The translations under genes were made by a program, and so were the position numbers. A model generated the notes under the pieces. That model was not told where the DNA came from. It saw only the letters and a list, made by a program, of their open reading frames with translations, and ran no database searches. From positions 1-49,393 of IMG/VR virus record IMGVR_UViG_3300027708_000107: a stretch of 49,393 bases of DNA; one strand, given 5' to 3'. This document shows positions 1 to 49,393 of the stretch, in pieces (within the stretch, counting starts at the first letter, position 1; every line of letters begins with the position of its first letter). The stretch is from a virus.

Positions 1-13
1 CCCCCCCCCCCCC
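1..13. repeat. poly-C run at window edge
   Basis: Thirteen consecutive C residues open the window, unlike anything else in this AT-rich sequence. Read on the minus strand they add glycines to the gene that runs off the edge. A contig-end or assembly artefact is the simplest explanation. Confidence 0.6.
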
Positions 14-242
14 ATTCTTTTTCCATTTCATCAGAAATATCCATTAGAGCATCAACTGGGTCCCGATAAGACCAGAAGCCGAAGAATTCATCTTCTTGAC
101 CTTCAAGCTTAGTTCTGGCTTTCTTATCAAAAAACAATCGGTTATCTCGACAATGAGAACACGATCCATGGCACCGACAAGTGTAATCAAACCTGCGCGA
201 ATCGTGCTTACGAGGATAATCTTGTTTTTTGGAGCGACTCAT
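1..242 (-). CDS. small Cys-rich protein, 3' end missing
   Basis: The frame opens with ATG at 242 and begins MSRSKKQDYPRKHDSRRF. It carries a compact Cys/His cluster (CRCHGSCSHC, residues about 23-32) that could bind a metal, followed by an acidic stretch. It runs off the window edge into the poly-C run, so its true end is unknown. A strong sigma70-type promoter lies about 27 bp upstream, so it is probably an early gene. I do not recognise the family. Confidence 0.7.
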   Translation of the reverse strand, partial: MSRSKKQDYPRKHDSRRFDYTCRCHGSCSHCRDNRLFFDKKARTKLEGQEDEFFGFWSYRDPVDALMDISDEMEKEWGGG

Positions 243-268
243 ATTGACTTGGTGTTCCTTACGGGCTC

Positions 269-297
269 AATATACTACAAAAACCAAGCCTTGTAAA
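269..297 (-). promoter_or_regulatory. early sigma70-type promoter
   Basis: On the minus strand: TTTACA, exactly 17 bp, TATATT, preceded by CACTTTTTTG and followed by GAGCCCGTAAGG. The same layout recurs at 7082, 13127, 19185 and 19725, each time upstream of a small gene or RNA block. Confidence 0.85.
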
Positions 298-362
298 CAA
301 AAAAGTGCATAAAATCCAATTTATTTTCATTTTTGCGACAAATTAAGAGCGTTATTTGGTTT

Positions 363-370
363 TATAAATA
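363..370 (+). promoter_or_regulatory. T4-type late promoter
   Basis: TATAAATA, the T4 late -10 consensus, lies 17 nt before the ATG of the plus-strand gene at 388. Confidence 0.7.
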
Positions 371-387
371 ATTTCACATAGAATTCC

Positions 388-1200
388 ATGATTATCAATA
401 CATATTTGCAGAAACCCGGAGGAATGGGGTTAGGAGATTTCCTTAGAGGATCCTTAGCGCTTTATCAAATGAGTCACCGATATAGTGTAAGAGCAGAAAT
501 TGACTTCAGCCATCACCCCATAGGTAAATATCTAGTTCCATCTCATAATGTTGATATGTCAAAATTTGAAATAATAGAAGCATGCAATATTGGTAATTAT
601 ACGATAGCCGATTTAAGAGACCTTATTGCAAGGCGCTACAGATTTTCATATCTTGCTCGTAATGCGAATAATATTTGTGTTTATACAAACGTATTTCCTA
701 AATTTCCGATAACAGAAGAAATCAAGCAAAGTATGCAACGAGCCTTGATTCCAACTCCTGAATTACAAGACTTAATTCCTCAATATGAGCAAGCATATGA
801 GGTGATTCATATTAGATCGGGAGATTTAATTGCATTCGGAACGTGTTACGATTATACTGTAAATCTTGATAAAGATTATTTGGTTGCATCCATTATAGGC
901 TCTATAAAACAAATCGTAGCAAACAGTTCATGCCCAGTGTTAATAATGTCAGATTCTCTTGAATTGAAAACTACATTAACTGAACTTTGTGGTACGGTTA
1001 AAACTGAAACAACCCCAGCACATGTAGGAAATGATTTTAATGGAGTTGTAGATACATTGATAGATTATTTCACCCTAACAAAAGCTAGAAAAATACATCA
1101 ATTTACAACCCATTTTTGGGGCAGTGGGTTTTCGGATTCAGTCTCGTGGATCTTTGACATACCAATTCAGAAATATCCTCTTATAGAGAATAGATTATAA
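388..1200 (+). CDS. fucosyltransferase-like glycosyltransferase (putative)
   Basis: A 270-residue protein. The N-terminus has a glycine-rich loop (KPGGMGLGDFLRGSLALYQ), residues about 151-157 read VIHIRSGD, and the C-terminal half has FWGSGFSDSVSWIF. An HIRxGD segment followed by a serine-rich loop near the end is typical of the GT11/NodZ-like fucosyltransferase fold, which uses nucleotide sugars. That assignment rests on motifs only. It would act on glycans of the host surface or virion. It is one of few plus-strand genes and has its own late promoter. Confidence 0.5.
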   Translation: MIINTYLQKPGGMGLGDFLRGSLALYQMSHRYSVRAEIDFSHHPIGKYLVPSHNVDMSKFEIIEACNIGNYTIADLRDLIARRYRFSYLARNANNICVYTNVFPKFPITEEIKQSMQRALIPTPELQDLIPQYEQAYEVIHIRSGDLIAFGTCYDYTVNLDKDYLVASIIGSIKQIVANSSCPVLIMSDSLELKTTLTELCGTVKTETTPAHVGNDFNGVVDTLIDYFTLTKARKIHQFTTHFWGSGFSDSVSWIFDIPIQKYPLIENRL

Positions 1201-1201
1201 T

Positions 1202-1741
1202 TTATCCATCGTATCCCGGCTCAACCAAAAATCCTTGTTTTGAGCTAAAGATAAATGTCCTAATTGCTTCATCTGATATAAGAATTTTCTCCACAGCTTT
1301 CACAAATTCAGATACGGATCCATGTCCAAGATCGGAACAGAAATCACAGAAAGTATCTACGAGGGAATCATTGAATGAATCTTCATCAACGGCTTCTACT
1401 ACAGTATATGGGGATATTGTAACATTCCTTTTCAAAGAATACTCATAAGATGTTAATGAAGTTACAACCTTAGCCTGTGTGAATAGTTCGATGATAGTGA
1501 TAAGCCTATCAAATAATGTCTGATTTCCAGTCTTTACAGCAAAGAATAATAGTAGAGCACTTTTATCCTGAGGCGTTGCGTTTGAAGCATTGGGGCCAGA
1601 TTCTAACGCAATCTGAATCTCATTATTTTTATTAGGAATAAATGTACAATCAAGAGGATTTTGAGGATTCATCGGACAGATGGAGAACGCAGATGTACTG
1701 GAGCTGTTGCTCTCCCATACGGATTTTCTTATTGTTTTCAT
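1202..1741 (-). CDS. 'NSSST' family protein, paralogue 1
   Basis: A 179-residue protein starting MKTIRKSVWESNSSSTSAF. This N-terminus is almost the same as that of the gene at 4581-5306, while the rest diverges, so only the first 16 or so residues are under common constraint. The motif occurs in many phage and some bacterial proteins of unknown role. It ends two bases from the convergent gene at 388-1200 and follows 1757-1963 closely, as in an operon. Function unknown. Confidence 0.75.
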   Translation of the reverse strand: MKTIRKSVWESNSSSTSAFSICPMNPQNPLDCTFIPNKNNEIQIALESGPNASNATPQDKSALLLFFAVKTGNQTLFDRLITIIELFTQAKVVTSLTSYEYSLKRNVTISPYTVVEAVDEDSFNDSLVDTFCDFCSDLGHGSVSEFVKAVEKILISDEAIRTFIFSSKQGFLVEPGYDG

Positions 1742-1756
1742 ATGTTTATTTTGTGT

Positions 1757-1963
1757 TTATACTTCTGTGGTTCCAAAGAATACTGTTTTATTTGATAACT
1801 TTTTTTGACTTGGATAATAATATGATCCTTCTGCCGGATCATTTCCGTCCCAATTTACGAACAATAAATCCGTTCTGGTTCTATATTCATTCTTAGTAAC
1901 AATATCAATATTTCTTTCTGGAGTTTTCCAACGAAATCCCGCAATATACAGATTTTCAGTCAT
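1757..1963 (-). CDS. hypothetical protein
   Basis: A 68-residue soluble protein starting MTENLYIAGFRWKTPERN, rich in aromatic and charged residues. It sits in a minus-strand operon with 15 bp to the next gene and 31 bp from the previous one. No family recognised. Confidence 0.6.
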   Translation of the reverse strand: MTENLYIAGFRWKTPERNIDIVTKNEYRTRTDLLFVNWDGNDPAEGSYYYPSQKKLSNKTVFFGTTEV

Positions 1964-1994
1964 CTTATAGAGATTCTGTTCAAGTTGAATTCTA

Positions 1995-2357
1995 CTAATT
2001 CCAAGGAATCATTACAATACTCTTTCGCATTACTTTTTGTTCATATAAAGCAATCGTATTCATTAGAGTGCTCATACCTTGTTGACGAACGCCCAAAATA
2101 ATCTTAGTGTTCTGAACTGCGATATAAGAACACTTTGAACCTAATGAAGAATGATTGTTACTATATTCCTCATAATAAAGAGTTTGATATGAATTCATCT
2201 CGAATCCATTCGCCATAAGAAAGAATTCCTCAAAGGAGATAAGTTCTTTTACATTCGGTATTACAGGTTCTGCTTTAGGAAGCTCTGTTCCTTTTAGAAT
2301 GCCCATTGATGCTGCAGTAACAAGCAAGGAATTAATAACAAATGGTCGACGTTTCAT
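1995..2357 (-). CDS. small exported or P-loop-relic protein
   Basis: A 120-residue protein. The N-terminus (MKRRPFVINSLLVTAASMG) has twin arginines followed by a hydrophobic stretch, like a Tat or Sec signal. The C-terminal part reads YQTLYYEEYS... then ILGVRQQGMSTLMNTIALYE, which has the shape of a terminase-type Walker A region (RQxGKST) with the lysine replaced by methionine, and it stops 20 residues later. It could be a terminase-like relic or an unrelated protein. It abuts the radical-SAM gene at 2364. Confidence 0.6.
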   Translation of the reverse strand: MKRRPFVINSLLVTAASMGILKGTELPKAEPVIPNVKELISFEEFFLMANGFEMNSYQTLYYEEYSNNHSSLGSKCSYIAVQNTKIILGVRQQGMSTLMNTIALYEQKVMRKSIVMIPWN

Positions 2358-2363
2358 ATTTAT

Positions 2364-3323
2364 TTATTTTTCTGATAGAATTAAATTACCACAAGTGATT
2401 TTACTTTCATCTTCTTCTTTACTAGCAATGAATACAATTACATCATAACCAGCATTTTTTAGAGCAGTCTCTGTCGATGAATATGGTGTATATTCAGTCC
2501 AATCACCAGAAGGCATCATGTTCTTATTATTAACTGCTCTAGTTTTATGTAAAGGTGTGAGCTTGCATAAATAATATTCTGGATCAAAATACTTAAGTAA
2601 AACATCTGGATCAATTTCCCAATCGCCAAGCGCAAAATTAAGAGTAATCTTACGACCTTTGGGAACAAGACCTTTCATGATTTTTGTAATATCTTCAAGA
2701 CTTGATTGACTTTTACCAAACATCTTATTGCGATGAATCTCATTGGTGCTATTAATGGAAAGTTGTAATCCGGCTTCACCATCAAGCAAGTGATTCTTAA
2801 TATCCATCCATTCATGAATAAATGTTTTCAGCCTTGTATTGTCCTTGGGCATCATGGTGGAAACAACAGGATGAATTTTGTGATTTCTATCAATTGCTGA
2901 TTTCATCCAGCCTGTAACTTCTAACACTGCGAAATTCCATGACGGCTCTCCCATTCTGGCAAAATGGAGATTGAGACGATTACTATAACTCACTTCTGGG
3001 TGTAAAGATAGTCCAGTTAATATTTGATTTCTCATATCTGAGAATGTTGCATTAACCCCTTTACCAAGTTTTGGAACATCACAGAACGTGCAACGCGAAT
3101 TACACCCATATTGAGTTGAGAGTGTAATTACCCATTTTTCTTCCAATGGTAATAGCTTGGTATGACATACCTGACTCAGTTCTCTATCAAGACCCATAAA
3201 GTCAGCTTTGAGATTAACATCCTTGCCATAATCGCCAATAGATAACATCTCTAATTTACCAACTTCTCCTTGAACAATTAGAATATCTCCTGTAGGAACT
3301 TCAATACGCTTTAGAATGTTCAT
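2364..3323 (-). CDS. RlmN/Cfr-like radical SAM methyltransferase
   Basis: A 319-residue protein with a radical-SAM cluster motif CNSRCTFC (CX3CX2C, Cys74/78/81), the RlmN-style segment ARMGEPSWN, a QLSINSTNEIHRNKMF segment and a late ITCGNLI. The last matches the C-terminal ACGQL motif holding the second catalytic cysteine of RlmN (Cys311 here). RlmN and Cfr methylate C2 or C8 of adenine in 23S rRNA or tRNA, so a role in modifying host ribosomes or phage tRNAs is possible. It is somewhat shorter than cellular RlmN. It lies next to a second radical-SAM gene. Confidence 0.75.
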   Translation of the reverse strand: MNILKRIEVPTGDILIVQGEVGKLEMLSIGDYGKDVNLKADFMGLDRELSQVCHTKLLPLEEKWVITLSTQYGCNSRCTFCDVPKLGKGVNATFSDMRNQILTGLSLHPEVSYSNRLNLHFARMGEPSWNFAVLEVTGWMKSAIDRNHKIHPVVSTMMPKDNTRLKTFIHEWMDIKNHLLDGEAGLQLSINSTNEIHRNKMFGKSQSSLEDITKIMKGLVPKGRKITLNFALGDWEIDPDVLLKYFDPEYYLCKLTPLHKTRAVNNKNMMPSGDWTEYTPYSSTETALKNAGYDVIVFIASKEEDESKITCGNLILSEK

Positions 3324-3326
3324 ATA

Positions 3327-4262
3327 TTAAATTTTTACCTTTGCAAACAAATTCCGAATATCTTCAGAACCATCAAATTTAAACCTTACATTCGATGTTG
3401 AAGCCCGAGCAAAATTCTGCTCAACTGCATCGCAATAGCATGTATGATTTCCGTCAAGACCTTGAAAATTTTCAGCCCAAATCTCTTTAGAAACTTGATT
3501 CTGTAGATCTAGTTGATCCAAGCCTAGATTGTCGAAGCTAGCAATAATCCCATCAATCTTAAATAGTTCCTGTATATATTCATTTTTCCATTTATCAAGT
3601 TCGAGTTGCAACGCAGGATTGTAATAAGAAATACCATTGCCGAACTGTTTGTACCCGAGCAACAAAATCTTCGGTTTGATATTACGAGCTTTACTCCATT
3701 CGATAACGGCTTTGCAATCATTAAGATTATGCACACCAAGAATCAAATGAAACACAACATTTTTATATTCAATATTAGTAGGCAACTGTTTCAGAGAGAC
3801 AGGACCGCGATATGAAATGCCAAGTCCATAAATGAGTTTCTCATCTTGAAATTGTTGAATCATGACTGCATATTCCTTCATGTGCAGTATATTCATTGTC
3901 ACATTAGATATAACACCGTATTCTTTCATAGTCTCCAGAAAGTCTTTAATATCGGGATGTGACAAAGGATTACCACCTCCGATTGCTAATTCAGTTCCGA
4001 GCTTTTGAGTCTTCCAGATTTTCTTTATAGGTTCTAGATTCGCGTGGCGGCCAGATATGTTAGATTGCTCATGACAGTAAACACACACTGAACTTAATGA
4101 GCAGTTGTTGGTAATTTTGATGTCTGCGCTTTCTGGATATTCTACCCACGGATTTTCCTCATCAGGCCATTCGCGAATTTTAGTCCCGTCACTATAAATT
4201 TCTACATTTACATTGCCATTCTTATAGGAATATAGTAGTTCTGTTGCTTCAATTTTGTTCAT
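3327..4262 (-). CDS. radical SAM protein of unknown substrate
   Basis: A 311-residue protein using ATG at 4262; an upstream TTG is possible but weaker. A cysteine cluster CSLSSVCVYC near residue 54 has CX5CX2C spacing instead of the standard CX3CX2C. It is followed by AIGGGNPLSHPDI, the usual GGGEP-like SAM-binding strand. A further CYC near the C-terminus could hold an auxiliary cluster. Three bases separate it from the RlmN-like gene, so the two are probably co-translated. Substrate unknown. Confidence 0.7.
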   Translation of the reverse strand: MNKIEATELLYSYKNGNVNVEIYSDGTKIREWPDEENPWVEYPESADIKITNNCSLSSVCVYCHEQSNISGRHANLEPIKKIWKTQKLGTELAIGGGNPLSHPDIKDFLETMKEYGVISNVTMNILHMKEYAVMIQQFQDEKLIYGLGISYRGPVSLKQLPTNIEYKNVVFHLILGVHNLNDCKAVIEWSKARNIKPKILLLGYKQFGNGISYYNPALQLELDKWKNEYIQELFKIDGIIASFDNLGLDQLDLQNQVSKEIWAENFQGLDGNHTCYCDAVEQNFARASTSNVRFKFDGSEDIRNLFAKVKI

Positions 4263-4296
4263 AATAATAGTGTGTTTCAATTTGATCTAAAGTTTT

Positions 4297-4588
4297 TTAT
4301 TTGTAACCATTTACATCGTGTGGATATGCAATCAACTCAGTTTTAAGTTTAGTTTCATTATCTTGAATCCATTGTTTGCCGTCAGGATCGGTTGTAAAAC
4401 ATACAAAATCTGGCCGATTCATAATTTTATCAATTATATGATCAAGATTTTCTAAATCTCTTAAAATTGGATCTCTTTTAATGACGTCAAATCCTGATTC
4501 ATTAGAAATCCAAAATAACAGGAGAGCTGGATATTCCTGTTTACGAATAAAATCTATGATGAATTCTTTCCGATCTTTTTTTAGACAT
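4297..4588 (-). pseudogene. small gene with one-base frameshift at an A7 run
   Basis: ATG at 4586-4588 overlaps the stop of the upstream gene, which is typical coupling in this phage. The ATG frame closes after about 15 codons. One base away, the frame is open for about 95 codons (...DRKEFIIDFIRKQEYPALLF...) to the TAA at 4297. The shift lies at AAAAAAA (4574-4580); with six A residues the protein would start MSKKDRKEFIIDF and be about 96 residues. A sequencing error, a real mutation or slippage could explain it. Confidence 0.65.
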
Positions 4589-5306
4589 TTGTGTTTGTTT
4601 CAATTTCATAATGTAAAATATGGTTGCTTAGAATGATATATTCCCCAGATTTATAATCATACTTTTCAATTACTGCTTGAATTGTTTCATTATCAATGGT
4701 CAGAATTTTCACACGACCGTCAGTATAAGCATCTGGTTCCAAATAGTTATATGTAGCAGCACTAGCATATTCATTAATAGTACTTTGTTTCAAATCTCGT
4801 AAAGCATATCGCAGAGTTTTATCTTCGAGTAATGTTAGAAAATATGGAGCTTTCTCAAGTTGATGTTGTGTTAATCGAAAATTTGGAGGGTCATCATCAT
4901 TATCATTTCCAAGGAAAATCCAAGAAGATTCTGAAATCATGAAATCCATCAAACCTTCATCAGTATCGAGTTGAGGATTTTCTTTAATCCAAGTAGAGTA
5001 ATGTTCTGTTCCATTATCGACATACCAGAATTGATCTGTTCGAGGTTGTAGAAGCTCAAAGTTATATTTTCTGGAAAGCCGTACCATTCTATCAAATAAA
5101 GGATGATTCTGGTTATTATGAACTAAAGCCCAGAAGTAAGATGCTTTGGTTACAAAATCGTTAAACCTGACAAATTCCCAACCAAAAAACTTTCCCTCAA
5201 TTTCAAGACCATCTACAGAAGATTTTCTTGTATAAGAAGTGTCGATTGCTACGGAATGTGTTGACGAAGAATTTGTTTCCCACACGGATTTTCTAATTGT
5301 TTTCAT
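4581..5306 (-). CDS. 'NSSST' family protein, paralogue 2
   Basis: A 241-residue protein beginning MKTIRKSVWETNSSSTHSV, the standard form of this motif. The body is acidic and aromatic. Its start overlaps the stop of the small membrane gene at 5303-5482 (ATGA), and its stop overlaps the ATG of the frameshifted gene, so the three are translationally coupled. Function unknown; compare 1202-1741. Confidence 0.8.
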   Translation of the reverse strand: MKTIRKSVWETNSSSTHSVAIDTSYTRKSSVDGLEIEGKFFGWEFVRFNDFVTKASYFWALVHNNQNHPLFDRMVRLSRKYNFELLQPRTDQFWYVDNGTEHYSTWIKENPQLDTDEGLMDFMISESSWIFLGNDNDDDPPNFRLTQHQLEKAPYFLTLLEDKTLRYALRDLKQSTINEYASAATYNYLEPDAYTDGRVKILTIDNETIQAVIEKYDYKSGEYIILSNHILHYEIETNTNV

Positions 5307-5482
5307 TGATCTTCAACGGGGTTTGCAGTAGCCCAAATAATAAATAAAGCGACAGCTTCAAAAAAGCTATTATTAATAGCCATACTTAATGTCAAATCTC
5401 CGAGTAATGAACATAAAAAATTTCCGACAGTGAGTCCTATTAATAACGAAATTAAATGATTCAAGGTAATTTGCTTTTTCAT
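5303..5482 (-). CDS. small two-helix membrane protein
   Basis: A 59-residue ORF starting MKKQITLNHLISLLIGLTVG and ending ATANPVEDQ. Two hydrophobic segments (residues about 11-28 and 38-52) predict a hairpin in the inner membrane. Its TGA overlaps the ATG of the next gene (ATGA) and it fills an otherwise empty gap, both of which support it being real. No family recognised. Confidence 0.65.
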   Translation of the reverse strand: MKKQITLNHLISLLIGLTVGNFLCSLLGDLTLSMAINNSFFEAVALFIIWATANPVEDQ

Positions 5483-5501
5483 AAATAGATTCTATTTTGT
5501 T

Positions 5502-6071
5502 TCAGCCATCTTCACACATATAAAATGTGGAAATCATATTAAAATGCTTTTCAATTTCCACGACTGCTTCTTTCATATGGGCAAAACGATGATTACCACC
5601 CGCATATATGAGTTTCATTTGAGAACTAATCATTGCAAAAATGTAATCACCGGGTAGATTTGCGCCGGGTTTGATACCAGAATTAATCATAGTATCAAGA
5701 AGAACATCTTCGCGCATATCGACTAGATATTTGTCATTGATTAGACATTTCCATGCACGGCCGCCTTGCTTACGAACTTCCAAACCAATAATCCGAACAC
5801 ATTTAATGAAGTCATTTTTACAATCAATCACTTCTATATTAGCAGGAGTTTCATATTGGCGAGTTTCATAATTATATGTTCTACCTCTGGCCCAATTTGT
5901 AGCAACTGCATGAGACTTGATATTCATTGCGTCAGTTACAAATACGGATTGACACTTAGTTATAAGATTTTTAGGATCTTCATCATTCTGAATATCATCC
6001 CATTTGAATTTAAATTCAGATTCAGGACGTGCAAAGAGTTTGAGATTTTCTGGAATATGACCGATTTTCAT
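5502..6071 (-). CDS. hypothetical protein
   Basis: A 189-residue soluble protein starting MKIGHIPENLKLFARPESEF and ending in STFYMCEDG. Its start overlaps the end of the upstream gene by four bases (ATGA). It has no membrane segments or motifs that I recognise. Confidence 0.7.
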   Translation of the reverse strand: MKIGHIPENLKLFARPESEFKFKWDDIQNDEDPKNLITKCQSVFVTDAMNIKSHAVATNWARGRTYNYETRQYETPANIEVIDCKNDFIKCVRIIGLEVRKQGGRAWKCLINDKYLVDMREDVLLDTMINSGIKPGANLPGDYIFAMISSQMKLIYAGGNHRFAHMKEAVVEIEKHFNMISTFYMCEDG

Positions 6072-6322
6072 AGATTTTGTAGAATAGTATTAATGGCTAG
6101 ATCAAGAGGAGTTGCTGTACGAACAAAAATATTTTCAGTCCAAGAATGAGATGTATGAAAGGTTTCTTGATACATCAAAGCTGGTGCAGGTTTTGCCCTC
6201 ATATCAATATAGTGATCTTCTTCACTCCAACCTCCCATGGAAAGTATGTGTTTGATCGTGATCATTTTGATCTCATAAGATGAGATTTCTACTTCGAGAT
6301 TTTGAGTTGCGTTAATTTTCAT
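6068..6322 (-). CDS. hypothetical protein
   Basis: An 84-residue protein. I start it at ATG 6322 (MKINATQNLEVEISSY); a TTG four codons upstream is less likely. The stop overlaps the next ATG by four bases. It contains SMGGWSEEDHYIDMRAKP. No family recognised. Confidence 0.65.
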   Translation of the reverse strand: MKINATQNLEVEISSYEIKMITIKHILSMGGWSEEDHYIDMRAKPAPALMYQETFHTSHSWTENIFVRTATPLDLAINTILQNL

Positions 6323-6338
6323 GGCTAATGACAAAATT

Positions 6339-6542
6339 TCATTTAGTGTTTGCTACAAGAACGGAAAGTAGATGATCGTAATTTAATGACGTACAATCCT
6401 TGATTACTGCATCAATTTCTTCTTGAGGAGTCCCTTGTTTTCGAGCTGCATTGATAAATGCTCCCATGAGAAAATACGCATTTCCATTAAGACCGACAAG
6501 CTTCAGTTTTACCTTTTTAGTTACATGTTGCATTGAATTCAT
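6339..6542 (-). CDS. hypothetical protein
   Basis: A 67-residue protein from ATG 6542 (MNSMQHVTKKVKLKLVG) to TGA 6339. It contains LNGNAYFLMGAFINAARKQG followed by an acidic helix, an arrangement seen in small phage accessory proteins. The longer frame would overlap the upstream gene, so I prefer this start. Confidence 0.65.
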   Translation of the reverse strand: MNSMQHVTKKVKLKLVGLNGNAYFLMGAFINAARKQGTPQEEIDAVIKDCTSLNYDHLLSVLVANTK

Positions 6543-6579
6543 ATATACAATCTCTATTTTCTTGTAGTTGCAAAGAAGA

Positions 6580-7053
6580 TTATGCGGCAATTTCTTCCGG
6601 AATATCCATAATATTGCTAGCCTTAACCGTAAAGCAAGCGAGAGGATTTTCGGGATTAAGAATCTGGGATGCAGCAGATGGCGTCAGATATTCACAGAAT
6701 TTCGTAATATCAACTTCGACGGAATTCACAAAATACTTAATGATCGTCTTGTGGCTTGAAGGATACAGCCGGATGTAAGTTTCAGATTTATGAGTGATCA
6801 GATACGGGAATTGTTCCCATTGTCCCCATGGGAGTTCTTGAACTTCTCCACGAGTACCGTCTTTAATTCCCTCTTGAACTGAAGCAAGATTTGAATAATC
6901 AATTCCTGCACGAACTACTCCGATAGAAACTTTTTCAAGGATAGTTCCTTTAAACAGGGCTTTTGGTGTAGGATTAGACTTCCAGGAAGCCTTAACAAAT
7001 TGACCTTTGGACTTTAGGATCTTGCTTAGAATTTCTTGAGCAGTAATTTTCAT
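6580..7053 (-). CDS. hypothetical early protein
   Basis: A 157-residue protein starting MKITAQEILSKILKSKGQF. It is the first gene after the promoter at 7082-7110, so it heads a minus-strand early operon that continues leftwards. The mixed sequence has no membrane segment and no motif that I recognise. Confidence 0.75.
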   Translation of the reverse strand: MKITAQEILSKILKSKGQFVKASWKSNPTPKALFKGTILEKVSIGVVRAGIDYSNLASVQEGIKDGTRGEVQELPWGQWEQFPYLITHKSETYIRLYPSSHKTIIKYFVNSVEVDITKFCEYLTPSAASQILNPENPLACFTVKASNIMDIPEEIAA

Positions 7054-7081
7054 GGTGTGATTGAGGTTTCCTTACAGGCTC

Positions 7082-7110
7082 AATATACACCAAAATCGGT
7101 CCCATGTAAA
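7082..7110 (-). promoter_or_regulatory. early sigma70-type promoter
   Basis: TTTACA, 17 bp, TATATT on the minus strand, with the shared upstream ACTTTTTTG and downstream GAGCCTGTAAGG. It lies about 30 bp before the ATG at 7053. Confidence 0.9.
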
Positions 7111-7167
7111 CAAAAAAGTGGGTAAAGGCCGAAAATAAGTTGGATTTGTTGCAAATCAATGGGTTAT

Positions 7168-7207
7168 AAAAAATGGACTAAACCCTTTCAGATTTAACCC
7201 ATTTTTT
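7168..7207 (-). terminator. intrinsic terminator
   Basis: A 40-nt hairpin with a 17-bp stem (some G-U pairs) and a 6-nt loop (TGAAAG), starting AAAAAATGG and ending CCATTTTTT. It follows the stop of the gene at 7240 by about 33 bp and separates that late gene from the early promoter at 7082. The A/T-flanked stem could work in both directions. Confidence 0.85.
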
Positions 7208-7239
7208 CAGTGCTCTTGCTTTTTAGCCTGTATATTATG

Positions 7240-8199
7240 TTATGCTATTTGTTTCTTAATTTTGCCTAGTGTATCAATAACATCATCGAGTTTATCATAA
7301 ACACGTTCAAAGATTTTCTTATCTTCTAGTGTTCCTCCCATTTCATCAATGATTCTCTTTACAAAAATTGTTCTTGTAGAAAGAAGTTTTTGTGTAGCAT
7401 TGAGATCCTTAATTATAGAATCTAAAGTAGTCTTCTCTGTCGTAGAGACTAATGATTCCTCGTTTAGGAATTGACGAAATATTCCTTTGATCTCTTTAAT
7501 AACCTCGGATTTCTTAGGGGATGTAGGCTCCCCTTCAATATAATCCATGAAGTCTCCTTCATACCAATCAGCAAATGTTTGGGACATAAGACCTCGTAGA
7601 ATAGTTTCAGCAACCTCATCGGAAACCGATTCTGTAAGAGCTGTATCTTCCTTAAGCTTCATTAGTTTAGATAAAACAAGCTCGCTAGAACCTACTTTAT
7701 ATTGACCAAATTTTATCTTAGTTAAAGGAGTATCTTTGCTTTTAAAAGTGACGGAATCTGTTCCAATCTCTTTTACAACACCGAAATTGGTTTTATCACC
7801 AACCTTTAATGTATTAACTTGAGCAGCAATAGTTTTTGCATCAACCGCTTCTCCCATTTCTTCTTCAGTATCATCTTCTTCTTTGAGTTCACCCAAAGCC
7901 AAATCAGCTAAATCCTTGATGGTTCTCTTGCCATTAATAGCATTACCTTTAACTTTAAGATTTGTTTCACTTGAGTACATATCATTACCATCGAAATATA
8001 CTGGATTAGATTTAACTTTCTTACCAAGAAGAAATTCAACTTCTTTTCTAATTAAAGCATTGATTGCAGGTAGTTTATTATATGGAGTAACATCGCCAAG
8101 GGATAATCCTTCATTGATTGTTACTTGTTTACCTTGTAGAATTGCCGCAGCGGCTTCATACATATAGTCCTTGTTGGTGAAATTAATTGGATCGTGCAT
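7240..8199 (-). CDS. late protein with head-targeting-like leader
   Basis: A 319-residue acidic, lysine-rich protein. The N-terminus (MHDPINFTNKDYMYEAAAAI) matches that of the gene at 8478-9461, and a possible gp21-type cut site TINE/G lies near residue 30. The middle has a beta-rich segment (LKVGDKTNFGVVKEIGTDSV) like a small SH3/KOW fold; the C-terminus is coiled-coil-like. It has a late promoter 5 nt before the ATG and a terminator after the stop. I infer an internal head protein; enzymatic function unknown. Confidence 0.75.
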   Translation of the reverse strand: MHDPINFTNKDYMYEAAAAILQGKQVTINEGLSLGDVTPYNKLPAINALIRKEVEFLLGKKVKSNPVYFDGNDMYSSETNLKVKGNAINGKRTIKDLADLALGELKEEDDTEEEMGEAVDAKTIAAQVNTLKVGDKTNFGVVKEIGTDSVTFKSKDTPLTKIKFGQYKVGSSELVLSKLMKLKEDTALTESVSDEVAETILRGLMSQTFADWYEGDFMDYIEGEPTSPKKSEVIKEIKGIFRQFLNEESLVSTTEKTTLDSIIKDLNATQKLLSTRTIFVKRIIDEMGGTLEDKKIFERVYDKLDDVIDTLGKIKKQIA

Positions 8200-8204
8200 A
8201 TTAT

Positions 8205-8212
8205 TATTTATA
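8205..8212 (-). promoter_or_regulatory. T4-type late promoter, 5 nt from ATG
   Basis: TATAAATA on the minus strand, five nucleotides before the ATG at 8199. It predicts a transcript starting at or within a base of the start codon. Confidence 0.75.
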
Positions 8213-8470
8213 TTATTGGTTGTTTTTTAGATTTTTCTCAAAGAGATTTGCGATTTTACAAATAGACTTTTTGACAATTGCCCAATCTTCATCTTCCTTA
8301 TCAGTTTCATCGACATATTGTTCTAGAGATTTCCAGAAGTCTAATAGTTGTTCACTATCAAGAGAATCAATTGTTTTGATCAATTTCTTTACTGTATTGT
8401 TTTCAGTTTCATAAGCTTCCTTTGCGGCTTCACTTAGAAAATGTCGCGTGATATTAATAGTGTCTTTCAT
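8213..8470 (-). CDS. small late protein with leader-like N-terminus
   Basis: An 85-residue acidic helical protein starting MKDTINITRHFLSEAAKEAY. The sequence FLSE/A fits the [L/I]xE cut pattern shared by many genes here. The rest is a charged coiled coil ending NLFEKNLKNNQ. It lies between two late genes with 7-bp spacing to its upstream neighbour. I infer a minor internal head protein. Confidence 0.65.
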   Translation of the reverse strand: MKDTINITRHFLSEAAKEAYETENNTVKKLIKTIDSLDSEQLLDFWKSLEQYVDETDKEDEDWAIVKKSICKIANLFEKNLKNNQ

Positions 8471-8477
8471 ATTATTT

Positions 8478-9461
8478 TTAGTCTTTGTCCATAATTTCAG
8501 ATTTTACATTATCCCAAATATCTAATGCTTTGTCTATATGATCATGTATTTCAGCAAAATCATCTGTATACCCTTTACCAAACTCCTTTATAATACTCTT
8601 TGCCAGATTACTGGTAGGAGCAAAAGTATTATATGCATTATTAATAGCTTCATCTGCATTTTTGAATCCTAAAGATGGAATATACTTTTCTGCAATGGCT
8701 AGATTAATACTCCTCTTGATATTTTTATCAAGTTCTTCTCTAATATTAATAGATTCTCCCAAAATCATTTCAATAGCCTTAATTTTCTTAGAAGCCCCGA
8801 CTCCTATTGGTTTTATAATAACAATATCACATCCTTTTTCTCCTGGGAGATAATCTTGAACTTCAGGAGTAATTTCAATATCTTTAAGTTTCTTTATGAT
8901 AGATTGAACTTCTTTATCTGATTGATTTACAGAATAACTCTTAGTGATTACAGTTTCTTCAAGAGATTCGTTCTTCTTTCTGAGTTTAGCTAAAACTGCT
9001 CCAGCAACTCGTTCTCCAGCTTCTTTTGAACCATATTCTTTAGCAGCTTTATCAGCAATTTTTTTAAATGTTTTACCGGGCTTTCCAATATCTTTACCAG
9101 CGTGAGCTTTCTTAGCACTATAATCTAGTTTTTCATCAATACCTTCACATGCATCCCACAAAGCTTCCTTTGCTTTCTCTTCTTGTTTATCACTCAATTC
9201 TACTTCGTCTCCATTCTCATCTTTTGCTGATAGGATTTCAATCTCCGCTTCATCATCTGGCTCCATTTGTTGACCATGTGCATCTTTACTACCTTTTATG
9301 GATGGGGTATATTCGCCAATCACAGAGATTTCTTTATCATCTTCATCATAGATTGTAGCTTTGATTGTTTTCTTAGTAGCTTCAGTAACCGCACCTTTCA
9401 GAATTGCTTCTGCGGCTTCATACATTTCATCTTTATAGGAATGGTAAAAATTGTTTTTCAT
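8478..9461 (-). CDS. late protein with head-targeting-like leader
   Basis: I start this at ATG 9461 (MKNNFYHSYKDEMYEAAEAI), giving 327 residues, because two TATAAATA boxes lie just upstream and the N-terminus aligns with the gene at 7240-8199. A cut site VTE/A follows near residue 27. The middle (EKLDYSAKKAHAGKDIGKPG, then KIADKAAKEYGSKEAGERVA) resembles short lysine-rich segments in other phage and bacterial proteins. The remainder is helical and acidic. Function unknown. Confidence 0.7.
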   Translation of the reverse strand: MKNNFYHSYKDEMYEAAEAILKGAVTEATKKTIKATIYDEDDKEISVIGEYTPSIKGSKDAHGQQMEPDDEAEIEILSAKDENGDEVELSDKQEEKAKEALWDACEGIDEKLDYSAKKAHAGKDIGKPGKTFKKIADKAAKEYGSKEAGERVAGAVLAKLRKKNESLEETVITKSYSVNQSDKEVQSIIKKLKDIEITPEVQDYLPGEKGCDIVIIKPIGVGASKKIKAIEMILGESINIREELDKNIKRSINLAIAEKYIPSLGFKNADEAINNAYNTFAPTSNLAKSIIKEFGKGYTDDFAEIHDHIDKALDIWDNVKSEIMDKD

Positions 9462-9466
9462 ATATG

Positions 9467-9480
9467 TATTTATATTTATA
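9467..9480 (-). promoter_or_regulatory. tandem late promoter boxes
   Basis: Two overlapping TATAAATA copies (9467-9474 and 9473-9480) on the minus strand; the nearer is 5 nt from the ATG at 9461. Confidence 0.7.
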
Positions 9481-9518
9481 TGCAAAAAATCATCACATTT
9501 TGTTCTCATAATATTTGT

Positions 9519-10736
9519 TTAATCACGAAACGGATCTTCAATATCATCTCCCGCCATAGCAACGCCAATCGGAGTTAAGGTATGAAGAATCTTAATAGTT
9601 TCTCCTTGAGCAGACAACACTTCATTCAATCGCTTATAGCAATGCGGAGATTCATCAGTACCAGCACCACGAAGACAAACTCCTGCATTTTTAACCCAAT
9701 CAGTCATCATAGTCTGAGATACAACTCCTTCAGACACCCGAGTCTTCTTACCCTTGATCCATTTGGAGCGACCCGCAGCCTGCGACCTAGAGAGTACGCG
9801 ACCAGCTCCGTGAACTGTTGAGTACATTGCAATTTTTGATAGATCAGAATCAACACCTTCAAGAATAACAGAATCTTCTCCCATGGTACCACCAACAAAT
9901 CCTTTTTGACCAGGAAATGCGGGAGTTGCTCCTTTACGATGAACCCATAAATCTTCCCCATCATGATTTTCTAACCATGCAAAGTTATGATGATTATGAA
10001 CTTCTTCAAAAATTTCAACACCAAGGATTCGAGCAACTTCAGCACACACCCAGTCTCGTCCAGTGTAGGCATATTCTCCAGCTAATTTCAAGGCTGCAAT
10101 ATATTCACGCCCTAGATCAGAATTAACATCAAGCAAAGCAGGAGCTACATTGATGCCATCAGTGCCGCCACCAGCTTTGATATAATGAGATGCAATCTTA
10201 TGTCCAAGTCCTCGTGAACCAAAGTGAACACCTACCCAGATACGGAGAAATTCATCATGAAAAATATCAACGTAGTGATTCCCCGACCCAACAGTACCTA
10301 ACTGATTACGAGCCATATCTTTGAGATCATTGAGTAAAGGAATATCATTCCATACAGGAGAATCAAATATAGCATGTTCATCGGGTTTCTTTTGTCTGAC
10401 AATATGTTTAGAATTTGAAACACGTCCAATACCAAATGAGATATTACGAACAATTGTATCCATGATTTTTTCAATATCCTTATGAACATCAAGGAGAGTT
10501 GCATTAGTCAGAACAGCTAAGTTTCCGCATGCACAATCAAATCCGACTGCTGATGGAGAAATCTTATCTTTGTAAGCAATAATTCCGCCAATTGGGATGG
10601 AATAACCTAAGTGGTGATCTCCTGCCAATACAGCTTTATATCCGCCGAAATCCATTGCAAAATCCATCTGGTCAATTGCATTTTGTAATGGTTCCCCAAA
10701 GACGGGAATATTTTTATTTTTACCTAGGAGTTGCAT
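9519..10736 (-). CDS. rtcB: RtcB-type RNA-splicing ligase
   Basis: A 405-residue protein with the RtcB signatures in order: AVLAGDHHLGYSIPIGG, AVGFDCACGN (metal-binding Asp/Cys), GTVGSGNHYVDI, VHFGSRGLGH, a HNHHNFAW segment, WVHRKGATPA and STVHGAGRVLSR, which contains the histidine that becomes guanylylated. RtcB joins 2',3'-cyclic phosphate or 3'-phosphate RNA ends to 5'-OH ends using GTP and Mn2+. In a phage carrying many tRNAs the likely job is repair of tRNAs cut by host anticodon nucleases. All catalytic motifs look intact. Confidence 0.92.
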   Translation of the reverse strand: MQLLGKNKNIPVFGEPLQNAIDQMDFAMDFGGYKAVLAGDHHLGYSIPIGGIIAYKDKISPSAVGFDCACGNLAVLTNATLLDVHKDIEKIMDTIVRNISFGIGRVSNSKHIVRQKKPDEHAIFDSPVWNDIPLLNDLKDMARNQLGTVGSGNHYVDIFHDEFLRIWVGVHFGSRGLGHKIASHYIKAGGGTDGINVAPALLDVNSDLGREYIAALKLAGEYAYTGRDWVCAEVARILGVEIFEEVHNHHNFAWLENHDGEDLWVHRKGATPAFPGQKGFVGGTMGEDSVILEGVDSDLSKIAMYSTVHGAGRVLSRSQAAGRSKWIKGKKTRVSEGVVSQTMMTDWVKNAGVCLRGAGTDESPHCYKRLNEVLSAQGETIKILHTLTPIGVAMAGDDIEDPFRD

Positions 10737-10742
10737 ATGAGA

Positions 10743-11120
10743 TTATAGATGTTCTCCAAATAGTTTAGTTTCTCCGTCACACATCTCAAATCCGTGTGCA
10801 TAATAGCCATTATGACAATTCCACAATGTTAGAAATAATTCTTCATTATTTACATCAATAAGGCGGAACACAGCAGATCCACCACACTCGTAAATATGAT
10901 GATTATCAAGAGTATTATAAAATGTAGTGTCAAATTTATATAGACTAAAATCCAAATGTGGATCAGTTATTAGTTCTTTTACATCAATATCATCCGTAGG
11001 ACAGTCCTTAGTTATAACCCAACCATAACATTCACAACAGCAGGGCTATAATCAAATCCTACAAAGACATTATAATCATCCACAAAGTTTACTTTACCGT
11101 TTCTTTCAAATGTTTTCATA
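10743..11120 (-). pseudogene. conserved small protein with one-base frameshift
   Basis: The first half runs from ATG 11118-11120 (MKTFERNGKVNFVDDYNVFV) and drifts out of frame near 11043-11046, ending at 11012. The second half is open in the next frame (CCCECYGWVITKDCP... GGSAVFRLIDVNN... LWNCHNGYYAHGFEM) to 10743. One extra C in the CCC at about 11044 gives a single protein of about 125 residues. The MKTFxRNGKVNFVD start and the CHNGYYxHGF end are characteristic of one small widespread family of unknown function. The break is either a real mutation or a sequencing error. Confidence 0.7.
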
Positions 11121-11123
11121 TTA

Positions 11124-11747
11124 TTAGTTATCAGAAATGTTACAATATTCTTGACCATTATCAGAAGGTGGCAATTCCATCCACAGATCAAGAACCCAAA
11201 TTTTATTATCATTAGGAGGAATCTCTGCCTCTTGCCATGAGCCATCTTTAAATGCAACTACAGCAGGTATAAAAGTTTTTCCTGATAATGCCAAAGAACC
11301 CTTACATTTTGCAAGAATATATGTACCATCTTTTGGTGCAGTCTCAATCGGTTTCCAATTTGTGTTCATATCGTTATTTCGTTTGTTGTGATTATTGCGA
11401 AACCATGCAGGGCTTGGATATCGTGGAAAGTCTTTTGCAGGTTGAGATTGTCGAATGATAGTCATGCATTTATCAAGGACTGTTTGTTGGAAACTTCTTT
11501 CCGGAAATCCAAACCATTTATCTCTGGCTGGATCAAGATCATATATAAATTCCATCAGAGTTCCTCCTCTGAGTTCAAAATATTCAATGATCTCAATGAG
11601 GCCATGAATTACATACTGAATCGGAACATGTTCAACTCGAAGGGCTTTACCATATCCATAAATTCGTTGCATGATTCTGATATTCGGCTTGTTTCGCTTA
11701 CATTGCCGAATCAACATTAGTTGCCAATCTTCAATTTCTGTTTTCAT
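11124..11747 (-). CDS. two-part protein with DUF551-like C-terminus
   Basis: I start at ATG 11747 (MKTEIEDWQLMLIRQCKRNK), giving 207 residues. Residues 1-125 are helical with an unrecognised pattern. From about residue 127 (MNTNWKPIETAPKDGTYILA) the sequence looks like the W-x-PIETAPKDG family of small proteins (DUF551-like), which usually stand alone. Either this is a fusion, or two genes whose separating stop was lost. It has 2 bp to the gene upstream. Confidence 0.6.
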   Translation of the reverse strand: MKTEIEDWQLMLIRQCKRNKPNIRIMQRIYGYGKALRVEHVPIQYVIHGLIEIIEYFELRGGTLMEFIYDLDPARDKWFGFPERSFQQTVLDKCMTIIRQSQPAKDFPRYPSPAWFRNNHNKRNNDMNTNWKPIETAPKDGTYILAKCKGSLALSGKTFIPAVVAFKDGSWQEAEIPPNDNKIWVLDLWMELPPSDNGQEYCNISDN

Positions 11748-11748
11748 A

Positions 11749-12012
11749 TTAGTCTCCAATTGTGTTAAGAGCATTTTCCGCAGTATCAAACTGACCATAG
11801 CAATTTTTACAGTCTTGAAACAGTGCCAATGCACTATGAAGAATTTCTCGGTCTTTCCTCAATTCTTCAATCGCAGCATGAAAAGCATAAAATCCTTGAA
11901 CTAACAATTCAACGCGTTCTGGAAGTGTGTCTTTGGCAATCAAATATCCTTCAGGAATAAATGCAGTAGCTCGATCAATCTGGTCTTGTAAAAATTTAAT
12001 TTTTGTTTTCAT
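11749..12012 (-). CDS. hypothetical helical protein
   Basis: An 87-residue protein starting MKTKIKFLQDQIDRATAFIP, mostly helical, with a long helix around FYAFHAAIEELRKDREILHS and a CKNC pair near residue 68. It is part of the early minus-strand operon. No family recognised. Confidence 0.7.
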   Translation of the reverse strand: MKTKIKFLQDQIDRATAFIPEGYLIAKDTLPERVELLVQGFYAFHAAIEELRKDREILHSALALFQDCKNCYGQFDTAENALNTIGD

Positions 12013-12028
12013 AATTTAGTAATGATTT

Positions 12029-12235
12029 TTAAGTAGGATCAACAAACGTAATCATACCAGTAGGGCAAAGCATCTCCTCTTCGGTTACATAATAAATGCA
12101 ACCATAATCATGCATAAGATAGATTCTCTTCTTTAAAGAATTTGCTTTAAAGATTGCTGATTCAAGACATTCTATTGCAAACGTTTCATCGAATTCCCAA
12201 TCATATGATGTAATTTTTTCAATTTGTACTTTCAT
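12029..12235 (-). CDS. hypothetical protein
   Basis: A 68-residue protein starting MKVQIEKITSYDWEFDETFA. It contains YLMHDYGCIYYVTEEEM and ends FVDPT. The corrected frame of the upstream frameshifted gene reads straight into this start without a stop. Function unknown. Confidence 0.65.
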   Translation of the reverse strand: MKVQIEKITSYDWEFDETFAIECLESAIFKANSLKKRIYLMHDYGCIYYVTEEEMLCPTGMITFVDPT

Positions 12236-12375
12236 GTTAATGCGGGCCTTAATATCTTCTAAACTCTTACTATGTTTATCATATAATTTCTGGAATGTCG
12301 AAAGATCCCCTTACTCATTTCTTTCAATAATTTACGAATGTCTTTGTCTTTTAAAGATTTGATGTCTTCTTTCAT
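12236..12375 (-). pseudogene. small gene with frameshift at a G4 run
   Basis: ATG at 12375 opens MKEDIKSLKDKDIRKLLKEM, but the frame soon turns unlike protein and stops after 38 codons. One base later the alternative frame continues as DLSTFQKLYDKHSKSLEDIK, a convincing helical continuation, up to 12236. One more G in the GGGG at about 12307-12310 would restore it. It is the third homopolymer frameshift in 8 kb. Confidence 0.55.
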
Positions 12376-12440
12376 AAAGTTATCCTGGTTGAGAACCAAT
12401 AGCAATAATCATCTTGTAAACTTTATCAGAACCTTTTCAT

Positions 12441-12695
12441 TCAAATATGATCCGGAACTAGAAAAAATGCATACTTAGAAACAAGATTACTTTCGTAAAT
12501 TTTCCGTTTTAGAAGAAATTCTTCTCCAGAAGGTATATTATCACAAGCAAATTTAAAAATTGCATTTGCTGGAACATCCTTACATTTGAATGGAATTAGT
12601 AGAATCCCATCACGAACAATATTACCCGGCATTACTACAACAGGTGGGCTGAAATTATAAACACGAACTCCAGTGTTGAAATAAAAAGTTTTCAT
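12441..12695 (-). CDS. conserved phage early protein, unknown function
   Basis: An 84-residue protein starting MKTFYFNTGVRVYNFSPPVV. It has a beta-rich centre (MPGNIVRDGILLIPFKCKDV), ANAIFKFACDN and an ending SKYAFFLVPDHI. I have seen this pattern of motifs in small proteins of other T4-like phages but cannot name a role. Between it and 12375 about 60 bp remain, holding only a possible 19-codon remnant. Confidence 0.65.
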   Translation of the reverse strand: MKTFYFNTGVRVYNFSPPVVVMPGNIVRDGILLIPFKCKDVPANAIFKFACDNIPSGEEFLLKRKIYESNLVSKYAFFLVPDHI

Positions 12696-12727
12696 ATATT
12701 TTAGTAGTTCTTGAGATGAATAAACTT

Positions 12728-12868
12728 TTATTTGTTTTCTTCCATGATTTCAATTAAAGTCTTGGCACAATATTCATACCATTCTTTTTCAGAAATAAAC
12801 TTCTTTCTAAATCTTTTCAGCATCAAATAATATTCTTCTTGGCGGAGAGTTTCGGGGGAATCATTCAT
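12728..12868 (-). CDS. small helical protein
   Basis: A 46-residue protein from ATG 12868 (MNDSPETLRQEEYYLMLKRF) to 12728. The longer upstream frame would overlap the next gene extensively, so I chose this ATG, which overlaps that gene's stop region. It is strongly charged and helical. Function unknown. Confidence 0.55.
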   Translation of the reverse strand: MNDSPETLRQEEYYLMLKRFRKKFISEKEWYEYCAKTLIEIMEENK

Positions 12869-12872
12869 AATA

Positions 12873-13094
12873 TTAGCGATTAACGATTGTTGCAAACTTG
12901 CGGGTATCGACTTTGAAAAATGATACATTACGGTCAGAATTCCAGCCAGACCAGACGAACAGTTTGCCGTCATATCGAAGAACTTTATTGGTCAACTTTT
13001 TCACATCATCCAATCCATTGGGACAATCAACATGAAGAGCAATTCCGTCGTAGAATAGGATCGCAATTTGATCCGTGGCGATTTTGGCAGTCAT
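12873..13094 (-). CDS. hypothetical early protein
   Basis: A 73-residue protein starting MTAKIATDQIAILFYDGIAL with VDCPNGLDDVKKLTNKVLRY following. It is the first gene after the promoter at 13127-13155 and heads the operon through rtcB or beyond. No family recognised. Confidence 0.7.
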   Translation of the reverse strand: MTAKIATDQIAILFYDGIALHVDCPNGLDDVKKLTNKVLRYDGKLFVWSGWNSDRNVSFFKVDTRKFATIVNR

Positions 13095-13126
13095 GGTGTG
13101 TTGTGGTTGGTGTTCCTTACGGGATC

Positions 13127-13155
13127 AATATACCACAAAAACCGGGATCTGTAAA
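13127..13155 (-). promoter_or_regulatory. early sigma70-type promoter
   Basis: TTTACA, 17 bp, TATATT on the minus strand with GCACTTTTTTG upstream and GATCCCGTAAGG downstream. It lies about 33 bp before ATG 13094. Confidence 0.9.
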
Positions 13156-13230
13156 CAAAAAAGTGCATAAAAATGTGAAAATAAATTAAGTCATTGATTT
13201 GCAACAAGTTACGGTTTCAATTTTAAACAC

Positions 13231-13261
13231 AAAAAAGCGGAAATCCGTGAAGAAATCCGCT
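13231..13261 (-). terminator. intrinsic terminator
   Basis: On the minus strand AGCGGA and TCCGCT form a 6-bp stem, followed by TTTTTT. It comes 18 bp after the stop of the membrane-protein gene at 13279. Confidence 0.75.
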
Positions 13262-13278
13262 AATTTAAGTAAATTAAC

Positions 13279-13731
13279 CTAAAGTTTTTTCTTTGTCTTT
13301 ATTGGTTTCATCACACAGCTATGAATCTCTTGAGTCAAGTCAGTATTCATTTTAAGCTGTTCACGTAATTCACCCTGTTGTTTCAGAATATTCTCGGCAT
13401 CCTTAAATGTTTGCAATGCTCTTCTATCAGAAGCTTTAGCCGAAACTTTTTGCCCAACCATAATTACTGATAGAAGTACCAGTTGTAAAAAAGTTTGTGC
13501 TATCCATGAGATTATTGTTGATATCCCACCTTCTAATGCTGTAGGAAAACTTATTAAAGCAAGTCCTGCAAATAGATAAGCACACCACATAGTAGATACA
13601 GCATTAGTAATAGTAACTGCTAGTTTGCCATTAAAGCCGTAAAGATCAGACCAAGTTAAAGGGATTATTGCTTTTGGAATCTTTGGTTTTTTCGCCTTAG
13701 CTTTAGAAGGATGAAAGAATGGTGTTGCCAT
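13279..13731 (-). CDS. small membrane protein, late
   Basis: A 150-residue protein. A basic, proline-rich N-terminus (KAKAKKPKIPKAIIPL) precedes two hydrophobic segments (about residues 48-66 and 77-95). The end of the second, FLQLVLLSVIMVGQ, leads into KASDRRALQTFKDAENIL, a pattern seen in DUF1003-like small membrane proteins. The C-terminal tail is a charged helix. A near-consensus late box (GATAAATA) sits 5 nt before the ATG. Likely inner-membrane, role unknown. Confidence 0.65.
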   Translation of the reverse strand: MATPFFHPSKAKAKKPKIPKAIIPLTWSDLYGFNGKLAVTITNAVSTMWCAYLFAGLALISFPTALEGGISTIISWIAQTFLQLVLLSVIMVGQKVSAKASDRRALQTFKDAENILKQQGELREQLKMNTDLTQEIHSCVMKPIKTKKKL

Positions 13732-13736
13732 AGTTA

Positions 13737-13744
13737 TATTTATC
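13737..13744 (-). promoter_or_regulatory. late promoter, one mismatch
   Basis: GATAAATA on the minus strand, 5 nt before ATG 13731; same placement as the consensus boxes. Confidence 0.5.
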
Positions 13745-13816
13745 TTTTGCGGTCAGATTTACTGACATCTATGGTTTACTACTCCCGTTGCTCTACACTT
13801 TGAGCTACTCAAAAGA
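13743..13816 (-). ncRNA. degenerate tRNA-like element
   Basis: Ends pair as TCTTTTG/CAAAAGA (7 bp), and a D-arm-like GCTC...GAGC is present, but the anticodon and T arms do not form. The length (74 nt) is that of a tRNA. Probably a decayed tRNA gene. Confidence 0.4.
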
Positions 13817-13820
13817 AAAA

Positions 13821-13921
13821 TGGCGCACGATCTGGTGTTTAAACCTCTCCTTATTTCGGTCCATCACTAAGCTTTTGTGAATCTTCGCCGAATAGGAAGC
13901 AATCTTGAGATTGCGTCGTGC
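13821..13921 (-). ncRNA. structured tRNA-like RNA ending in CCA
   Basis: Closed by GCACGA/TCGTGC and ending GCCA. Inside are a 6-bp hairpin with a TCAA loop (GCAATC...GATTGC), a long-range stem CCTATTCGG with CCGAAATAAGG (two bulges), and a TCAC...GTGA hairpin. It does not read as a normal tRNA. Confidence 0.4.
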
Positions 13922-14099
13922 ATATAAAAAAAGAATTGTTACCCACTACCAGGAAAACCGGAGGAACGATATATGTTGTAATCACTTCAACTTTACGTTC
14001 GCGGGCTGGATTTTTCTATGGTGCATCAACAATTGATTAGATTATTCTTCTCCATAGAATACTCTATACATATGTAGCGTATAGAGGCAGGCAACAAAA
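13922..14099 (-). other. non-coding stretch with hairpins
   Basis: No convincing ORF. TTCTATGG (14014-14021) pairs with CCATAGAA (14052-14059), and CTCTATAC (14062-14069) pairs with GTATAGAG (14079-14086). It would be transcribed as the tail of the late mRNA from 14648 and may be a structured RNA. Confidence 0.4.
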
Positions 14100-14648
14100 T
14101 TAAGAGATTATTTCTAAGTCTTGATTATTAAACACAACTACTGTATTATAACCACTTTCATTTATCATAATAGCAGAAACAGGAAGATGTTTTTTTATAA
14201 TAATGTTGGATATTATCCAGTTTATTATTTCGCTGGTGGTAAAATAACCATCATCATAATCATTATTATCATATCTAGGTTCAATATGACTATCAATATT
14301 TAAATATACTTCATCTATATAACGATCACCCCCCTTAATATCGGAAAGCACGTCTATAATAAAATCTTTTACTTCATTATAGTCAATATTATCATTTACA
14401 TCAAAATCCGTTAAATCTAATACAGGTTGTGATGGAGTGAATAATACTTTTACAAGAGCTCCACCTCGACTGGAATAATAATCAATTATTCCGTTCTTAG
14501 GTTCTGTAGCAAACCACAGTCCATGTTTTATCGGATCTATCTTAGATAATTTACTTAAACTTCCATGATATAATATCATTTCTTTAGTAGATTCCTGTAA
14601 CACTGTTTCATTTAAGATATGACGAGCTACTTCAATTAATGTTTTCAT
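14100..14648 (-). CDS. ADP-ribosyltransferase-like protein, probably head-packaged
   Basis: A 182-residue protein. The N-terminus (MKTLIEVARHILNETVLQES) fits the leader pattern here, with cut sites ILNE/T or VLQE/S. Next come MILYHGSLSKLSKI, HGLWFATEP, IIDYYSSRGGALVKVLF and PVLDLTDFDV. This order (YHG, G-x-[WY]-F-x-T, A/D-x-YY, V-x-V) is that of small ART/PARP-fold proteins. The catalytic glutamate is not obvious. T4 Alt is a packaged ART, so injection is plausible. The late promoter is 6 nt upstream. Confidence 0.5.
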   Translation of the reverse strand: MKTLIEVARHILNETVLQESTKEMILYHGSLSKLSKIDPIKHGLWFATEPKNGIIDYYSSRGGALVKVLFTPSQPVLDLTDFDVNDNIDYNEVKDFIIDVLSDIKGGDRYIDEVYLNIDSHIEPRYDNNDYDDGYFTTSEIINWIISNIIIKKHLPVSAIMINESGYNTVVVFNNQDLEIIS

Positions 14649-14654
14649 ATATTC

Positions 14655-14662
14655 TATTTATA
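14655..14662 (-). promoter_or_regulatory. T4-type late promoter, 6 nt from ATG
   Basis: TATAAATA on the minus strand; its TAA doubles as the stop codon of the phosphoribosyltransferase-like gene. Confidence 0.75.
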
Positions 14663-15392
14663 CTTGAGCTTTAAATATTGTCAAACATTTTACTGACTCA
14701 GCACCAGCTTCTTGTAATGTTTGAAAAATAGATACTAAACTTGAACCGGATGCAATAACATCATCAATGATTAACACTTTCTTACCCTCAAATTTCTTTG
14801 CATTGCCAGTATACGAAAACACATTCTTGAGAAACTTTCTGTAAGGAGGAAGAACCCATTTCATTTGAAAATACCCAAGTTTTACACCTCTCCGAATAGA
14901 TGACTCTAATTTCTTAATAGTAGAATCTGATAACTTCTTTGATTCAAGATCTAGTGTAATTTTGGAAGGATCTTCAGCTTTTACAAAAGAATCTAGAAGA
15001 AACTCAATTCCTGGATTTCTTTCTTTAATTTTCTGGGCGAAATCTTTAGTTAAAGATGAAGATGATTTCGGAGTAACAATGATATCGACATTTAAATCTC
15101 GAATAATTTTTGTTGCATACACAGCCGATCTATTAAGAAACTGATTATAGGCACTAACATCAATATGCATAGCTTTCAAGCGTTTAAGAATGATTGTTGC
15201 ATCTGCCCCTTTTGAAGTATATAAATTAAAAACATCCAATGTAATACCTTCAATATTTTTTGTGTGTGGTTTTAATTCACTTTTACCGAATCTTAGATTG
15301 ATTAGATCTCCAGCTTTAGACTCATAATCAATAATAACTTGATTATCGGAATTCAATGTCATTGATTCCACGAATTGCAGAAATGATTTCAT
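14658..15392 (-). CDS. phosphoribosyltransferase-like protein with leader
   Basis: I start at ATG 15392 (MKSFLQFVESMTLNSD), giving 244 residues; the longer frame would run into an RNA gene. The leader MKSFLQFVE/S closely resembles the T4 capsid-targeting sequence. Near residues 201-213, VLIIDDVIASGSS is the PRPP-binding loop of type I phosphoribosyltransferases, preceded by FEGKK and followed by LVSIFQTLQEAGAESV. These enzymes transfer a ribosyl-5-phosphate group; the acceptor is unknown. Possibly packaged in the head. Confidence 0.7.
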   Translation of the reverse strand: MKSFLQFVESMTLNSDNQVIIDYESKAGDLINLRFGKSELKPHTKNIEGITLDVFNLYTSKGADATIILKRLKAMHIDVSAYNQFLNRSAVYATKIIRDLNVDIIVTPKSSSSLTKDFAQKIKERNPGIEFLLDSFVKAEDPSKITLDLESKKLSDSTIKKLESSIRRGVKLGYFQMKWVLPPYRKFLKNVFSYTGNAKKFEGKKVLIIDDVIASGSSLVSIFQTLQEAGAESVKCLTIFKAQV

Positions 15393-15396
15393 TTTG

Positions 15397-15404
15397 TATT
15401 TATA
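15397..15404 (-). promoter_or_regulatory. T4-type late promoter, 4 nt from ATG
   Basis: TATAAATA on the minus strand, separated from ATG 15392 by CAAA only. Confidence 0.75.
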
Positions 15405-15410
15405 AGAAAG

Positions 15411-15481
15411 TGGTGGAACTGCCGGGAATCTCACCCGGATCCACAACATTATTCATGTTATGTCGAAATAAATTCAGCCCC
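15411..15481 (-). ncRNA. tmRNA-like acceptor domain lacking a message domain
   Basis: A 71-nt element. The 5' end GGGGCTGA, five bases, then TTTCGAC matches the 5' end of tmRNA (GGGGCUGA...UUCGAC). The 3' end CAGTTCCACCA matches the tmRNA acceptor strand and pairs with GGGGCTG (two G-U). A T-arm CCGGG/CCCGG is present. Where tmRNA has about 300 nt of pseudoknots and message, there is only a 7-bp hairpin (ATAACAT/ATGTTGT). An odd tRNA is the alternative. Confidence 0.5.
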
Positions 15482-15491
15482 TTTTTTAAAA

Positions 15492-15565
15492 TGGCATAGC
15501 ATGTAGGTAACGATCCCACGCCAAGAAGTTTGGAATTTCTGGTTCTACCATTGAACTAATGCTAT
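15492..15565 (-). tRNA. tRNA-Trp(CCA)
   Basis: Acceptor ATAGCAT/ATGCTAT (7 bp), discriminator G, encoded CCA, D-arm GTTC/GAAC, anticodon loop TTCCAAA. The T-loop is ATCGTTA instead of TTCRANY. Confidence 0.8.
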
Positions 15566-15574
15566 ATTTAAAAA

Positions 15575-15647
15575 TGGTCCGCGCCATGCCAACGCACATG
15601 GATAGGCAGATTCGCAGTCTGCGACATTACTCTTATGCTACGCTCGG
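15575..15647 (-). tRNA. tRNA-like, anticodon GCG (Arg), degenerate
   Basis: Anticodon arm GCAGA/TCTGC with loop CTGCGAA and D-stem GCAT/ATGT are good; CCA is encoded. The acceptor has mismatches and the T-loop has eight bases (TGCGTTGG). Function doubtful. Confidence 0.5.
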
Positions 15648-15655
15648 TTTAAAAT

Positions 15656-15730
15656 TGGTGCCTCTAGTAGGAGTTCAACCTACTTCATCAGTTTCGAAGA
15701 CTGAGGTCCTATTCGGTAGACGATAGAGGC
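15656..15730 (-). tRNA. tRNA-Arg(TCG)
   Basis: Acceptor GCCTCTA/TAGAGGC with ACCA, D-stem GTCT/GGAC, anticodon stem TCAGT/ACTGA, loop CTTCGAA (anticodon TCG), T-stem GTAGG/CCTAC. Decodes CGA. Confidence 0.85.
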
Positions 15731-15739
15731 ATATGAAAA

Positions 15740-15964
15740 TTACTCATTAGACAAACTATATGAATGCACTGCATTATAACCTGCAATCCAAATTCCAAGA
15801 ACATGTTCAAGATTTTCTGGAGTTGTTTCAAGATTTAATTTTTTAAGAACCTTCTTAATAATATTTTTATCTACTTGAGTCAATCCCATGAAATTATGAA
15901 CTAATCCACCTCTTTCTGATAAGACAGCTTCAGCGGCTTCTGATATTGATGATCGTTGTAACAT
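15740..15964 (-). CDS. small late protein with leader-like N-terminus
   Basis: A 74-residue protein from ATG 15964 (MLQRSSISEAAEAVLSERGG); a longer frame exists, but this ATG is 5 nt after a TATAAATA box and the N-terminus shares the 'EAAEAxL' pattern of other late genes, with LSE/R. The rest is helical (VDKNIIKKVLKKLNLE, then HVLGIWIAGYNAV). It sits inside the tRNA block. Role unknown. Confidence 0.65.
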   Translation of the reverse strand: MLQRSSISEAAEAVLSERGGLVHNFMGLTQVDKNIIKKVLKKLNLETTPENLEHVLGIWIAGYNAVHSYSLSNE

Positions 15965-15969
15965 AATAT

Positions 15970-15977
15970 TATTTATA
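15970..15977 (-). promoter_or_regulatory. T4-type late promoter, 5 nt from ATG
   Basis: TATAAATA on the minus strand, 5 nt before ATG 15964; it decides the start of that gene. Confidence 0.75.
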
Positions 15978-16020
15978 TATTTTGAGAAACTTTCTATTGC
16001 TGGATAGAACATGAAATTAA

Positions 16021-16115
16021 TTCCTATGTCCTGAATCTAACAGATCAAGATAAGGCATACAAGCCACAAGCTACCCGTTCTACATATAGTGTCGGACCTC
16101 TTGAATAACATAAGA
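16021..16115 (-). ncRNA. tRNA-like element, identity unclear
   Basis: Ends pair as TCTTATG/CATAGGA (7 bp plus one more). A T-arm-like stem CTTGA/TCAGG has a 10-nt loop and a GGC/GCC mini-stem sits in the middle. No CCA. A normal anticodon arm cannot be drawn. Confidence 0.35.
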
Positions 16116-16119
16116 AAAA

Positions 16120-16195
16120 TGGCGGAACCGACCAGTTTTGATCTGGCTGCCTCCTAAGTGACAGTTAGGTGCTCTCCCGATTGAGCTACGGTTCC
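16120..16195 (-). tRNA. tRNA-Asp(GTC)
   Basis: Acceptor GGAACCG/CGGTTCC, G, CCA encoded; anticodon stem CCTAA/TTAGG with loop CTGTCAC; T-stem GCCAG/CTGGT with loop ATCAAAA. Confidence 0.9.
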
Positions 16196-16201
16196 GTAAA
16201 G

Positions 16202-16276
16202 TGGTCCCGGTGGAGAATTTTGAAATCTCAACCTATCGCTTATCGAGCAATTACTCTGCCTTTGAGTTACACCGGG
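16202..16276 (-). tRNA. tRNA-Ile(GAT)
   Basis: Acceptor CCCGGTG/CACCGGG, A, CCA encoded; D-stem ACTC/GAGT; anticodon stem ATTGC/GCGAT with loop TCGATAA. Position 33 is C instead of U, which is unusual. Confidence 0.7.
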
Positions 16277-16286
16277 AATTAAAAAG

Positions 16287-16360
16287 TGGTACTCCTAACC
16301 GGGCACGATCCGGTCTCTAATCCTTGAAAGGGATTTGTTCTACCGCTAAACTATAGGAGC
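16287..16360 (-). tRNA. tRNA-Glu(TTC)
   Basis: Acceptor GCTCCTA/TAGGAGT, A, CCA encoded; anticodon stem AATCC/GGATT with loop CTTTCAA; T-stem ACCGG/CCGGT with loop ATCGTGC. Confidence 0.85.
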
Positions 16361-16374
16361 ATATTGAAAATTTA

Positions 16375-16478
16375 ATTAGTGTTGAAAGAATCAAACTTTC
16401 TCTTCAGTAATTGTTTACTAATCCTATCGGACAAGAAACCCTTTGCTAGGGGCGTGCTATCATTACACTAAACACTAA
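16375..16478 (-). tRNA. class II tRNA, anticodon uncertain
   Basis: Acceptor TTAGTGT/ACACTAA and a perfect T-arm GAAAG TTTGATT CTTTC. A long variable region holds TCC/GGA and AGTAA/TTACT stems. The anticodon arm around CCCCTAGCAAAGGG cannot be drawn uniquely. No CCA is encoded. Confidence 0.5.
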
Positions 16479-16480
16479 AT

Positions 16481-16572
16481 TGGCGGAAGAAGTGAGATTT
16501 GAACTCACGGGAGTTTTAAGGCTCCTCTAGTTTTCAAGACTAGCGCAATAAACCAGGCTCTGCCATCCTTCC
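16481..16572 (-). tRNA. tRNA-Ser(TGA)
   Basis: Acceptor GGAAGGA/TTCTTCC, G, CCA encoded; anticodon stem CTAGT/ACTAG with loop CTTGAAA; long variable arm; T-stem GTGAG/CTCAC with canonical loop TTCAAAT. Confidence 0.9.
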
Positions 16573-16580
16573 ATTAAAAT

Positions 16581-16654
16581 TGGTGCCCCTAGCAGGAATT
16601 AAACCTACGTTCTCGCTTTAGAAGAGCGGAGTCCTTTCATTAGACGATAAGGGC
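16581..16654 (-). tRNA. tRNA-Arg(TCT)
   Basis: Acceptor GCCCTTA/TAGGGGC, A, CCA encoded; D-stem GTCT/GGAC; loop CTTCTAA; T-stem GTAGG/CCTGC. Decodes AGA, useful in an AT-rich genome. Confidence 0.9.
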
Positions 16655-16667
16655 CATATATTAAAAT

Positions 16668-16742
16668 TGGTACACCCGCCGATAATCGAAATCGGTTAGT
16701 CGGATTAAAAGTCCGGTACATCGCCAGCAATGTTTCGAGTGC
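16668..16742 (-). tRNA. tRNA-Lys(TTT)
   Basis: Acceptor GCACTCG/CGGGTGT, A, CCA encoded; D-stem ACAT/ATGT; loop CTTTTAA; T-stem CCGAT/ATCGG with canonical loop TTCGATT. Confidence 0.9.
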
Positions 16743-16769
16743 ATTTTTGAAAATTAAAAAAGATGATAT

Positions 16770-16832
16770 TGTGAGTGCAGATTTGAACTGCTCTTCCCCT
16801 TAGGATGTGCTTCCGAGTTACACCATATTCAC
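16770..16832 (-). ncRNA. truncated tRNA-like element
   Basis: A good T-arm GCAG TTCAAAT CTGC and D-arm GTGT/GCAC, but only about 63 nt, no proper anticodon arm and a mismatched acceptor. Probably a decayed tRNA. Confidence 0.4.
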
Positions 16833-16841
16833 TCATCATCA

Positions 16842-16907
16842 GAGAGTCACTCAAACATTTGTACTTCATGTTTGGCATTGGTAATTACTCAATGCAAAGT
16901 GACTCTC
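16842..16907 (-). ncRNA. three-way-junction RNA
   Basis: A perfect 10-bp closing stem GAGAGTCACT/AGTGACTCTC encloses two hairpins: GCATTG/CAATGC with a 9-nt loop and CAAACAT/ATGTTTG with a 9-nt loop. All three helices are perfect. It lies within the tRNA run but has no tRNA features. Confidence 0.6.
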
Positions 16908-16918
16908 GTTAAAATTAA

Positions 16919-17095
16919 TTCTGTATGTATATGAACTTTTCTACGCCTCTTCGGTTTTAACTACTTTGCAGTTTATTAGGAATTGCGAACCTAATAAGAG
17001 TATTCGTTATTAATCTAAAGGAACTCATCGCATTGAGTTTCTCCAACGTATTTCATTGTTTGTACCTTATTGCTAAGGTTTTTTGCCATACAGAA
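16919..17095 (-). ncRNA. 177-nt multi-helix RNA
   Basis: Ends pair as TTCTGTATG/CATACAGAA (9 bp). Inside are ACCTTA GCAA TAAGGT (GNRA loop), AACTCA ATGCGA TGAGTT, and TTATTAGG TTCGCAATT CCTAATAA. No ORF. The layout is that of a compact folded RNA; I know no family that it matches. Confidence 0.6.
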
Positions 17096-17102
17096 AAAGG
17101 GA

Positions 17103-17174
17103 CTCCCAAGGTTGGTAACGCTCCAACTACCTAGTGTTTAACAGACACCCGCTCTGCTAGTGAGCTACTTGGGA
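17103..17174 (-). tRNA. tRNA-Asn(GTT)
   Basis: Acceptor TCCCAAG/CTTGGGA; D-stem GCTC/GAGC; anticodon stem GGTGT/ACACT with loop CTGTTAA; T-stem GTTGG/CCAAC with noncanonical loop AGCGTTA. CCA not encoded. Confidence 0.85.
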
Positions 17175-17182
17175 TTTAAAAA

Positions 17183-17269
17183 TGGTGGGTACCGGACGTT
17201 ACGCTCGTCTCCCCCGTGAAAGGAAGTGTTTTACAGACACTCTTCAGGAACTACCTGATTTCGTTACCC
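17183..17269 (-). tRNA. tRNA-Tyr(GTA)
   Basis: Acceptor GGGTAAC/GGTACCC (one mismatch), A, CCA encoded; anticodon stem AGTGT/ACACT with loop CTGTAAA; long variable arm as expected for bacterial Tyr; T-loop AGCGTAA is noncanonical. Confidence 0.85.
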
Positions 17270-17277
17270 ATGAAAGT

Positions 17278-17285
17278 TATTTATA
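17278..17285 (-). promoter_or_regulatory. T4-type late promoter at tRNA-Tyr
   Basis: TATAAATA on the minus strand, 8 nt before the 5' end of tRNA-Tyr, so transcription would start almost at the mature 5' end. Confidence 0.65.
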
Positions 17286-17301
17286 CAGAAAGAAAGTGGC
17301 A

Positions 17302-17388
17302 AGCTGAAGGTGAGATTCGAACTCACGTGAGGAATTGAATCCTTCCTGATTACAAAACAGGCGCCATCGACCACTAAGCGACTCCAGC
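17302..17388 (-). tRNA. tRNA-Thr(TGT) with class II variable arm
   Basis: Acceptor GCTGGAG/CTTCAGC; anticodon arm CCTGT TTTGTAA TCAGG; T-arm GTGAG TTCGAAT CTCAC is perfect. An 18-nt variable region with AGGA/TCCT is a class II arm, abnormal for threonine. No CCA. Its first 15 bases overlap the end of the HNH gene. Confidence 0.7.
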
Positions 17389-18087
17389 ATTATTATATAA
17401 TTCAAAAAATTTCTTAAAAATAGGACCATTAAAGGATATACCTATAGTACTAAATGCTTTACTCAAAACCCCATGTTTATCGTACTCTATTTTAAGGGCT
17501 TCAAAATTATCTTTAACTATATTAGGTTTTGCTAAACATTCACACTTTCTAGAACAAAATCGCCTGGGGTATTTATTGGCAAATCGTTTTGAACAATTAT
17601 CACATATATATTGAAGCTCGAATTCTTTCCACTTATTACGACCTTTCACCCACCCAACAGGTATCGGAATCAATCTATTTACGCAAATATTTTCTTTTAA
17701 TTCTATATTCGATATAAAATGATTTCCGAAATTTGGGTTACGGTCTCCTTTATTTGCTATTTTCATTATCTCAGATGTATATTTCGCGCATTCAATCCTA
17801 ATCCATTCATACAATCTGGCCGATTTTATAAAAGGTTTATCAGGATCATTCGAATTCTTTCTTTGCATATTATGCAGTGCGAATGAATTTTGAGAGCATC
17901 TTTGAAATCTTGCAAGTAACAAATGAGCCATATAATGTTCTCTCGCAGTCAAATTTACTCTATTGTGTTTATCATCAGAACCACCTAAAGATGATGGGAT
18001 TATATGATGATTTTCCTTGTATCCAGAAGTTACTGGATTTTGTTGCCGATTTAATATAAGATCGTTATAGATTTTTTCATAGTTCAT
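17374..18087 (-). CDS. HNH homing-type endonuclease
   Basis: A 237-residue protein. Residues about 22-56 (KENHHIIPSSLGGSDDKHN, then RVNLTAREHYMAHLLL) are an HNH nuclease core. Near residue 160, CDNC...CSRKC forms a zinc-finger-like unit. Such free-standing nucleases cut DNA lacking their gene and spread by repair. The gene ends at a TAG inside the D-arm of tRNA-Thr, so it is inserted flush with the tRNA. A late promoter is 6 nt before the ATG. Confidence 0.85.
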   Translation of the reverse strand: MNYEKIYNDLILNRQQNPVTSGYKENHHIIPSSLGGSDDKHNRVNLTAREHYMAHLLLARFQRCSQNSFALHNMQRKNSNDPDKPFIKSARLYEWIRIECAKYTSEIMKIANKGDRNPNFGNHFISNIELKENICVNRLIPIPVGWVKGRNKWKEFELQYICDNCSKRFANKYPRRFCSRKCECLAKPNIVKDNFEALKIEYDKHGVLSKAFSTIGISFNGPIFKKFFELYNNAGVA

Positions 18088-18093
18088 ATAATC

Positions 18094-18101
18094 TATTTAT
18101 A
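18094..18101 (-). promoter_or_regulatory. T4-type late promoter, 6 nt from ATG
   Basis: TATAAATA on the minus strand before ATG 18087 of the HNH gene. Confidence 0.7.
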
Positions 18102-18114
18102 CTGAACTTACACT

Positions 18115-18182
18115 ACCAAATTACAAATATTGCACTGCACTAGCCGGAGTACAAAACCGGTTCATCGCTATCTATGATTTGG
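18115..18182 (-). ncRNA. tRNA-like element, Thr-like anticodon arm
   Basis: Ends pair as CCAAAT/ATTTGG; a CCGG/CCGG stem holds TTTTGTACT, which resembles the Thr(TGT) loop nearby. D and T arms are poor. Probably a decayed tRNA. Confidence 0.35.
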
Positions 18183-18276
18183 AAGCATATAGAAAATGTT
18201 CGAGTTGCAGTTTAATGCTGTAGGGACCCGTCGCTCCTGTAAGGCAATGCACCACACATTGCAGATTATTTGAAAA
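18183..18276 (-). other. non-coding stretch, decayed tRNA-like
   Basis: Contains GCAATG/CATTGC with a 7-nt loop and a CTACAG/CTGCAA arm, but no complete tRNA can be drawn and no ORF is present. Confidence 0.3.
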
Positions 18277-18353
18277 TGGTTGCGGATGCATTCTCTGCCC
18301 ATGCGATCTTCGCCTTATGAGGACGACGAGATGACTGGATTCTCCAATCCGCG
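18277..18353 (-). tRNA. initiator tRNA-fMet(CAT)
   Basis: A 77-nt tRNA starting CGCGGATTGGAG and ending ATCCGCAACCA. The first base C and the opposite A are unpaired (C1 x A72), the defining feature of bacterial initiator tRNA. Length and layout match E. coli tRNA-fMet, with anticodon stem TCGTC/GGCGA and loop CTCATAA. The T-loop (GGCAGAG) is not canonical and the T-stem has one mismatch. Confidence 0.85.
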
Positions 18354-18361
18354 ATTATAGT

Positions 18362-18369
18362 TATTTATA
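18362..18369 (-). promoter_or_regulatory. T4-type late promoter at tRNA-fMet
   Basis: TATAAATA on the minus strand, 8 nt before the 5' end of the initiator tRNA. Confidence 0.65.
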
Positions 18370-18381
18370 TCAAACAAAAAA

Positions 18382-18456
18382 TGGTCCCCCCGGTTGGTGC
18401 TGCCCCAACGACCTACCGATTATGAGTCGGGTGCTCTCCTGTTGAGCTACAGGGGG
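18382..18456 (-). tRNA. tRNA-Met(CAT), elongator-type or Ile2
   Basis: Acceptor CCCCCTG/CGGGGGG, A, CCA encoded; D-stem GCTC/GAGC; loop CTCATAA; T-stem GTTGG/CCAAC with loop GGCAGCA. The fully paired acceptor makes it an elongator; a lysidine-modified Ile tRNA is the alternative. Confidence 0.85.
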
Positions 18457-18642
18457 ATATATATAACCTCTGAGGATTCCTGTACCCCGATTATTTCATA
18501 CCGACCGAGTTATGTCGGAATCTTGAATGTTTTCTCTGTGATTGATTCGAACAATCCCATCTTTCATCGTCACTCTATACTGCAAGGACGAGTTGAACGT
18601 CACCAATGTGTCATATTGCTCACCATGAGCTTCAAAGAAAAT
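18457..18642 (-). other. non-coding stretch with a lone canonical T-arm
   Basis: A perfect T-arm GATTG TTCGAAT CAATC lies at 18540-18556, and TTTCTTTG...CAGAGAAA could close an acceptor, with GCTC/GAGC as D-arm. The middle is too long for a tRNA. Likely a decayed or insertion-bearing class II tRNA. Confidence 0.35.
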
Positions 18643-18730
18643 TGGTACCGATGACGCGATTTGAACACACAAACTATTTAAAACGTGGGTTTTTAAGACC
18701 CAAGTGTATTTCCAGTTCCAACACATCGGT
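18643..18730 (-). tRNA. tRNA-Leu(TAA)
   Basis: Acceptor ACCGATG/CATCGGT, A, CCA encoded; anticodon stem TGGGT/ACCCA with loop CTTAAAA; class II variable arm; T-loop TTCAAAT. Decodes UUA. Confidence 0.85.
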
Positions 18731-19456
18731 ATTTATTATAGAAATTGGTGACCTGGATATCTCGTCATTATTACAATCAAGCGACCATCTTCTGGGTTTA
18801 TTCGCTTTTATTTTGTGCAGACGCAGATCATTTATTATAGAAATTGGTTGGCTGGAACACATATTCATTTAACCCAGGTAATCAATGGGCACCATTATTT
18901 AATAAGTTGAGATATGGAAGATTCGAACTTCCTTGGGTAGCTGCGAAAGGCTACATGGTTGAGCTTGTCACCGGGCTTTTTCTAGAATTAAAAATTTATC
19001 GGCTAACATTTTTGAAAAGCCGTATTGTTACAACCCACACTGGGGAGCAAATGGCAAATGTTTTTTTTGCAAATGGGCCGAAAAGCTCCTTCAGAAATTT
19101 AAGGGTATGTCAAAGATCGGGGTTTGTAATCAACCAACTAAATCAGTTTTTGTGAACTTAATTCAATCAGTCGCTTACGGGCTTATTGTAACAGGTTTTT
19201 ACAAACTTGTAAACAATAAAATAGAAAGAATTTATACACCAATTCCTTTTGATTATCCGTTGTCCGTTTCCACTAAAGGATTGAGAGGCTGACAATAATC
19301 AAATGTGCTATTAAAATTAACGGGTGTTACCTTCTGTCATTTAACCAGCATCTCCTGGCACCGTTTTAAATTTATACAAGATCAGATACGGCAGCCTCTT
19401 GGAGGACTGGAGGAGACACTTAGAATCGAATTTCTTCAATTCTTGGTCACGGAGTT
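18731..19456 (-). other. decayed tRNA-like region, non-coding
   Basis: About 725 bp without a convincing gene. It holds an 18-bp direct repeat (TTTATTATAGAAATTGGT at about 18732 and 18832), two sequences ending GTCACCA or CCAACCA, a perfect T-arm GGAAG TTCGAAT CTTCC near 18930, a CCAG/CTGG hairpin near 19350, and a promoter at 19185. The leading part of the RNA operon seems to have eroded. Confidence 0.4.
19185..19213 (-). promoter_or_regulatory. early sigma70-type promoter
   Basis: TTTACA, 17 bp, TACAAT on the minus strand, followed by AAGCCCGTAAG as at the other early promoters. It has no ORF directly downstream and would feed the tRNA operon. Confidence 0.75.
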
Positions 19457-19485
19457 ATTATAGCAGAATTTTCAGAGATCGTAAA
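19457..19485 (-). promoter_or_regulatory. early sigma70-type promoter of the RNA operon
   Basis: TTTACG, 17 bp, TATAAT on the minus strand, directly upstream of the tRNA-like region. Confidence 0.85.
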
Positions 19486-19505
19486 CAAGAAAGTTGAACT
19501 ATTTT

Positions 19506-19703
19506 TTACAGACCATGTTCATGCCTCATTCCGAGGGCATGACATTTTTGATAGGCTGCAAAAGACTTAGCTTCAAGATCGTGTTGACCTTGAGGAGTGA
19601 CAAACACACTACCGAGATAGCGATCTTCTTGTTGAAGAGCGTAATTGTAATCAGTAAGAGCTTTCTTCTGCTCTTTAGTGAGACGTGCTTTTGTAGTTTT
19701 CAT
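19506..19703 (-). CDS. small early protein
   Basis: A 65-residue protein from ATG 19703 (MKTTKARLTKEQKKALTDYN) to 19506; the longer frame crosses the promoter, so the shorter start is right. It is charged and helical, ending HALGMRHEHGL. It is the only gene between the promoter at 19725 and the RNA-operon promoter. Function unknown. Confidence 0.7.
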   Translation of the reverse strand: MKTTKARLTKEQKKALTDYNYALQQEDRYLGSVFVTPQGQHDLEAKSFAAYQKCHALGMRHEHGL

Positions 19704-19724
19704 AGTCGGTTTCGTTATGGGCTT

Positions 19725-19753
19725 AATATACACCAAAATTCGGTCCGTGTAAA
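19725..19753 (-). promoter_or_regulatory. early sigma70-type promoter
   Basis: TTTACA, 17 bp, TATATT on the minus strand with the shared flanks; 22 bp before ATG 19703. Confidence 0.9.
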
Positions 19754-19822
19754 CAAAAAAGTACGTAAAAGGAGAAAATAATTTAATTCCCTTGATTTCC
19801 AATGGGTTACGGCGACGAAAAT

Positions 19823-20575
19823 TCAGTCCTCTGTGGATTCTGAAGTGCTCATAGCAGCATTTCTTTGAGCCATCGTAGAAAATCCTCCAGATTTCCTTTT
19901 CATATCTTTGAGGATTGCTTCGATATTATCACCGCCCTTGGCAGCTTTTATAATATCCCTATCCCGAGAAGACAATTTTGCTCCAGGATTTTCATGAGCA
20001 ATTGTAATAATTTTCTTAATTTCAGCTGCCGTCAATTCCTTTACCTCGTTTCCGTCAAGATCATTTACATCATCTCCATAATGATTATAGAATTTAGAAT
20101 CAATACCTGCCCAATAGAAATCCTTGAGTTTTAGATTTGTCTTCAGAGATTCTAGATTCTCTTTTGTAATATCTTTTTCTCTACACCAAAAGACAATCAC
20201 AGTATGAGAAATATTTTTCGTCCAAATACGACCCGACTTAGTTGAAATTTTTGAATTACCATTAGTTATATTATCTATATTCTGTTTATCTATAGCATAG
20301 TCTGTATCTTTATCCGATAATTCTCCAAAACGTTTCAGATCTTTAGTTTTATAATTGGTAATAATATCCTGATATAAATTATTATGAGTTTCAAAGGGTC
20401 CAGAATTATAAACCAAGATCTCATCTGGTCCAATAAACCCAAAGGGACCTAATGATTCATGCCACCTAAAAACTTTACCATCAAAATAAGCTTTATCTGG
20501 TGTTGAATTATAAGCATTAAATTTCTTACTTGATTCGGATAAAATAGATAAAGCTTTTTTGATAATAGAATTCAT
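19823..20575 (-). CDS. leader-bearing late protein, paralogue A
   Basis: A 250-residue protein starting MNSIIKKALSILSESSKKF (ILSE/S fits the leader pattern). A clear paralogue at 29227-30087 shares SGRIW/SGRLW, VFWCREKDI/VFWCKENDI, LKxFYW and DSKFYNHYG/DSKFFNVYG, and both end TSES-x-ED. The conserved beta-alpha segment looks like a folded enzyme or binding domain. I infer head packaging. No known family recognised. Confidence 0.7.
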   Translation of the reverse strand: MNSIIKKALSILSESSKKFNAYNSTPDKAYFDGKVFRWHESLGPFGFIGPDEILVYNSGPFETHNNLYQDIITNYKTKDLKRFGELSDKDTDYAIDKQNIDNITNGNSKISTKSGRIWTKNISHTVIVFWCREKDITKENLESLKTNLKLKDFYWAGIDSKFYNHYGDDVNDLDGNEVKELTAAEIKKIITIAHENPGAKLSSRDRDIIKAAKGGDNIEAILKDMKRKSGGFSTMAQRNAAMSTSESTED

Positions 20576-20581
20576 ATAACT

Positions 20582-20589
20582 TATTTATC
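20582..20589 (-). promoter_or_regulatory. late promoter, one mismatch
   Basis: GATAAATA on the minus strand, 6 nt before ATG 20575; its TAA is the stop of the ClpP-like gene. Confidence 0.5.
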
Positions 20590-21268
20590 AATTTTCAATG
20601 ATTTCTTTTTTACTCGACTTCTTAACATCTTTCTCAATCTTAGCTTTTGCAACATTTCTTTTCTTCTCCCGAATCTTATTCCGATTTTCAAGACGTTCCA
20701 TTACTTGATCTGTAGTAAACCATAAATCCTTATCATTTGATAACTCTTCTAATTCCTTTTCAGTTAAGAAATCTGTATAAGCATCTCTGAAGATTTTTTC
20801 GGTCCAAGCTTTTTTATTCACAATATCTGAATACATTTCTCCTCCTTTGCCAATAGCTCCGCCAGAGTAATTATGTATGAGAAAGAGAGCAGAATTTGTC
20901 AACTCCCATTCATCAGCTGCAAGAAAGATGAGAGTTGCCGCCGACATACAAGCTCCTTCAACACTTACAATAATATGAGCATTTGTTTCTGATAATACTT
21001 GAAGGAATTGTACCGCTGAAAAAAGTTCGCCTCCTTTAGAATTTATAATGATTCTAATCACATCAGAATCCCTTGCATTCCTCATTTCATGAAACCATTC
21101 AATATATTCAGATGGTTCTCCTATATCATCAACAAGATAGTATGTTTTAACTGTACCATAATCATAACTAAATGATTCTCGTGGCCCAGTTTTGAGCATT
21201 TCCATTAAACCTTTTTGACCGTTATGGTTTTTAGACACTACTGTACGATATTGTTTTATTGAGGACAT
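20588..21268 (-). CDS. ClpP-like serine protease
   Basis: A 226-residue protein. NSKGGELFSAVQFLQVL, then EGACMSAATLIFLAAD with the catalytic serine (Ser109) and FLIHNYSGG with the catalytic histidine (His132) give the ClpP order. The Asp of the triad is not assigned. The basic C-terminal tail (KKRNVAKAKIEKDVKKSSKK) is not part of cellular ClpP. Phage ClpP-like proteases can serve head maturation or host-protein turnover; the context does not decide. No ClpX partner is in the window. Confidence 0.85.
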   Translation of the reverse strand: MSSIKQYRTVVSKNHNGQKGLMEMLKTGPRESFSYDYGTVKTYYLVDDIGEPSEYIEWFHEMRNARDSDVIRIIINSKGGELFSAVQFLQVLSETNAHIIVSVEGACMSAATLIFLAADEWELTNSALFLIHNYSGGAIGKGGEMYSDIVNKKAWTEKIFRDAYTDFLTEKELEELSNDKDLWFTTDQVMERLENRNKIREKKRNVAKAKIEKDVKKSSKKEIIEN

Positions 21269-21327
21269 ATTGTGTATATTATGATTTTAAATAACAGAAA
21301 GCTCTAAAATAGGATGATTATAGATTT

Positions 21328-22101
21328 TCATAAGAATGGATTCATTTCTAGGAGTGAATTGAATGTAGTTCTATCAAGATCCGACATTGGAAGTCGAATA
21401 TGCAATTCAGAATAAAATCCTTCAGCTAGTTTTTGCGGATCAGGTACTATCTGAGTAATTCCAAGTACTCGATTCGTCCATTGTTCCCAGGCATCTTTAA
21501 ATACAGTGTGAACCTTTATGCCCGACTCCCGCACAAGTTTTGCAAATAATACCTCATCATTTCCCCATCCAATTGCGATTAATTGTTGATTAATATCTCG
21601 GTGTCCATCCACATTTAAGCCGAGAGCCCATGTCCATTCAATTAGTTCAGTGAAATCCATCGGCACGGGTGACATAACCTTAGACCATACATCATGATGA
21701 GCTATAATCGACCCCGTTGCGAGATGTTCTTCACTTCCAAAAGCTGATACTAGTTTATTATCGGGAACATCCTTAATAGCATTAAGGAAGCGTCTACTAG
21801 CTGGGAACTGATCCATACCAGTTACGGCAACAACCTCACCTGGGAATAAACGCGGTCCATGGATAATTGCCATAGTTGCCTTCCAATTTCTCCCGGGTGG
21901 AGGTGTAAATGGAACAGTGCTTCTATCTTCAAGAACACGTACATCACCAGTCTTCGGAATCGCAGCTGCATTAGTACCATTTGATACAAATACTAGGCCA
22001 GTTTTAATTCCCAGCTTTGCCCACAGTTTCTCATGCATTTCATAGAATCCTTCATAAAAAGGATTTCCATCCCACACTAACATTACTCTATCAATTTTCA
22101 T
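21328..22101 (-). CDS. putative glycosyltransferase-like protein
   Basis: A 257-residue protein from ATG 22101 (MKIDRVMLVWDGNPFYEGFY). It contains GPRLFPGEVVAVTGMDQFPA and TGSIIAHHDVWSKVM, with IGWGNDEVLFAKLVRESG. The layout (nucleotide-sugar-type N-terminus, a DxD-less VTGMDQF segment, WGNDE) is suggestive of a GT-A glycosyltransferase, and its neighbours are glycan and methyl-transfer genes. Assignment is tentative. Confidence 0.45.
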   Translation of the reverse strand: MKIDRVMLVWDGNPFYEGFYEMHEKLWAKLGIKTGLVFVSNGTNAAAIPKTGDVRVLEDRSTVPFTPPPGRNWKATMAIIHGPRLFPGEVVAVTGMDQFPASRRFLNAIKDVPDNKLVSAFGSEEHLATGSIIAHHDVWSKVMSPVPMDFTELIEWTWALGLNVDGHRDINQQLIAIGWGNDEVLFAKLVRESGIKVHTVFKDAWEQWTNRVLGITQIVPDPQKLAEGFYSELHIRLPMSDLDRTTFNSLLEMNPFL

Positions 22102-22105
22102 TAAG

Positions 22106-22876
22106 TTAATATTTCCAATTATTTGCTTCACGATCAAGATCACTAACAACAGCCCCTGTGGCTGCATACGGATCCATGATACAAAGAGGGTGTTCTGCAA
22201 GCTCATGAGTGATGGTTAGTCCCATATTATTACAGATGAGTTCAAAATACTTCCATGTCAGATTCCGACATACATGTTCAGATGTCCATCCCATACGGGT
22301 TGTTAGCCAATTTTTCTCAGTCCATTGTCGGAGTTCTGGAAAGCTAGACTTATCACAACGGGTCAAAAACTTAGTTTTGTATAATGCTGTCATAGTTTTA
22401 AGCATCGAAATGCGGTCATTATGAGAAAGAGTAGCATACTCATTATTGTATTGTTTAATGTCGATATCATAGAATAACATTCCATGCCAGTTGGGAATCC
22501 GTAAAACAGTCTCTGCATTACAGTTTAATGATGTGAATACGTTCTGTGGCTCATCTTCAAATGTATTAAGAGGACCACAATGTTTTAAGCTCTCACATAT
22601 AAGAGTATCTACATGTGAGAATCTGAAATCTTTTAATCTCTCGGCAGTGCAATCAGCTATATCAGTTCCTAAACCTTTCCACATCTCTACTGGATTAAAG
22701 CATACCAACTCAAACGGATTTCCATTCAAACCATTGTAGGCTCTAAAATAGTTCAGAATGGGAACAATACGACAACTTCCTACTATACAGATTGTATAGA
22801 AGGATTTAGGATTACCAAATGAATATTCATTTCGTTCATAATGTTCTCGAAGTATATTAGTTGTGATTGGAGTCAT
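22106..22876 (-). CDS. WcbI-like or SGNH-like polysaccharide protein (putative)
   Basis: A 256-residue protein. The segment SFYTICIVGSCRIVPILNYF resembles the GxCQ/GSCR start of the WcbI/SGNH-like family involved in capsule biosynthesis. Later conserved histidines and VCRNLTWKYFELICNNMG follow. It overlaps the FkbM gene by one base and precedes 21328 by four bases, so it belongs to the surface-chemistry operon. Confidence 0.4.
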   Translation of the reverse strand: MTPITTNILREHYERNEYSFGNPKSFYTICIVGSCRIVPILNYFRAYNGLNGNPFELVCFNPVEMWKGLGTDIADCTAERLKDFRFSHVDTLICESLKHCGPLNTFEDEPQNVFTSLNCNAETVLRIPNWHGMLFYDIDIKQYNNEYATLSHNDRISMLKTMTALYKTKFLTRCDKSSFPELRQWTEKNWLTTRMGWTSEHVCRNLTWKYFELICNNMGLTITHELAEHPLCIMDPYAATGAVVSDLDREANNWKY

Positions 22877-23532
22877 TAGCTTACAAGGATATCAAATTGT
22901 GGTTCAGTCCATTCAAGGTCTTGTGGATATATCTGAAAATTACTATAACCGAGACTTTTGAGACGTTCAACAATATCATCAGCACAACATCCATTGGTTT
23001 TTAGAGCTTCAGAATTGATCTCGATAAACATAATCGGGCGATGTTTTTTAAGGGTCTTCGATATTCCTTGTATTACGTCATATTCCCATCCTTCTGCATC
23101 TATCTTAATAAATCCTGGTGGGGGAAGATCAAGAAAATCTAAAGGAATTGCTGATACTTCAATAGAGCCATCAAATGTAACTCTAGACGCTCCCGCATTA
23201 TCATATTGAGCAAGCCGGAGCTTTCCTTCCGCTGCGGAAGCTGCAATATTAAGCAGAGTGGCTTCTGGACAATTATGTGAAAGACACTTGAATGCGAGAG
23301 GATTTGGTTCTACTGCAACAACATTTTTTCCAAGGTCAAGATAGAATCTTGTGTGATCTCCGATAAAAGCTCCGATATCCCATACTACTTCAATATTATC
23401 GAGCCACGGAGTCATGATCTCAAAAAGTGCAGGATCACATTTAATTGTTCCCCATTCACGAGACCATTTTGATATATGAGTATCATTAGCAATGACCCAT
23501 TGACCGTTCGGCAATTCTTCGATTTCGTTCAT
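22876..23532 (-). CDS. FkbM-family methyltransferase
   Basis: A 218-residue protein from ATG 23532 (MNEIEELPNGQWVIANDTHI), whose start overlaps the upstream stop (ATGA). VVWDIGAFIGDHTRFYLDLG and NVVAVEPNPLAF form the SAM pocket, and PLDFLDL, FIKIDAEGWEYDVIQG and PIMFIEIN complete the FkbM signature. These enzymes O-methylate sugars or similar hydroxyls, here presumably a glycan of the host or virion surface. Confidence 0.85.
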   Translation of the reverse strand: MNEIEELPNGQWVIANDTHISKWSREWGTIKCDPALFEIMTPWLDNIEVVWDIGAFIGDHTRFYLDLGKNVVAVEPNPLAFKCLSHNCPEATLLNIAASAAEGKLRLAQYDNAGASRVTFDGSIEVSAIPLDFLDLPPPGFIKIDAEGWEYDVIQGISKTLKKHRPIMFIEINSEALKTNGCCADDIVERLKSLGYSNFQIYPQDLEWTEPQFDILVS

Positions 23533-24038
23533 GGTTGAAAGAATGGGATTTGATGTTCCTTTGAGATAACCAATGTATGCGGACCATAACATGTATAAAT
23601 ACGGGAGTTGCAAGGATTAGCAGTAATCCAATCTTTTAACGGCTGTCGATATTCATCAAAATTGGCATCATGAAATAGTACATATCGTGATGTATTAGCA
23701 AACATATAAAACCAGTCCAAACGATCATCGGCCTGATCATCAACAAGTACTACTCCCCATTGTTGTTTTGATAATTCTTCAAGTAATTCCCGGTTCTGTT
23801 TCAAGACTTCATGAGACGGACCAGAATAATTCATAAATTTCAATCTCCATTCATCATGCATTTCTGTCGTAACAAGATGATGTCCGAGTGCGGAACAGAT
23901 AGCATGAAGACATGGTGTGGAGAAATGACCAGATCCGATTTCAAGTACTGGTCCATTACCAACGGCAACACACGCCATCAATGGTGGTAAATGACTTCCC
24001 CAATTTAAAGTTTCTATAGCAGGATTAGTTTCATTCAT
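23529..24038 (-). CDS. class I SAM-dependent methyltransferase-like protein
   Basis: A 169-residue protein with NGPVLEIGSGHFSTPCLHAI as the SAM motif I, HHLVTTEMHDEWR as motif II, and WGVVLVDDQADDR then YVLFHDANFDEY. The family is class I Rossmann; the substrate is unknown. It is coupled by overlap to the FkbM gene. Confidence 0.65.
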   Translation of the reverse strand: MNETNPAIETLNWGSHLPPLMACVAVGNGPVLEIGSGHFSTPCLHAICSALGHHLVTTEMHDEWRLKFMNYSGPSHEVLKQNRELLEELSKQQWGVVLVDDQADDRLDWFYMFANTSRYVLFHDANFDEYRQPLKDWITANPCNSRIYTCYGPHTLVISKEHQIPFFQP

Positions 24039-24055
24039 TTTATTATTTCTTCTAT

Positions 24056-24583
24056 TTATTTTATTTTTTTAGATTTGATATTTCTGATTCTAAGAATGTC
24101 TTGGGGAATAATAGAAGAATCTATTATATCAATTGTGCAATCCGGCCATAGAAGTCGAATAAATGTAGATAATCGAGTTTGATCCTCAGGATTAAAGAGA
24201 CGTAGATCATCAATTAGAATAATATCATCAAAACTACGCGGACTAAAGCTCAAGGCGATAAGTTCGTTAATAAGTGGAAGGTCTGGTTGTAATAGATTGA
24301 AGTATCCGATTGGATGAGCATCAAGCCAAAAAGTTGCTGGAGCATCTAGTGTAGAAACAATATTGGCAAGAAATAAAGCTGAGTCTCCAAAAGCGAAAAC
24401 AATGTTTGATGATTGTGGTAGAGGTTGATTAACATCCCATTTATTATCCGATTCAAGATCAACAGTCCAGATTCGCTCAAACCCAGCCTCAAGTGCTGCT
24501 CGTACACCTTCCCCAAGATAAGTTCCTGTTTCTACAAATATGGGGTTCAAATGAGCTCTAAGTATATCGGTATTTAATGGCAT
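24056..24583 (-). CDS. methyltransferase-like protein
   Basis: A 175-residue protein. FVETGTYLGEGVRAALEAGF followed by RIWTVDLE is the SAM-binding part of a class I fold, and ATFWLDAHPIG and DDIILIDDLRLF follow. This family is seen next to glycan genes. Its C-terminus is basic. Confidence 0.6.
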   Translation of the reverse strand: MPLNTDILRAHLNPIFVETGTYLGEGVRAALEAGFERIWTVDLESDNKWDVNQPLPQSSNIVFAFGDSALFLANIVSTLDAPATFWLDAHPIGYFNLLQPDLPLINELIALSFSPRSFDDIILIDDLRLFNPEDQTRLSTFIRLLWPDCTIDIIDSSIIPQDILRIRNIKSKKIK

Positions 24584-24584
24584 A

Positions 24585-25310
24585 TCAAATATTTATTGAT
24601 AGTATTTCTTCTATTTGTTGTTTAATATCGGGGGTAACCCTACCCCAAGACCAAAATTGTTTGGCATATAGTTCAGGTAAAGGATCTTTAGATGAATCAA
24701 TAAAATTAAATTTTTCAGGCATAAACTTTTCGGCAATAGCTCCAAGAATATTAAATTCGGATAGTTCTCTACCAGATACTTCATTAATAAATTGTGTAAA
24801 AGTTCTACCACAATTCTTTTCAATATGAGTTCTCGTAAATTCCAATAAGTCTCTATTATATGTTAATGGCATACGTCGCATATATTCAAACTCTACTGGA
24901 AATCCTACCGCATTTTCTGTTATACTTTGCCACGGACACTCAATTGTATTATATGCGGTTTTAACTAGATTTATACAGCCCGACTCAGATATTATTAAAT
25001 TTGGTGCTGTATCTCGTATGAAGATTACATCAGAATCAACAAAACAAATTGCATCGGATTTACACCAAGTATCTGCCAACATTTTAGTCCCCTGTTGACC
25101 AACATAATCATCTGTGTTTAATTTATCACAAATATAAAATTCAGTTCCAAATTCAGAAGCTATTGGCTCAATAACTATTTTTGATGATTCAGGAGTTACT
25201 ATAATAATATTAGAAAAATTCTTACAAAATTTATGTATAGATTTAAGACAATATGGTAACCATTGAGCATCTCCTACATATGTACGAATAAAAATATCTA
25301 TTGTTTGCAT
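24585..25310 (-). CDS. glycosyltransferase (DUF6492-like)
   Basis: A 241-residue protein. DIFIRTYVGDAQWLPYCLKS with SIHKFCKNF opens like DUF6492 and GT-A proteins, and ICFVDSDVIF gives the DxD metal-binding motif. FWSWGRVTPD follows near the end. It would transfer a sugar to an unknown acceptor. One base separates it from the methyltransferase gene. Confidence 0.7.
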   Translation of the reverse strand: MQTIDIFIRTYVGDAQWLPYCLKSIHKFCKNFSNIIIVTPESSKIVIEPIASEFGTEFYICDKLNTDDYVGQQGTKMLADTWCKSDAICFVDSDVIFIRDTAPNLIISESGCINLVKTAYNTIECPWQSITENAVGFPVEFEYMRRMPLTYNRDLLEFTRTHIEKNCGRTFTQFINEVSGRELSEFNILGAIAEKFMPEKFNFIDSSKDPLPELYAKQFWSWGRVTPDIKQQIEEILSINI

Positions 25311-25325
25311 TATATTATATTGTTA

Positions 25326-25613
25326 TTATTCATGTAATTTTGGTTCTGTGGAGAATACAGCAGCAGCTAATTCTTTTCCACTAAGTTTACCAGATTTATA
25401 CGCAACACGCAATTCATCAATAGTGTCATGCAATTCATGAATTACATCTATAATCTTATCGTGCTTTTTAGTCATAAGTTCAGAATCCAAATTTTCAATT
25501 AGATCAAATAAATGATCATTAATGGATTTCTTCTTAGGAGATTCCGATAATATTAATTTTCTCTTTGAAGGAATTTCCAGAATGGTTAATGCTGTATCGA
25601 CAATAGACTTCAT
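25326..25613 (-). CDS. small late protein with leader
   Basis: A 95-residue helical protein starting MKSIVDTALTILEIPSKRKL, then ILSE/S, fitting the leader pattern with a possible cut after residue 24. The rest is an acidic coiled coil (DSELMTKKHDKIIDVIHEL). A late promoter is 5 nt upstream of the ATG. I infer a minor internal head protein. Confidence 0.7.
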   Translation of the reverse strand: MKSIVDTALTILEIPSKRKLILSESPKKKSINDHLFDLIENLDSELMTKKHDKIIDVIHELHDTIDELRVAYKSGKLSGKELAAAVFSTEPKLHE

Positions 25614-25618
25614 ATATC

Positions 25619-25626
25619 TATTTATA
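25619..25626 (-). promoter_or_regulatory. T4-type late promoter, 5 nt from ATG
   Basis: TATAAATA on the minus strand; its TAA is the stop of the exonuclease gene. Confidence 0.75.
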
Positions 25627-26308
25627 TTTTTGTAACAGCATCATATTCTTTTATAGCTTTACGTACTTCCGGTAACCATTTAAACGTATCTTCAATGAAT
25701 ATTAAAGGTTCTTTCTGATTTTCCACGGCCATTATAATTACATTTTGTTTAATTGGAATTCCAGTTCTTTCATAAAATGCTGCTGCATAAAATGCCGCTT
25801 GAATAAAGTAATTATGAATCCAGGATCTAAGTTTTGCCTTGGAGGAAGTCTTAAAGTCTATAACAGATAACTCTCCATCATATTCAGCTATAAGATCAAC
25901 TCGACCTGCGATTTTGAATATATCAGAATATAAAGGAACTTCTTGCATAAGAACCTTTCCTATATTTTTATTAAGAACGTTTTGAATAGATCGAAACAGT
26001 TCCTCCCCTTGGGTCCCTTTATTATCTCCAAGATAAGCTTTAACATTATTGAGATAATTCTCGGCAATACTATGCATCTCATTACCTCTAGTACAAGCCT
26101 GATTTGAGATTCTATCAGCTTCTATATCACCTACTCGTTTTCTCCATTCAGCAATTGAGTCTTTACTCTTAATCCCTAGTACAGTTGTAATAGAGGGATA
26201 TTGTGCTCCTGATGGGGTTACATAAATTCTTGTTCCTTCTATTGAAGCGTCTCCAAGAGTTTTATATCCAAGATCAATGGGTTCATGTAGAAATACTGGT
26301 CGTTTCAT
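25622..26308 (-). CDS. MGME1-like / PD-(D/E)XK exonuclease
   Basis: A 228-residue protein. YPSITTVLGIKSKDSIAEWR and RISNQACTRGNEMHSIAENY open the fold. GRVDLIAEYDGELSVIDFKT holds the catalytic residues (D in GRVDLI, D-x-K in VIDFKT), and WIHNYFIQAAFYAAAFYERT follows. This is the genome-maintenance-exonuclease type PD-(D/E)XK nuclease common in T4-like phages, acting on DNA ends. Start and stop are tightly packed with neighbours. Confidence 0.8.
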   Translation of the reverse strand: MKRPVFLHEPIDLGYKTLGDASIEGTRIYVTPSGAQYPSITTVLGIKSKDSIAEWRKRVGDIEADRISNQACTRGNEMHSIAENYLNNVKAYLGDNKGTQGEELFRSIQNVLNKNIGKVLMQEVPLYSDIFKIAGRVDLIAEYDGELSVIDFKTSSKAKLRSWIHNYFIQAAFYAAAFYERTGIPIKQNVIIMAVENQKEPLIFIEDTFKWLPEVRKAIKEYDAVTKI

Positions 26309-26460
26309 TAATCCAAAAATATGTTCTGTTGAGTTTTCTTTTTATCTCTTTCTCGGCTTTTTTCCCACTTATCAGCTTTTCGTTTATTAAAGGATTCTGA
26401 TTCTTCATAGTAATCAGACTGTTTAGTTCCAGAACCTTTATGTTTCTTTCCCTTACTCAT
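26308..26460 (-). CDS. small highly charged protein
   Basis: A 50-residue protein starting MSKGKKHKGSGTKQSDYYEE and ending KKKTQQNIFLD. Its TAA shares a base with the next ATG (TAATG), strong evidence of coupling. Basic and disordered; possibly RNA- or DNA-binding. No family recognised. Confidence 0.7.
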   Translation of the reverse strand: MSKGKKHKGSGTKQSDYYEESESFNKRKADKWEKSRERDKKKTQQNIFLD

Positions 26461-26473
26461 AACTCATATATTA

Positions 26474-26731
26474 TTACCTCGTCTCTATTGTACACCCTTT
26501 TCCAGAACCTTTTTTTACTCGCTTGAGTACATCATTCCATTCATGCCCAGCTCTTTGAAGAACAGTCTTATTACCATCATAAGAAATAAAGAGTTTTCCA
26601 ATAATTCGTTTAACAAACCCTAATTTATTACATTTTGGACATGGTAAAGCCGTAGGAGTATCTCTAAATTGAATCCCGTGAGTCTCCTCCCAAATTTCTC
26701 CACATTTTTCACATTGAAAATCATAGCGCAT
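26474..26731 (-). CDS. FmdB-type zinc-ribbon protein
   Basis: An 85-residue protein with MRYDFQCEKCGEIWEETHG and a second CPKC about 25 residues later, the two halves of a zinc ribbon as in FmdB-like putative regulators. The tail is basic. T4-like phages commonly carry one; its target is unknown. Confidence 0.75.
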   Translation of the reverse strand: MRYDFQCEKCGEIWEETHGIQFRDTPTALPCPKCNKLGFVKRIIGKLFISYDGNKTVLQRAGHEWNDVLKRVKKGSGKGCTIETR

Positions 26732-26743
26732 AATTTTATATAG

Positions 26744-27067
26744 TTAACAATCTAAAGGTTCTACAAACTTCCATTTCAATCCAACTTTATTCTCTGCAAA
26801 TATATTCAATCGAATAAACTCTCCAATAGCCTCATCATATACTGTATAAAATGGGTCATAATGTTCTTCATGCCCGAGAAGAATAACAACATTATCAAAG
26901 CATAATTTATTTGAACCATCATAATACTTTACCATATATCTACCTCGTTTTCTAGGAAACTCGGAAGTCCATTCAACCATAAAAGAAAGGCCTTCTCTGA
27001 ATTTCTTAGGGTCTGATCTATCTCGATCACCCTTTCCAGCTTGAGTTTGCCGTGGATTATTTCTCAT
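26744..27067 (-). CDS. hypothetical protein with 'GKGD' start
   Basis: A 107-residue protein starting MRNNPRQTQAGKGDRDRSDP, with a polar basic N-terminus (AGKGDRDRSDPKKFREG) seen in other phage proteins, then a beta-rich body (FPRKRGRYMVKYYDGSNKLC). Role unknown. Confidence 0.65.
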   Translation of the reverse strand: MRNNPRQTQAGKGDRDRSDPKKFREGLSFMVEWTSEFPRKRGRYMVKYYDGSNKLCFDNVVILLGHEEHYDPFYTVYDEAIGEFIRLNIFAENKVGLKWKFVEPLDC

Positions 27068-27070
27068 ACA

Positions 27071-27148
27071 TCAAAACATAAAGGGAAACAAAAGCTGATC
27101 TTCTGGATATTCTGTAGTAATAGACGTTTCATTATTATTTTGGTTCAT
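27071..27148 (-). CDS. micro-protein of 25 residues
   Basis: ATG 27148 opens MNQNNNETSITTEYPEDQLL and TGA 27071 ends it at FPFMF. Its ATG overlaps the preceding gene's TGA (ATGA) and only 3 bp separate it from the next ATG. The tight coupling argues that it is translated. Confidence 0.5.
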   Translation of the reverse strand: MNQNNNETSITTEYPEDQLLFPFMF

Positions 27149-27606
27149 ACTTGTGTTGTTTCAGGATTTGGTAATAGTGTAGGAAAAGCTTTTACAACAA
27201 GATTTTTTGTACATAGAGGATACAACTTATGCAAAGTCTTATCTTTTGCTGCACATAGAATTTCTGCATCTTTGGCAGAAATGGATTCAAGAATTCTGAT
27301 AAACGACATCTCTCTTTTAATTGGAGTTATATTTGGTTGTTCTCTACACAATCTTGGGAGAATATCCAATTGTTTCTTGAGAGACATATACTGAAGGCCG
27401 TTCGGAATTAGGGATGGTGTATATGGAGGAGAACCTTCAGGTAATAATAATTTAATTCCAGGATGGAATGCTAATTGTAATAGTGTCTTTAATTCATATG
27501 TTGCATTATCTTGAAATATTTTTACTCTTTCAGATAGAGATTTTGTATTCTCAAGCAATGCCAATATTTCATATGGCAGTGGTTCGATGTGTCGTCTATT
27601 AATCAT
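27145..27606 (-). CDS. conserved T4-like phage protein (DUF6433-like)
   Basis: A 153-residue protein with LPYEILALLENTKSLSERVK and ending region LHKLYPLCTKNLVVKAFPTL. The order and the C-terminal 'L-x-P-x-C...AFP-x-LLP' resemble a family conserved next to replication genes in T4-like phages. Function unknown. Confidence 0.6.
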   Translation of the reverse strand: MINRRHIEPLPYEILALLENTKSLSERVKIFQDNATYELKTLLQLAFHPGIKLLLPEGSPPYTPSLIPNGLQYMSLKKQLDILPRLCREQPNITPIKREMSFIRILESISAKDAEILCAAKDKTLHKLYPLCTKNLVVKAFPTLLPNPETTQV

Positions 27607-27626
27607 AATAGTTTATGTATATGCTT

Positions 27627-28490
27627 TTATTTAACGAAAAAATCTTCTGTGCATTCAACTAGATTAACACATCTATTTGCAATAAGATAATTGAAAACTT
27701 TACTATTACCAACTAATGGTGCCGTGATATATGCATCCCAAATTTGTTTGGTAATAATATCAGGAATCTGAGATAAATCAATCATTTGTTTGTTGCGTTC
27801 GAAATGTTTATATTCTTCTTCACTAAGAACCGTTTCCATTTTATTTTCCTTATATGCAGGAAACCATTCATCAATCTTTTTAGATGAAATTGAAGTTTGT
27901 CGAACACCATCTACAAATACATTATCATCGGATTTTATATTGGGTACACCATCCGAACTGCAGCCCCTCATTACTTGCTCCATTAAAAATTTCTGAGGAT
28001 CCTTTTCAGTCAACATTTTTTTTGTAGTAGGAGAATACTGATATACATTTTTATATTTTTGAAGCTGAATAAAGTCATGATCGGCTGATATAATCATAAC
28101 ATCTTCGTTTGCTCCAAATTCTTGTGTAGTCTCCACTAAAGTTGCGATAATATCGTCTGCCTCAACATTTGGTAAAGAAATTACCCGATATGGCATAAAT
28201 TCTGTAATTTCATCTCGGACTTTTCCAATAATTCGAAAAATTTCAGTCCAGTCCAAATTGCTCTTTTCTCGATTCTTTTTACGTCCCGCTTTATATTGTG
28301 GAAAATATTCTTTGCGCCAAGATCCTCCATCGCAACAAATAATAGTTTGACCAAACTTGTCTCGATATTTGAGATTTAAGGCTCGAATATTGTTGAGAAT
28401 TTGGTGACGTAAAAGGCCTTCGCAAATTTCATTTTTTGCACAGACGAAAACTGTACTGATGCTGATACCGCTAAAATCAATAAGGATCAT
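27627..28490 (-). CDS. rnh: T4-type RNase H (FEN-like 5' nuclease)
   Basis: A 287-residue protein. CCDGGSWRKEYFPQYKAGRK, NVEADDIIATLVET and IISADHDFIQLQKY match T4 RNase H: acidic residues in these motifs bind the catalytic metals. The C-terminal helices follow the T4 layout. It removes RNA primers and flaps in lagging-strand synthesis. An early-type promoter lies about 30 bp upstream of the ATG (28521-28549). Confidence 0.9.
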   Translation of the reverse strand: MILIDFSGISISTVFVCAKNEICEGLLRHQILNNIRALNLKYRDKFGQTIICCDGGSWRKEYFPQYKAGRKKNREKSNLDWTEIFRIIGKVRDEITEFMPYRVISLPNVEADDIIATLVETTQEFGANEDVMIISADHDFIQLQKYKNVYQYSPTTKKMLTEKDPQKFLMEQVMRGCSSDGVPNIKSDDNVFVDGVRQTSISSKKIDEWFPAYKENKMETVLSEEEYKHFERNKQMIDLSQIPDIITKQIWDAYITAPLVGNSKVFNYLIANRCVNLVECTEDFFVK

Positions 28491-28520
28491 TTTAAATAAT
28501 ATTGTTTGTTGTGTAACCCT

Positions 28521-28549
28521 ATTATAGCATACGTTTGAAAGATTGTAAA
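28521..28549 (-). promoter_or_regulatory. early sigma70-type promoter
   Basis: TTTACA, 17 bp, TATAAT on the minus strand, upstream of rnh. Confidence 0.9.
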
Positions 28550-28557
28550 CAAATGGT

Positions 28558-28995
28558 TTAATTAATCCAAAGATCTTTTATGTGGATTGCATTGATTTTC
28601 CCTGCAATAATGCCGTTATAATATTCTGACCGGCGCAACAGCACTTCTTTAAGTATTTGGTGTTTCATTTCAATATAATTGAGAACACCTTTACTTTTTG
28701 CAAATTCTAGAATTTCTCTATGGAAATCATCCGGTCTCAATTCAACTTGTTCTTTCACTGTTTCCGATGAACCGTGATAAATAGACCAATCAGACTCTAT
28801 TATTTTTGTTCGTTTTCTTTTTTGTCCTTTGAGTGGTGGTAGTTTTCTTTTTGATAATAAGAGTTTCTTACCAATATATTTCATATTATTTGATATATCA
28901 GTAATCTCATAAACAAAGCCAATCATTCCTGCATTAATATATTCTTGGGCTAATTCTTGTGTAAATTCGACTCCTTGATATATCCATGAGTTCAT
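28558..28995 (-). CDS. GIY-YIG-like nuclease family protein
   Basis: A 145-residue protein. GFVYEITDISNNMKYIGKKL is the GIY-YIG-like opening (Y-x-I, then YIGKK), followed by WSIYHGSSETVK and a conserved acidic helix (DDFHREILEF) then YIEMKHQIL. Similar small proteins occur in T4-like phages. Free-standing nuclease or DNA-processing role is possible. Confidence 0.65.
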   Translation of the reverse strand: MNSWIYQGVEFTQELAQEYINAGMIGFVYEITDISNNMKYIGKKLLLSKRKLPPLKGQKRKRTKIIESDWSIYHGSSETVKEQVELRPDDFHREILEFAKSKGVLNYIEMKHQILKEVLLRRSEYYNGIIAGKINAIHIKDLWIN

Positions 28996-29013
28996 AGATT
29001 ATATATCAAGTTT

Positions 29014-29217
29014 TCAATCCCAATCATAATCTTCGTCGGAACAATATTCACCATGAGTTCCACAAAAAGGACAAAAATTAGGAACTCCTTCATCTATATC
29101 AAACCCTCTATCTGAATCTATGTCATCCTCAACACCATTGAAATATTTAATAGCATCATCATCCCATGAGATTTCATATACTTGTTTGCAAACAGAACAC
29201 TTATTTTTTTCTATCAT
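29014..29217 (-). CDS. small acidic zinc-ribbon protein
   Basis: A 67-residue protein with CSVCKQVYEISW and later CPFCGTHGEYC, two zinc-binding knuckles, and a strongly acidic tail (DEDYDWD). A late box lies 6 nt before the ATG. Role unknown. Confidence 0.7.
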   Translation of the reverse strand: MIEKNKCSVCKQVYEISWDDDAIKYFNGVEDDIDSDRGFDIDEGVPNFCPFCGTHGEYCSDEDYDWD

Positions 29218-29223
29218 AAATGT

Positions 29224-29231
29224 TATTTATA
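29224..29231 (-). promoter_or_regulatory. T4-type late promoter, 6 nt from ATG
   Basis: TATAAATA on the minus strand before ATG 29217; its TAA is the stop of the gene at 29227. Confidence 0.7.
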
Positions 29232-30087
29232 TGCCATCTTCAACTGATTCAGAAGTCTGAGTTTTTGCTTTCTTTTCTACAGGCGTTTTAAATCCTCCAT
29301 GTGTTTTCTTTGCAATTAAGTTAGTTAAATCTTGATCCATAGTGCCCGCTAATTTACCTGGAGAGAACTTTTTCAATACTTCTTTTTCTTCTTCGGTGAA
29401 CTTTGCATTAGGTTCGAAATGTGCTCTAGCAAGAATACTAACAATATCCTCATGAGTAAAATCCTTGTACGCTTTCTCCACTGTATTTTTGCCTCCAAGT
29501 TCTTTTACTTTATTACCATATACATTAAAGAATTTAGAATCTAAAGCACACCAATAGAAACTCTTAAGTTTAAATTCATTTTTAATTGTTTCAAGATCGC
29601 TTGGTTTAATATCATTTTCTTTACACCAGAATACTACGATCGAATCCTTTTTAGTACCTCTATTTTTCCATAGACGCCCCGACCTGGTTTTAATTCGTGT
29701 AAAATGATCAGCTAGTTTAAGGTGTTGATAGTTGATTGCATACTCTAAATCTTTTTCTGTTAATTTATCATCTTTAGGTATATGTAATCTAAAATATTTT
29801 AAAAGCTTATCTATACTTGATTTGTTATAGTAGAGAAAATACGATTTTAAGTTTGAAAAAATTATAGTATGAGTTGCATTACGACCCTCCTGGCTATTTT
29901 TAATATATACCATTACACCTTCTCCAGACCCAATAAAACTAAATGCACTTGTCGCGTCGGGCCATCTATAATAATCATTTTTAAAGTCCAAATCATCTGG
30001 ATCTGTACCCTGTATAGGAATCCGCTCAGAATCATTTATTGATTCTCTTAATATATTCTGAGCAATTGTGATTAAATGACTATACAT
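29227..30087 (-). CDS. leader-bearing late protein, paralogue B
   Basis: A 286-residue protein from ATG 30087 (MYSHLITIAQNILRESINDS); the longer frame is rejected because the late box is 5 nt before this ATG. ILRE/S matches the leader pattern. The fold shared with 19823-20575 contains VVFWCKENDI, LKSFYWCALDSKFFNVYG, and both end TSES-x-ED. Function unknown; likely head-packaged. Confidence 0.7.
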   Translation of the reverse strand: MYSHLITIAQNILRESINDSERIPIQGTDPDDLDFKNDYYRWPDATSAFSFIGSGEGVMVYIKNSQEGRNATHTIIFSNLKSYFLYYNKSSIDKLLKYFRLHIPKDDKLTEKDLEYAINYQHLKLADHFTRIKTRSGRLWKNRGTKKDSIVVFWCKENDIKPSDLETIKNEFKLKSFYWCALDSKFFNVYGNKVKELGGKNTVEKAYKDFTHEDIVSILARAHFEPNAKFTEEEKEVLKKFSPGKLAGTMDQDLTNLIAKKTHGGFKTPVEKKAKTQTSESVEDGI

Positions 30088-30092
30088 TATTA

Positions 30093-30100
30093 TATTTATA
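30093..30100 (-). promoter_or_regulatory. T4-type late promoter, 5 nt from ATG
   Basis: TATAAATA on the minus strand before ATG 30087. Confidence 0.75.
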
Positions 30101-32629
30101 TTATGAGCAGACAGACCAACCACAACTCTTGCAAACCTTACAACCTTCAGAATATATAATACTTTCTTTATTGCATACCGGACAAGTTGAGCCCACTACT
30201 TCCTGACCATCTTTAATATATTTTTTGAGAACTCTCGCAATCGCAGATGGTAAACTAAACATATCATCAGAGCTTTTTTGCATCTGATCAACAATGAATT
30301 CAATAGGTACTCCATGTCGCATCATTGTCGAACCCATTCGGAATATAGCTTGTTCTTGCGGAGTAAAATGTTGAGAAAAATCTGAAATTTCTAAATCTCC
30401 TATAGTTAAACTATATTGACCGCGTTTAATCTTTGTAATTTCTCCATTCGCAGACTTTTTGATATTGAAACCATTGGCATGTCCTCCGAATATTTCGTAT
30501 GGTTGGTTATTAAACAATCCTACAGCCACAATATATTTATCACCTTTTGCTGTTATACAATGAACTTCAACAGGTAACGTTTTTGGCCGCTTAGGTGCAA
30601 CATTAGTGTTTATAGAAATAAAATCTGGTTCGTTTTTTGTTTTCAAAACTGATACCATTGTACCTGCTCGATAAGTTGTAATACCCTTGATAGTTCCAGA
30701 TTTATACGCATTTAGATATACGTCTTCAAATAATTCAAAACTATAATCATTAGGAATATTTATGGTTTTACTACAAGATGCATCCAACCATTTTGTAAAA
30801 CCAATCATATCATGTAGATGTTCATCAACTGATAAATTGGAGGTTGTTGCAGCCCAAGGAGCAGTAGCATCCCATTCACCAATAGATTTTAAATATGCAA
30901 CCGAAAAATCTTCACAACTAACTTCTCTCGTCAATCCTCTATTCTTATCTACTTTATACTTTATCCCACTTATAGTAGCAGCTAATAATTTATCACTACC
31001 TTCAGTAATATATTTAAAGGTGTCTGTTTCATGGAAATCTCCCTCCCAATATTTTGGAACGAGTGATAGCAATTCGGTTGGACAATTTTGAACAATAACA
31101 GTTCTAATATATTCCGGCATAAAAATAGGTTCACAACCACCAGAGATATTATTAGCAAAGATTGATGTATTTCCAGTTGGTTGAATCGAGAAAAATGAGC
31201 TATTTCTTACACCATATTTGCCAACCCGTTCTCTTATAGATTCTGGTAATTCAATAAGATTGAAGAAATTACATTGAGCATGTTTCTGGGGAATACACCC
31301 TACAAACTTCCCTTTCTCTATCGCTAAATTTACAGATTCATCAATCACACTATAACAGATTTTTGACATAATAGTCTTTTTAATTTGATCAGCTTCTTCT
31401 GATGCAAACTTGATTTTTAGAAGATATAATAAAGAACCCCAACCTAGAATACCGATACCAACTCGGCGTAAGTTTCTAACAGCATTTTCATATTCCTGCA
31501 AAGGTACTACGGTTAAATCATTAACATTGTCTGAAAATCGTATAGTCAATCTAGCAGTTTTTTCAAGTCCTGATAAATCCAAAGTATTCGTATTTGTATT
31601 AAATAGCTTTACAAGATTAATTGATAATAAATTACAGCTTGAAAATTGTGGCATTGTTTGTTCAGAACATGCATTTGTTTCTTGTATTCGAGATTCACCA
31701 TAATTAAAACAGTATGTTTCATTTGCTCTATCCAAAAATAATACCCCAGGTTCAGCCCTATTATAAGTGGACTTCATTATCAAATCCCATAGATGTAAAA
31801 TCTTAACAGTTTCGTGCACAATAACATCAAATCCCTTTGATTCCCAGGTAAAAATATCACCATCCCATTCCTCTTTATATGAGGGATGTTTTGTATCAGG
31901 GAATACTAGATCCCATGTTGTATTTTTATCAAATTCTTTTGCATAGATAACCTTATCCATGAATTCATTAGTACAATATACTGACATATTAAACTTTGTC
32001 AATATACCTTCAGTTTGTTTGGCTGTGATAAATTCCATAATAGATGGATGCCAACAACCCAAAATAGCCATCTGAGCTCCTTTACGAATCTTACCCTTTT
32101 TTTCTTTCTTGTTAGACGTTGTACCAGATCCAGAAGTGATAACATCGGAAGATTTATCGAACAACTCCATAAATTTTACCGGTCCAGGAGATTCTACTCC
32201 AACTCCATAGATGAATGAGCCACGAGGTCTAATAAACGAAAAATTCAGTCCCCATCCGCCTTCGGATTTCAGTGTTAGAGATTGACCATTTAGAATTTCT
32301 AAAATTCCCTTCAACGAATCACAATCGTATTTTGGTCTTCCCCCAGTGAAGCAATTTATCATGCTCACATTTTTCCATTGAGTACCCGCATTTGCTAAAA
32401 TTCTACCCCCTGGAACAAATCGTAAATTTGACAATTCATCAAGGAATAAATCTGTATATTTACTTTTAGATTCTTCATTTGTTTCAGCAGATGCTATAAA
32501 TTTAGAAACTCGCTTGAAGGTATCAATAGGATGAGTTTCATCGTGGTTTCGAAATGTTGATTCCCAAACTTCTTTGCTAAACTCATTTGTAAAAAAATTA
32601 GTTGTGTTTTGTAATTCGATTTGATTCAT
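30101..32629 (-). CDS. nrdJ: class II (B12-dependent) ribonucleotide reductase
   Basis: An 842-residue single-chain enzyme. LRFVPGGRILANAGTQ and MINCFTGG lie in the N-terminal region, NACSEQTMPQFSSCNLLSIN in the middle, SFFSIQPTGNTSIFANNISG later, and a C-terminal zinc-finger-like CPVCNK...CKVCKSCGWSVC carries the redox cysteines. This is the adenosylcobalamin-dependent type; no class I beta subunit is present. It makes deoxynucleotides for phage DNA. It is driven by its own promoter at 32680. Confidence 0.9.
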   Translation of the reverse strand: MNQIELQNTTNFFTNEFSKEVWESTFRNHDETHPIDTFKRVSKFIASAETNEESKSKYTDLFLDELSNLRFVPGGRILANAGTQWKNVSMINCFTGGRPKYDCDSLKGILEILNGQSLTLKSEGGWGLNFSFIRPRGSFIYGVGVESPGPVKFMELFDKSSDVITSGSGTTSNKKEKKGKIRKGAQMAILGCWHPSIMEFITAKQTEGILTKFNMSVYCTNEFMDKVIYAKEFDKNTTWDLVFPDTKHPSYKEEWDGDIFTWESKGFDVIVHETVKILHLWDLIMKSTYNRAEPGVLFLDRANETYCFNYGESRIQETNACSEQTMPQFSSCNLLSINLVKLFNTNTNTLDLSGLEKTARLTIRFSDNVNDLTVVPLQEYENAVRNLRRVGIGILGWGSLLYLLKIKFASEEADQIKKTIMSKICYSVIDESVNLAIEKGKFVGCIPQKHAQCNFFNLIELPESIRERVGKYGVRNSSFFSIQPTGNTSIFANNISGGCEPIFMPEYIRTVIVQNCPTELLSLVPKYWEGDFHETDTFKYITEGSDKLLAATISGIKYKVDKNRGLTREVSCEDFSVAYLKSIGEWDATAPWAATTSNLSVDEHLHDMIGFTKWLDASCSKTINIPNDYSFELFEDVYLNAYKSGTIKGITTYRAGTMVSVLKTKNEPDFISINTNVAPKRPKTLPVEVHCITAKGDKYIVAVGLFNNQPYEIFGGHANGFNIKKSANGEITKIKRGQYSLTIGDLEISDFSQHFTPQEQAIFRMGSTMMRHGVPIEFIVDQMQKSSDDMFSLPSAIARVLKKYIKDGQEVVGSTCPVCNKESIIYSEGCKVCKSCGWSVCS

Positions 32630-32679
32630 GTTGTGTTATTTTATATAGTTTCTCGAAAATAGACGTAATTCTAGTGTGA

Positions 32680-32708
32680 ATTATAACACACTTTATCGTT
32701 GAAGTAAA
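32680..32708 (-). promoter_or_regulatory. early sigma70-type promoter
   Basis: TTTACT, 17 bp, TATAAT on the minus strand, 51 bp before the nrdJ ATG. Confidence 0.85.
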
Positions 32709-32715
32709 TGATATT

Positions 32716-33075
32716 TTAGATACCGTTACTGGCTTTGCGACGAATTGAACGTAAAGCTCCAGTATCTTTGTTTCTGAGAATTATTGTGTGTTTTGGATTT
32801 TTTTGAGCATAAGTCTTAACGATCTTTTCCTCATCAATTTCATCACTCAAATAATTCTTCCAACGAGCGAATTTGTTGCGACCAACCTCAAATTTCTTAA
32901 ATGTATCAGATCCCACATCAAATAATCTCCAATCAGTTCGTTTCAAAATTGAATCTTCTCCTCCATTTTTCAGATCGGATGATTTCATTCCAAGAGGAAA
33001 TGCTGGCATTGATACCGCACCACTTCCTGCAGTCATATCATCGTTAATTACATGATCTTCTTCTATATTGCTCAT
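32716..33075 (-). CDS. late protein, unknown
   Basis: A 119-residue protein with a polar N-terminus (MSNIEEDHVINDDMTAGSGA) and a basic, aromatic centre (TDWRLFDVGSDTFKKFEVGR, then NKFARWKNYL). It ends SIRRKASNGI. The late box is 5 nt before the ATG. I suspect a minor virion protein. Confidence 0.65.
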   Translation of the reverse strand: MSNIEEDHVINDDMTAGSGAVSMPAFPLGMKSSDLKNGGEDSILKRTDWRLFDVGSDTFKKFEVGRNKFARWKNYLSDEIDEEKIVKTYAQKNPKHTIILRNKDTGALRSIRRKASNGI

Positions 33076-33080
33076 ATCCT

Positions 33081-33088
33081 TATTTATA
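33081..33088 (-). promoter_or_regulatory. T4-type late promoter, 5 nt from ATG
   Basis: TATAAATA on the minus strand before ATG 33075; its TAA is the stop of the gene at 33084. Confidence 0.75.
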
Positions 33089-33659
33089 ATTGAACTTGGG
33101 ACAAATCAGAACTTGTTACAAATATAGTTTGTTTAGTTTTTTCATGGATTGCTGGATACACAGAAATCCCAAATATAGATCCCACAGGTTTAACGCCTTC
33201 TTCTATATTCACCATACTATTTTTCAAAGCAAGTACTTCTCCGGTTTTAGGTAATGCAATATCATTCAAAAGTTTATAGGTACCAGCTATAATTGAAATA
33301 TCCTCTTTAAGAATTCGAGATGGATCTGGGTAAGAACCTGTAATTTCATGTAATATCATGGCTATATGAGAATCATTCATACCAGAATTCTCTTTGATTA
33401 AGTATAGAGCGGCAGCATATGAAGCTATGGTGGATTTTCCTAATGGAATCTTGTTCAACAATTTTTTCAAATTAAAAACTATTCGATGAAATAAAGTATA
33501 TTTACTATTCTCAAAAGCAGTTCTTGGACGACGTATTAAATTTCCTTTATTGTCAATAAGACCTGCTTTATATGCCCCTGTTTTAATCCATGGTGTAGTA
33601 AGTAATCGCAAAAAACGAAAACTCATTATTGTATCAGCGGCTTGAATTATTGCTCCCAT
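33084..33659 (-). CDS. conserved T4-like virion-type protein
   Basis: A 191-residue protein. FRFLRLLTTPWIKTGAYKAG and LGKSTIASYAAALYLIKENS resemble a protein conserved in T4-like and cyanophage genomes near structural genes. Function unknown. Confidence 0.65.
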   Translation of the reverse strand: MGAIIQAADTIMSFRFLRLLTTPWIKTGAYKAGLIDNKGNLIRRPRTAFENSKYTLFHRIVFNLKKLLNKIPLGKSTIASYAAALYLIKENSGMNDSHIAMILHEITGSYPDPSRILKEDISIIAGTYKLLNDIALPKTGEVLALKNSMVNIEEGVKPVGSIFGISVYPAIHEKTKQTIFVTSSDLSQVQL

Positions 33660-33667
33660 AGGATATA

Positions 33668-34039
33668 TTAGATTTGTTGAAGTTTTTTCACAATGAACAG
33701 ATCGACTGGTATATTGATATACTCTTCGTCTGTAATATAATTTAAATACAAGAGAAATGTTTTAAGAGCAGGAAAATACTCTTCATTGAACTGAAAGAAT
33801 AACATTTGTGTGGAAGCCTTCATGAGAAATACATTGTGAATTGTAATAATCTCATTTAGAATTTTACGTTCTTCCAGGATATTCTTCTCAAGATATTTTT
33901 TAAGTAAGCGCTTTACTATTTTAAATCTGGCGACATCTTCATAAAACTCTCGAATATCTAAAATCCTTGGATTATTATAGTGCCGGGCGGCATAAACCAT
34001 GAAGTTTTTCTGAGTGAGAGTGGAGATTAACAAAGGCAT
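33668..34039 (-). CDS. conserved T4-like protein
   Basis: A 123-residue protein with TQKNFMVYAARHYNNPRILD, FYEDVARFKIVKRLLKKYLE and a long aromatic stretch ending FLLYLNYITDEEY. This layout matches small proteins conserved in many T4-like phages. Function unknown. Confidence 0.65.
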   Translation of the reverse strand: MPLLISTLTQKNFMVYAARHYNNPRILDIREFYEDVARFKIVKRLLKKYLEKNILEERKILNEIITIHNVFLMKASTQMLFFQFNEEYFPALKTFLLYLNYITDEEYINIPVDLFIVKKLQQI

Positions 34040-34051
34040 ATATTTTATATA

Positions 34052-34393
34052 TCAACCATCTAAAAGATCAGTGACTGTAGTATCTGCTTGCCACATAAGA
34101 CAACTCCAATAGTTCGCTTTCCACTTAGGACCTGGATTAGTATCACAATGATGCCGCAACCTATAATTTTTTAGATGTTCTGGATTGTCTCTCTTGATTT
34201 CCATAGAGGGGTCACCAAATCCTAGCTTGATGACATTTCCCTTTTCATTTCGTACATAAACATAAAACTTGTGTTTTTCATCATCGGAACGCCATGGTTT
34301 ATTCAGAGTTACAGTACGACCATGATACTCAGCAGTTTCAACCAAGGAGCTGCTATAATCTTCTCGAATTTGTTTCAGAGTTTTCATTGACAT
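34052..34393 (-). CDS. conserved T4-like protein with leader
   Basis: A 113-residue protein. The N-terminus (MSMKTLKQIREDYSSSLVET) ends LVE/T, fitting the cut-site pattern. The body has KHKFYVYVRNEKGNVIKLGF and KANYWSCLMWQADTTVTDLL, conserved in T4-like and cyanophage genomes. Its start overlaps the endolysin stop. Probably a virion-associated protein. Confidence 0.7.
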   Translation of the reverse strand: MSMKTLKQIREDYSSSLVETAEYHGRTVTLNKPWRSDDEKHKFYVYVRNEKGNVIKLGFGDPSMEIKRDNPEHLKNYRLRHHCDTNPGPKWKANYWSCLMWQADTTVTDLLDG

Positions 34394-35142
34394 GATTTAA
34401 CTAAAGCTGCTTCCTCATCTCTCCGATCAAGAAGTCCTTGCATATGAGAATTGATCCATAACCGTTTCATAGATACGATTTGTTGTGAGATATAATCATA
34501 GATGTTATCTACTTTGATCTTACCGGAGATAGCATCTCTAATATTAAGCATTTCTCTGTGTGAGTCTCCTATAACAGATCCTCCTCTATTGAACACCAAG
34601 GATACAAGTGCTCCAAATGCATCTTGTTTCAGCTTATCAGACCCAGGGAATGATGTGATAGTCTCCTTAATATATCTTGGAATATCACGGTTTTTGAATA
34701 CGAGTTCAGCAGACTCCCATGGAATTGATATATTTTTCAAGGATGTTATAACGGCTTTTGCAGCTAATCCAGACTTACCAAGTTGTGTCAAAAGAGTAGT
34801 ATAAACCTCTGAACTCAACAGAGATTTCCAATCGGATTCAAACTGTTGTGCTGAACTGAATCTTAAATCATATCCAATTCCTATCGTGACGCCACTACTA
34901 CCCCCAGGAAATTCCGGAGATTTGAGCTGTGAATTGTAATACTGTCGTCCACCACCAACTTCATACTTAATAATGAGAGCATATGCAGCATCGGATATAG
35001 TGATCGCCGATAAAGTCTCAATGGGAAGTACAACACCTAATTGAGATGCTATAGCTTTCCATGTTACTGGTCCTGCAACTCCATCAGATACCAAATTTAG
35101 CTTGGTTTGAACGGCTTTGATCAAATTAATTGTGTTATCCAT
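34384..35142 (-). CDS. endolysin: peptidoglycan-binding domain plus lysozyme-like domain
   Basis: A 252-residue protein. Residues 5-35 (LIKAVQTKLNLVSDGVAGPV) form a PG_binding_1 repeat. From residue 50 YALIIKYEVGGGRQYYN carries the likely catalytic Glu61, and GGSSGVTIGIGYDLRFSSAQ is the lysozyme-like middle. It cleaves the cell-wall glycan during lysis. No signal peptide, so release needs a holin, which I do not see here. Confidence 0.8.
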   Translation of the reverse strand: MDNTINLIKAVQTKLNLVSDGVAGPVTWKAIASQLGVVLPIETLSAITISDAAYALIIKYEVGGGRQYYNSQLKSPEFPGGSSGVTIGIGYDLRFSSAQQFESDWKSLLSSEVYTTLLTQLGKSGLAAKAVITSLKNISIPWESAELVFKNRDIPRYIKETITSFPGSDKLKQDAFGALVSLVFNRGGSVIGDSHREMLNIRDAISGKIKVDNIYDYISQQIVSMKRLWINSHMQGLLDRRDEEAALVKSCQ

Positions 35143-35447
35143 GCTTTTTTGCTTTACAAGGTTTTGATGGTTTGTTATAATTAATATAGAAAATAAATTA
35201 AAAAATCTTTTAAAAAGCTCATCAAAAAACTATATAGATACAACGGGACGTTGCTGAATTACCTAGTAATATATTAAAACTTCTTATAAAAAACTTAAAA
35301 TTGAATAAGGAGACTCCGAAGGACATCCTGCAAGGATGTGAATAGTATTACATTAGTAATAAATCATTAATCTTTAGATCTTAAAAATATCTATAATAAC
35401 TTTAAGTTTCTTCTAGTTGCTCCAAAGAAAAAATGGATGGAAGATTT
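35143..35447 (-). other. non-coding gap with small hairpins
   Basis: About 305 bp without an ORF. Hairpins: ACATCCT GCA AGGATGT, TATTAC ATTA GTAATA and ATTAC CTA GTAAT. It lies downstream of the gene at 35448 and upstream of the endolysin, so it may act as a leader or regulatory RNA. No promoter box of either class is clear. Confidence 0.4.
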
Positions 35448-36650
35448 TTAGGATTTTCTTGAAAAATATTTTAAATATGGTTTCCAAGCAGACTTAATTT
35501 GTTCATTAGTTGCTTCAGGATACATCTTTTTATGTTGTTTTTGAAATTCATCAAATTTTGTATAATCTGTAGCTTCATTGGCAATAGAATTATCTATCAC
35601 TTCATCATGGGTTACATCTTCATTCTTTTGAGCAGCATACCAAGCTCCTAAACCCATTTCAATACGCTTCTTTTTAGACTTACCATCAAAGATAGGATTT
35701 TTGGAATGAACAAAATCATGAATCCAAACTCTAGCTTCATCATTTGGATTTAGAACTTCTTCCAAAGAAGATTCATCTAGCTGTTTTATTAATTGAAAAA
35801 TTTGTTTCATATATACATCATATTTTGCTTGATATGATCTAGGACTTATAGAACCTTTAGAATTTAGTTTATCAAGTTCTTTTACTTGAACCATAATATC
35901 AGCAATCTTTTTTGTAGTGCTTGAATGATCATAATCTGGTATTGAGTCACTATCTTCAAGTCCTAAATCTATTTGGGGTAACTTGGAACGCTCTTCAATC
36001 TCTTTTAAAGCCTCTCCAAGATTTTCATACCAGAGTGTACCAACGTTATCAGCGATACCATAAGGCTTCTTTTCAGAATCTAGGATTACAAAGAAAGTAT
36101 CATCCCATTTACCAGCTCGCATAGGAATTCCAAAAAGGTGTAGGATTTTTCCTTTGGGTGTAGTATATATATCCTTGGATGGATTTTTTACTTCCTTAAA
36201 TCCCAACTTGTTTAAAGTCTTAATAGTCATCTTCCATGATACATCAAGTTCTACTGGAACAATGCCATGATCAATATCAACCTTTTCATATAGTGTTTCA
36301 GCTTGCTTATAAAGAGACTCAATAAGAATTCTTGCATCATCTGATTCTAAACTCTCATCAAGTAAAGATATTGTATTATATACATCATCAGTCTTTTCAA
36401 TAATCTTAGATAAAGTCTTGAGAAGATCCTTTGTTATATCTGTAGATTCTTTAATACCTCTTTTATCAGATATCTTCTTTCCAATTATCCACAATTTTTT
36501 ATCTTCTTTAGAAGATTTATTTGTGAGAGCATGAGTTTTTAACCAAAGAAGAAGTTCTTTATCCTTCATTCCGCGGAAGTTTATAAATTTAGGTTTTTCA
36601 ACTTTTGTAGATTCTTCGATAGAACCTAATATGTGCGATAGTTTTTTCAT
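35448..36650 (-). CDS. late leader-bearing protein
   Basis: A 400-residue protein from ATG 36650 (MKKLSHILGSIEESTKVEKP); ATG follows the upstream stop by one base. IEE/S fits the leader pattern. The centre (PVELDVSWKMTIKTLNKLGF) and ARVWIHDFVHSKNPIFDGKS with MGLGAWYAAQKNE follow; that last unit recurs in the gene at 36652. It is helical and charged throughout. I infer an internal head protein. Confidence 0.7.
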   Translation of the reverse strand: MKKLSHILGSIEESTKVEKPKFINFRGMKDKELLLWLKTHALTNKSSKEDKKLWIIGKKISDKRGIKESTDITKDLLKTLSKIIEKTDDVYNTISLLDESLESDDARILIESLYKQAETLYEKVDIDHGIVPVELDVSWKMTIKTLNKLGFKEVKNPSKDIYTTPKGKILHLFGIPMRAGKWDDTFFVILDSEKKPYGIADNVGTLWYENLGEALKEIEERSKLPQIDLGLEDSDSIPDYDHSSTTKKIADIMVQVKELDKLNSKGSISPRSYQAKYDVYMKQIFQLIKQLDESSLEEVLNPNDEARVWIHDFVHSKNPIFDGKSKKKRIEMGLGAWYAAQKNEDVTHDEVIDNSIANEATDYTKFDEFQKQHKKMYPEATNEQIKSAWKPYLKYFSRKS

Positions 36651-36651
36651 G

Positions 36652-37125
36652 TTACTTATTTTTGTTTTTATTAAATTCTTCAAAGGTGTCTATTACTACT
36701 TGAATACTAGAAGGAAAAGTTTTAGAATTTGAAATCATATAATATACATATGATTCAATTAATTCTTCATCGATGTTCTTCTGCAATGATAATTTAGTTA
36801 TAGCAATTGCTCGATCTTTTTTGAGAATGTCTTTATCTTTCTTTTCAAGAACATTACCATTACCCATAAGAGAAACCGATCCTTTTCTGGCTTCAGTATC
36901 TACAGATTTAACTATAGTAAGTCTTGGTCTAATATCAGTATTCTTTGGAGCCATTATAGGAGCTTCTTCATTTCGTTGAGCTTCATAGTATAGTTCCAGA
37001 GCTTTTTCAGTACGTTCTTCTTTAGTCATGTTATTGAATTGAGAATCTCTAGAATTTACAATTTTCTCAATCCAAACTTCAACTGGATCCGATTTTCTAA
37101 GAGTTTCTGAAAGATGCACAACCAT
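36652..37125 (-). CDS. late protein sharing a 'WI-x-x-x-V-x-S' unit
   Basis: A 157-residue protein from ATG 37125 (MVVHLSETLRKSDPVEVWIE), selected because the late box is 5 nt away. EVWIEKIVNSRDSQFNNMTK with ELYYEAQRNE matches the C-terminal part of the gene at 35448, so the two share a small domain by duplication. Function unknown. Confidence 0.65.
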   Translation of the reverse strand: MVVHLSETLRKSDPVEVWIEKIVNSRDSQFNNMTKEERTEKALELYYEAQRNEEAPIMAPKNTDIRPRLTIVKSVDTEARKGSVSLMGNGNVLEKKDKDILKKDRAIAITKLSLQKNIDEELIESYVYYMISNSKTFPSSIQVVIDTFEEFNKNKNK

Positions 37126-37129
37126 ATCT

Positions 37130-38113
37130 TTATTTATATTTTTGAATAGCATCTAGTTGTTCTTGAATAGGAATGATTATTTTATTCGGATCTCCTATAT
37201 CGGTCTGATTAGAATGATATGAGCCCTTTATTGTTGACATCAAACGGTGATTAACCCATATAATAGATCCATCAGAGAACGTATATTCTGTAGATCCTCC
37301 ATCCATCAGCGTATTTTTATTGACTACGGTAAGAGCTTGATTCTTAGCCTCATGAAGATCATTAATGAATAGTTTTATCCTCATCTCGCCATCAAGGGTT
37401 TCACATACTACAAAGTTTGTATGTCTCTCCATGATAATATATTCAATTCCCTTCATTCTCTCTGACCATACTTTACATCCAACTTTAAATAAATTACCCG
37501 AAATATATTGTTCTCTTTTTTCAGATATATCGTCAATTTTCGATATAGACTCAGATTTTACGCCAAACCCTTTTTTTACAGCATTAAACAACTCAGTACT
37601 ATCCTTGAATTCAGGTGGAAGATTTTTAACAAATGAGATAAGATCGTCATTTAATACAAAATCCCGCATTTTACTTTCAGACTTCTTGATATTTCCAATG
37701 ATTTTTATATATAGACCATCCCGGAATTTATCTTTAAATTCCTCCCGGATTTTATCAATATCTTTAAATCCAGACTCTATAACAAGTGTAAGTTTACTGA
37801 ACTTAGCATCAAGAGCTTTGGTAATAACATCATGTATAGTCTCGACGTCTTTATCAATAAGAATGTTTCGTCCATAAGTCGGAAACATTTTTCGCATAAA
37901 CTTAATTTTGTCTTCATAATTTAAAGGATTATTTTCTGAATCTACTTCGGGAGAAGCATATATTTGATATGTCTTTCCATTCTTTGCTAACTCAACAACC
38001 TTATCTAGTAATTTAGCATGATCTAAATTCGGCGGTTGAAATTGTGCAAAGGTCGCAACTAACTCTTTTTCCCGAGAAGCTGTGAATGTTTTAAAAGATT
38101 TGATTTTTTGCAT
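37130..38113 (-). CDS. cytidylyltransferase-like nucleotidyltransferase
   Basis: A 327-residue protein. Near residue 23, FAQFQPPNLDHAKLLDKVVE is the (G/A)xFxPP-x-x-x-H motif of the HxGH nucleotidyltransferase superfamily (canonically GRFxPPxxGH), with NYEDKIKFMRKMFP after it. The C-terminal part is a separate beta-rich domain. T4-like phages carry such proteins near structural genes; the substrate is not known. Confidence 0.6.
   Translation of the reverse strand: MQKIKSFKTFTASREKELVATFAQFQPPNLDHAKLLDKVVELAKNGKTYQIYASPEVDSENNPLNYEDKIKFMRKMFPTYGRNILIDKDVETIHDVITKALDAKFSKLTLVIESGFKDIDKIREEFKDKFRDGLYIKIIGNIKKSESKMRDFVLNDDLISFVKNLPPEFKDSTELFNAVKKGFGVKSESISKIDDISEKREQYISGNLFKVGCKVWSERMKGIEYIIMERHTNFVVCETLDGEMRIKLFINDLHEAKNQALTVVNKNTLMDGGSTEYTFSDGSIIWVNHRLMSTIKGSYHSNQTDIGDPNKIIIPIQEQLDAIQKYK
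37131..37138 (-). promoter_or_regulatory. T4-type late promoter, 5 nt from ATG
   Basis: TATAAATA on the minus strand before ATG 37125; overlaps the stop of the gene at 37130. Confidence 0.75.
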
Positions 38114-38117
38114 CTAC

Positions 38118-38966
38118 TTATTGTAAAGTTCTTTCGAAGCGACGGAGTCTTCTATTAATAACAGATTCATTTACAGTGTCATCTCTAGTGCAGATGTCTT
38201 GAGTGCCGTAATTCTGTCTCCCCGTTAGTCCACAGGACACTCTATCCCACAAGTACTTGAAGTGATCGTTATCATCTCCCAAGTATTTCTTGATTTTATC
38301 CAGAGCCCACTTCTGAAAGTTCCGGTCAAAGTCACAATGTTGACACACCAACCAGAAGTTCTTCCAATCTTTCTCAGAGAAAGATTGGAATTGAAATCCC
38401 TTCGCCTTGGTGATGAAGCCGATGTTGTCGGCCTTCTCTCCAAAGATATCATCCACTTTTCTACCGTGTTTCTTTGCGTAATCTTTAGATCCCTGATCAT
38501 AGTCTCCTCCATTGCTCTTCACGAATGATATATACTGATTGCGCTCATTCTGATCCTTCTTCACCAGTTGCTCCAGATAGGAAGAGGTGTTTGATTCATT
38601 AACTTCTTGTTTCTGTTTTTCATATACAATCATTTCAAGAGTATTTGTAAATCGTCTAATAGATTCTTGAAGTTTAGTATCGGTGACACCTTGAATAATA
38701 TCTTCCAACTTGATCTTATCAGAACCAGATAATACAGGACCTTTATTATAAGCGATACTCATAAGTTCATCTATTACTTCTTTTGGAGCGGCTTCTATAA
38801 TTTCATACCAAGAATTGATATGCATTTCCTTAATAGAATCTTCTCCAATTTGCCCCCGGTGTCGCTTGATATACTTATATGTAATTAAACCAAGATCATC
38901 CTCAGGCATATCACCTTGAGTATAATCGACATTTATAAGATCCCTTAGACGCAATTCTTTTTTCAT
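38118..38966 (-). CDS. two-part late protein with DUF6624-like C-terminal domain
   Basis: A 282-residue protein. Residues 1-128 (MKKELRLRDLINVDYTQGDM onwards) are AT-rich phage-like sequence. From SSYLEQLVKKDQNERNQYI to FWLVCQHCDFDRNFQKWALD and DRVSCGLTGRQNYGTQDIC the sequence looks like DUF6624 (DQ-x-R, QH-x-D, FQ, DRV, YGTQ). The DNA of that part (38161-38580) is about 43% GC against about 28% just upstream, which suggests that the domain was captured. Confidence 0.65.
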   Translation of the reverse strand: MKKELRLRDLINVDYTQGDMPEDDLGLITYKYIKRHRGQIGEDSIKEMHINSWYEIIEAAPKEVIDELMSIAYNKGPVLSGSDKIKLEDIIQGVTDTKLQESIRRFTNTLEMIVYEKQKQEVNESNTSSYLEQLVKKDQNERNQYISFVKSNGGDYDQGSKDYAKKHGRKVDDIFGEKADNIGFITKAKGFQFQSFSEKDWKNFWLVCQHCDFDRNFQKWALDKIKKYLGDDNDHFKYLWDRVSCGLTGRQNYGTQDICTRDDTVNESVINRRLRRFERTLQ

Positions 38967-38977
38967 TTTGGTATATT

Positions 38978-38985
38978 TATTTATA
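38978..38985 (-). promoter_or_regulatory. T4-type late promoter, 11 nt from ATG
   Basis: TATAAATA on the minus strand before ATG 38966; its TAA is the stop of the gene at 38981. Confidence 0.65.
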
Positions 38986-39607
38986 GTTTCTTTAAACTAT
39001 CAAACACCATGGGCAGATCGAATTCAAAGTCATTTTTAACCGATTTTGGATCTACTTTTGTAGCTTTAATTATTATAGAAGGATCAAACACTATTAACCA
39101 TTCTTCAGAATAAAACCTGTTGAAATCAGCAGTAATTCCATGATCAGATAACCATTTAGCAACAATTGGACCACCATCTCCAGATAAAGCTTCATTATTC
39201 ACTAACAGATTAATAACCGTATCTGCTCTATCATGGCCCTTTTTAAACCTATTTTTTAAATCTTGGGTAAGTTGTTGGCGGTTCTTGATTCTTATCGAAG
39301 ATATAAGATTCATTACATCATTTAATTCAACTTTAACTTCATTTGGAAGTGTTATTTTATTTGCATCAATTTCTATTAATTGTACAATTTTATTACCGCC
39401 CGCATAGTCCTTAGCTCGATTATAACTTGTACTCATATAGATTCCAGGTCCGCATTCCCATCTTCCTTTTTTAGTAGGCATCACTATGGGTTTATTAAAT
39501 TTCCATGCTGTTCCTCCATGATAAAATTTTACAATTCTAGAATTGGATTCGATTAATTGAATATTTTGTAGAGTATCTCGGACAATTTCTATTAAGTTTT
39601 TATTCAT
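38981..39607 (-). CDS. ADP-ribosyltransferase-like protein, probably head-packaged
   Basis: A 208-residue protein. The leader MNKNLIEIVRDTLQNIQLIE precedes S (LIE/S). Then VKFYHGGTAWKFNKP, CGPGIYMSTSYNRAKDYAGG and VQLIEIDANKITLP follow, the H...Y order of ART-fold enzymes (YHG, GPGIYxS-x-x-x-x-A-x-x-YA). The catalytic acidic residue is not certain. It differs from the paralogue-like gene at 14100 outside the fold. T4 Alt-type injected ART is the model. Confidence 0.6.
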   Translation of the reverse strand: MNKNLIEIVRDTLQNIQLIESNSRIVKFYHGGTAWKFNKPIVMPTKKGRWECGPGIYMSTSYNRAKDYAGGNKIVQLIEIDANKITLPNEVKVELNDVMNLISSIRIKNRQQLTQDLKNRFKKGHDRADTVINLLVNNEALSGDGGPIVAKWLSDHGITADFNRFYSEEWLIVFDPSIIIKATKVDPKSVKNDFEFDLPMVFDSLKKL

Positions 39608-39618
39608 TCTTGATATTA

Positions 39619-39626
39619 TATTTATA
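39619..39626 (-). promoter_or_regulatory. T4-type late promoter, 11 nt from ATG
   Basis: TATAAATA on the minus strand before ATG 39607. Confidence 0.65.
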
Positions 39627-39678
39627 ATTTCTTTATTCGAACCCTATTATAAATTTCCTATGATATTATGTTATCATA

Positions 39679-39686
39679 TATAAATA
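39679..39686 (+). promoter_or_regulatory. T4-type late promoter, 7 nt from ATG
   Basis: TATAAATA on the plus strand, 7 nt before ATG 39694; it forms a divergent pair with the minus box at 39619. Confidence 0.75.
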
Positions 39687-39693
39687 ATACCAT

Positions 39694-41547
39694 ATGATAT
39701 CATTTCGCCAATTTATTTCCGAAGATGTAGCTTCTCAAGAACGTCAAGCTCTTAACATTCTTAATAGAAACCATATTAAAGATCCTGAAGACGTTTTTAA
39801 TGATCTTAAAGCTATTACCGAACCATATCAGGCCGGTGATAATATAACAAGACCTGCAAGAAATCAAGCTCATCTTCCTAAACTTGCTGAATTTCTTTCG
39901 AAAGGAAAAATTAAGATTAACACTTTAAAGGCCTATTATGATAGGTATATTAAGAATCCAAAATTAAATAAGACGGCAATAGTTAACTTTAAAGACTTTA
40001 GAGAGTTTGAACAATTTGTTGATGAAAATGAGGTAGTTAAGATGTCAGATCATGATTCTAGAAATAATAAAATTTCCGAAAAGAATGCTATCTATCATGA
40101 TAGCGAAATAGATGTTTATCTTGGAGACACCAAGCAAGCCTGTATGCTTTATGGGCAAGGATCTAAGTTTAATTTATGTATTTCCAGAAATGATTCTAGT
40201 AATCTATTTCATGATTATAGATGGAAACATGAACTTACTACTTACTTTGTATACTTTAAAGAAGCCGGGGTTAATAATCCTAATTTTATTATCGTAGATG
40301 CTTCTAAAAAATCTCCTAAAACGTTTAGCTATAATATAATCAAACCTAATTCTGATAAAAATATATCAAAGGAAAATCTTATTACGAAATTCCCGCAATT
40401 AAAAACCGCAATGGAAAAGGGTATCTTTAAACATAAGAAAATTGAAGGAGATGAAAAGAAATATTATATAAAATATCATGGTAAATCTATTACAGATTTT
40501 TCAACTCTAGATGATAGAATTAACTTTATTGAAATGGGGGAAGAAATTGAAGGTAATCAATGGTCTAAATTAGGAGATATGGTTCCTAAACTGTTACCTT
40601 ATTATATTGAAATCGGACATGATATTCCAAAGGAAGTACTTGATAAGAATACATCTTTTAAAAAACGATATGAACAAAAGTTACAACAAAGAGTTCAAAT
40701 GAATCTTGATGATAATACTGATCTTGATGATTATACAAAAGATGAACTAGAATATGCTTTAAGAAATAATGATAGGGTAAAAGATAAGATAAAGCAGATA
40801 AGCAAACTAGAAGAACTTAAAATAAGAAACGAACTAGTTAATGGGATATATAAAGGAGATATAAGAATTAAATCTAAATATATATTACCAAATCTATCTG
40901 ATATTGTAGTTAGTGGAGATTTTTATTGTCCTTATAATAAACTTACATCTTTAGAAGGAGCTCCTAAAGAAGTTGGTGGAGATTTTAATTGTTCTAGTAA
41001 TAAACTTACATCTTTAGAAGGAGCTCCTAAAGAAGTTGGTGGAGATTTTTATTGTGATAATAATAACCTTACATCTTTAGAAGGAGCTCCTAAAGAAGTT
41101 GGTGGAGATTTTTATTGTTCTAGTAATAAACTTACATCTTTAGAAGGGGGTCCAAAAGAAGTTGGTGGATATTTTAATTGTGATAATAATAACCTTACAT
41201 CTTTAGAAGGGGGTCCAAAAGAAGTTGGTGGATATTTTAATTGTTCTGATAATAAACTTACTTCTTTAGAAGGATCTCCGCAAAAAGTTGGTGGATATTT
41301 TAATTGTTCTGATAATAAACTTACTTCTTTAGAAGGATCTCCGCAAAAAGTTGGTGGATATTTTAATTGTTCTGATAATAAACTTACATCTTTAGAAGGA
41401 GCTCCTAAAGAAGTTGGTGGAGATTTTAATTGTTCTGATAATAAACTTACATCTTTAGAAGGAGCTCCTAAAGAAGTTGGTAGAGATTTTTATTGTTCTA
41501 ATAATCTAGTCAAATTAGACTATAAAGCATGGTTGACAAAACAATAA
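39694..41547 (+). CDS. leader-bearing protein with leucine-rich-like repeats
   Basis: A 617-residue protein. The leader MISFRQFISE/D closely matches the T4 capsid-targeting sequence. Residues 20-400 form a helical and mixed region with an ACMLYGQGSKFNLCISRND segment seen in other jumbo-phage proteins. From residue 409 there are nine 21-residue repeats of the type [DY]F[YN]C-x-x-N-x-LTSLEG-x-P-x-x-VGG, plus a final half-repeat. Such repeats build a solenoid for protein binding. Possibly an injected effector or virion protein. Confidence 0.7.
   Translation: MISFRQFISEDVASQERQALNILNRNHIKDPEDVFNDLKAITEPYQAGDNITRPARNQAHLPKLAEFLSKGKIKINTLKAYYDRYIKNPKLNKTAIVNFKDFREFEQFVDENEVVKMSDHDSRNNKISEKNAIYHDSEIDVYLGDTKQACMLYGQGSKFNLCISRNDSSNLFHDYRWKHELTTYFVYFKEAGVNNPNFIIVDASKKSPKTFSYNIIKPNSDKNISKENLITKFPQLKTAMEKGIFKHKKIEGDEKKYYIKYHGKSITDFSTLDDRINFIEMGEEIEGNQWSKLGDMVPKLLPYYIEIGHDIPKEVLDKNTSFKKRYEQKLQQRVQMNLDDNTDLDDYTKDELEYALRNNDRVKDKIKQISKLEELKIRNELVNGIYKGDIRIKSKYILPNLSDIVVSGDFYCPYNKLTSLEGAPKEVGGDFNCSSNKLTSLEGAPKEVGGDFYCDNNNLTSLEGAPKEVGGDFYCSSNKLTSLEGGPKEVGGYFNCDNNNLTSLEGGPKEVGGYFNCSDNKLTSLEGSPQKVGGYFNCSDNKLTSLEGSPQKVGGYFNCSDNKLTSLEGAPKEVGGDFNCSDNKLTSLEGAPKEVGRDFYCSNNLVKLDYKAWLTKQ
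40918..41484 (+). repeat. nine tandem 63-bp repeats
   Basis: Nine direct in-frame copies of 63 bp, each coding 21 residues. Copies differ by a few silent and a few coding changes and fall into sub-types: GAPKEVGG, GGPKEVGG and GSPQKVGG endings; copies 6 and 7 are nearly identical. The pattern indicates recent expansion and shuffling. Confidence 0.9.
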
Positions 41548-41554
41548 TCTTATT

Positions 41555-42004
41555 ATGAATAATAATCTTCTTCCACTTACAGGGTTCAAACTATCCGTTG
41601 GCACAGACCAATTTAAACATCTCCGACACTTTGCTGTATCGGCTAATATGCCCGGTTGTAATATTGGAGAAGTATCTACGACATACCGAAATTTATCCGG
41701 GTATGTTCCATCTGATCATATATCGTATGATTCTTTGAATATTCGGTTTGCCGTCGATGAAAGTATGGTTGTATATGATGAAGTATTCCAATGGTTATCA
41801 TCATGTACATCCTCTAATGTAATACCTGTACATGATATTGTCTTAAACTTTTTAACAAGTAAATTTAATATATCCCGAAGTGTAAGCTTTAGTAATGTAT
41901 TTCCATCAAGTATTTCGGGTATTAATTTTGATGTACAAAATACCGAAGTTGAGTATGCTTATATCGATGTTATATTTAGATATGACAATTTTGTGTTTGT
42001 ATAA
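41555..42004 (+). CDS. tail-tube-fold protein (gp19/gp54-like)
   Basis: A 149-residue protein. PLTGFKLSVGTDQFKHLRHF, SANMPGCNIGEVSTTYRN and HISYDSLNIRFAVDESMVVY with DEVFQWL follow the order of T4 gp19/gp54-type tail tube and tube-initiator proteins. It lies 7 bp after the repeat gene and ends before a strong terminator. Exact role (tube, initiator or baseplate) is not settled. Confidence 0.65.
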   Translation: MNNNLLPLTGFKLSVGTDQFKHLRHFAVSANMPGCNIGEVSTTYRNLSGYVPSDHISYDSLNIRFAVDESMVVYDEVFQWLSSCTSSNVIPVHDIVLNFLTSKFNISRSVSFSNVFPSSISGINFDVQNTEVEYAYIDVIFRYDNFVFV

Positions 42005-42024
42005 CAAATTATCTGACATAATCG

Positions 42025-42065
42025 AAAACCCCCCTCATTACTTTTTATGGTAATGAGGGGGTTTT
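42025..42065. terminator. bidirectional intrinsic terminator
   Basis: AAAACCCCC with TCATTA pairs with TAATGAGGGGGTTTT (one extra C), loop about 10 nt, flanked by A and T runs. It separates the convergent genes ending at 42004 and 42125. Confidence 0.9.
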
Positions 42066-42085
42066 ATTTTTATTGTAATTATATA

Positions 42086-42124
42086 TTATTCAGATTCTAA
42101 ATAGCGATAAGGATCAACAAATAT
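42086..42124 (-). other. in-frame continuation after the stop of 42125
   Basis: After the TAA of the minus-strand gene, the same frame continues 12 codons (IFVDPYRYLESE) to a second TAA. The text looks like a natural protein C-terminus. It may be a lost end of the gene or rare read-through. Confidence 0.3.
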
Positions 42125-43111
42125 TTATACCTTCTTTTTTCCTTTGGGAAACACTTTATCATATACTTCCGTGATAGATATAATATTTCCACGTCCACCT
42201 CTAGGGCTTATGTTTAATCTAGTATTTGGAATACCATAATCAGATCTATCTCCACCTTTATGAGTAGCCATTAATACAGGTTGATATTCATATATGGCTA
42301 AATCACCATTATAATATATGTGATTCGCCTTAATTTCATATATGCCATTAGAATTAATAAGAACAATATCTCCTTGTATGATTAAAGATACATTATTCCT
42401 TCCCATACTTTTGCCATAATCCTTACCATACATTGCCAATAATTGTAATTTTTTATTAACTATATTTTCATATACAGTTGTATTAGGAGGCAATCCATTA
42501 GGATATAATAGCTTTATGTTTTCAATAAAAGTTTTAGTTTCTAATTGTTTTGCTATTATTTCCTCTTCTCTTAAAGAAATACCACCCCATTGATGAAAAT
42601 CATTAGCTTTAGAACCTGACTTATGCGATATCCATACTATTTCTTTTCCATCAATATCAATTAAATGAAAATCAGATTTTGCATTGGGAGGATTTGATCT
42701 TGGAGTTGATTTTACGGCAGATACTTCATATATCTTACCTTTAATTTTAATTTTAATACTCGAATATCCTTCAGTCTCTTTTGCTTTATCAATTTGTTTA
42801 TTCAATGATTCTATTACTTTATCTTCATTAGAAACTCTATAATATATATCTTTTCCTATGAACTCAGTATTCAATAGTATTGATTTAAACATATAAGATG
42901 ACTTACAATCCGTGGATAATAGAATTAAATCATCTATAGATTTACTTTGATTTTCTATTGCCTCTATAATAGTAGGAAGAATTTCAAATACAACTTTTTT
43001 TCTATCACTTAATTCAAACGGTTCTTTAGCTTTATATTTTCTAAGAAATACAGTCGAAGTCCATGTATATTGTTTTCTCGTTATGTCCGAAAAAGTTTCT
43101 AAAATAGCCAT
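42125..43111 (-). CDS. putative nuclease-like protein
   Basis: A 328-residue protein. NPPNAKSDFHLIDIDGKEIV and VWISHKSGSKANDFHQWGGI form a unit like the D-x-n-(x)-x-K core of PD-(D/E)XK nucleases (D in KSDF, K in SHK), found in other large phages as 'SHK...QWGG' proteins. The remaining segments are mixed, and no further motif is clear. It lies in the replication block. Confidence 0.4.
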   Translation of the reverse strand: MAILETFSDITRKQYTWTSTVFLRKYKAKEPFELSDRKKVVFEILPTIIEAIENQSKSIDDLILLSTDCKSSYMFKSILLNTEFIGKDIYYRVSNEDKVIESLNKQIDKAKETEGYSSIKIKIKGKIYEVSAVKSTPRSNPPNAKSDFHLIDIDGKEIVWISHKSGSKANDFHQWGGISLREEEIIAKQLETKTFIENIKLLYPNGLPPNTTVYENIVNKKLQLLAMYGKDYGKSMGRNNVSLIIQGDIVLINSNGIYEIKANHIYYNGDLAIYEYQPVLMATHKGGDRSDYGIPNTRLNISPRGGRGNIISITEVYDKVFPKGKKKV

Positions 43112-43112
43112 A

Positions 43113-43595
43113 TTATTTTAGATTGTAGATATTTCCTATATATGCATCAAACTCTATATGATGCTTTCTAAAAGAAAGCGTTAACTTCTTTTCTAAATGT
43201 TCAGCTTCATATTCCCATGGATATTCAGATGTATAAACTATATCTTTTTCAAATCTTTCTTTTTTCCATTTAGTATGTTTTGAAAAAAATACAAGTTCTC
43301 TTTTATCAAATTGTTTTACATGAACCATTTCATGAGCAAGAGTTCTAATAGTTTCATACGGAGACATATCAGCATTCAACTGAATTATATATTTAGAAGG
43401 ATTGATTTTATTACTATAGTTATAACATTCACCATAAGCTTTTTCCTTCTTAACTAGATTATTCACAATCTTAACTATAATATCAATATTGTGTTTGTTT
43501 GGTAACAACTGATTCAAAAAATAAACAGATGCCCTAGATAAACACTTCTTGAGAAGTTTATCATTAGAGCATCCGTATATTTTGAGATTAATCAT
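43113..43595 (-). CDS. zinc metallopeptidase-like protein
   Basis: A 160-residue protein with TIRTLAHEMVHVKQF, which contains the HExxH zinc motif, and EYPWEYEAEHLEKKL downstream as the probable third ligand region. This is a small M-type metallopeptidase (SprT or 'gluzincin'-like) seen in phages. Target unknown. Confidence 0.7.
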   Translation of the reverse strand: MINLKIYGCSNDKLLKKCLSRASVYFLNQLLPNKHNIDIIVKIVNNLVKKEKAYGECYNYSNKINPSKYIIQLNADMSPYETIRTLAHEMVHVKQFDKRELVFFSKHTKWKKERFEKDIVYTSEYPWEYEAEHLEKKLTLSFRKHHIEFDAYIGNIYNLK

Positions 43596-43597
43596 TA

Positions 43598-44671
43598 TTA
43601 TGCATACGCCATGATTAGCCGAGTAAGATCATCATCTTTAATAGAAACTCCGGCAGCGACAGCACCACCGGCAATAGCAAGACCTCGGGATAATTTGCGA
43701 AGATTGGCGGATTGTTTAGAGTTGCCTTTACGAAGTAATTCAACTACATGTTTACGTTGAGCTAATGTTAATTGTAGACCATCTTCTAACTCCATATCTC
43801 CTACAATCTTATCCATGAAGTCATAAATCTCTTCTACTGTTGGATCAATGTCAATGATAAATGCTCTTGTACGAAGAGCTTTATCTGGATCTAATTTATC
43901 AAGAGACATATTAGAAATAAATATAATCTTTCCAGTAAATTCAAAATATCTAGGAATCATCCCAGCATCAAGAATTTCATCATCTGTCATTGTATCTGGA
44001 TCAACGACGTTCTTACCCATCTTATTCCATACGAGCTTGCGTTTTTTCTTAGTATCTGTTGCAGCTTTTAGAATATTACGTCCTTCTGTATCCCCAAAGA
44101 CATCATCTGAATCATCGAATAGAATAATTTTATCCTTATATCTGAATAACAGTGAATATAGACCAGCAGCCGAAGCAGAACCTGTATTTTTGAAATACCC
44201 CTTACCATCCTTAAGCCCCATGGAATGTAGGACTTTTTCAGTTGTGTGAGTTTTACCGGTATTGTGATGACAAATACCATTTGCTGTAAAATATAGATGA
44301 TCGGCTGAATCAATTTCAACATCATAATAATCCGAAACAGAATCTGAAATTATTATATTAATAATTTTCACATAAGATCCATCTTGCGTCATCACTTCAT
44401 CCCCAATTACTAAATCTCTTACTTGTAAACTTCCTTTACTTGTAGTTAATAGATGTACATCCGAACATTTAATAATTCGATCATCTTCAAATTTAACCAA
44501 TGTATCTTTACCAGGTTTAATAACAAATGATACAATCTTTGAACTTCCAGAAGGAGTATCGATTTTTATATTTAAGGAAGAAATATCATAAAATTTGAAA
44601 TGTTCTAGATAATCGCCATACAATTTTTCTGTAAGGTCTTTAATATCTTGTATTGTGTTAAGTTTTTTCAT
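43598..44671 (-). CDS. C-terminal half of split AAA+ ATPase with C-intein
   Basis: A 357-residue ORF. Residues 1-137 are the C-terminal part of an intein: block B-like KCSDVHLLTT, then YYDVEIDSADHLYFTANGIC and HHN, the block F/G ending with penultimate His and terminal Asn. From Thr138 the extein begins TGKTHTTEKVLHSM, followed by Walker B KIILFDDSDD, IIFISNM and an arginine-rich sensor region. No homing endonuclease domain is present. The partner is the ORF at 44816-45700. Confidence 0.9.
   Translation of the reverse strand: MKKLNTIQDIKDLTEKLYGDYLEHFKFYDISSLNIKIDTPSGSSKIVSFVIKPGKDTLVKFEDDRIIKCSDVHLLTTSKGSLQVRDLVIGDEVMTQDGSYVKIINIIISDSVSDYYDVEIDSADHLYFTANGICHHNTGKTHTTEKVLHSMGLKDGKGYFKNTGSASAAGLYSLLFRYKDKIILFDDSDDVFGDTEGRNILKAATDTKKKRKLVWNKMGKNVVDPDTMTDDEILDAGMIPRYFEFTGKIIFISNMSLDKLDPDKALRTRAFIIDIDPTVEEIYDFMDKIVGDMELEDGLQLTLAQRKHVVELLRKGNSKQSANLRKLSRGLAIAGGAVAAGVSIKDDDLTRLIMAYA
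44261..44671 (-). other. C-intein (137 residues)
   Basis: From the ORF start to Asn at 44261-44263. It bears all the features after block A of a mini-intein and ends NGICHHN before extein Thr. Confidence 0.9.
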
Positions 44672-44700
44672 TGATTAAATTTGATTTGGTCTCTATGATG

Positions 44701-44832
44701 TTATTTATATATTCCTAACAATCCTTCATTACATCTTCTAATAAAGAATTTTAGTACTTCAACCCATCCGAATATAACAATAAAAGAAACAAATAATATA
44801 AAGATATTTAATACTTTATTCCATAGTAGCAT
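44701..44832 (-). CDS. 43-residue single-helix membrane micro-protein (candidate)
   Basis: ATG at 44830-44832 lies inside the N-intein coding region in another frame. The product starts MLLWNKVLNIFILFVSFIVI and ends RRCNEGLLGIYK. One hydrophobic helix precedes a basic end. It fills the gap between the two intein halves and its stop coincides with a TATAAATA box. Translation is unproven. Confidence 0.4.
   Translation of the reverse strand: MLLWNKVLNIFILFVSFIVIFGWVEVLKFFIRRCNEGLLGIYK
44702..44709 (-). promoter_or_regulatory. T4-type late box 30 nt before the C-half
   Basis: TATAAATA on the minus strand between the two intein-bearing ORFs; would give the C-half its own late transcript. Confidence 0.6.
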
Positions 44833-45700
44833 TAATTTCCGTATCTGCTGATAAACAACCCCCAACACCAGATACAAATATTGCGTTAGACGCCCCTGAT
44901 ATTGTTAATTTAAGGAGATGTTCTAAGTCTGCCAACTGTTGTTCAAACGTAAGTTTATCAATCTTAGTTTCAAGAGTATCAATATCTTGAATATCTTCAT
45001 AAGTTTCTTTTGAAGAACCTTTAGTAATCTTACCTGTAACGATACCAATAGAATCTGTAATATCATCAAGATCCTTCATAATATTTTGAAGTTGTTTTGG
45101 TGTGCCTGTCCATTCATAATCAACACCATTCTTAACGATTTCCTTTGAATATGTTGTAAGAAGATAATCAAAAATCTTAATTCCAGGTGATGCATATTTA
45201 GCTCTTACATCCCCTTTGCTTGCGCCTGGACCAGAAATCATATCGAGTATACCAGAAAGAATATCTTTTGGTGTATCTCCTCTAGCTTCATTCAGAGGAA
45301 TTCCATCAGGCATTGTATTAATTTCTCCAGTATAACCGTTAGCTGATATAATATCTGCAATAACAGGAAGTGTCTTTATAAGCGATACTTCTTTATCAAA
45401 CTCTATATGATATGGTCTGGCACTTTCTCCATTCCAGAAATCAACAGATTCTAAACCACTTAATCCGATAGAATTGGATAACGACCAATTGAATCGGATA
45501 GATTTACTATCTTTAGTACTATAAAACCGAATACCTCGACCCTTACCAGACTCGTTTTGATATACTTCGACCCCGGCAGATTTAAAGAATAATAATCCGG
45601 TTTTCTTTTGAAGATATTTTGTAATGATCAGACCAGCCTTCTCAGCTGAACTTGAAGTCATTGCTTCGACAATACATGGTTTGAAACTTAAATTGCTCAT
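44816..45700 (-). CDS. N-terminal half of split AAA+ ATPase with 13-residue N-intein
   Basis: A 294-residue ORF. Residues 1-281 are the extein, a mixed N-terminal domain ending SNAIFVSGVGG. Then CLSADTEINATME is intein block A (Cys1, then DTEI), and the ORF stops. Joined to TGKTHTT from the next ORF the product reads GVGGTGKT, a perfect Walker A motif. The full ATPase would have 501 residues. A late box lies 8 nt before the ATG. It sits next to the gp41-like helicase gene. Confidence 0.9.
   Translation of the reverse strand: MSNLSFKPCIVEAMTSSSAEKAGLIITKYLQKKTGLLFFKSAGVEVYQNESGKGRGIRFYSTKDSKSIRFNWSLSNSIGLSGLESVDFWNGESARPYHIEFDKEVSLIKTLPVIADIISANGYTGEINTMPDGIPLNEARGDTPKDILSGILDMISGPGASKGDVRAKYASPGIKIFDYLLTTYSKEIVKNGVDYEWTGTPKQLQNIMKDLDDITDSIGIVTGKITKGSSKETYEDIQDIDTLETKIDKLTFEQQLADLEHLLKLTISGASNAIFVSGVGGCLSADTEINATME
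44819..44857 (-). other. N-intein (13 residues)
   Basis: CLSADTEINATME: Cys1 and the DTEI of block A, then the stop codon. It is one of the shortest natural N-inteins that I know of. Confidence 0.85.
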
Positions 45701-45708
45701 ATATGTTA

Positions 45709-45716
45709 TATTTATA
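45709..45716 (-). promoter_or_regulatory. T4-type late promoter, 8 nt from ATG
   Basis: TATAAATA on the minus strand before ATG 45700. Confidence 0.7.
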
Positions 45717-45728
45717 TATTGAGAAGAA

Positions 45729-47126
45729 TTACATCTTAAAATCCTTGAAATTACCTTTAGGTTTGGAACCTAGTATAAATGGGGTTTGCTTTACATCTGG
45801 TAATGCTGGTGCAGAATCATTCATGATATTAGCTGTAGGATCGGCAATATCATAAAGCCGCATTTTGCATCGTTCTATACCAACAGTGAATCTTCGGTTT
45901 TCAGCTAAACTATCATAACGATTCTTCAACTGCTTAAACATTATTTGATTCATTTTTTCTAATTGTTCTGTAGAAATAATAGATAAAAACAAATCTACAG
46001 TAAAAACAAGTCCGATTGATTCACTAACATCTGTTAATTCTGTATCCGATGCTAATTGAGATCCCCGGTTTGACTGAGTTGCGCTCCAAATTGGAACATT
46101 AAATTCTACAGCAAGACCGCGAATTTCTTCTGCAATAGATTTAATTAAACCATAAGTACCGACGCTTCCAGATACACCTCCTTTAATTCTTGAAGATGCG
46201 CAAATATTCAAATAATCAATAAATATGAGTTCCGGTATAAAGTTTTTCTTTAGTCTTAATTCTTGAAGTAATGCTCTGAAATGTCCAACATGAGCCGCAG
46301 CTGTTGGATATTCCTTAATAATCAATTTACCATGAGTTTTAGATTTTATTCCTGCGACTTTTTTTGTAAATGAATCTTTAGATAGATTAAATATCTGTTT
46401 AATATCAACATCGAATAAATTAGCATCTATACGTTCTGCTATTTTTTCTTCACTCATTTCCATTGTAATATATAATACATTTTTACCTGCAGCTAATGCA
46501 GCGGAAGCAAAATGACACATTACAAGACTTTTCCCAACTCCGGTTCCCGCCATGAGTACGGAAAGAGTTTTCTTAGAAATTCCTCCATTCGTGATTTTAT
46601 TAAGTATTTCAATATCAAACTTGATTTTCTCTTCATGTCGATGATAGAAATCATAACGAGCTTCTCCATCCTCCAAAAAATCATGTCCAACATTCGTATC
46701 AAATGAAACTGATAGAGCATTTGATAAAATCTCTGGTATAGATCCAGTCGCAAGAGTTTTATCAGAGCCATCAATAATTTCTACAGATTTCATGATGGCT
46801 AGATTTATGGCTCTATCTTTACACCATTTTTCCGTTTCTGTAAGAAGCCAATCCATATCAACCTGAGTCTCTTCTGATAATAATTTGATGGTATGAAGGA
46901 TTTCATTTCTATCTTGCCGATTAATATGATTTGAAGATCTATAATCAATATCTAGTGTAGACGAATTCGGAAGCTTGTTATACTTCGAGATAAAATTAAG
47001 AATCAATTCATATATTACTCGATATTGATTAGAAAAATAATCAAGTTTTAAATGAGGAATTGCCTTTCGTACAAATGGTTCATTATGGCATAGATTATTA
47101 AGTATAATTAGTTCTAGATTTTCCAT
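45729..47126 (-). CDS. replicative DNA helicase (T4 gp41 / DnaB family)
   Basis: A 465-residue protein. VLMAGTGVGKSLVMCHFAS near residue 193 is Walker A, LIFIDYLNICA is Walker B, and IWSATQSNRGSQ with the late ERCKMRLYDIADPTANIMN follow the DnaB order. The N-terminal 150 residues form the helical domain. It unwinds the fork as a hexamer. The length equals T4 gp41's typical size. Confidence 0.92.
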   Translation of the reverse strand: MENLELIILNNLCHNEPFVRKAIPHLKLDYFSNQYRVIYELILNFISKYNKLPNSSTLDIDYRSSNHINRQDRNEILHTIKLLSEETQVDMDWLLTETEKWCKDRAINLAIMKSVEIIDGSDKTLATGSIPEILSNALSVSFDTNVGHDFLEDGEARYDFYHRHEEKIKFDIEILNKITNGGISKKTLSVLMAGTGVGKSLVMCHFASAALAAGKNVLYITMEMSEEKIAERIDANLFDVDIKQIFNLSKDSFTKKVAGIKSKTHGKLIIKEYPTAAAHVGHFRALLQELRLKKNFIPELIFIDYLNICASSRIKGGVSGSVGTYGLIKSIAEEIRGLAVEFNVPIWSATQSNRGSQLASDTELTDVSESIGLVFTVDLFLSIISTEQLEKMNQIMFKQLKNRYDSLAENRRFTVGIERCKMRLYDIADPTANIMNDSAPALPDVKQTPFILGSKPKGNFKDFKM

Positions 47127-47163
47127 TATTGATTATATATTATTTTGTGAGACCTGTAAATGC

Positions 47164-47206
47164 AAATAACCTATGTTAGATCGAGAGACCATAACATAGG
47201 TTATTT
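47164..47206 (-). terminator. intrinsic terminator
   Basis: A perfect 15-bp stem AAATAACCTATGTTA/TAACATAGGTTATTT with a 13-nt loop, 14 bp after the stop of the gene at 47221. Confidence 0.85.
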
Positions 47207-47220
47207 CTAATTCGAGACTA

Positions 47221-47517
47221 TTAAGAAGAAAGTTTACCAATTTTGAAATCATTACAAAGAATACTATTCAAAATATTACCCATGTGTTCTTTAAACTCTG
47301 GATTCTTTTTTAGAGATTCCTCCGAAATATCAATTGGAGTTTCGATAATTTCATAATCAAATGAAACTCTCAATTGTTTTTTCTCTTCATGAAACTTAAC
47401 AGATCCATATTTGTAGATAACATCTGTATATTTACCTTTAATAATTTGAACATGGTACTGATTTTCAGAATCAATACTTTCAATTAGTTTGTAATCAACA
47501 GTTTCACGTAAGTTCAT
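47221..47517 (-). CDS. conserved small replication-block protein
   Basis: A 98-residue protein from ATG 47517 (MNLRETVDYKLIESIDSENQ). It overlaps the end of uvsX by 14 bases, so translation is coupled. The mixed beta and helical sequence (YHVQIIKGKYTDVIYKYG) has no motif. T4-like phages carry similar genes near uvsX. Confidence 0.65.
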   Translation of the reverse strand: MNLRETVDYKLIESIDSENQYHVQIIKGKYTDVIYKYGSVKFHEEKKQLRVSFDYEIIETPIDISEESLKKNPEFKEHMGNILNSILCNDFKIGKLSS

Positions 47518-48583
47518 CTTCAATGACTTCAGCTGGTTCTACTTTATCAAATGCTAACAAATCTTTCAAAGATATAGTAAAGTGTTTTTTAACGGCTTGT
47601 TTAAAATCTGTCACATTAAAAATTGTATCTTCCCAAAACTCCTTAGTCATTGTTGCAGCTACTCGAAGATTTCCTGTAAGGGCTGTTTGAGTTTTTGGAT
47701 CAAATGCGTAATACCATCCTTGTTTTTCAGACTTAACATATCCTAACTCTTTTGCCACATCAAGGAGTCCTGAGTATTTCTCAATACCATTTTTCCAAGA
47801 AATAGAAATCGGAATTTTAGATTTTTCTTTAACAAACCTAGATTTTTCCACATTAATAACGAAATTATATCCAGTAATATCGGTCCCGAATTTTTCTTGC
47901 TGACGCCCAATGAAAAAGATAGAATTTGCCCCATAATAATTTCCAGTTCCCCCGCTCATAATATCTTTCGGGTATAAGGATTGTTCTTTGTATGTATGAT
48001 TTACTACAATTAGAGGAATATCATTAATTTCCAAATATGGAACGATCATTCGAAAAAGACTTTTCAACGCCTTTGCCCTCGTCATATCTCCTACTGATTT
48101 TTCTGCTAATGTATCTTCGATTTCCTTTTTACTAGCCACGTTACCTACGGAATCTATAATAATAATGACTTTATCGGCCCGATTGATATTCTCTAATTGT
48201 CCAACTAAATCGAATTTCAGTTCCTCTAAATTCTTCACAGGAATATGCAGTACTCGATTTAGATCAATTCCACAACTAGTAAAATATGATTGAGGCGCAC
48301 CAAATTCTGTATCATAGAACATCAAAATCGCATCTTTATCTTTTTTAAGATACGCGGAAGCAATAATTAAAGAGTATAGACTTTTTAGATGCTTACTTGG
48401 TCCAGCAAATGTAGTTACGCCAGATGTTAACCCTCCATCAATATCTCCTGATAATGCCACATTTAGCATTGGAATTCCTGTTGAAGTGAAATCTTTGATT
48501 CCAAAGAATTTGGAGTCAGCTAGTACATCTGCTTCTTTGATCTTACAATTTTTTTTTAATTTTTCTAGTAATGAATTTGACAT
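47504..48583 (-). CDS. uvsX: UvsX RecA-like recombinase
   Basis: A 359-residue protein. FGIKDFTSTGIPMLNVALSG, then TTFAGPSKHLKSLYSL (Walker A, T4 variant GPSKxxKS), VIIIIDSVGNVASKKE (Walker B), VGDMTRAKALKSLFRM and IPLIVVNHTYKEQ match T4 UvsX. It forms filaments on single-stranded DNA for recombination-dependent replication. The acidic tail (EPAEVIEDELT) is typical. Confidence 0.93.
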   Translation of the reverse strand: MSNSLLEKLKKNCKIKEADVLADSKFFGIKDFTSTGIPMLNVALSGDIDGGLTSGVTTFAGPSKHLKSLYSLIIASAYLKKDKDAILMFYDTEFGAPQSYFTSCGIDLNRVLHIPVKNLEELKFDLVGQLENINRADKVIIIIDSVGNVASKKEIEDTLAEKSVGDMTRAKALKSLFRMIVPYLEINDIPLIVVNHTYKEQSLYPKDIMSGGTGNYYGANSIFFIGRQQEKFGTDITGYNFVINVEKSRFVKEKSKIPISISWKNGIEKYSGLLDVAKELGYVKSEKQGWYYAFDPKTQTALTGNLRVAATMTKEFWEDTIFNVTDFKQAVKKHFTISLKDLLAFDKVEPAEVIEDELT

Positions 48584-48615
48584 ATGTTTATATATTGTAT
48601 TCTTTTATTGTTAAA

Positions 48616-49020
48616 TCAAGCAGGGTCATTTGTTAAGAAAAAATGATTAATAATATAATCATCTCCAATTAATCCATCTTTCACAGTTCCCATTCCAGAA
48701 GGTCTTAGAAATAAAGTTTTATTGAACTGCGATTCAAATGACGGAAGATGAATCGGAAAATGTTTTGATAATAATACCGGAGAAAACTCAGCTTCTCCAA
48801 TTAAGTTATCACCTTCAATTTTAATATCGGTAATCATTCCAACAGCATCTTCTAAATTCACTTCAGATCTTTCCAATGATAGATGTGATGTTACAAATAA
48901 CCTTCGTTCTTCCATATCTTTCCTCGATTTTTCAATTGCTTTTTCAATGACTTCGCTTGGGTAAATTCGGTCATTATGGTTCGGAGAATTTAGTGTAAGT
49001 AAAGTAGTTGTATATTTCAT
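48616..49020 (-). CDS. gp21/S80-like prohead protease domain (candidate)
   Basis: A 134-residue protein. NDRIYPSEVIEKAIEKS, FVTSHLSLERS and DAVGMITDIKIEGDNLIGEA lead to FLRPSGMGTVKDGLIGDDYI and FFLTNDPA. The order (RxYP, H, V-G-x-V-x-D, SxxGxG, DPA/S end) resembles the T4 gp21 prohead protease family, with a possible catalytic Ser in RPSGMG, but it is shorter than usual. If active it would cleave the [L/I]xE leaders found in this window. Confidence 0.45.
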   Translation of the reverse strand: MKYTTTLLTLNSPNHNDRIYPSEVIEKAIEKSRKDMEERRLFVTSHLSLERSEVNLEDAVGMITDIKIEGDNLIGEAEFSPVLLSKHFPIHLPSFESQFNKTLFLRPSGMGTVKDGLIGDDYIINHFFLTNDPA

Positions 49021-49262
49021 TTGGTTATATTGATTTTTAGAAGAACTTTAGGATTTTTCGGAATATCAATTGATATTTTGTAGTCAGTGATTATTCCTGA
49101 TAACAAACCATTCGTTAAATCTTTTTCAAGAAGTTGCGTAACTAATTTTTCAATTTCTGATATTGAAACAGGAATATCATTATATAAAATGGAGAAACTC
49201 TTTTGTAAATATGCAACAGCACACGCAATAAGATGACACCGTTTTTTCTCTTCTACAGTCAT
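49017..49262 (-). CDS. conserved hypothetical protein
   Basis: An 81-residue protein starting MTVEEKKRCHLIACAVAYLQ, overlapping the next gene by four bases (ATGA). Helical N-terminus and a beta-rich end (IDIPKNPKVLLKINITK). No function known. Confidence 0.65.
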   Translation of the reverse strand: MTVEEKKRCHLIACAVAYLQKSFSILYNDIPVSISEIEKLVTQLLEKDLTNGLLSGIITDYKISIDIPKNPKVLLKINITK

Positions 49263-49267
49263 AATTA

Positions 49268-49393
49268 TTAACCTTCTAGATATTTCTCTAAAGTCAATTC
49301 ATGTTTGTGAAAACTCTCCTCAATGAAACATCCATATTCGCTTTTATACTGCACCCACCAACAATTAGGATTTGCCAAATATAAGGACGTAAT
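49268..49393 (-). CDS. partial protein, 5' end outside the window
   Basis: The last 41 codons of a frame enter from the right edge (...LANPNCWWVQYKSEYGCFIE... LTLEKYLEG) and stop at 49268, a few bases before the next gene. No family recognised. Confidence 0.6.
   Translation of the reverse strand: MTSLYLANPNCWWVQYKSEYGCFIEESFHKHELTLEKYLEG

Follow-up and report, generated by a model that had tools for sequence, protein, structure and literature searches.

A message-less tmRNA, reduced to its tRNA-like domain, in the tRNA array of a T4-like phage and its relatives in viral contigs

Trans-translation is the main bacterial ribosome rescue pathway, and alanyl-tRNA synthetase (AlaRS), EF-Tu, and SmpB recognize features that are kept by an RNA consisting of the tRNA-like domain (TLD) of tmRNA only. 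A phage gene of this kind has been described in the ssrA of Mycobacterium phage DS6A, which comprises little more than the TLD (Mao et al. 2009, as related in excerpts of PMC4131195 and PMC11915505). In the table contained in the excerpt of PMC4131195 (2014), DS6A alone among the phages is listed as 'TLD only', and the same excerpt states that tmRNA is strongly inhibited by a TLD molecule similar to that of DS6A, regardless of whether this molecule can be charged, with titration of SmpB as a possible cause. The excerpts of PMC11915505 (2025) repeat this inhibition and name no TLD-only phage beyond DS6A; they further describe message-less organelle tmRNAs, found in mitochondria and in Mallomonadaceae plastids (~65 bp), and state that a mitochondrial tmRNA without the frame probably still aids with incomplete mRNAs. 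In the mostly open-access literature that we searched, there was no wider report of phage TLD-only tmRNAs, an absence that is no proof.

Here, we describe a further element of this kind, located in the window, by which we mean the whole stretch of 49,393 nucleotides that was analyzed. The contig is that of a marine-type, T4-like phage in which T4-like replication genes are present.

Anatomy and setting of the window element

On the minus strand, positions 15411-15481 of the window read GGGGCTGAATTTATTTCGACATAACATGAATAATGTTGTGGATCCGGGTGAGATTCCCGGCAGTTCCACCA, and these 71 nt are a complete tmRNA TLD and nothing else, as assigned from sequence, folding, the Rfam tmRNA model (RF00023), and a structural descriptor. 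The 5' strand of the acceptor stem, GGGGCTG (15475-15481), pairs at 7/7 positions with the 3' strand, CAGTTCC (15415-15421), and includes G-U pairs at 3-70 and 4-69, with the discriminator A (A73) and an encoded CCA completing the 3' end (15411-15414). G3-U70 is the main alanine identity pair. The TTCGAC motif, which is the D-loop analogue of tmRNA, lies at 15462-15467, and a P2 hairpin with 8 bp and a loop of only 5 nt (15442-15462) replaces the message and the pseudoknots, as judged from folding and from P2 covariation in the family. This hairpin is in the tmRNA register, as the C of TTCGAC and the initial G of the GGAY linker form a pair. The linker itself is GAT (15439-15441; GGAT with the preceding G), and it leads into a T arm (15422-15438) made of a 5-bp stem and a 7-nt non-canonical loop, TGAGATT, which departs from the usual TTCRANY. 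There is no tag reading frame, and there are no pseudoknots.

In terms of stability, the folding energy is -24.8 kcal/mol with a z-score of -3.14, and 0/200 shuffles were equally stable (here, 15412-15482 was folded, which is shifted by one base from the element). A descriptor that combines TTCGAC with a 7/7 acceptor, a 6/6 P2, and a 5/5 T stem has a single match in the window, namely at 15411-15481 on the minus strand, and none in 1000 simulated windows of the same dinucleotide content, searched on both strands with 15184 TTCGAC occurrences. The coordinates, the 71-nt size, and the tmRNA-like 5' and 3' ends given in the first-pass annotation of this DNA were thus exact, and its proposal of a tmRNA-like acceptor domain without the message is borne out by the anatomy and by the poor fit of tRNA models described below. 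It had also recognized the G-U pairs at 3-70 and 4-69, but its doubt about their placement relative to tRNA-Ala falls away, since one G-U is precisely at the tRNA-Ala position and the second adjoins it. What it had called a 7-bp hairpin is really the 8-bp, 5-nt-loop P2 helix of tmRNA, as seen from the folding and the alignment.

In the covariance search that had been suggested as a check, the 374-position RF00023 model matches over its whole length at the exact place of the element, but with 32.9 bits against a cut-off of 47; the E-values of this model are weak evidence on their own, as archaeal controls match too and the T arm of the tRNA-Thr in the window gets 15 bits (1e-5). The tRNA model (RF00005) finds no match at the element even at E<=10, and the bacterial mode of ARAGORN called none of 135 elements (that of the window plus 134 others). 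No better normal-tRNA fit with a clear anticodon therefore emerged. The permissive mitochondrial mode of ARAGORN calls the window element as tRNA-Ile(aat), which would be in keeping with a D-armless tRNA whose anticodon arm is the P2 hairpin. Yet this mode calls just 15 of the 135 elements and with scattered anticodons, the putative anticodon of the window element is preceded by a G rather than a T, the stem has 8 bp, and core lengths vary from 14 to 40 nt across the family; together with the silence of RF00005 and of the bacterial mode, this makes a D-armless tRNA very improbable.

We also considered that the element could be the acceptor half of a permuted two-piece tmRNA, since the model of that class (RF04321) gives a weak match (18.3 bits against a cut-off of 47) and our search pattern also catches the permuted tmRNAs of alphaproteobacterial genomes. 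However, the 5' end of the element comes before its 3' end, the P2 halves close on themselves, and a protein gene is the next feature past the CCA. Moreover, none of 232 family elements (the window not being among these) is followed within 400 nt by another GGGG..TTCGAC 5' end, and the same check downstream of the window element was clean. An acceptor half of this type is, accordingly, hardly credible.

The element resides within a phage tRNA array. Its upstream neighbor, 10 nt away, is tRNA-Trp(cca) (15492-15565, minus strand; ARAGORN and Rfam), and downstream, 18 nt separate it from the inferred start, at 15392, of a phosphoribosyltransferase-domain gene (PF00156; 14658-15392, minus strand), all being on one strand; the mechanical open reading frame of this gene begins at 15449, within the element. 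Several other features of the window can be recorded here. Odd T loops with an A for the usual first T occur in Rfam alignments of the array tRNAs at 15492-16360, examples being ATCGTTA (Trp), ATCAAAA (Asp), and ATCGTGC (Glu), and three tRNAs detected by Rfam (16205-16276, 16584-16654, and 18385-18456) are missed by ARAGORN. The window also encodes an RtcB RNA ligase (PF01139; 9519-10736) and a radical-SAM protein that by eye is RlmN-like (weak PF04055; 2364-3323). Judged partly by eye, this pair, the tRNA array, and the tmRNA-like RNA portray a phage occupied with translation and RNA repair. At 43598-45700, a P-loop ATPase has by eye the look of a split intein, in that a first open reading frame ends in ...GVGGCLSADTEINATME and the next has an intein-like stretch that ends in HHN, with TGKT directly after it; such an intein would have an unusually short N-terminal half, and Pfam returned nothing for the second frame. 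Lastly, a protein at 39694-41547 contains numerous, nearly identical repeats of the LTSLEGAPKEVGGDFNCSSNK type.

Relatives in viral contigs and genome assemblies

A strict pattern search of IMG/VR recovered three viral contigs, one with an 82-nt element (L003), one with an 80-nt element in another tRNA cluster that scores above the RF00023 cut-off at 69.4 bits (L004), and a second record of the window's own phage (L005), which as the same phage was omitted from later counts. The sole close relative of the window element is found on one contig, 99.96% identical. With a looser pattern (at least 120 matches), 95 of the 125 matches listed had a 7/7 acceptor and a 5/5 T stem, and nearly all the rest were well below this on one or both stems. 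A further scan left positions 3, 4, 69, and 70 free, its listed matches being a lower bound. When the listed matches were pooled and de-duplicated, the 7/7 and 5/5 stems were present at 112 of the 160 viral places and at 12 of the 24 places in genomes, and gave 93 distinct sequences, including one (L192) that later turned out to belong to a permuted tmRNA. The structure of the other 48 viral places fails on these stems, six of them having 7/7 acceptors but odd T arms.

Two complementary IMG/VR scans, with the GGAC linker and the CCA fixed, were run to completion and covered 114 and 118 stretches. Of their 233 matches, 232 pass the 7/7 and 5/5 test, and these comprise 134 distinct elements of 64-90 nt, a lower bound because the window element, with GGAT, is outside the GGAC class. 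In all, the message-less form occurs in at least 232 IMG/VR contigs, and the union of all scans contains at least 161 distinct elements (including L192).

Elements were also found in genome assemblies, these being from Pseudanabaenaceae LEGE 13415, Tissierellia, Clostridiaceae, Acidimicrobiaceae, Victivallales/Lentisphaeria, Hydrogenophaga, and an uncultured bacterium. Another is in a 130604-base contig of Prochlorococcus AG-409-P03; a virus contig of equal size in IMG/VR has a match at the same offset. A contig of the Victivallales assembly (L180) has a tandem pair of message-less tmRNAs at 4393-4473 and 5098-5178. Among the 23 stretches of this genome scan, five were chance matches (L171, L175, L177, L185, and L187), six were permuted alphaproteobacterial tmRNAs according to Rfam (L173, L183, L184, L188, L190, and L192, with L192 left out of later counts), and two were classed as such by likeness (L178 and L182). 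In the permuted genes (L173, L178, L182-L184, L188, L190, and L192), a second GGGG..TTCGAC-like sequence directly precedes the acceptor part.

BLAST searches reached three further cases. Stenotrophomonas virus Jojan60 has an 83-nt element, lacking any RNA annotation, before a primase gene, and in Streptomyces phage BRock, a tRNA array that also has RNA ligase genes includes an 81-nt element lacking the CCA. Both elements score above the RF00023 cut-off; LR756511, at 137 nt, is an intermediate form. The remaining hits of the INPHARED search, for which the window element and six family elements served as queries, were mostly the T-arm ends of full, permuted, or attachment-site tmRNAs. No short form surrounds the match in CcrSC, CcrPW, XacN1, Cp1R7A-A1, Marzo, and Tunturi_4; in the last two, the 3' part is followed by a tmRNA 5' end. 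RpAliso has the permuted arrangement, GMA2 and Phrappuccino have the long form, and ESSI-2 and MR13 have only weak matches that adjoin integrase genes. As a separate observation, pistol ribozymes occur in two stretches with message-less tmRNAs (L103, 6093-6154; L186, 1621-1716) and in a stretch of Gordonia phage GMA2 with tRNA and full tmRNA genes (L201, 943-999).

Conservation was gauged on a MAFFT alignment of 43 sequences, taken from 73 as those with 14 nt ahead of TTCGAC, a motif that is invariant there but was demanded by the search patterns. Over all helices, 98.4% of the cells pair, and the covariation score is 0.649, as against 0.150 +- 0.014 for shuffled and 0.083-0.152 for slid alignments. 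Since the acceptor and T stems were selected for pairing, which inflates covariation, P2 alone is the fair test; here, 95.3% is paired, and the score of 0.869 compares with 0.232 +- 0.031 after shuffling and no more than 0.223 after sliding. As the sequences are related, the shuffle counts are not probabilities, and it is the slid controls that retain the relatedness. In the set from the completed scans, at least five of the first six P2 positions are paired in 126 of 134 elements, compared with 18.9% when the 5' and 3' halves are re-dealt, and two of the other elements have cores too short for this rule. Ala-started frames that run to a stop occur in 35 of the 134, with 33.4 expected from shuffling, and so there is no excess of tag frames.

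G3-U70 is present in all 93 distinct elements among the matches listed, but most scans forced it. It is found in 16/16 distinct elements from loci first found with 3-70 free, where 4-69 varies (13 G-C and 3 C-G), and it is also kept in Jojan60, BRock, and LR756511. Among the 93 listed, the linker is GGAC in 79, GGAA in seven, and GGAT in four; the double G-U at 3-70 and 4-69 of the window element recurs to give a total of two, and its TGAGATT T loop is the only one. In 133/161, the T loop conforms to the usual pattern (T, Y, Y, R, A). Unusual loops include GGCAGTA, which seemingly also occurs in permuted tmRNAs of Sphingomonadales, and so, on this sequence likeness, the message-less forms may stem from more than one tmRNA lineage.

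With regard to gene neighborhoods, an ARAGORN tRNA lies within 500 bp of 17 of 122 elements among the matches listed, on the same strand in all 17, as compared with 138 of 2440 random places in the same stretches. Based on genes shared within 4 kb, the listed matches fall into at least 50 groups (two or more shared) or at least 31 (any shared), the window being alone in both cases. Most elements of one 18-contig group share a single base with the end of a gene that by eye resembles a small terminase subunit, and other groups have, again by eye, replication or ribonucleotide-reductase genes near the element.

These data bear on the possibility that the element is a relic, which the first-pass annotation had entertained, or junk; a tmRNA gene whose center was lost would then have stayed in a tRNA array by chance. 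For the kind, such an origin is disfavored because the elements are widespread and covarying: all three helices are intact, compensatory changes are seen in the family, the size class recurs across the gene-content groups, and most elements lie away from tRNAs. The window copy could still be one, because its sole close relative is the 99.96% identical contig; its low score and odd T loop point the same way. Overall, we regard a relic as improbable.

Proposed function

We favor a role as a decoy or inhibitor of trans-translation as the mechanism of a TLD-only tmRNA, with a probability of roughly 0.6. Here, the RNA would amount to that half of tmRNA which accepts alanine and faces SmpB, with a short P2 hairpin as its closure, and to judge from its sequence, the window element has the features needed for a decoy of SmpB or AlaRS. 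We infer that it is transcribed with the tRNA array and processed in a tRNA-like manner, and it would then be charged with alanine via G3-U70, A73, and CCA and be bound by host SmpB and EF-Tu. Competition with host tmRNA might occur off the ribosome, through SmpB titration, or else on stalled ribosomes, where the nascent chain would be accepted and no message offered. The outcome would be less trans-translation and tagging during infection, and the phage might benefit, as a guess, by having proteins from broken mRNAs stay untagged. By analogy, the reported inhibition by a similar TLD (PMC4131195) would be strong support for the kind and indirect support for the window copy.

Several points count against inhibition. 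The window copy is below the Rfam cut-off, has an odd T loop, and is without an independent relative showing constraint. According to the classical view, some phages need tmRNA, which runs counter to an inhibitor. When 45 element-bearing records were searched with RF00023, the element was found in 41 (above the cut-off in 38), and a full-size tmRNA in one (G006; 392 nt with an unusual tag according to ARAGORN), which has a message-less element too. This argues against simple SmpB titration, as a competitor would hinder the phage's own full tmRNA as well. In favor of inhibition, on the other hand, are the anatomy and the chance control, the P2 covariation, the retained G3-U70, the lack of a tag, and the RF00023 matches to most elements. 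On this side, too, SmpB was found in none of 46 records (44 of which carry elements, L036 and L046 having chance matches only), and the 109-kb record of the window's phage has neither SmpB nor a full tmRNA. Since most of the records are fragments, these absences, like that of the RF-1 domain given next, are soft.

Alternatively, the RNA might serve as a minimal rescue RNA, in which an alanyl-TLD with SmpB takes over the stalled peptide, and a GGQ factor (ArfB-like) or peptidyl-tRNA hydrolase then releases it untagged, with phage proteins from broken mRNAs escaping degradation as a consequence. All the charging features are kept, the mitochondrial frame-less tmRNA offers a likely precedent (PMC11915505, in excerpt), and in G005, among 45 records, the element is followed ~1.2 kb downstream, on its own strand, by an open reading frame of 116 aa with a GGQ-type RF-1 domain (PF00472, 38.7 bits). 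Still, the RF-1 domain is absent in the other 44, though many are fragments, and by the excerpt of PMC4131195 a similar TLD is inhibitory even if not chargeable; we thus find a minimal rescue RNA rather unlikely.

Returning to inhibition or diversion of rescue, we give even odds to the broader proposition that message-less tmRNAs commonly serve phages as a device for shutting down or re-routing host ribosome rescue, one that unrelated phages have picked up on many occasions and that has been taken for a single curiosity as it goes unseen in ARAGORN-based annotation. Phage surveys (PMC9004378 and PMC7162821, in excerpt) used ARAGORN, and the failure of its bacterial mode to see any of the 135 elements is an annotation blind spot that plausibly explains the gap in reports. 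Given the wide occurrence of these elements, which extends from the viral contigs to two named phages and to contigs from assemblies of cyanobacterial, clostridial, Lentisphaeria-type, and other origin, an RNA-mimic attack on ribosome rescue becomes directly testable.

Comparison with known systems

Compared with bacterial tmRNA (RF00023), the window element has in common the acceptor with G3-U70, the TTCGAC motif, the start of P2, the GGAY linker, the T arm, and the CCA. It differs in having no resume codon, tag, or stop and no pseudoknots, in its length of 71 nt versus 374 model positions, and in its score under the cut-off. A small acceptor piece is likewise a part of the permuted two-piece tmRNAs (RF04321 and RF01849; in phages, e.g., Melnitz), but their reversed gene order and separate message piece are both lacking in the window element. 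The message-less tmRNAs of organelles are similarly a TLD without the message; however, they are organelle-encoded, serve the cell itself, and have no phage link. Closest in description, which is the sole basis of this likeness, is the DS6A ssrA as given in the excerpts cited above, since it too is a phage gene that approximates the TLD alone without a tag frame. In contrast, the host of DS6A is Mycobacterium, whereas the window is from a phage with T4-like replication genes. The TLD-only kind is therefore already known but barely documented, with the window element being a further member, and what is new is the wide occurrence of this form in our scans.

Follow-up and report, generated by a model that had tools for sequence, protein, structure and literature searches.

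A divergent initiator-type tRNA with a non-canonical elbow in the tRNA cluster of a T4-related phage

A 77-nt gene carried by a T4-related phage is best explained as a genuine, divergent initiator tRNA, which would supply or replace fMet-tRNA late in infection and whose elbow follows a code that covaries across many phage tRNAs; judging from the sequence, we consider this reading fairly probable. The DNA is IMG/VR record IMGVR_UViG_3300027708_000107, and "the window" refers to the whole stretch of 49,393 nucleotides that was analysed. It encodes UvsX, a DnaB-like helicase, NrdA and RtcB; baseplate and tail genes are found on another, longer contig of this virus. Phage initiator-like tRNAs are already known as a kind; the elbow is the feature that an earlier note on this DNA did not notice.

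Gene call and detectability

18277–18353, minus strand: initiator-type tRNA gene, 77 nt, anticodon CAU at 18319–18317, encoded CCA, C1 at 18353 and A72 at 18281 (sequence, cloverleaf scan and covariance model)

Read on the minus strand from 18353 to 18277, the gene is CGCGGAT TG GAGA ATCCAGTCA TCTC G TCGTC CTCATAA GGCGA AGATC GCATG GGCAGAG AATGC ATCCGCA ACCA. The earlier note had placed it exactly, without stating the strand. A cloverleaf scan that does not require a standard T-loop gives it a score of 43, and nothing of 36 or more was found in two shuffled windows. The top match in the window to a covariance model made from 33 other initiator tRNAs, without the window tRNA itself, is this gene (62.1 bits, E=1.6e-13). 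The cloverleaf stems covary across these 33 initiators (0.557, versus 0.140 after shuffling); the elbow pairs counted on the MAFFT alignment of the initiators are uninformative, because D-loops of unequal length are misaligned.

The same virus population is represented by a second contig, L020 (109 kb), which contains the identical tRNA and is 99.98% identical to the window over 20.7 kb. The locus is not covered by either of the two remaining contigs of the virus, recovered from different samples, so that confirmation amounts to one further assembly only. The comparison with L020 also revealed dispersed repeats of about 60–100 bp, 76–89% alike, at 249–314, 7050–7141, 13107–13172 and 19708–19812.

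ARAGORN, which lists eight tRNAs in the window, does not detect the gene, nor does Rfam at a relaxed threshold (E up to 1), which finds 12 tRNAs in the region: the gene does not reach the level at which RF00005 or ARAGORN recognizes a canonical tRNA. Such finders miss the phage initiator tRNA because the contacts at its elbow are replaced by others, which change in concert in many phage tRNAs. A BLASTN search of the tRNA against annotated phages gave no match. The minimum free energy fold is not the cloverleaf (−22.2 versus −18.2 kcal/mol for the cloverleaf), and a similar gap exists for tRNAs that are detected, such as those for Ser and Thr; folding by itself neither supports nor refutes the assignment.

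The tRNA cluster and its neighbourhood

15492–18730, minus strand: cluster of 13 tRNA genes (Trp, Arg-UCG, Asp, Ile-GAU, Glu, Ser, Arg-UCU, Lys, Asn, Thr, fMet, Ile2, Leu; ARAGORN 8, Rfam 12, relaxed cloverleaf scan)
17103–17174, minus strand: tRNA-Asn (GUU) with a rewired elbow, A18·G55 and A54·U58 (ARAGORN, cloverleaf scan)
17374–18087, minus strand: HNH homing endonuclease inside the tRNA cluster (PHROGs)
18383–18456, minus strand: second CAU tRNA, probably tRNA-Ile2 (Rfam 49.0 bits, cloverleaf scan; missed by ARAGORN)

The cluster is broken up by open reading frames, the HNH homing endonuclease among them. The 5' part of the latter is about 70% identical to DNA that lies next to nrdA in T4-like coliphages, and the end of the endonuclease gene overlaps with tRNA-Thr. 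The tRNA-Ile(GAU) at 16205–16276 (minus strand) has C33 instead of the near-universal U33; it is missed by ARAGORN and detected by Rfam. About 5 kb from the cluster, an RtcB-type RNA ligase (9519–10736, minus strand) is a candidate tRNA-repair enzyme.

The second CAU tRNA is of the elongator type (C11:G24, positions 1 and 72 paired), and its acceptor and anticodon stems suggest that it is probably tRNA-Ile2.

Initiator identity

In E. coli tRNA-fMet, C1·A72, the pairs 2–71 to 4–69, A11:U24, the CAU loop, A73 and CCA are determinants for formylase, MetRS and initiator selection. The window tRNA shares this set with E. coli tRNA-fMet: the CGCGG acceptor (within CGCGGAT/ATCCGCA) with C1·A72, as the earlier note had read it, the formylase determinants G2–C71, C3–G70 and G4–C69 next to the unpaired 1–72, a purine 11:pyrimidine 24 combination in the form of A11:U24, a CUCAUAA anticodon loop with CAU, A73 and an encoded CCA.

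It differs from its E. coli counterpart in the lack of G29G30G31/CCC, of G18G19 and of a TUC T-loop, and in having a G53·A61 mismatch and a phage late box. The "general layout" of tRNA-fMet that had been attributed to it hence holds for the acceptor and the other features shared with tRNA-fMet, but neither for the elbow formed by the D-loop and the T-loop nor for the three G–C pairs of the anticodon stem. Instead of the latter, 29–41, 30–40 and 31–39 are G–C, U·G and C–G, which should weaken P-site selection. Among the 33 initiators, position 29 varies in most, while 30–40 is G–C in 28/33 and 31–39 in 25/33. G53·A61, which closes the T-loop, occurs in one of 752 viral tRNAs; a mismatch so rare means that the window copy could be partly degenerate.

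With the same covariance model, the window initiator scores 62 bits and other phage initiators, several of which are in the model, 72–92 bits. The window's Ile2 reaches 53 bits, only 9 below the initiator; elongator-type CAU tRNAs read out from other phages score 36–56 bits. Because the G–C triplet is missing, the T-loop is closed by G53·A61 and the model score is intermediate, we describe the gene, with some caution, as initiator-type and not as a standard tRNA-fMet.

An elbow with replaced contacts

18332–18340, minus strand: D-loop ATCCAGTCA, with A18 (18336) and G19 (18335) replacing G18G19 (consistent with the code seen in 752 viral tRNAs)
18293–18299, minus strand: T-loop GGCAGAG, with G54·G58, G55 opposite A18, and C56 pairing with G19 (cloverleaf scan)

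The usual T-loop of tRNAs is UUCRANY, and the contacts G18–U55, G19–C56 and U54–A58 are described as near-universal. In the window initiator the elbow would be held by A18·G55, G19–C56 and G54·G58, among which only G19–C56 is canonical; the geometry of the A18·G55 and G54·G58 pairs is one that we infer. Positions 18 and 55 are changed together, 19–56 is kept as a Watson–Crick pair and 54·58 is G·G, which places the tRNA in a class of rewired elbows. The identical GGCAGAG loop, accompanied by an A18G19 D-loop, is found in the initiators of two other viral contigs (L335 and L360), and the D-loop type recurs in L360 (AGCCAGTTA).

Other tRNAs of the same cluster depart from the canonical elbow too. 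A18·G55 with G19–C56 is present in Ile2 (GGCAGCA/AACAGGA) and in Asn (AGCGUUA/ACUAGCA), and Arg-UCU (UUUAAUU/AAUGAAA) has A19–U56. Matches to Ile2 in Salmonella phage SenALZ1 and Serratia phage Kevin were set aside, their T-loops being ordinary. About four ordinary-looking tRNA genes of SenALZ1 (L670, MH709121.1 56406–59474) are absent from its GenBank annotation.

A covarying elbow code across viral tRNAs

The code was read from 752 distinct viral tRNAs with an encoded CCA, from 95 loci (L009–L312), using a scan that gives no bonus for GG or TUC; many of these loci were picked by the GGCAG pattern, and related loci are not independent. The D-loop dinucleotide follows positions 55 and 56 of the T-loop: UC goes with GG in 503/507 tRNAs, GC with AG in 168/174, UU with GA in 18/18 and UA with GU in 4/4. 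In the other classes, GA goes with AU in 3/3, GG with AC in 3/3, CC with GG in 21/25 and UG with GC in 5/9. When 18–19 may be whichever central dinucleotide of the D-loop matches, in the shuffles as in the real data, 227 of the 242 non-UC T-loops fit the simple code; 5000 shuffles gave 143.6 on average and never more than 162. For the rarest classes the figures are 38/46 versus a shuffle maximum of 26. The 18–55 combination can therefore be G·U, G–C or A·G, and 19–56 any Watson–Crick pair. The 54–58 combination is U–A in 574 of the 752 tRNAs, G·G in 96, A·U in 35 and A·A in 17, and G54 is coupled to G58, with 96 G·G versus two G54 facing another base.

Protein homology was used to choose a smaller set of 11 loci; non-UC T-loops are present in 28 of its 94 tRNAs, one contig dominating. 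All 18 scored CCA-encoding tRNAs of contig IMGVR_UViG_3300040946_000134 (L090, L093) have non-standard T-loops, including cases with A19–U56, U19–A56 and C19–G56. The change of elbow is seen in tRNAs of many amino acids. It strongly affects detection by ARAGORN, which finds 454 of 462 tRNAs with a UUC loop versus 7 of 85 with a GGC loop (78/85 missed).

The GGCAG loop is biased towards phages. The pattern TAGCTCA..GAGC..GGGGCAGNNCC, which contains a GGCAG T-loop, occurs in at least 119 viral contigs; it is absent from all 983 bacterial genomes scanned, which represent three phyla (399, 297 and 287 genomes). As a control, the matching UUC pattern is present in 21/21 genomes, at about 8–22 copies each.

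The odd T-loop of the window initiator had been considered as a mark of decay; this was set aside after the covariation between D-loops and T-loops had been tested. Since many phage tRNAs use the same covarying code, of which this loop represents one setting, we regard the loop as a structural alternative.

We found no description of such an elbow code in phages in the open literature, subscription journals being mostly outside the coverage. The Steinberg group reportedly obtained unusual D-loop/T-loop combinations in laboratory selections of suppressor tRNAs. We propose, tentatively and at slightly less than even confidence, that phages have evolved an alternative, self-consistent elbow (A18·G55, any Watson–Crick pair at 19–56, G54·G58), used with many amino-acid identities including the initiator and invisible to a standard gene finder. 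Because U54, U55 and G18 are lost, these tRNAs would not be substrates for the host enzymes that modify positions 54, 55 and 18, and this could help them escape host tRNA targeting or turnover.

Comparison with other initiator tRNAs

The earlier note had called phage initiator tRNAs uncommon, an overstatement given that E. coli tRNA-fMet has matches in 412 phage records; in 305 of these the match extends over at least 80% of the tRNA, and the set contains some bacterial contigs. The phage initiators that were read out mostly have A11:U24, and positions 1–72 are mismatched (AP1, ZS04, Myrna, a 634-kb phage) or U–A (CcrSC, CN1A, cr60_1, pEa_SNUABM_44). Like the window, Aeromonas phage AP1, Erythrobacter phage ZS04, Caulobacter phage CcrSC, mycobacteriophage Myrna, phi-pp2 and phiM12 have a phage CAU tRNA; most of these tRNAs have A11:U24, and in several 1–72 is weak or mismatched. 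They differ from the window tRNA by a canonical UUC T-loop and G18G19 in the cases read out, and most are annotated as tRNA-Met. We found no paper on the function of phage initiator tRNAs in the open literature (subscription journals are mostly outside the coverage).

The GGCAG initiators of four IMG/VR contigs (L360, L335, L206 and L306) share with the window both the 54–58 and the 18–55 substitutions, and A11:U24; none of them is detected by Rfam at the gathering threshold. They differ in that G53–C61 is intact, no late box is seen upstream, and 1–72 is U·U, U·C, A·A and U·U, respectively. Together with the window, these four are the only G54·G58 initiators among the matches listed, all in viruses.

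A18·G55 is not restricted to phages; the idea that it might be was ruled out by the initiators of Patescibacteria. Viral contigs contain at least about 95 distinct cloverleafs of G55 initiator-type tRNAs, nearly all with A18G19. In bacterial genomes, 97 of 117 loci among the matches listed for G55 initiators proved to be true CAU cloverleafs; most are from Patescibacteria, every one has UGC, and A18 is present in nearly all. The Patescibacteria initiators (L550–L664; T-loop UGC, D-loop AGUAGUA) thus share A18·G55 and G19–C56 with the window, but they keep U54–A58, and there is no GGCAG loop among the 102 G55 CAU tRNAs in the matches listed. The ratio of U55 to G55 initiators, 117:2 among the matches listed, was obtained with E. 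coli-like stems only and probably from a set rich in host-like contigs; no frequency was taken from it.

Eukaryotic initiator tRNAs have A1:U72. Like the window tRNA, they have a purine–purine 54–58 pair in the T-loop, in their case A54–A58, but they keep G18–U55 and belong to a different lineage. Such purine–purine pairs are known in eukaryotic initiator tRNA and in tRNA-Ala, and the tRNA-Ala study states that these unusual pairs were not seen in bacterial tRNAs (PMC7912444, PMC7566577).

A late box in front of the initiator tRNA

18362–18369, minus strand: T4-type late box TATAAATA, a putative promoter, which ends 8 nt upstream of C1 (sequence)

That the tRNA has its own late box 8 nt upstream was borne out: TATAAATA is at 18369–18362 on the minus strand. 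There are 28 such boxes on the tRNA's strand of the 109-kb contig; the chance that one ends 0–20 nt upstream of a random position is p=0.005, and 5–8 nt upstream, p=0.001. Only one of the 12 tRNAs checked, the initiator, has a box so placed. The T4 consensus suggests that the box would function as a promoter. T4-type late transcription starts about 6 nt after the box; a primary transcript started by the phage late transcription apparatus is predicted to begin about 2–3 nt upstream of the tRNA. The assignment of phrog_270 as the late sigma factor was a wrong guess.

Proposed role and alternatives

After such a start, RNase P would trim the tRNA end, and no addition of CCA would be needed since it is encoded. 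The host MetRS would charge the tRNA through CAU and A73, and the host formylase and IF2 would accept it through C1·A72, the 2–71 to 4–69 pairs and A11:U24, allowing the phage tRNA to supply or replace fMet-tRNA late in infection. We infer expression, charging, formylation, initiation and the benefit to the phage from the sequence.

AtaT-type acetyltransferases act on initiator tRNA. One possible, if unlikely, alternative is that the phage initiator serves to evade defence: it would replace host tRNA-fMet that has been blocked by such an enzyme or destroyed by a VapC-type PIN nuclease, with an altered anticodon stem and elbow that avoid recognition, while RtcB may repair cut tRNAs. The anticodon stem unlike that of the host type, the RtcB gene nearby and the phage bias of the rewired elbow agree with this idea, and phage tRNAs have been proposed to evade anticodon nucleases (PMC10264068, citing VapC cleavage of initiator tRNA). 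However, phages generally avoid encoding tRNA-fMet where it is the target of a VapC host nuclease (PMC10264068), and the change of elbow, which concerns tRNAs of many amino acids and extends, as regards G55, to the initiators of Patescibacteria, is therefore not specific to one toxin.

We consider it doubtful that the tRNA is made late to favour initiation at the 5'-AUG of leaderless late mRNAs. In the window, an ATG follows the box after 5 nt seven times and after 6 nt four times, versus 0.23 expected for each (11 versus 0.46); examples on the minus strand are at 8212, 9474, 14662, 15977, 18101, 25626, 29231, 30100, 33088 and 37138. There are 17 such sites in the 109-kb contig and 1–10 in related contigs (2–10 in those related by the DnaB-type helicase), and a Shine–Dalgarno motif is found in none of the 27 genes of the 109-kb contig that have a box close to their ATG. 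Late mRNAs should therefore be leaderless. The pattern is common to related contigs (G005, G016–G025) and absent from many other T4-like phages. The premise that leaderless mRNAs depend on initiator tRNA is sound, more fMet-tRNA strongly and selectively raising leaderless translation (PMC9031893), and the late box of the tRNA itself also speaks for this role. The earlier note had seen in the gene a fit to the box–ATG pattern of the late genes: the pattern stands and is shared by the clade, but a specific association of the tRNA with leaderless mRNAs is not supported. The initiator-bearing phages AP1, phi-pp2 and phiM12 have no box–ATG site at the 5-nt spacing, the only one searched, and there is none in L360, L335 and L206, whose initiators are the most similar. 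Conversely, no initiator was found in G017, G021 and G022, tRNA-bearing contigs of the leaderless clade that are fragments; in this clade, CAU tRNAs whose 1–72 is C·A or A·A are present in G018, G019 and G025. In this small sample of fragments, leaderless mRNAs and the initiator tRNA show no association across phages, and the link between them is weak.

It is improbable that the gene is a decaying pseudo-tRNA, that is, a captured initiator gene drifting without function. Loss of the G–C triplet, G53·A61 and a score below that of other phage initiators would be expected of such a relic, but the acceptor stem, D stem, anticodon loop and CCA are intact, the elbow departs from the canonical one in the same coordinated way as in hundreds of other phage tRNAs, the same loop recurs in two other phage initiators and the gene has its own late box. 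As for an elongator tRNA or a tRNA-Ile2 with an accidental 1–72 mismatch, the CAU anticodon and the fact that the initiator model scores elongators too are compatible with it, but both A11:U24 and the acceptor (CGCGG/CCGCA) are typical of initiators and the neighbouring CAU tRNA is already Ile2-like, which makes it very improbable.

Implications

If the gene is a divergent phage initiator tRNA, as we favour, it offers a way to ask whether phages seize control of translation initiation in late infection, here in a virus with leaderless-looking late mRNAs. Counts of phage tRNAs based on ARAGORN, and studies of tRNA repertoires, would miss members, initiators included. Coordinated natural replacements throughout phage tRNAs would also amount to a natural experiment on the role that the tRNA elbow has to fulfil.
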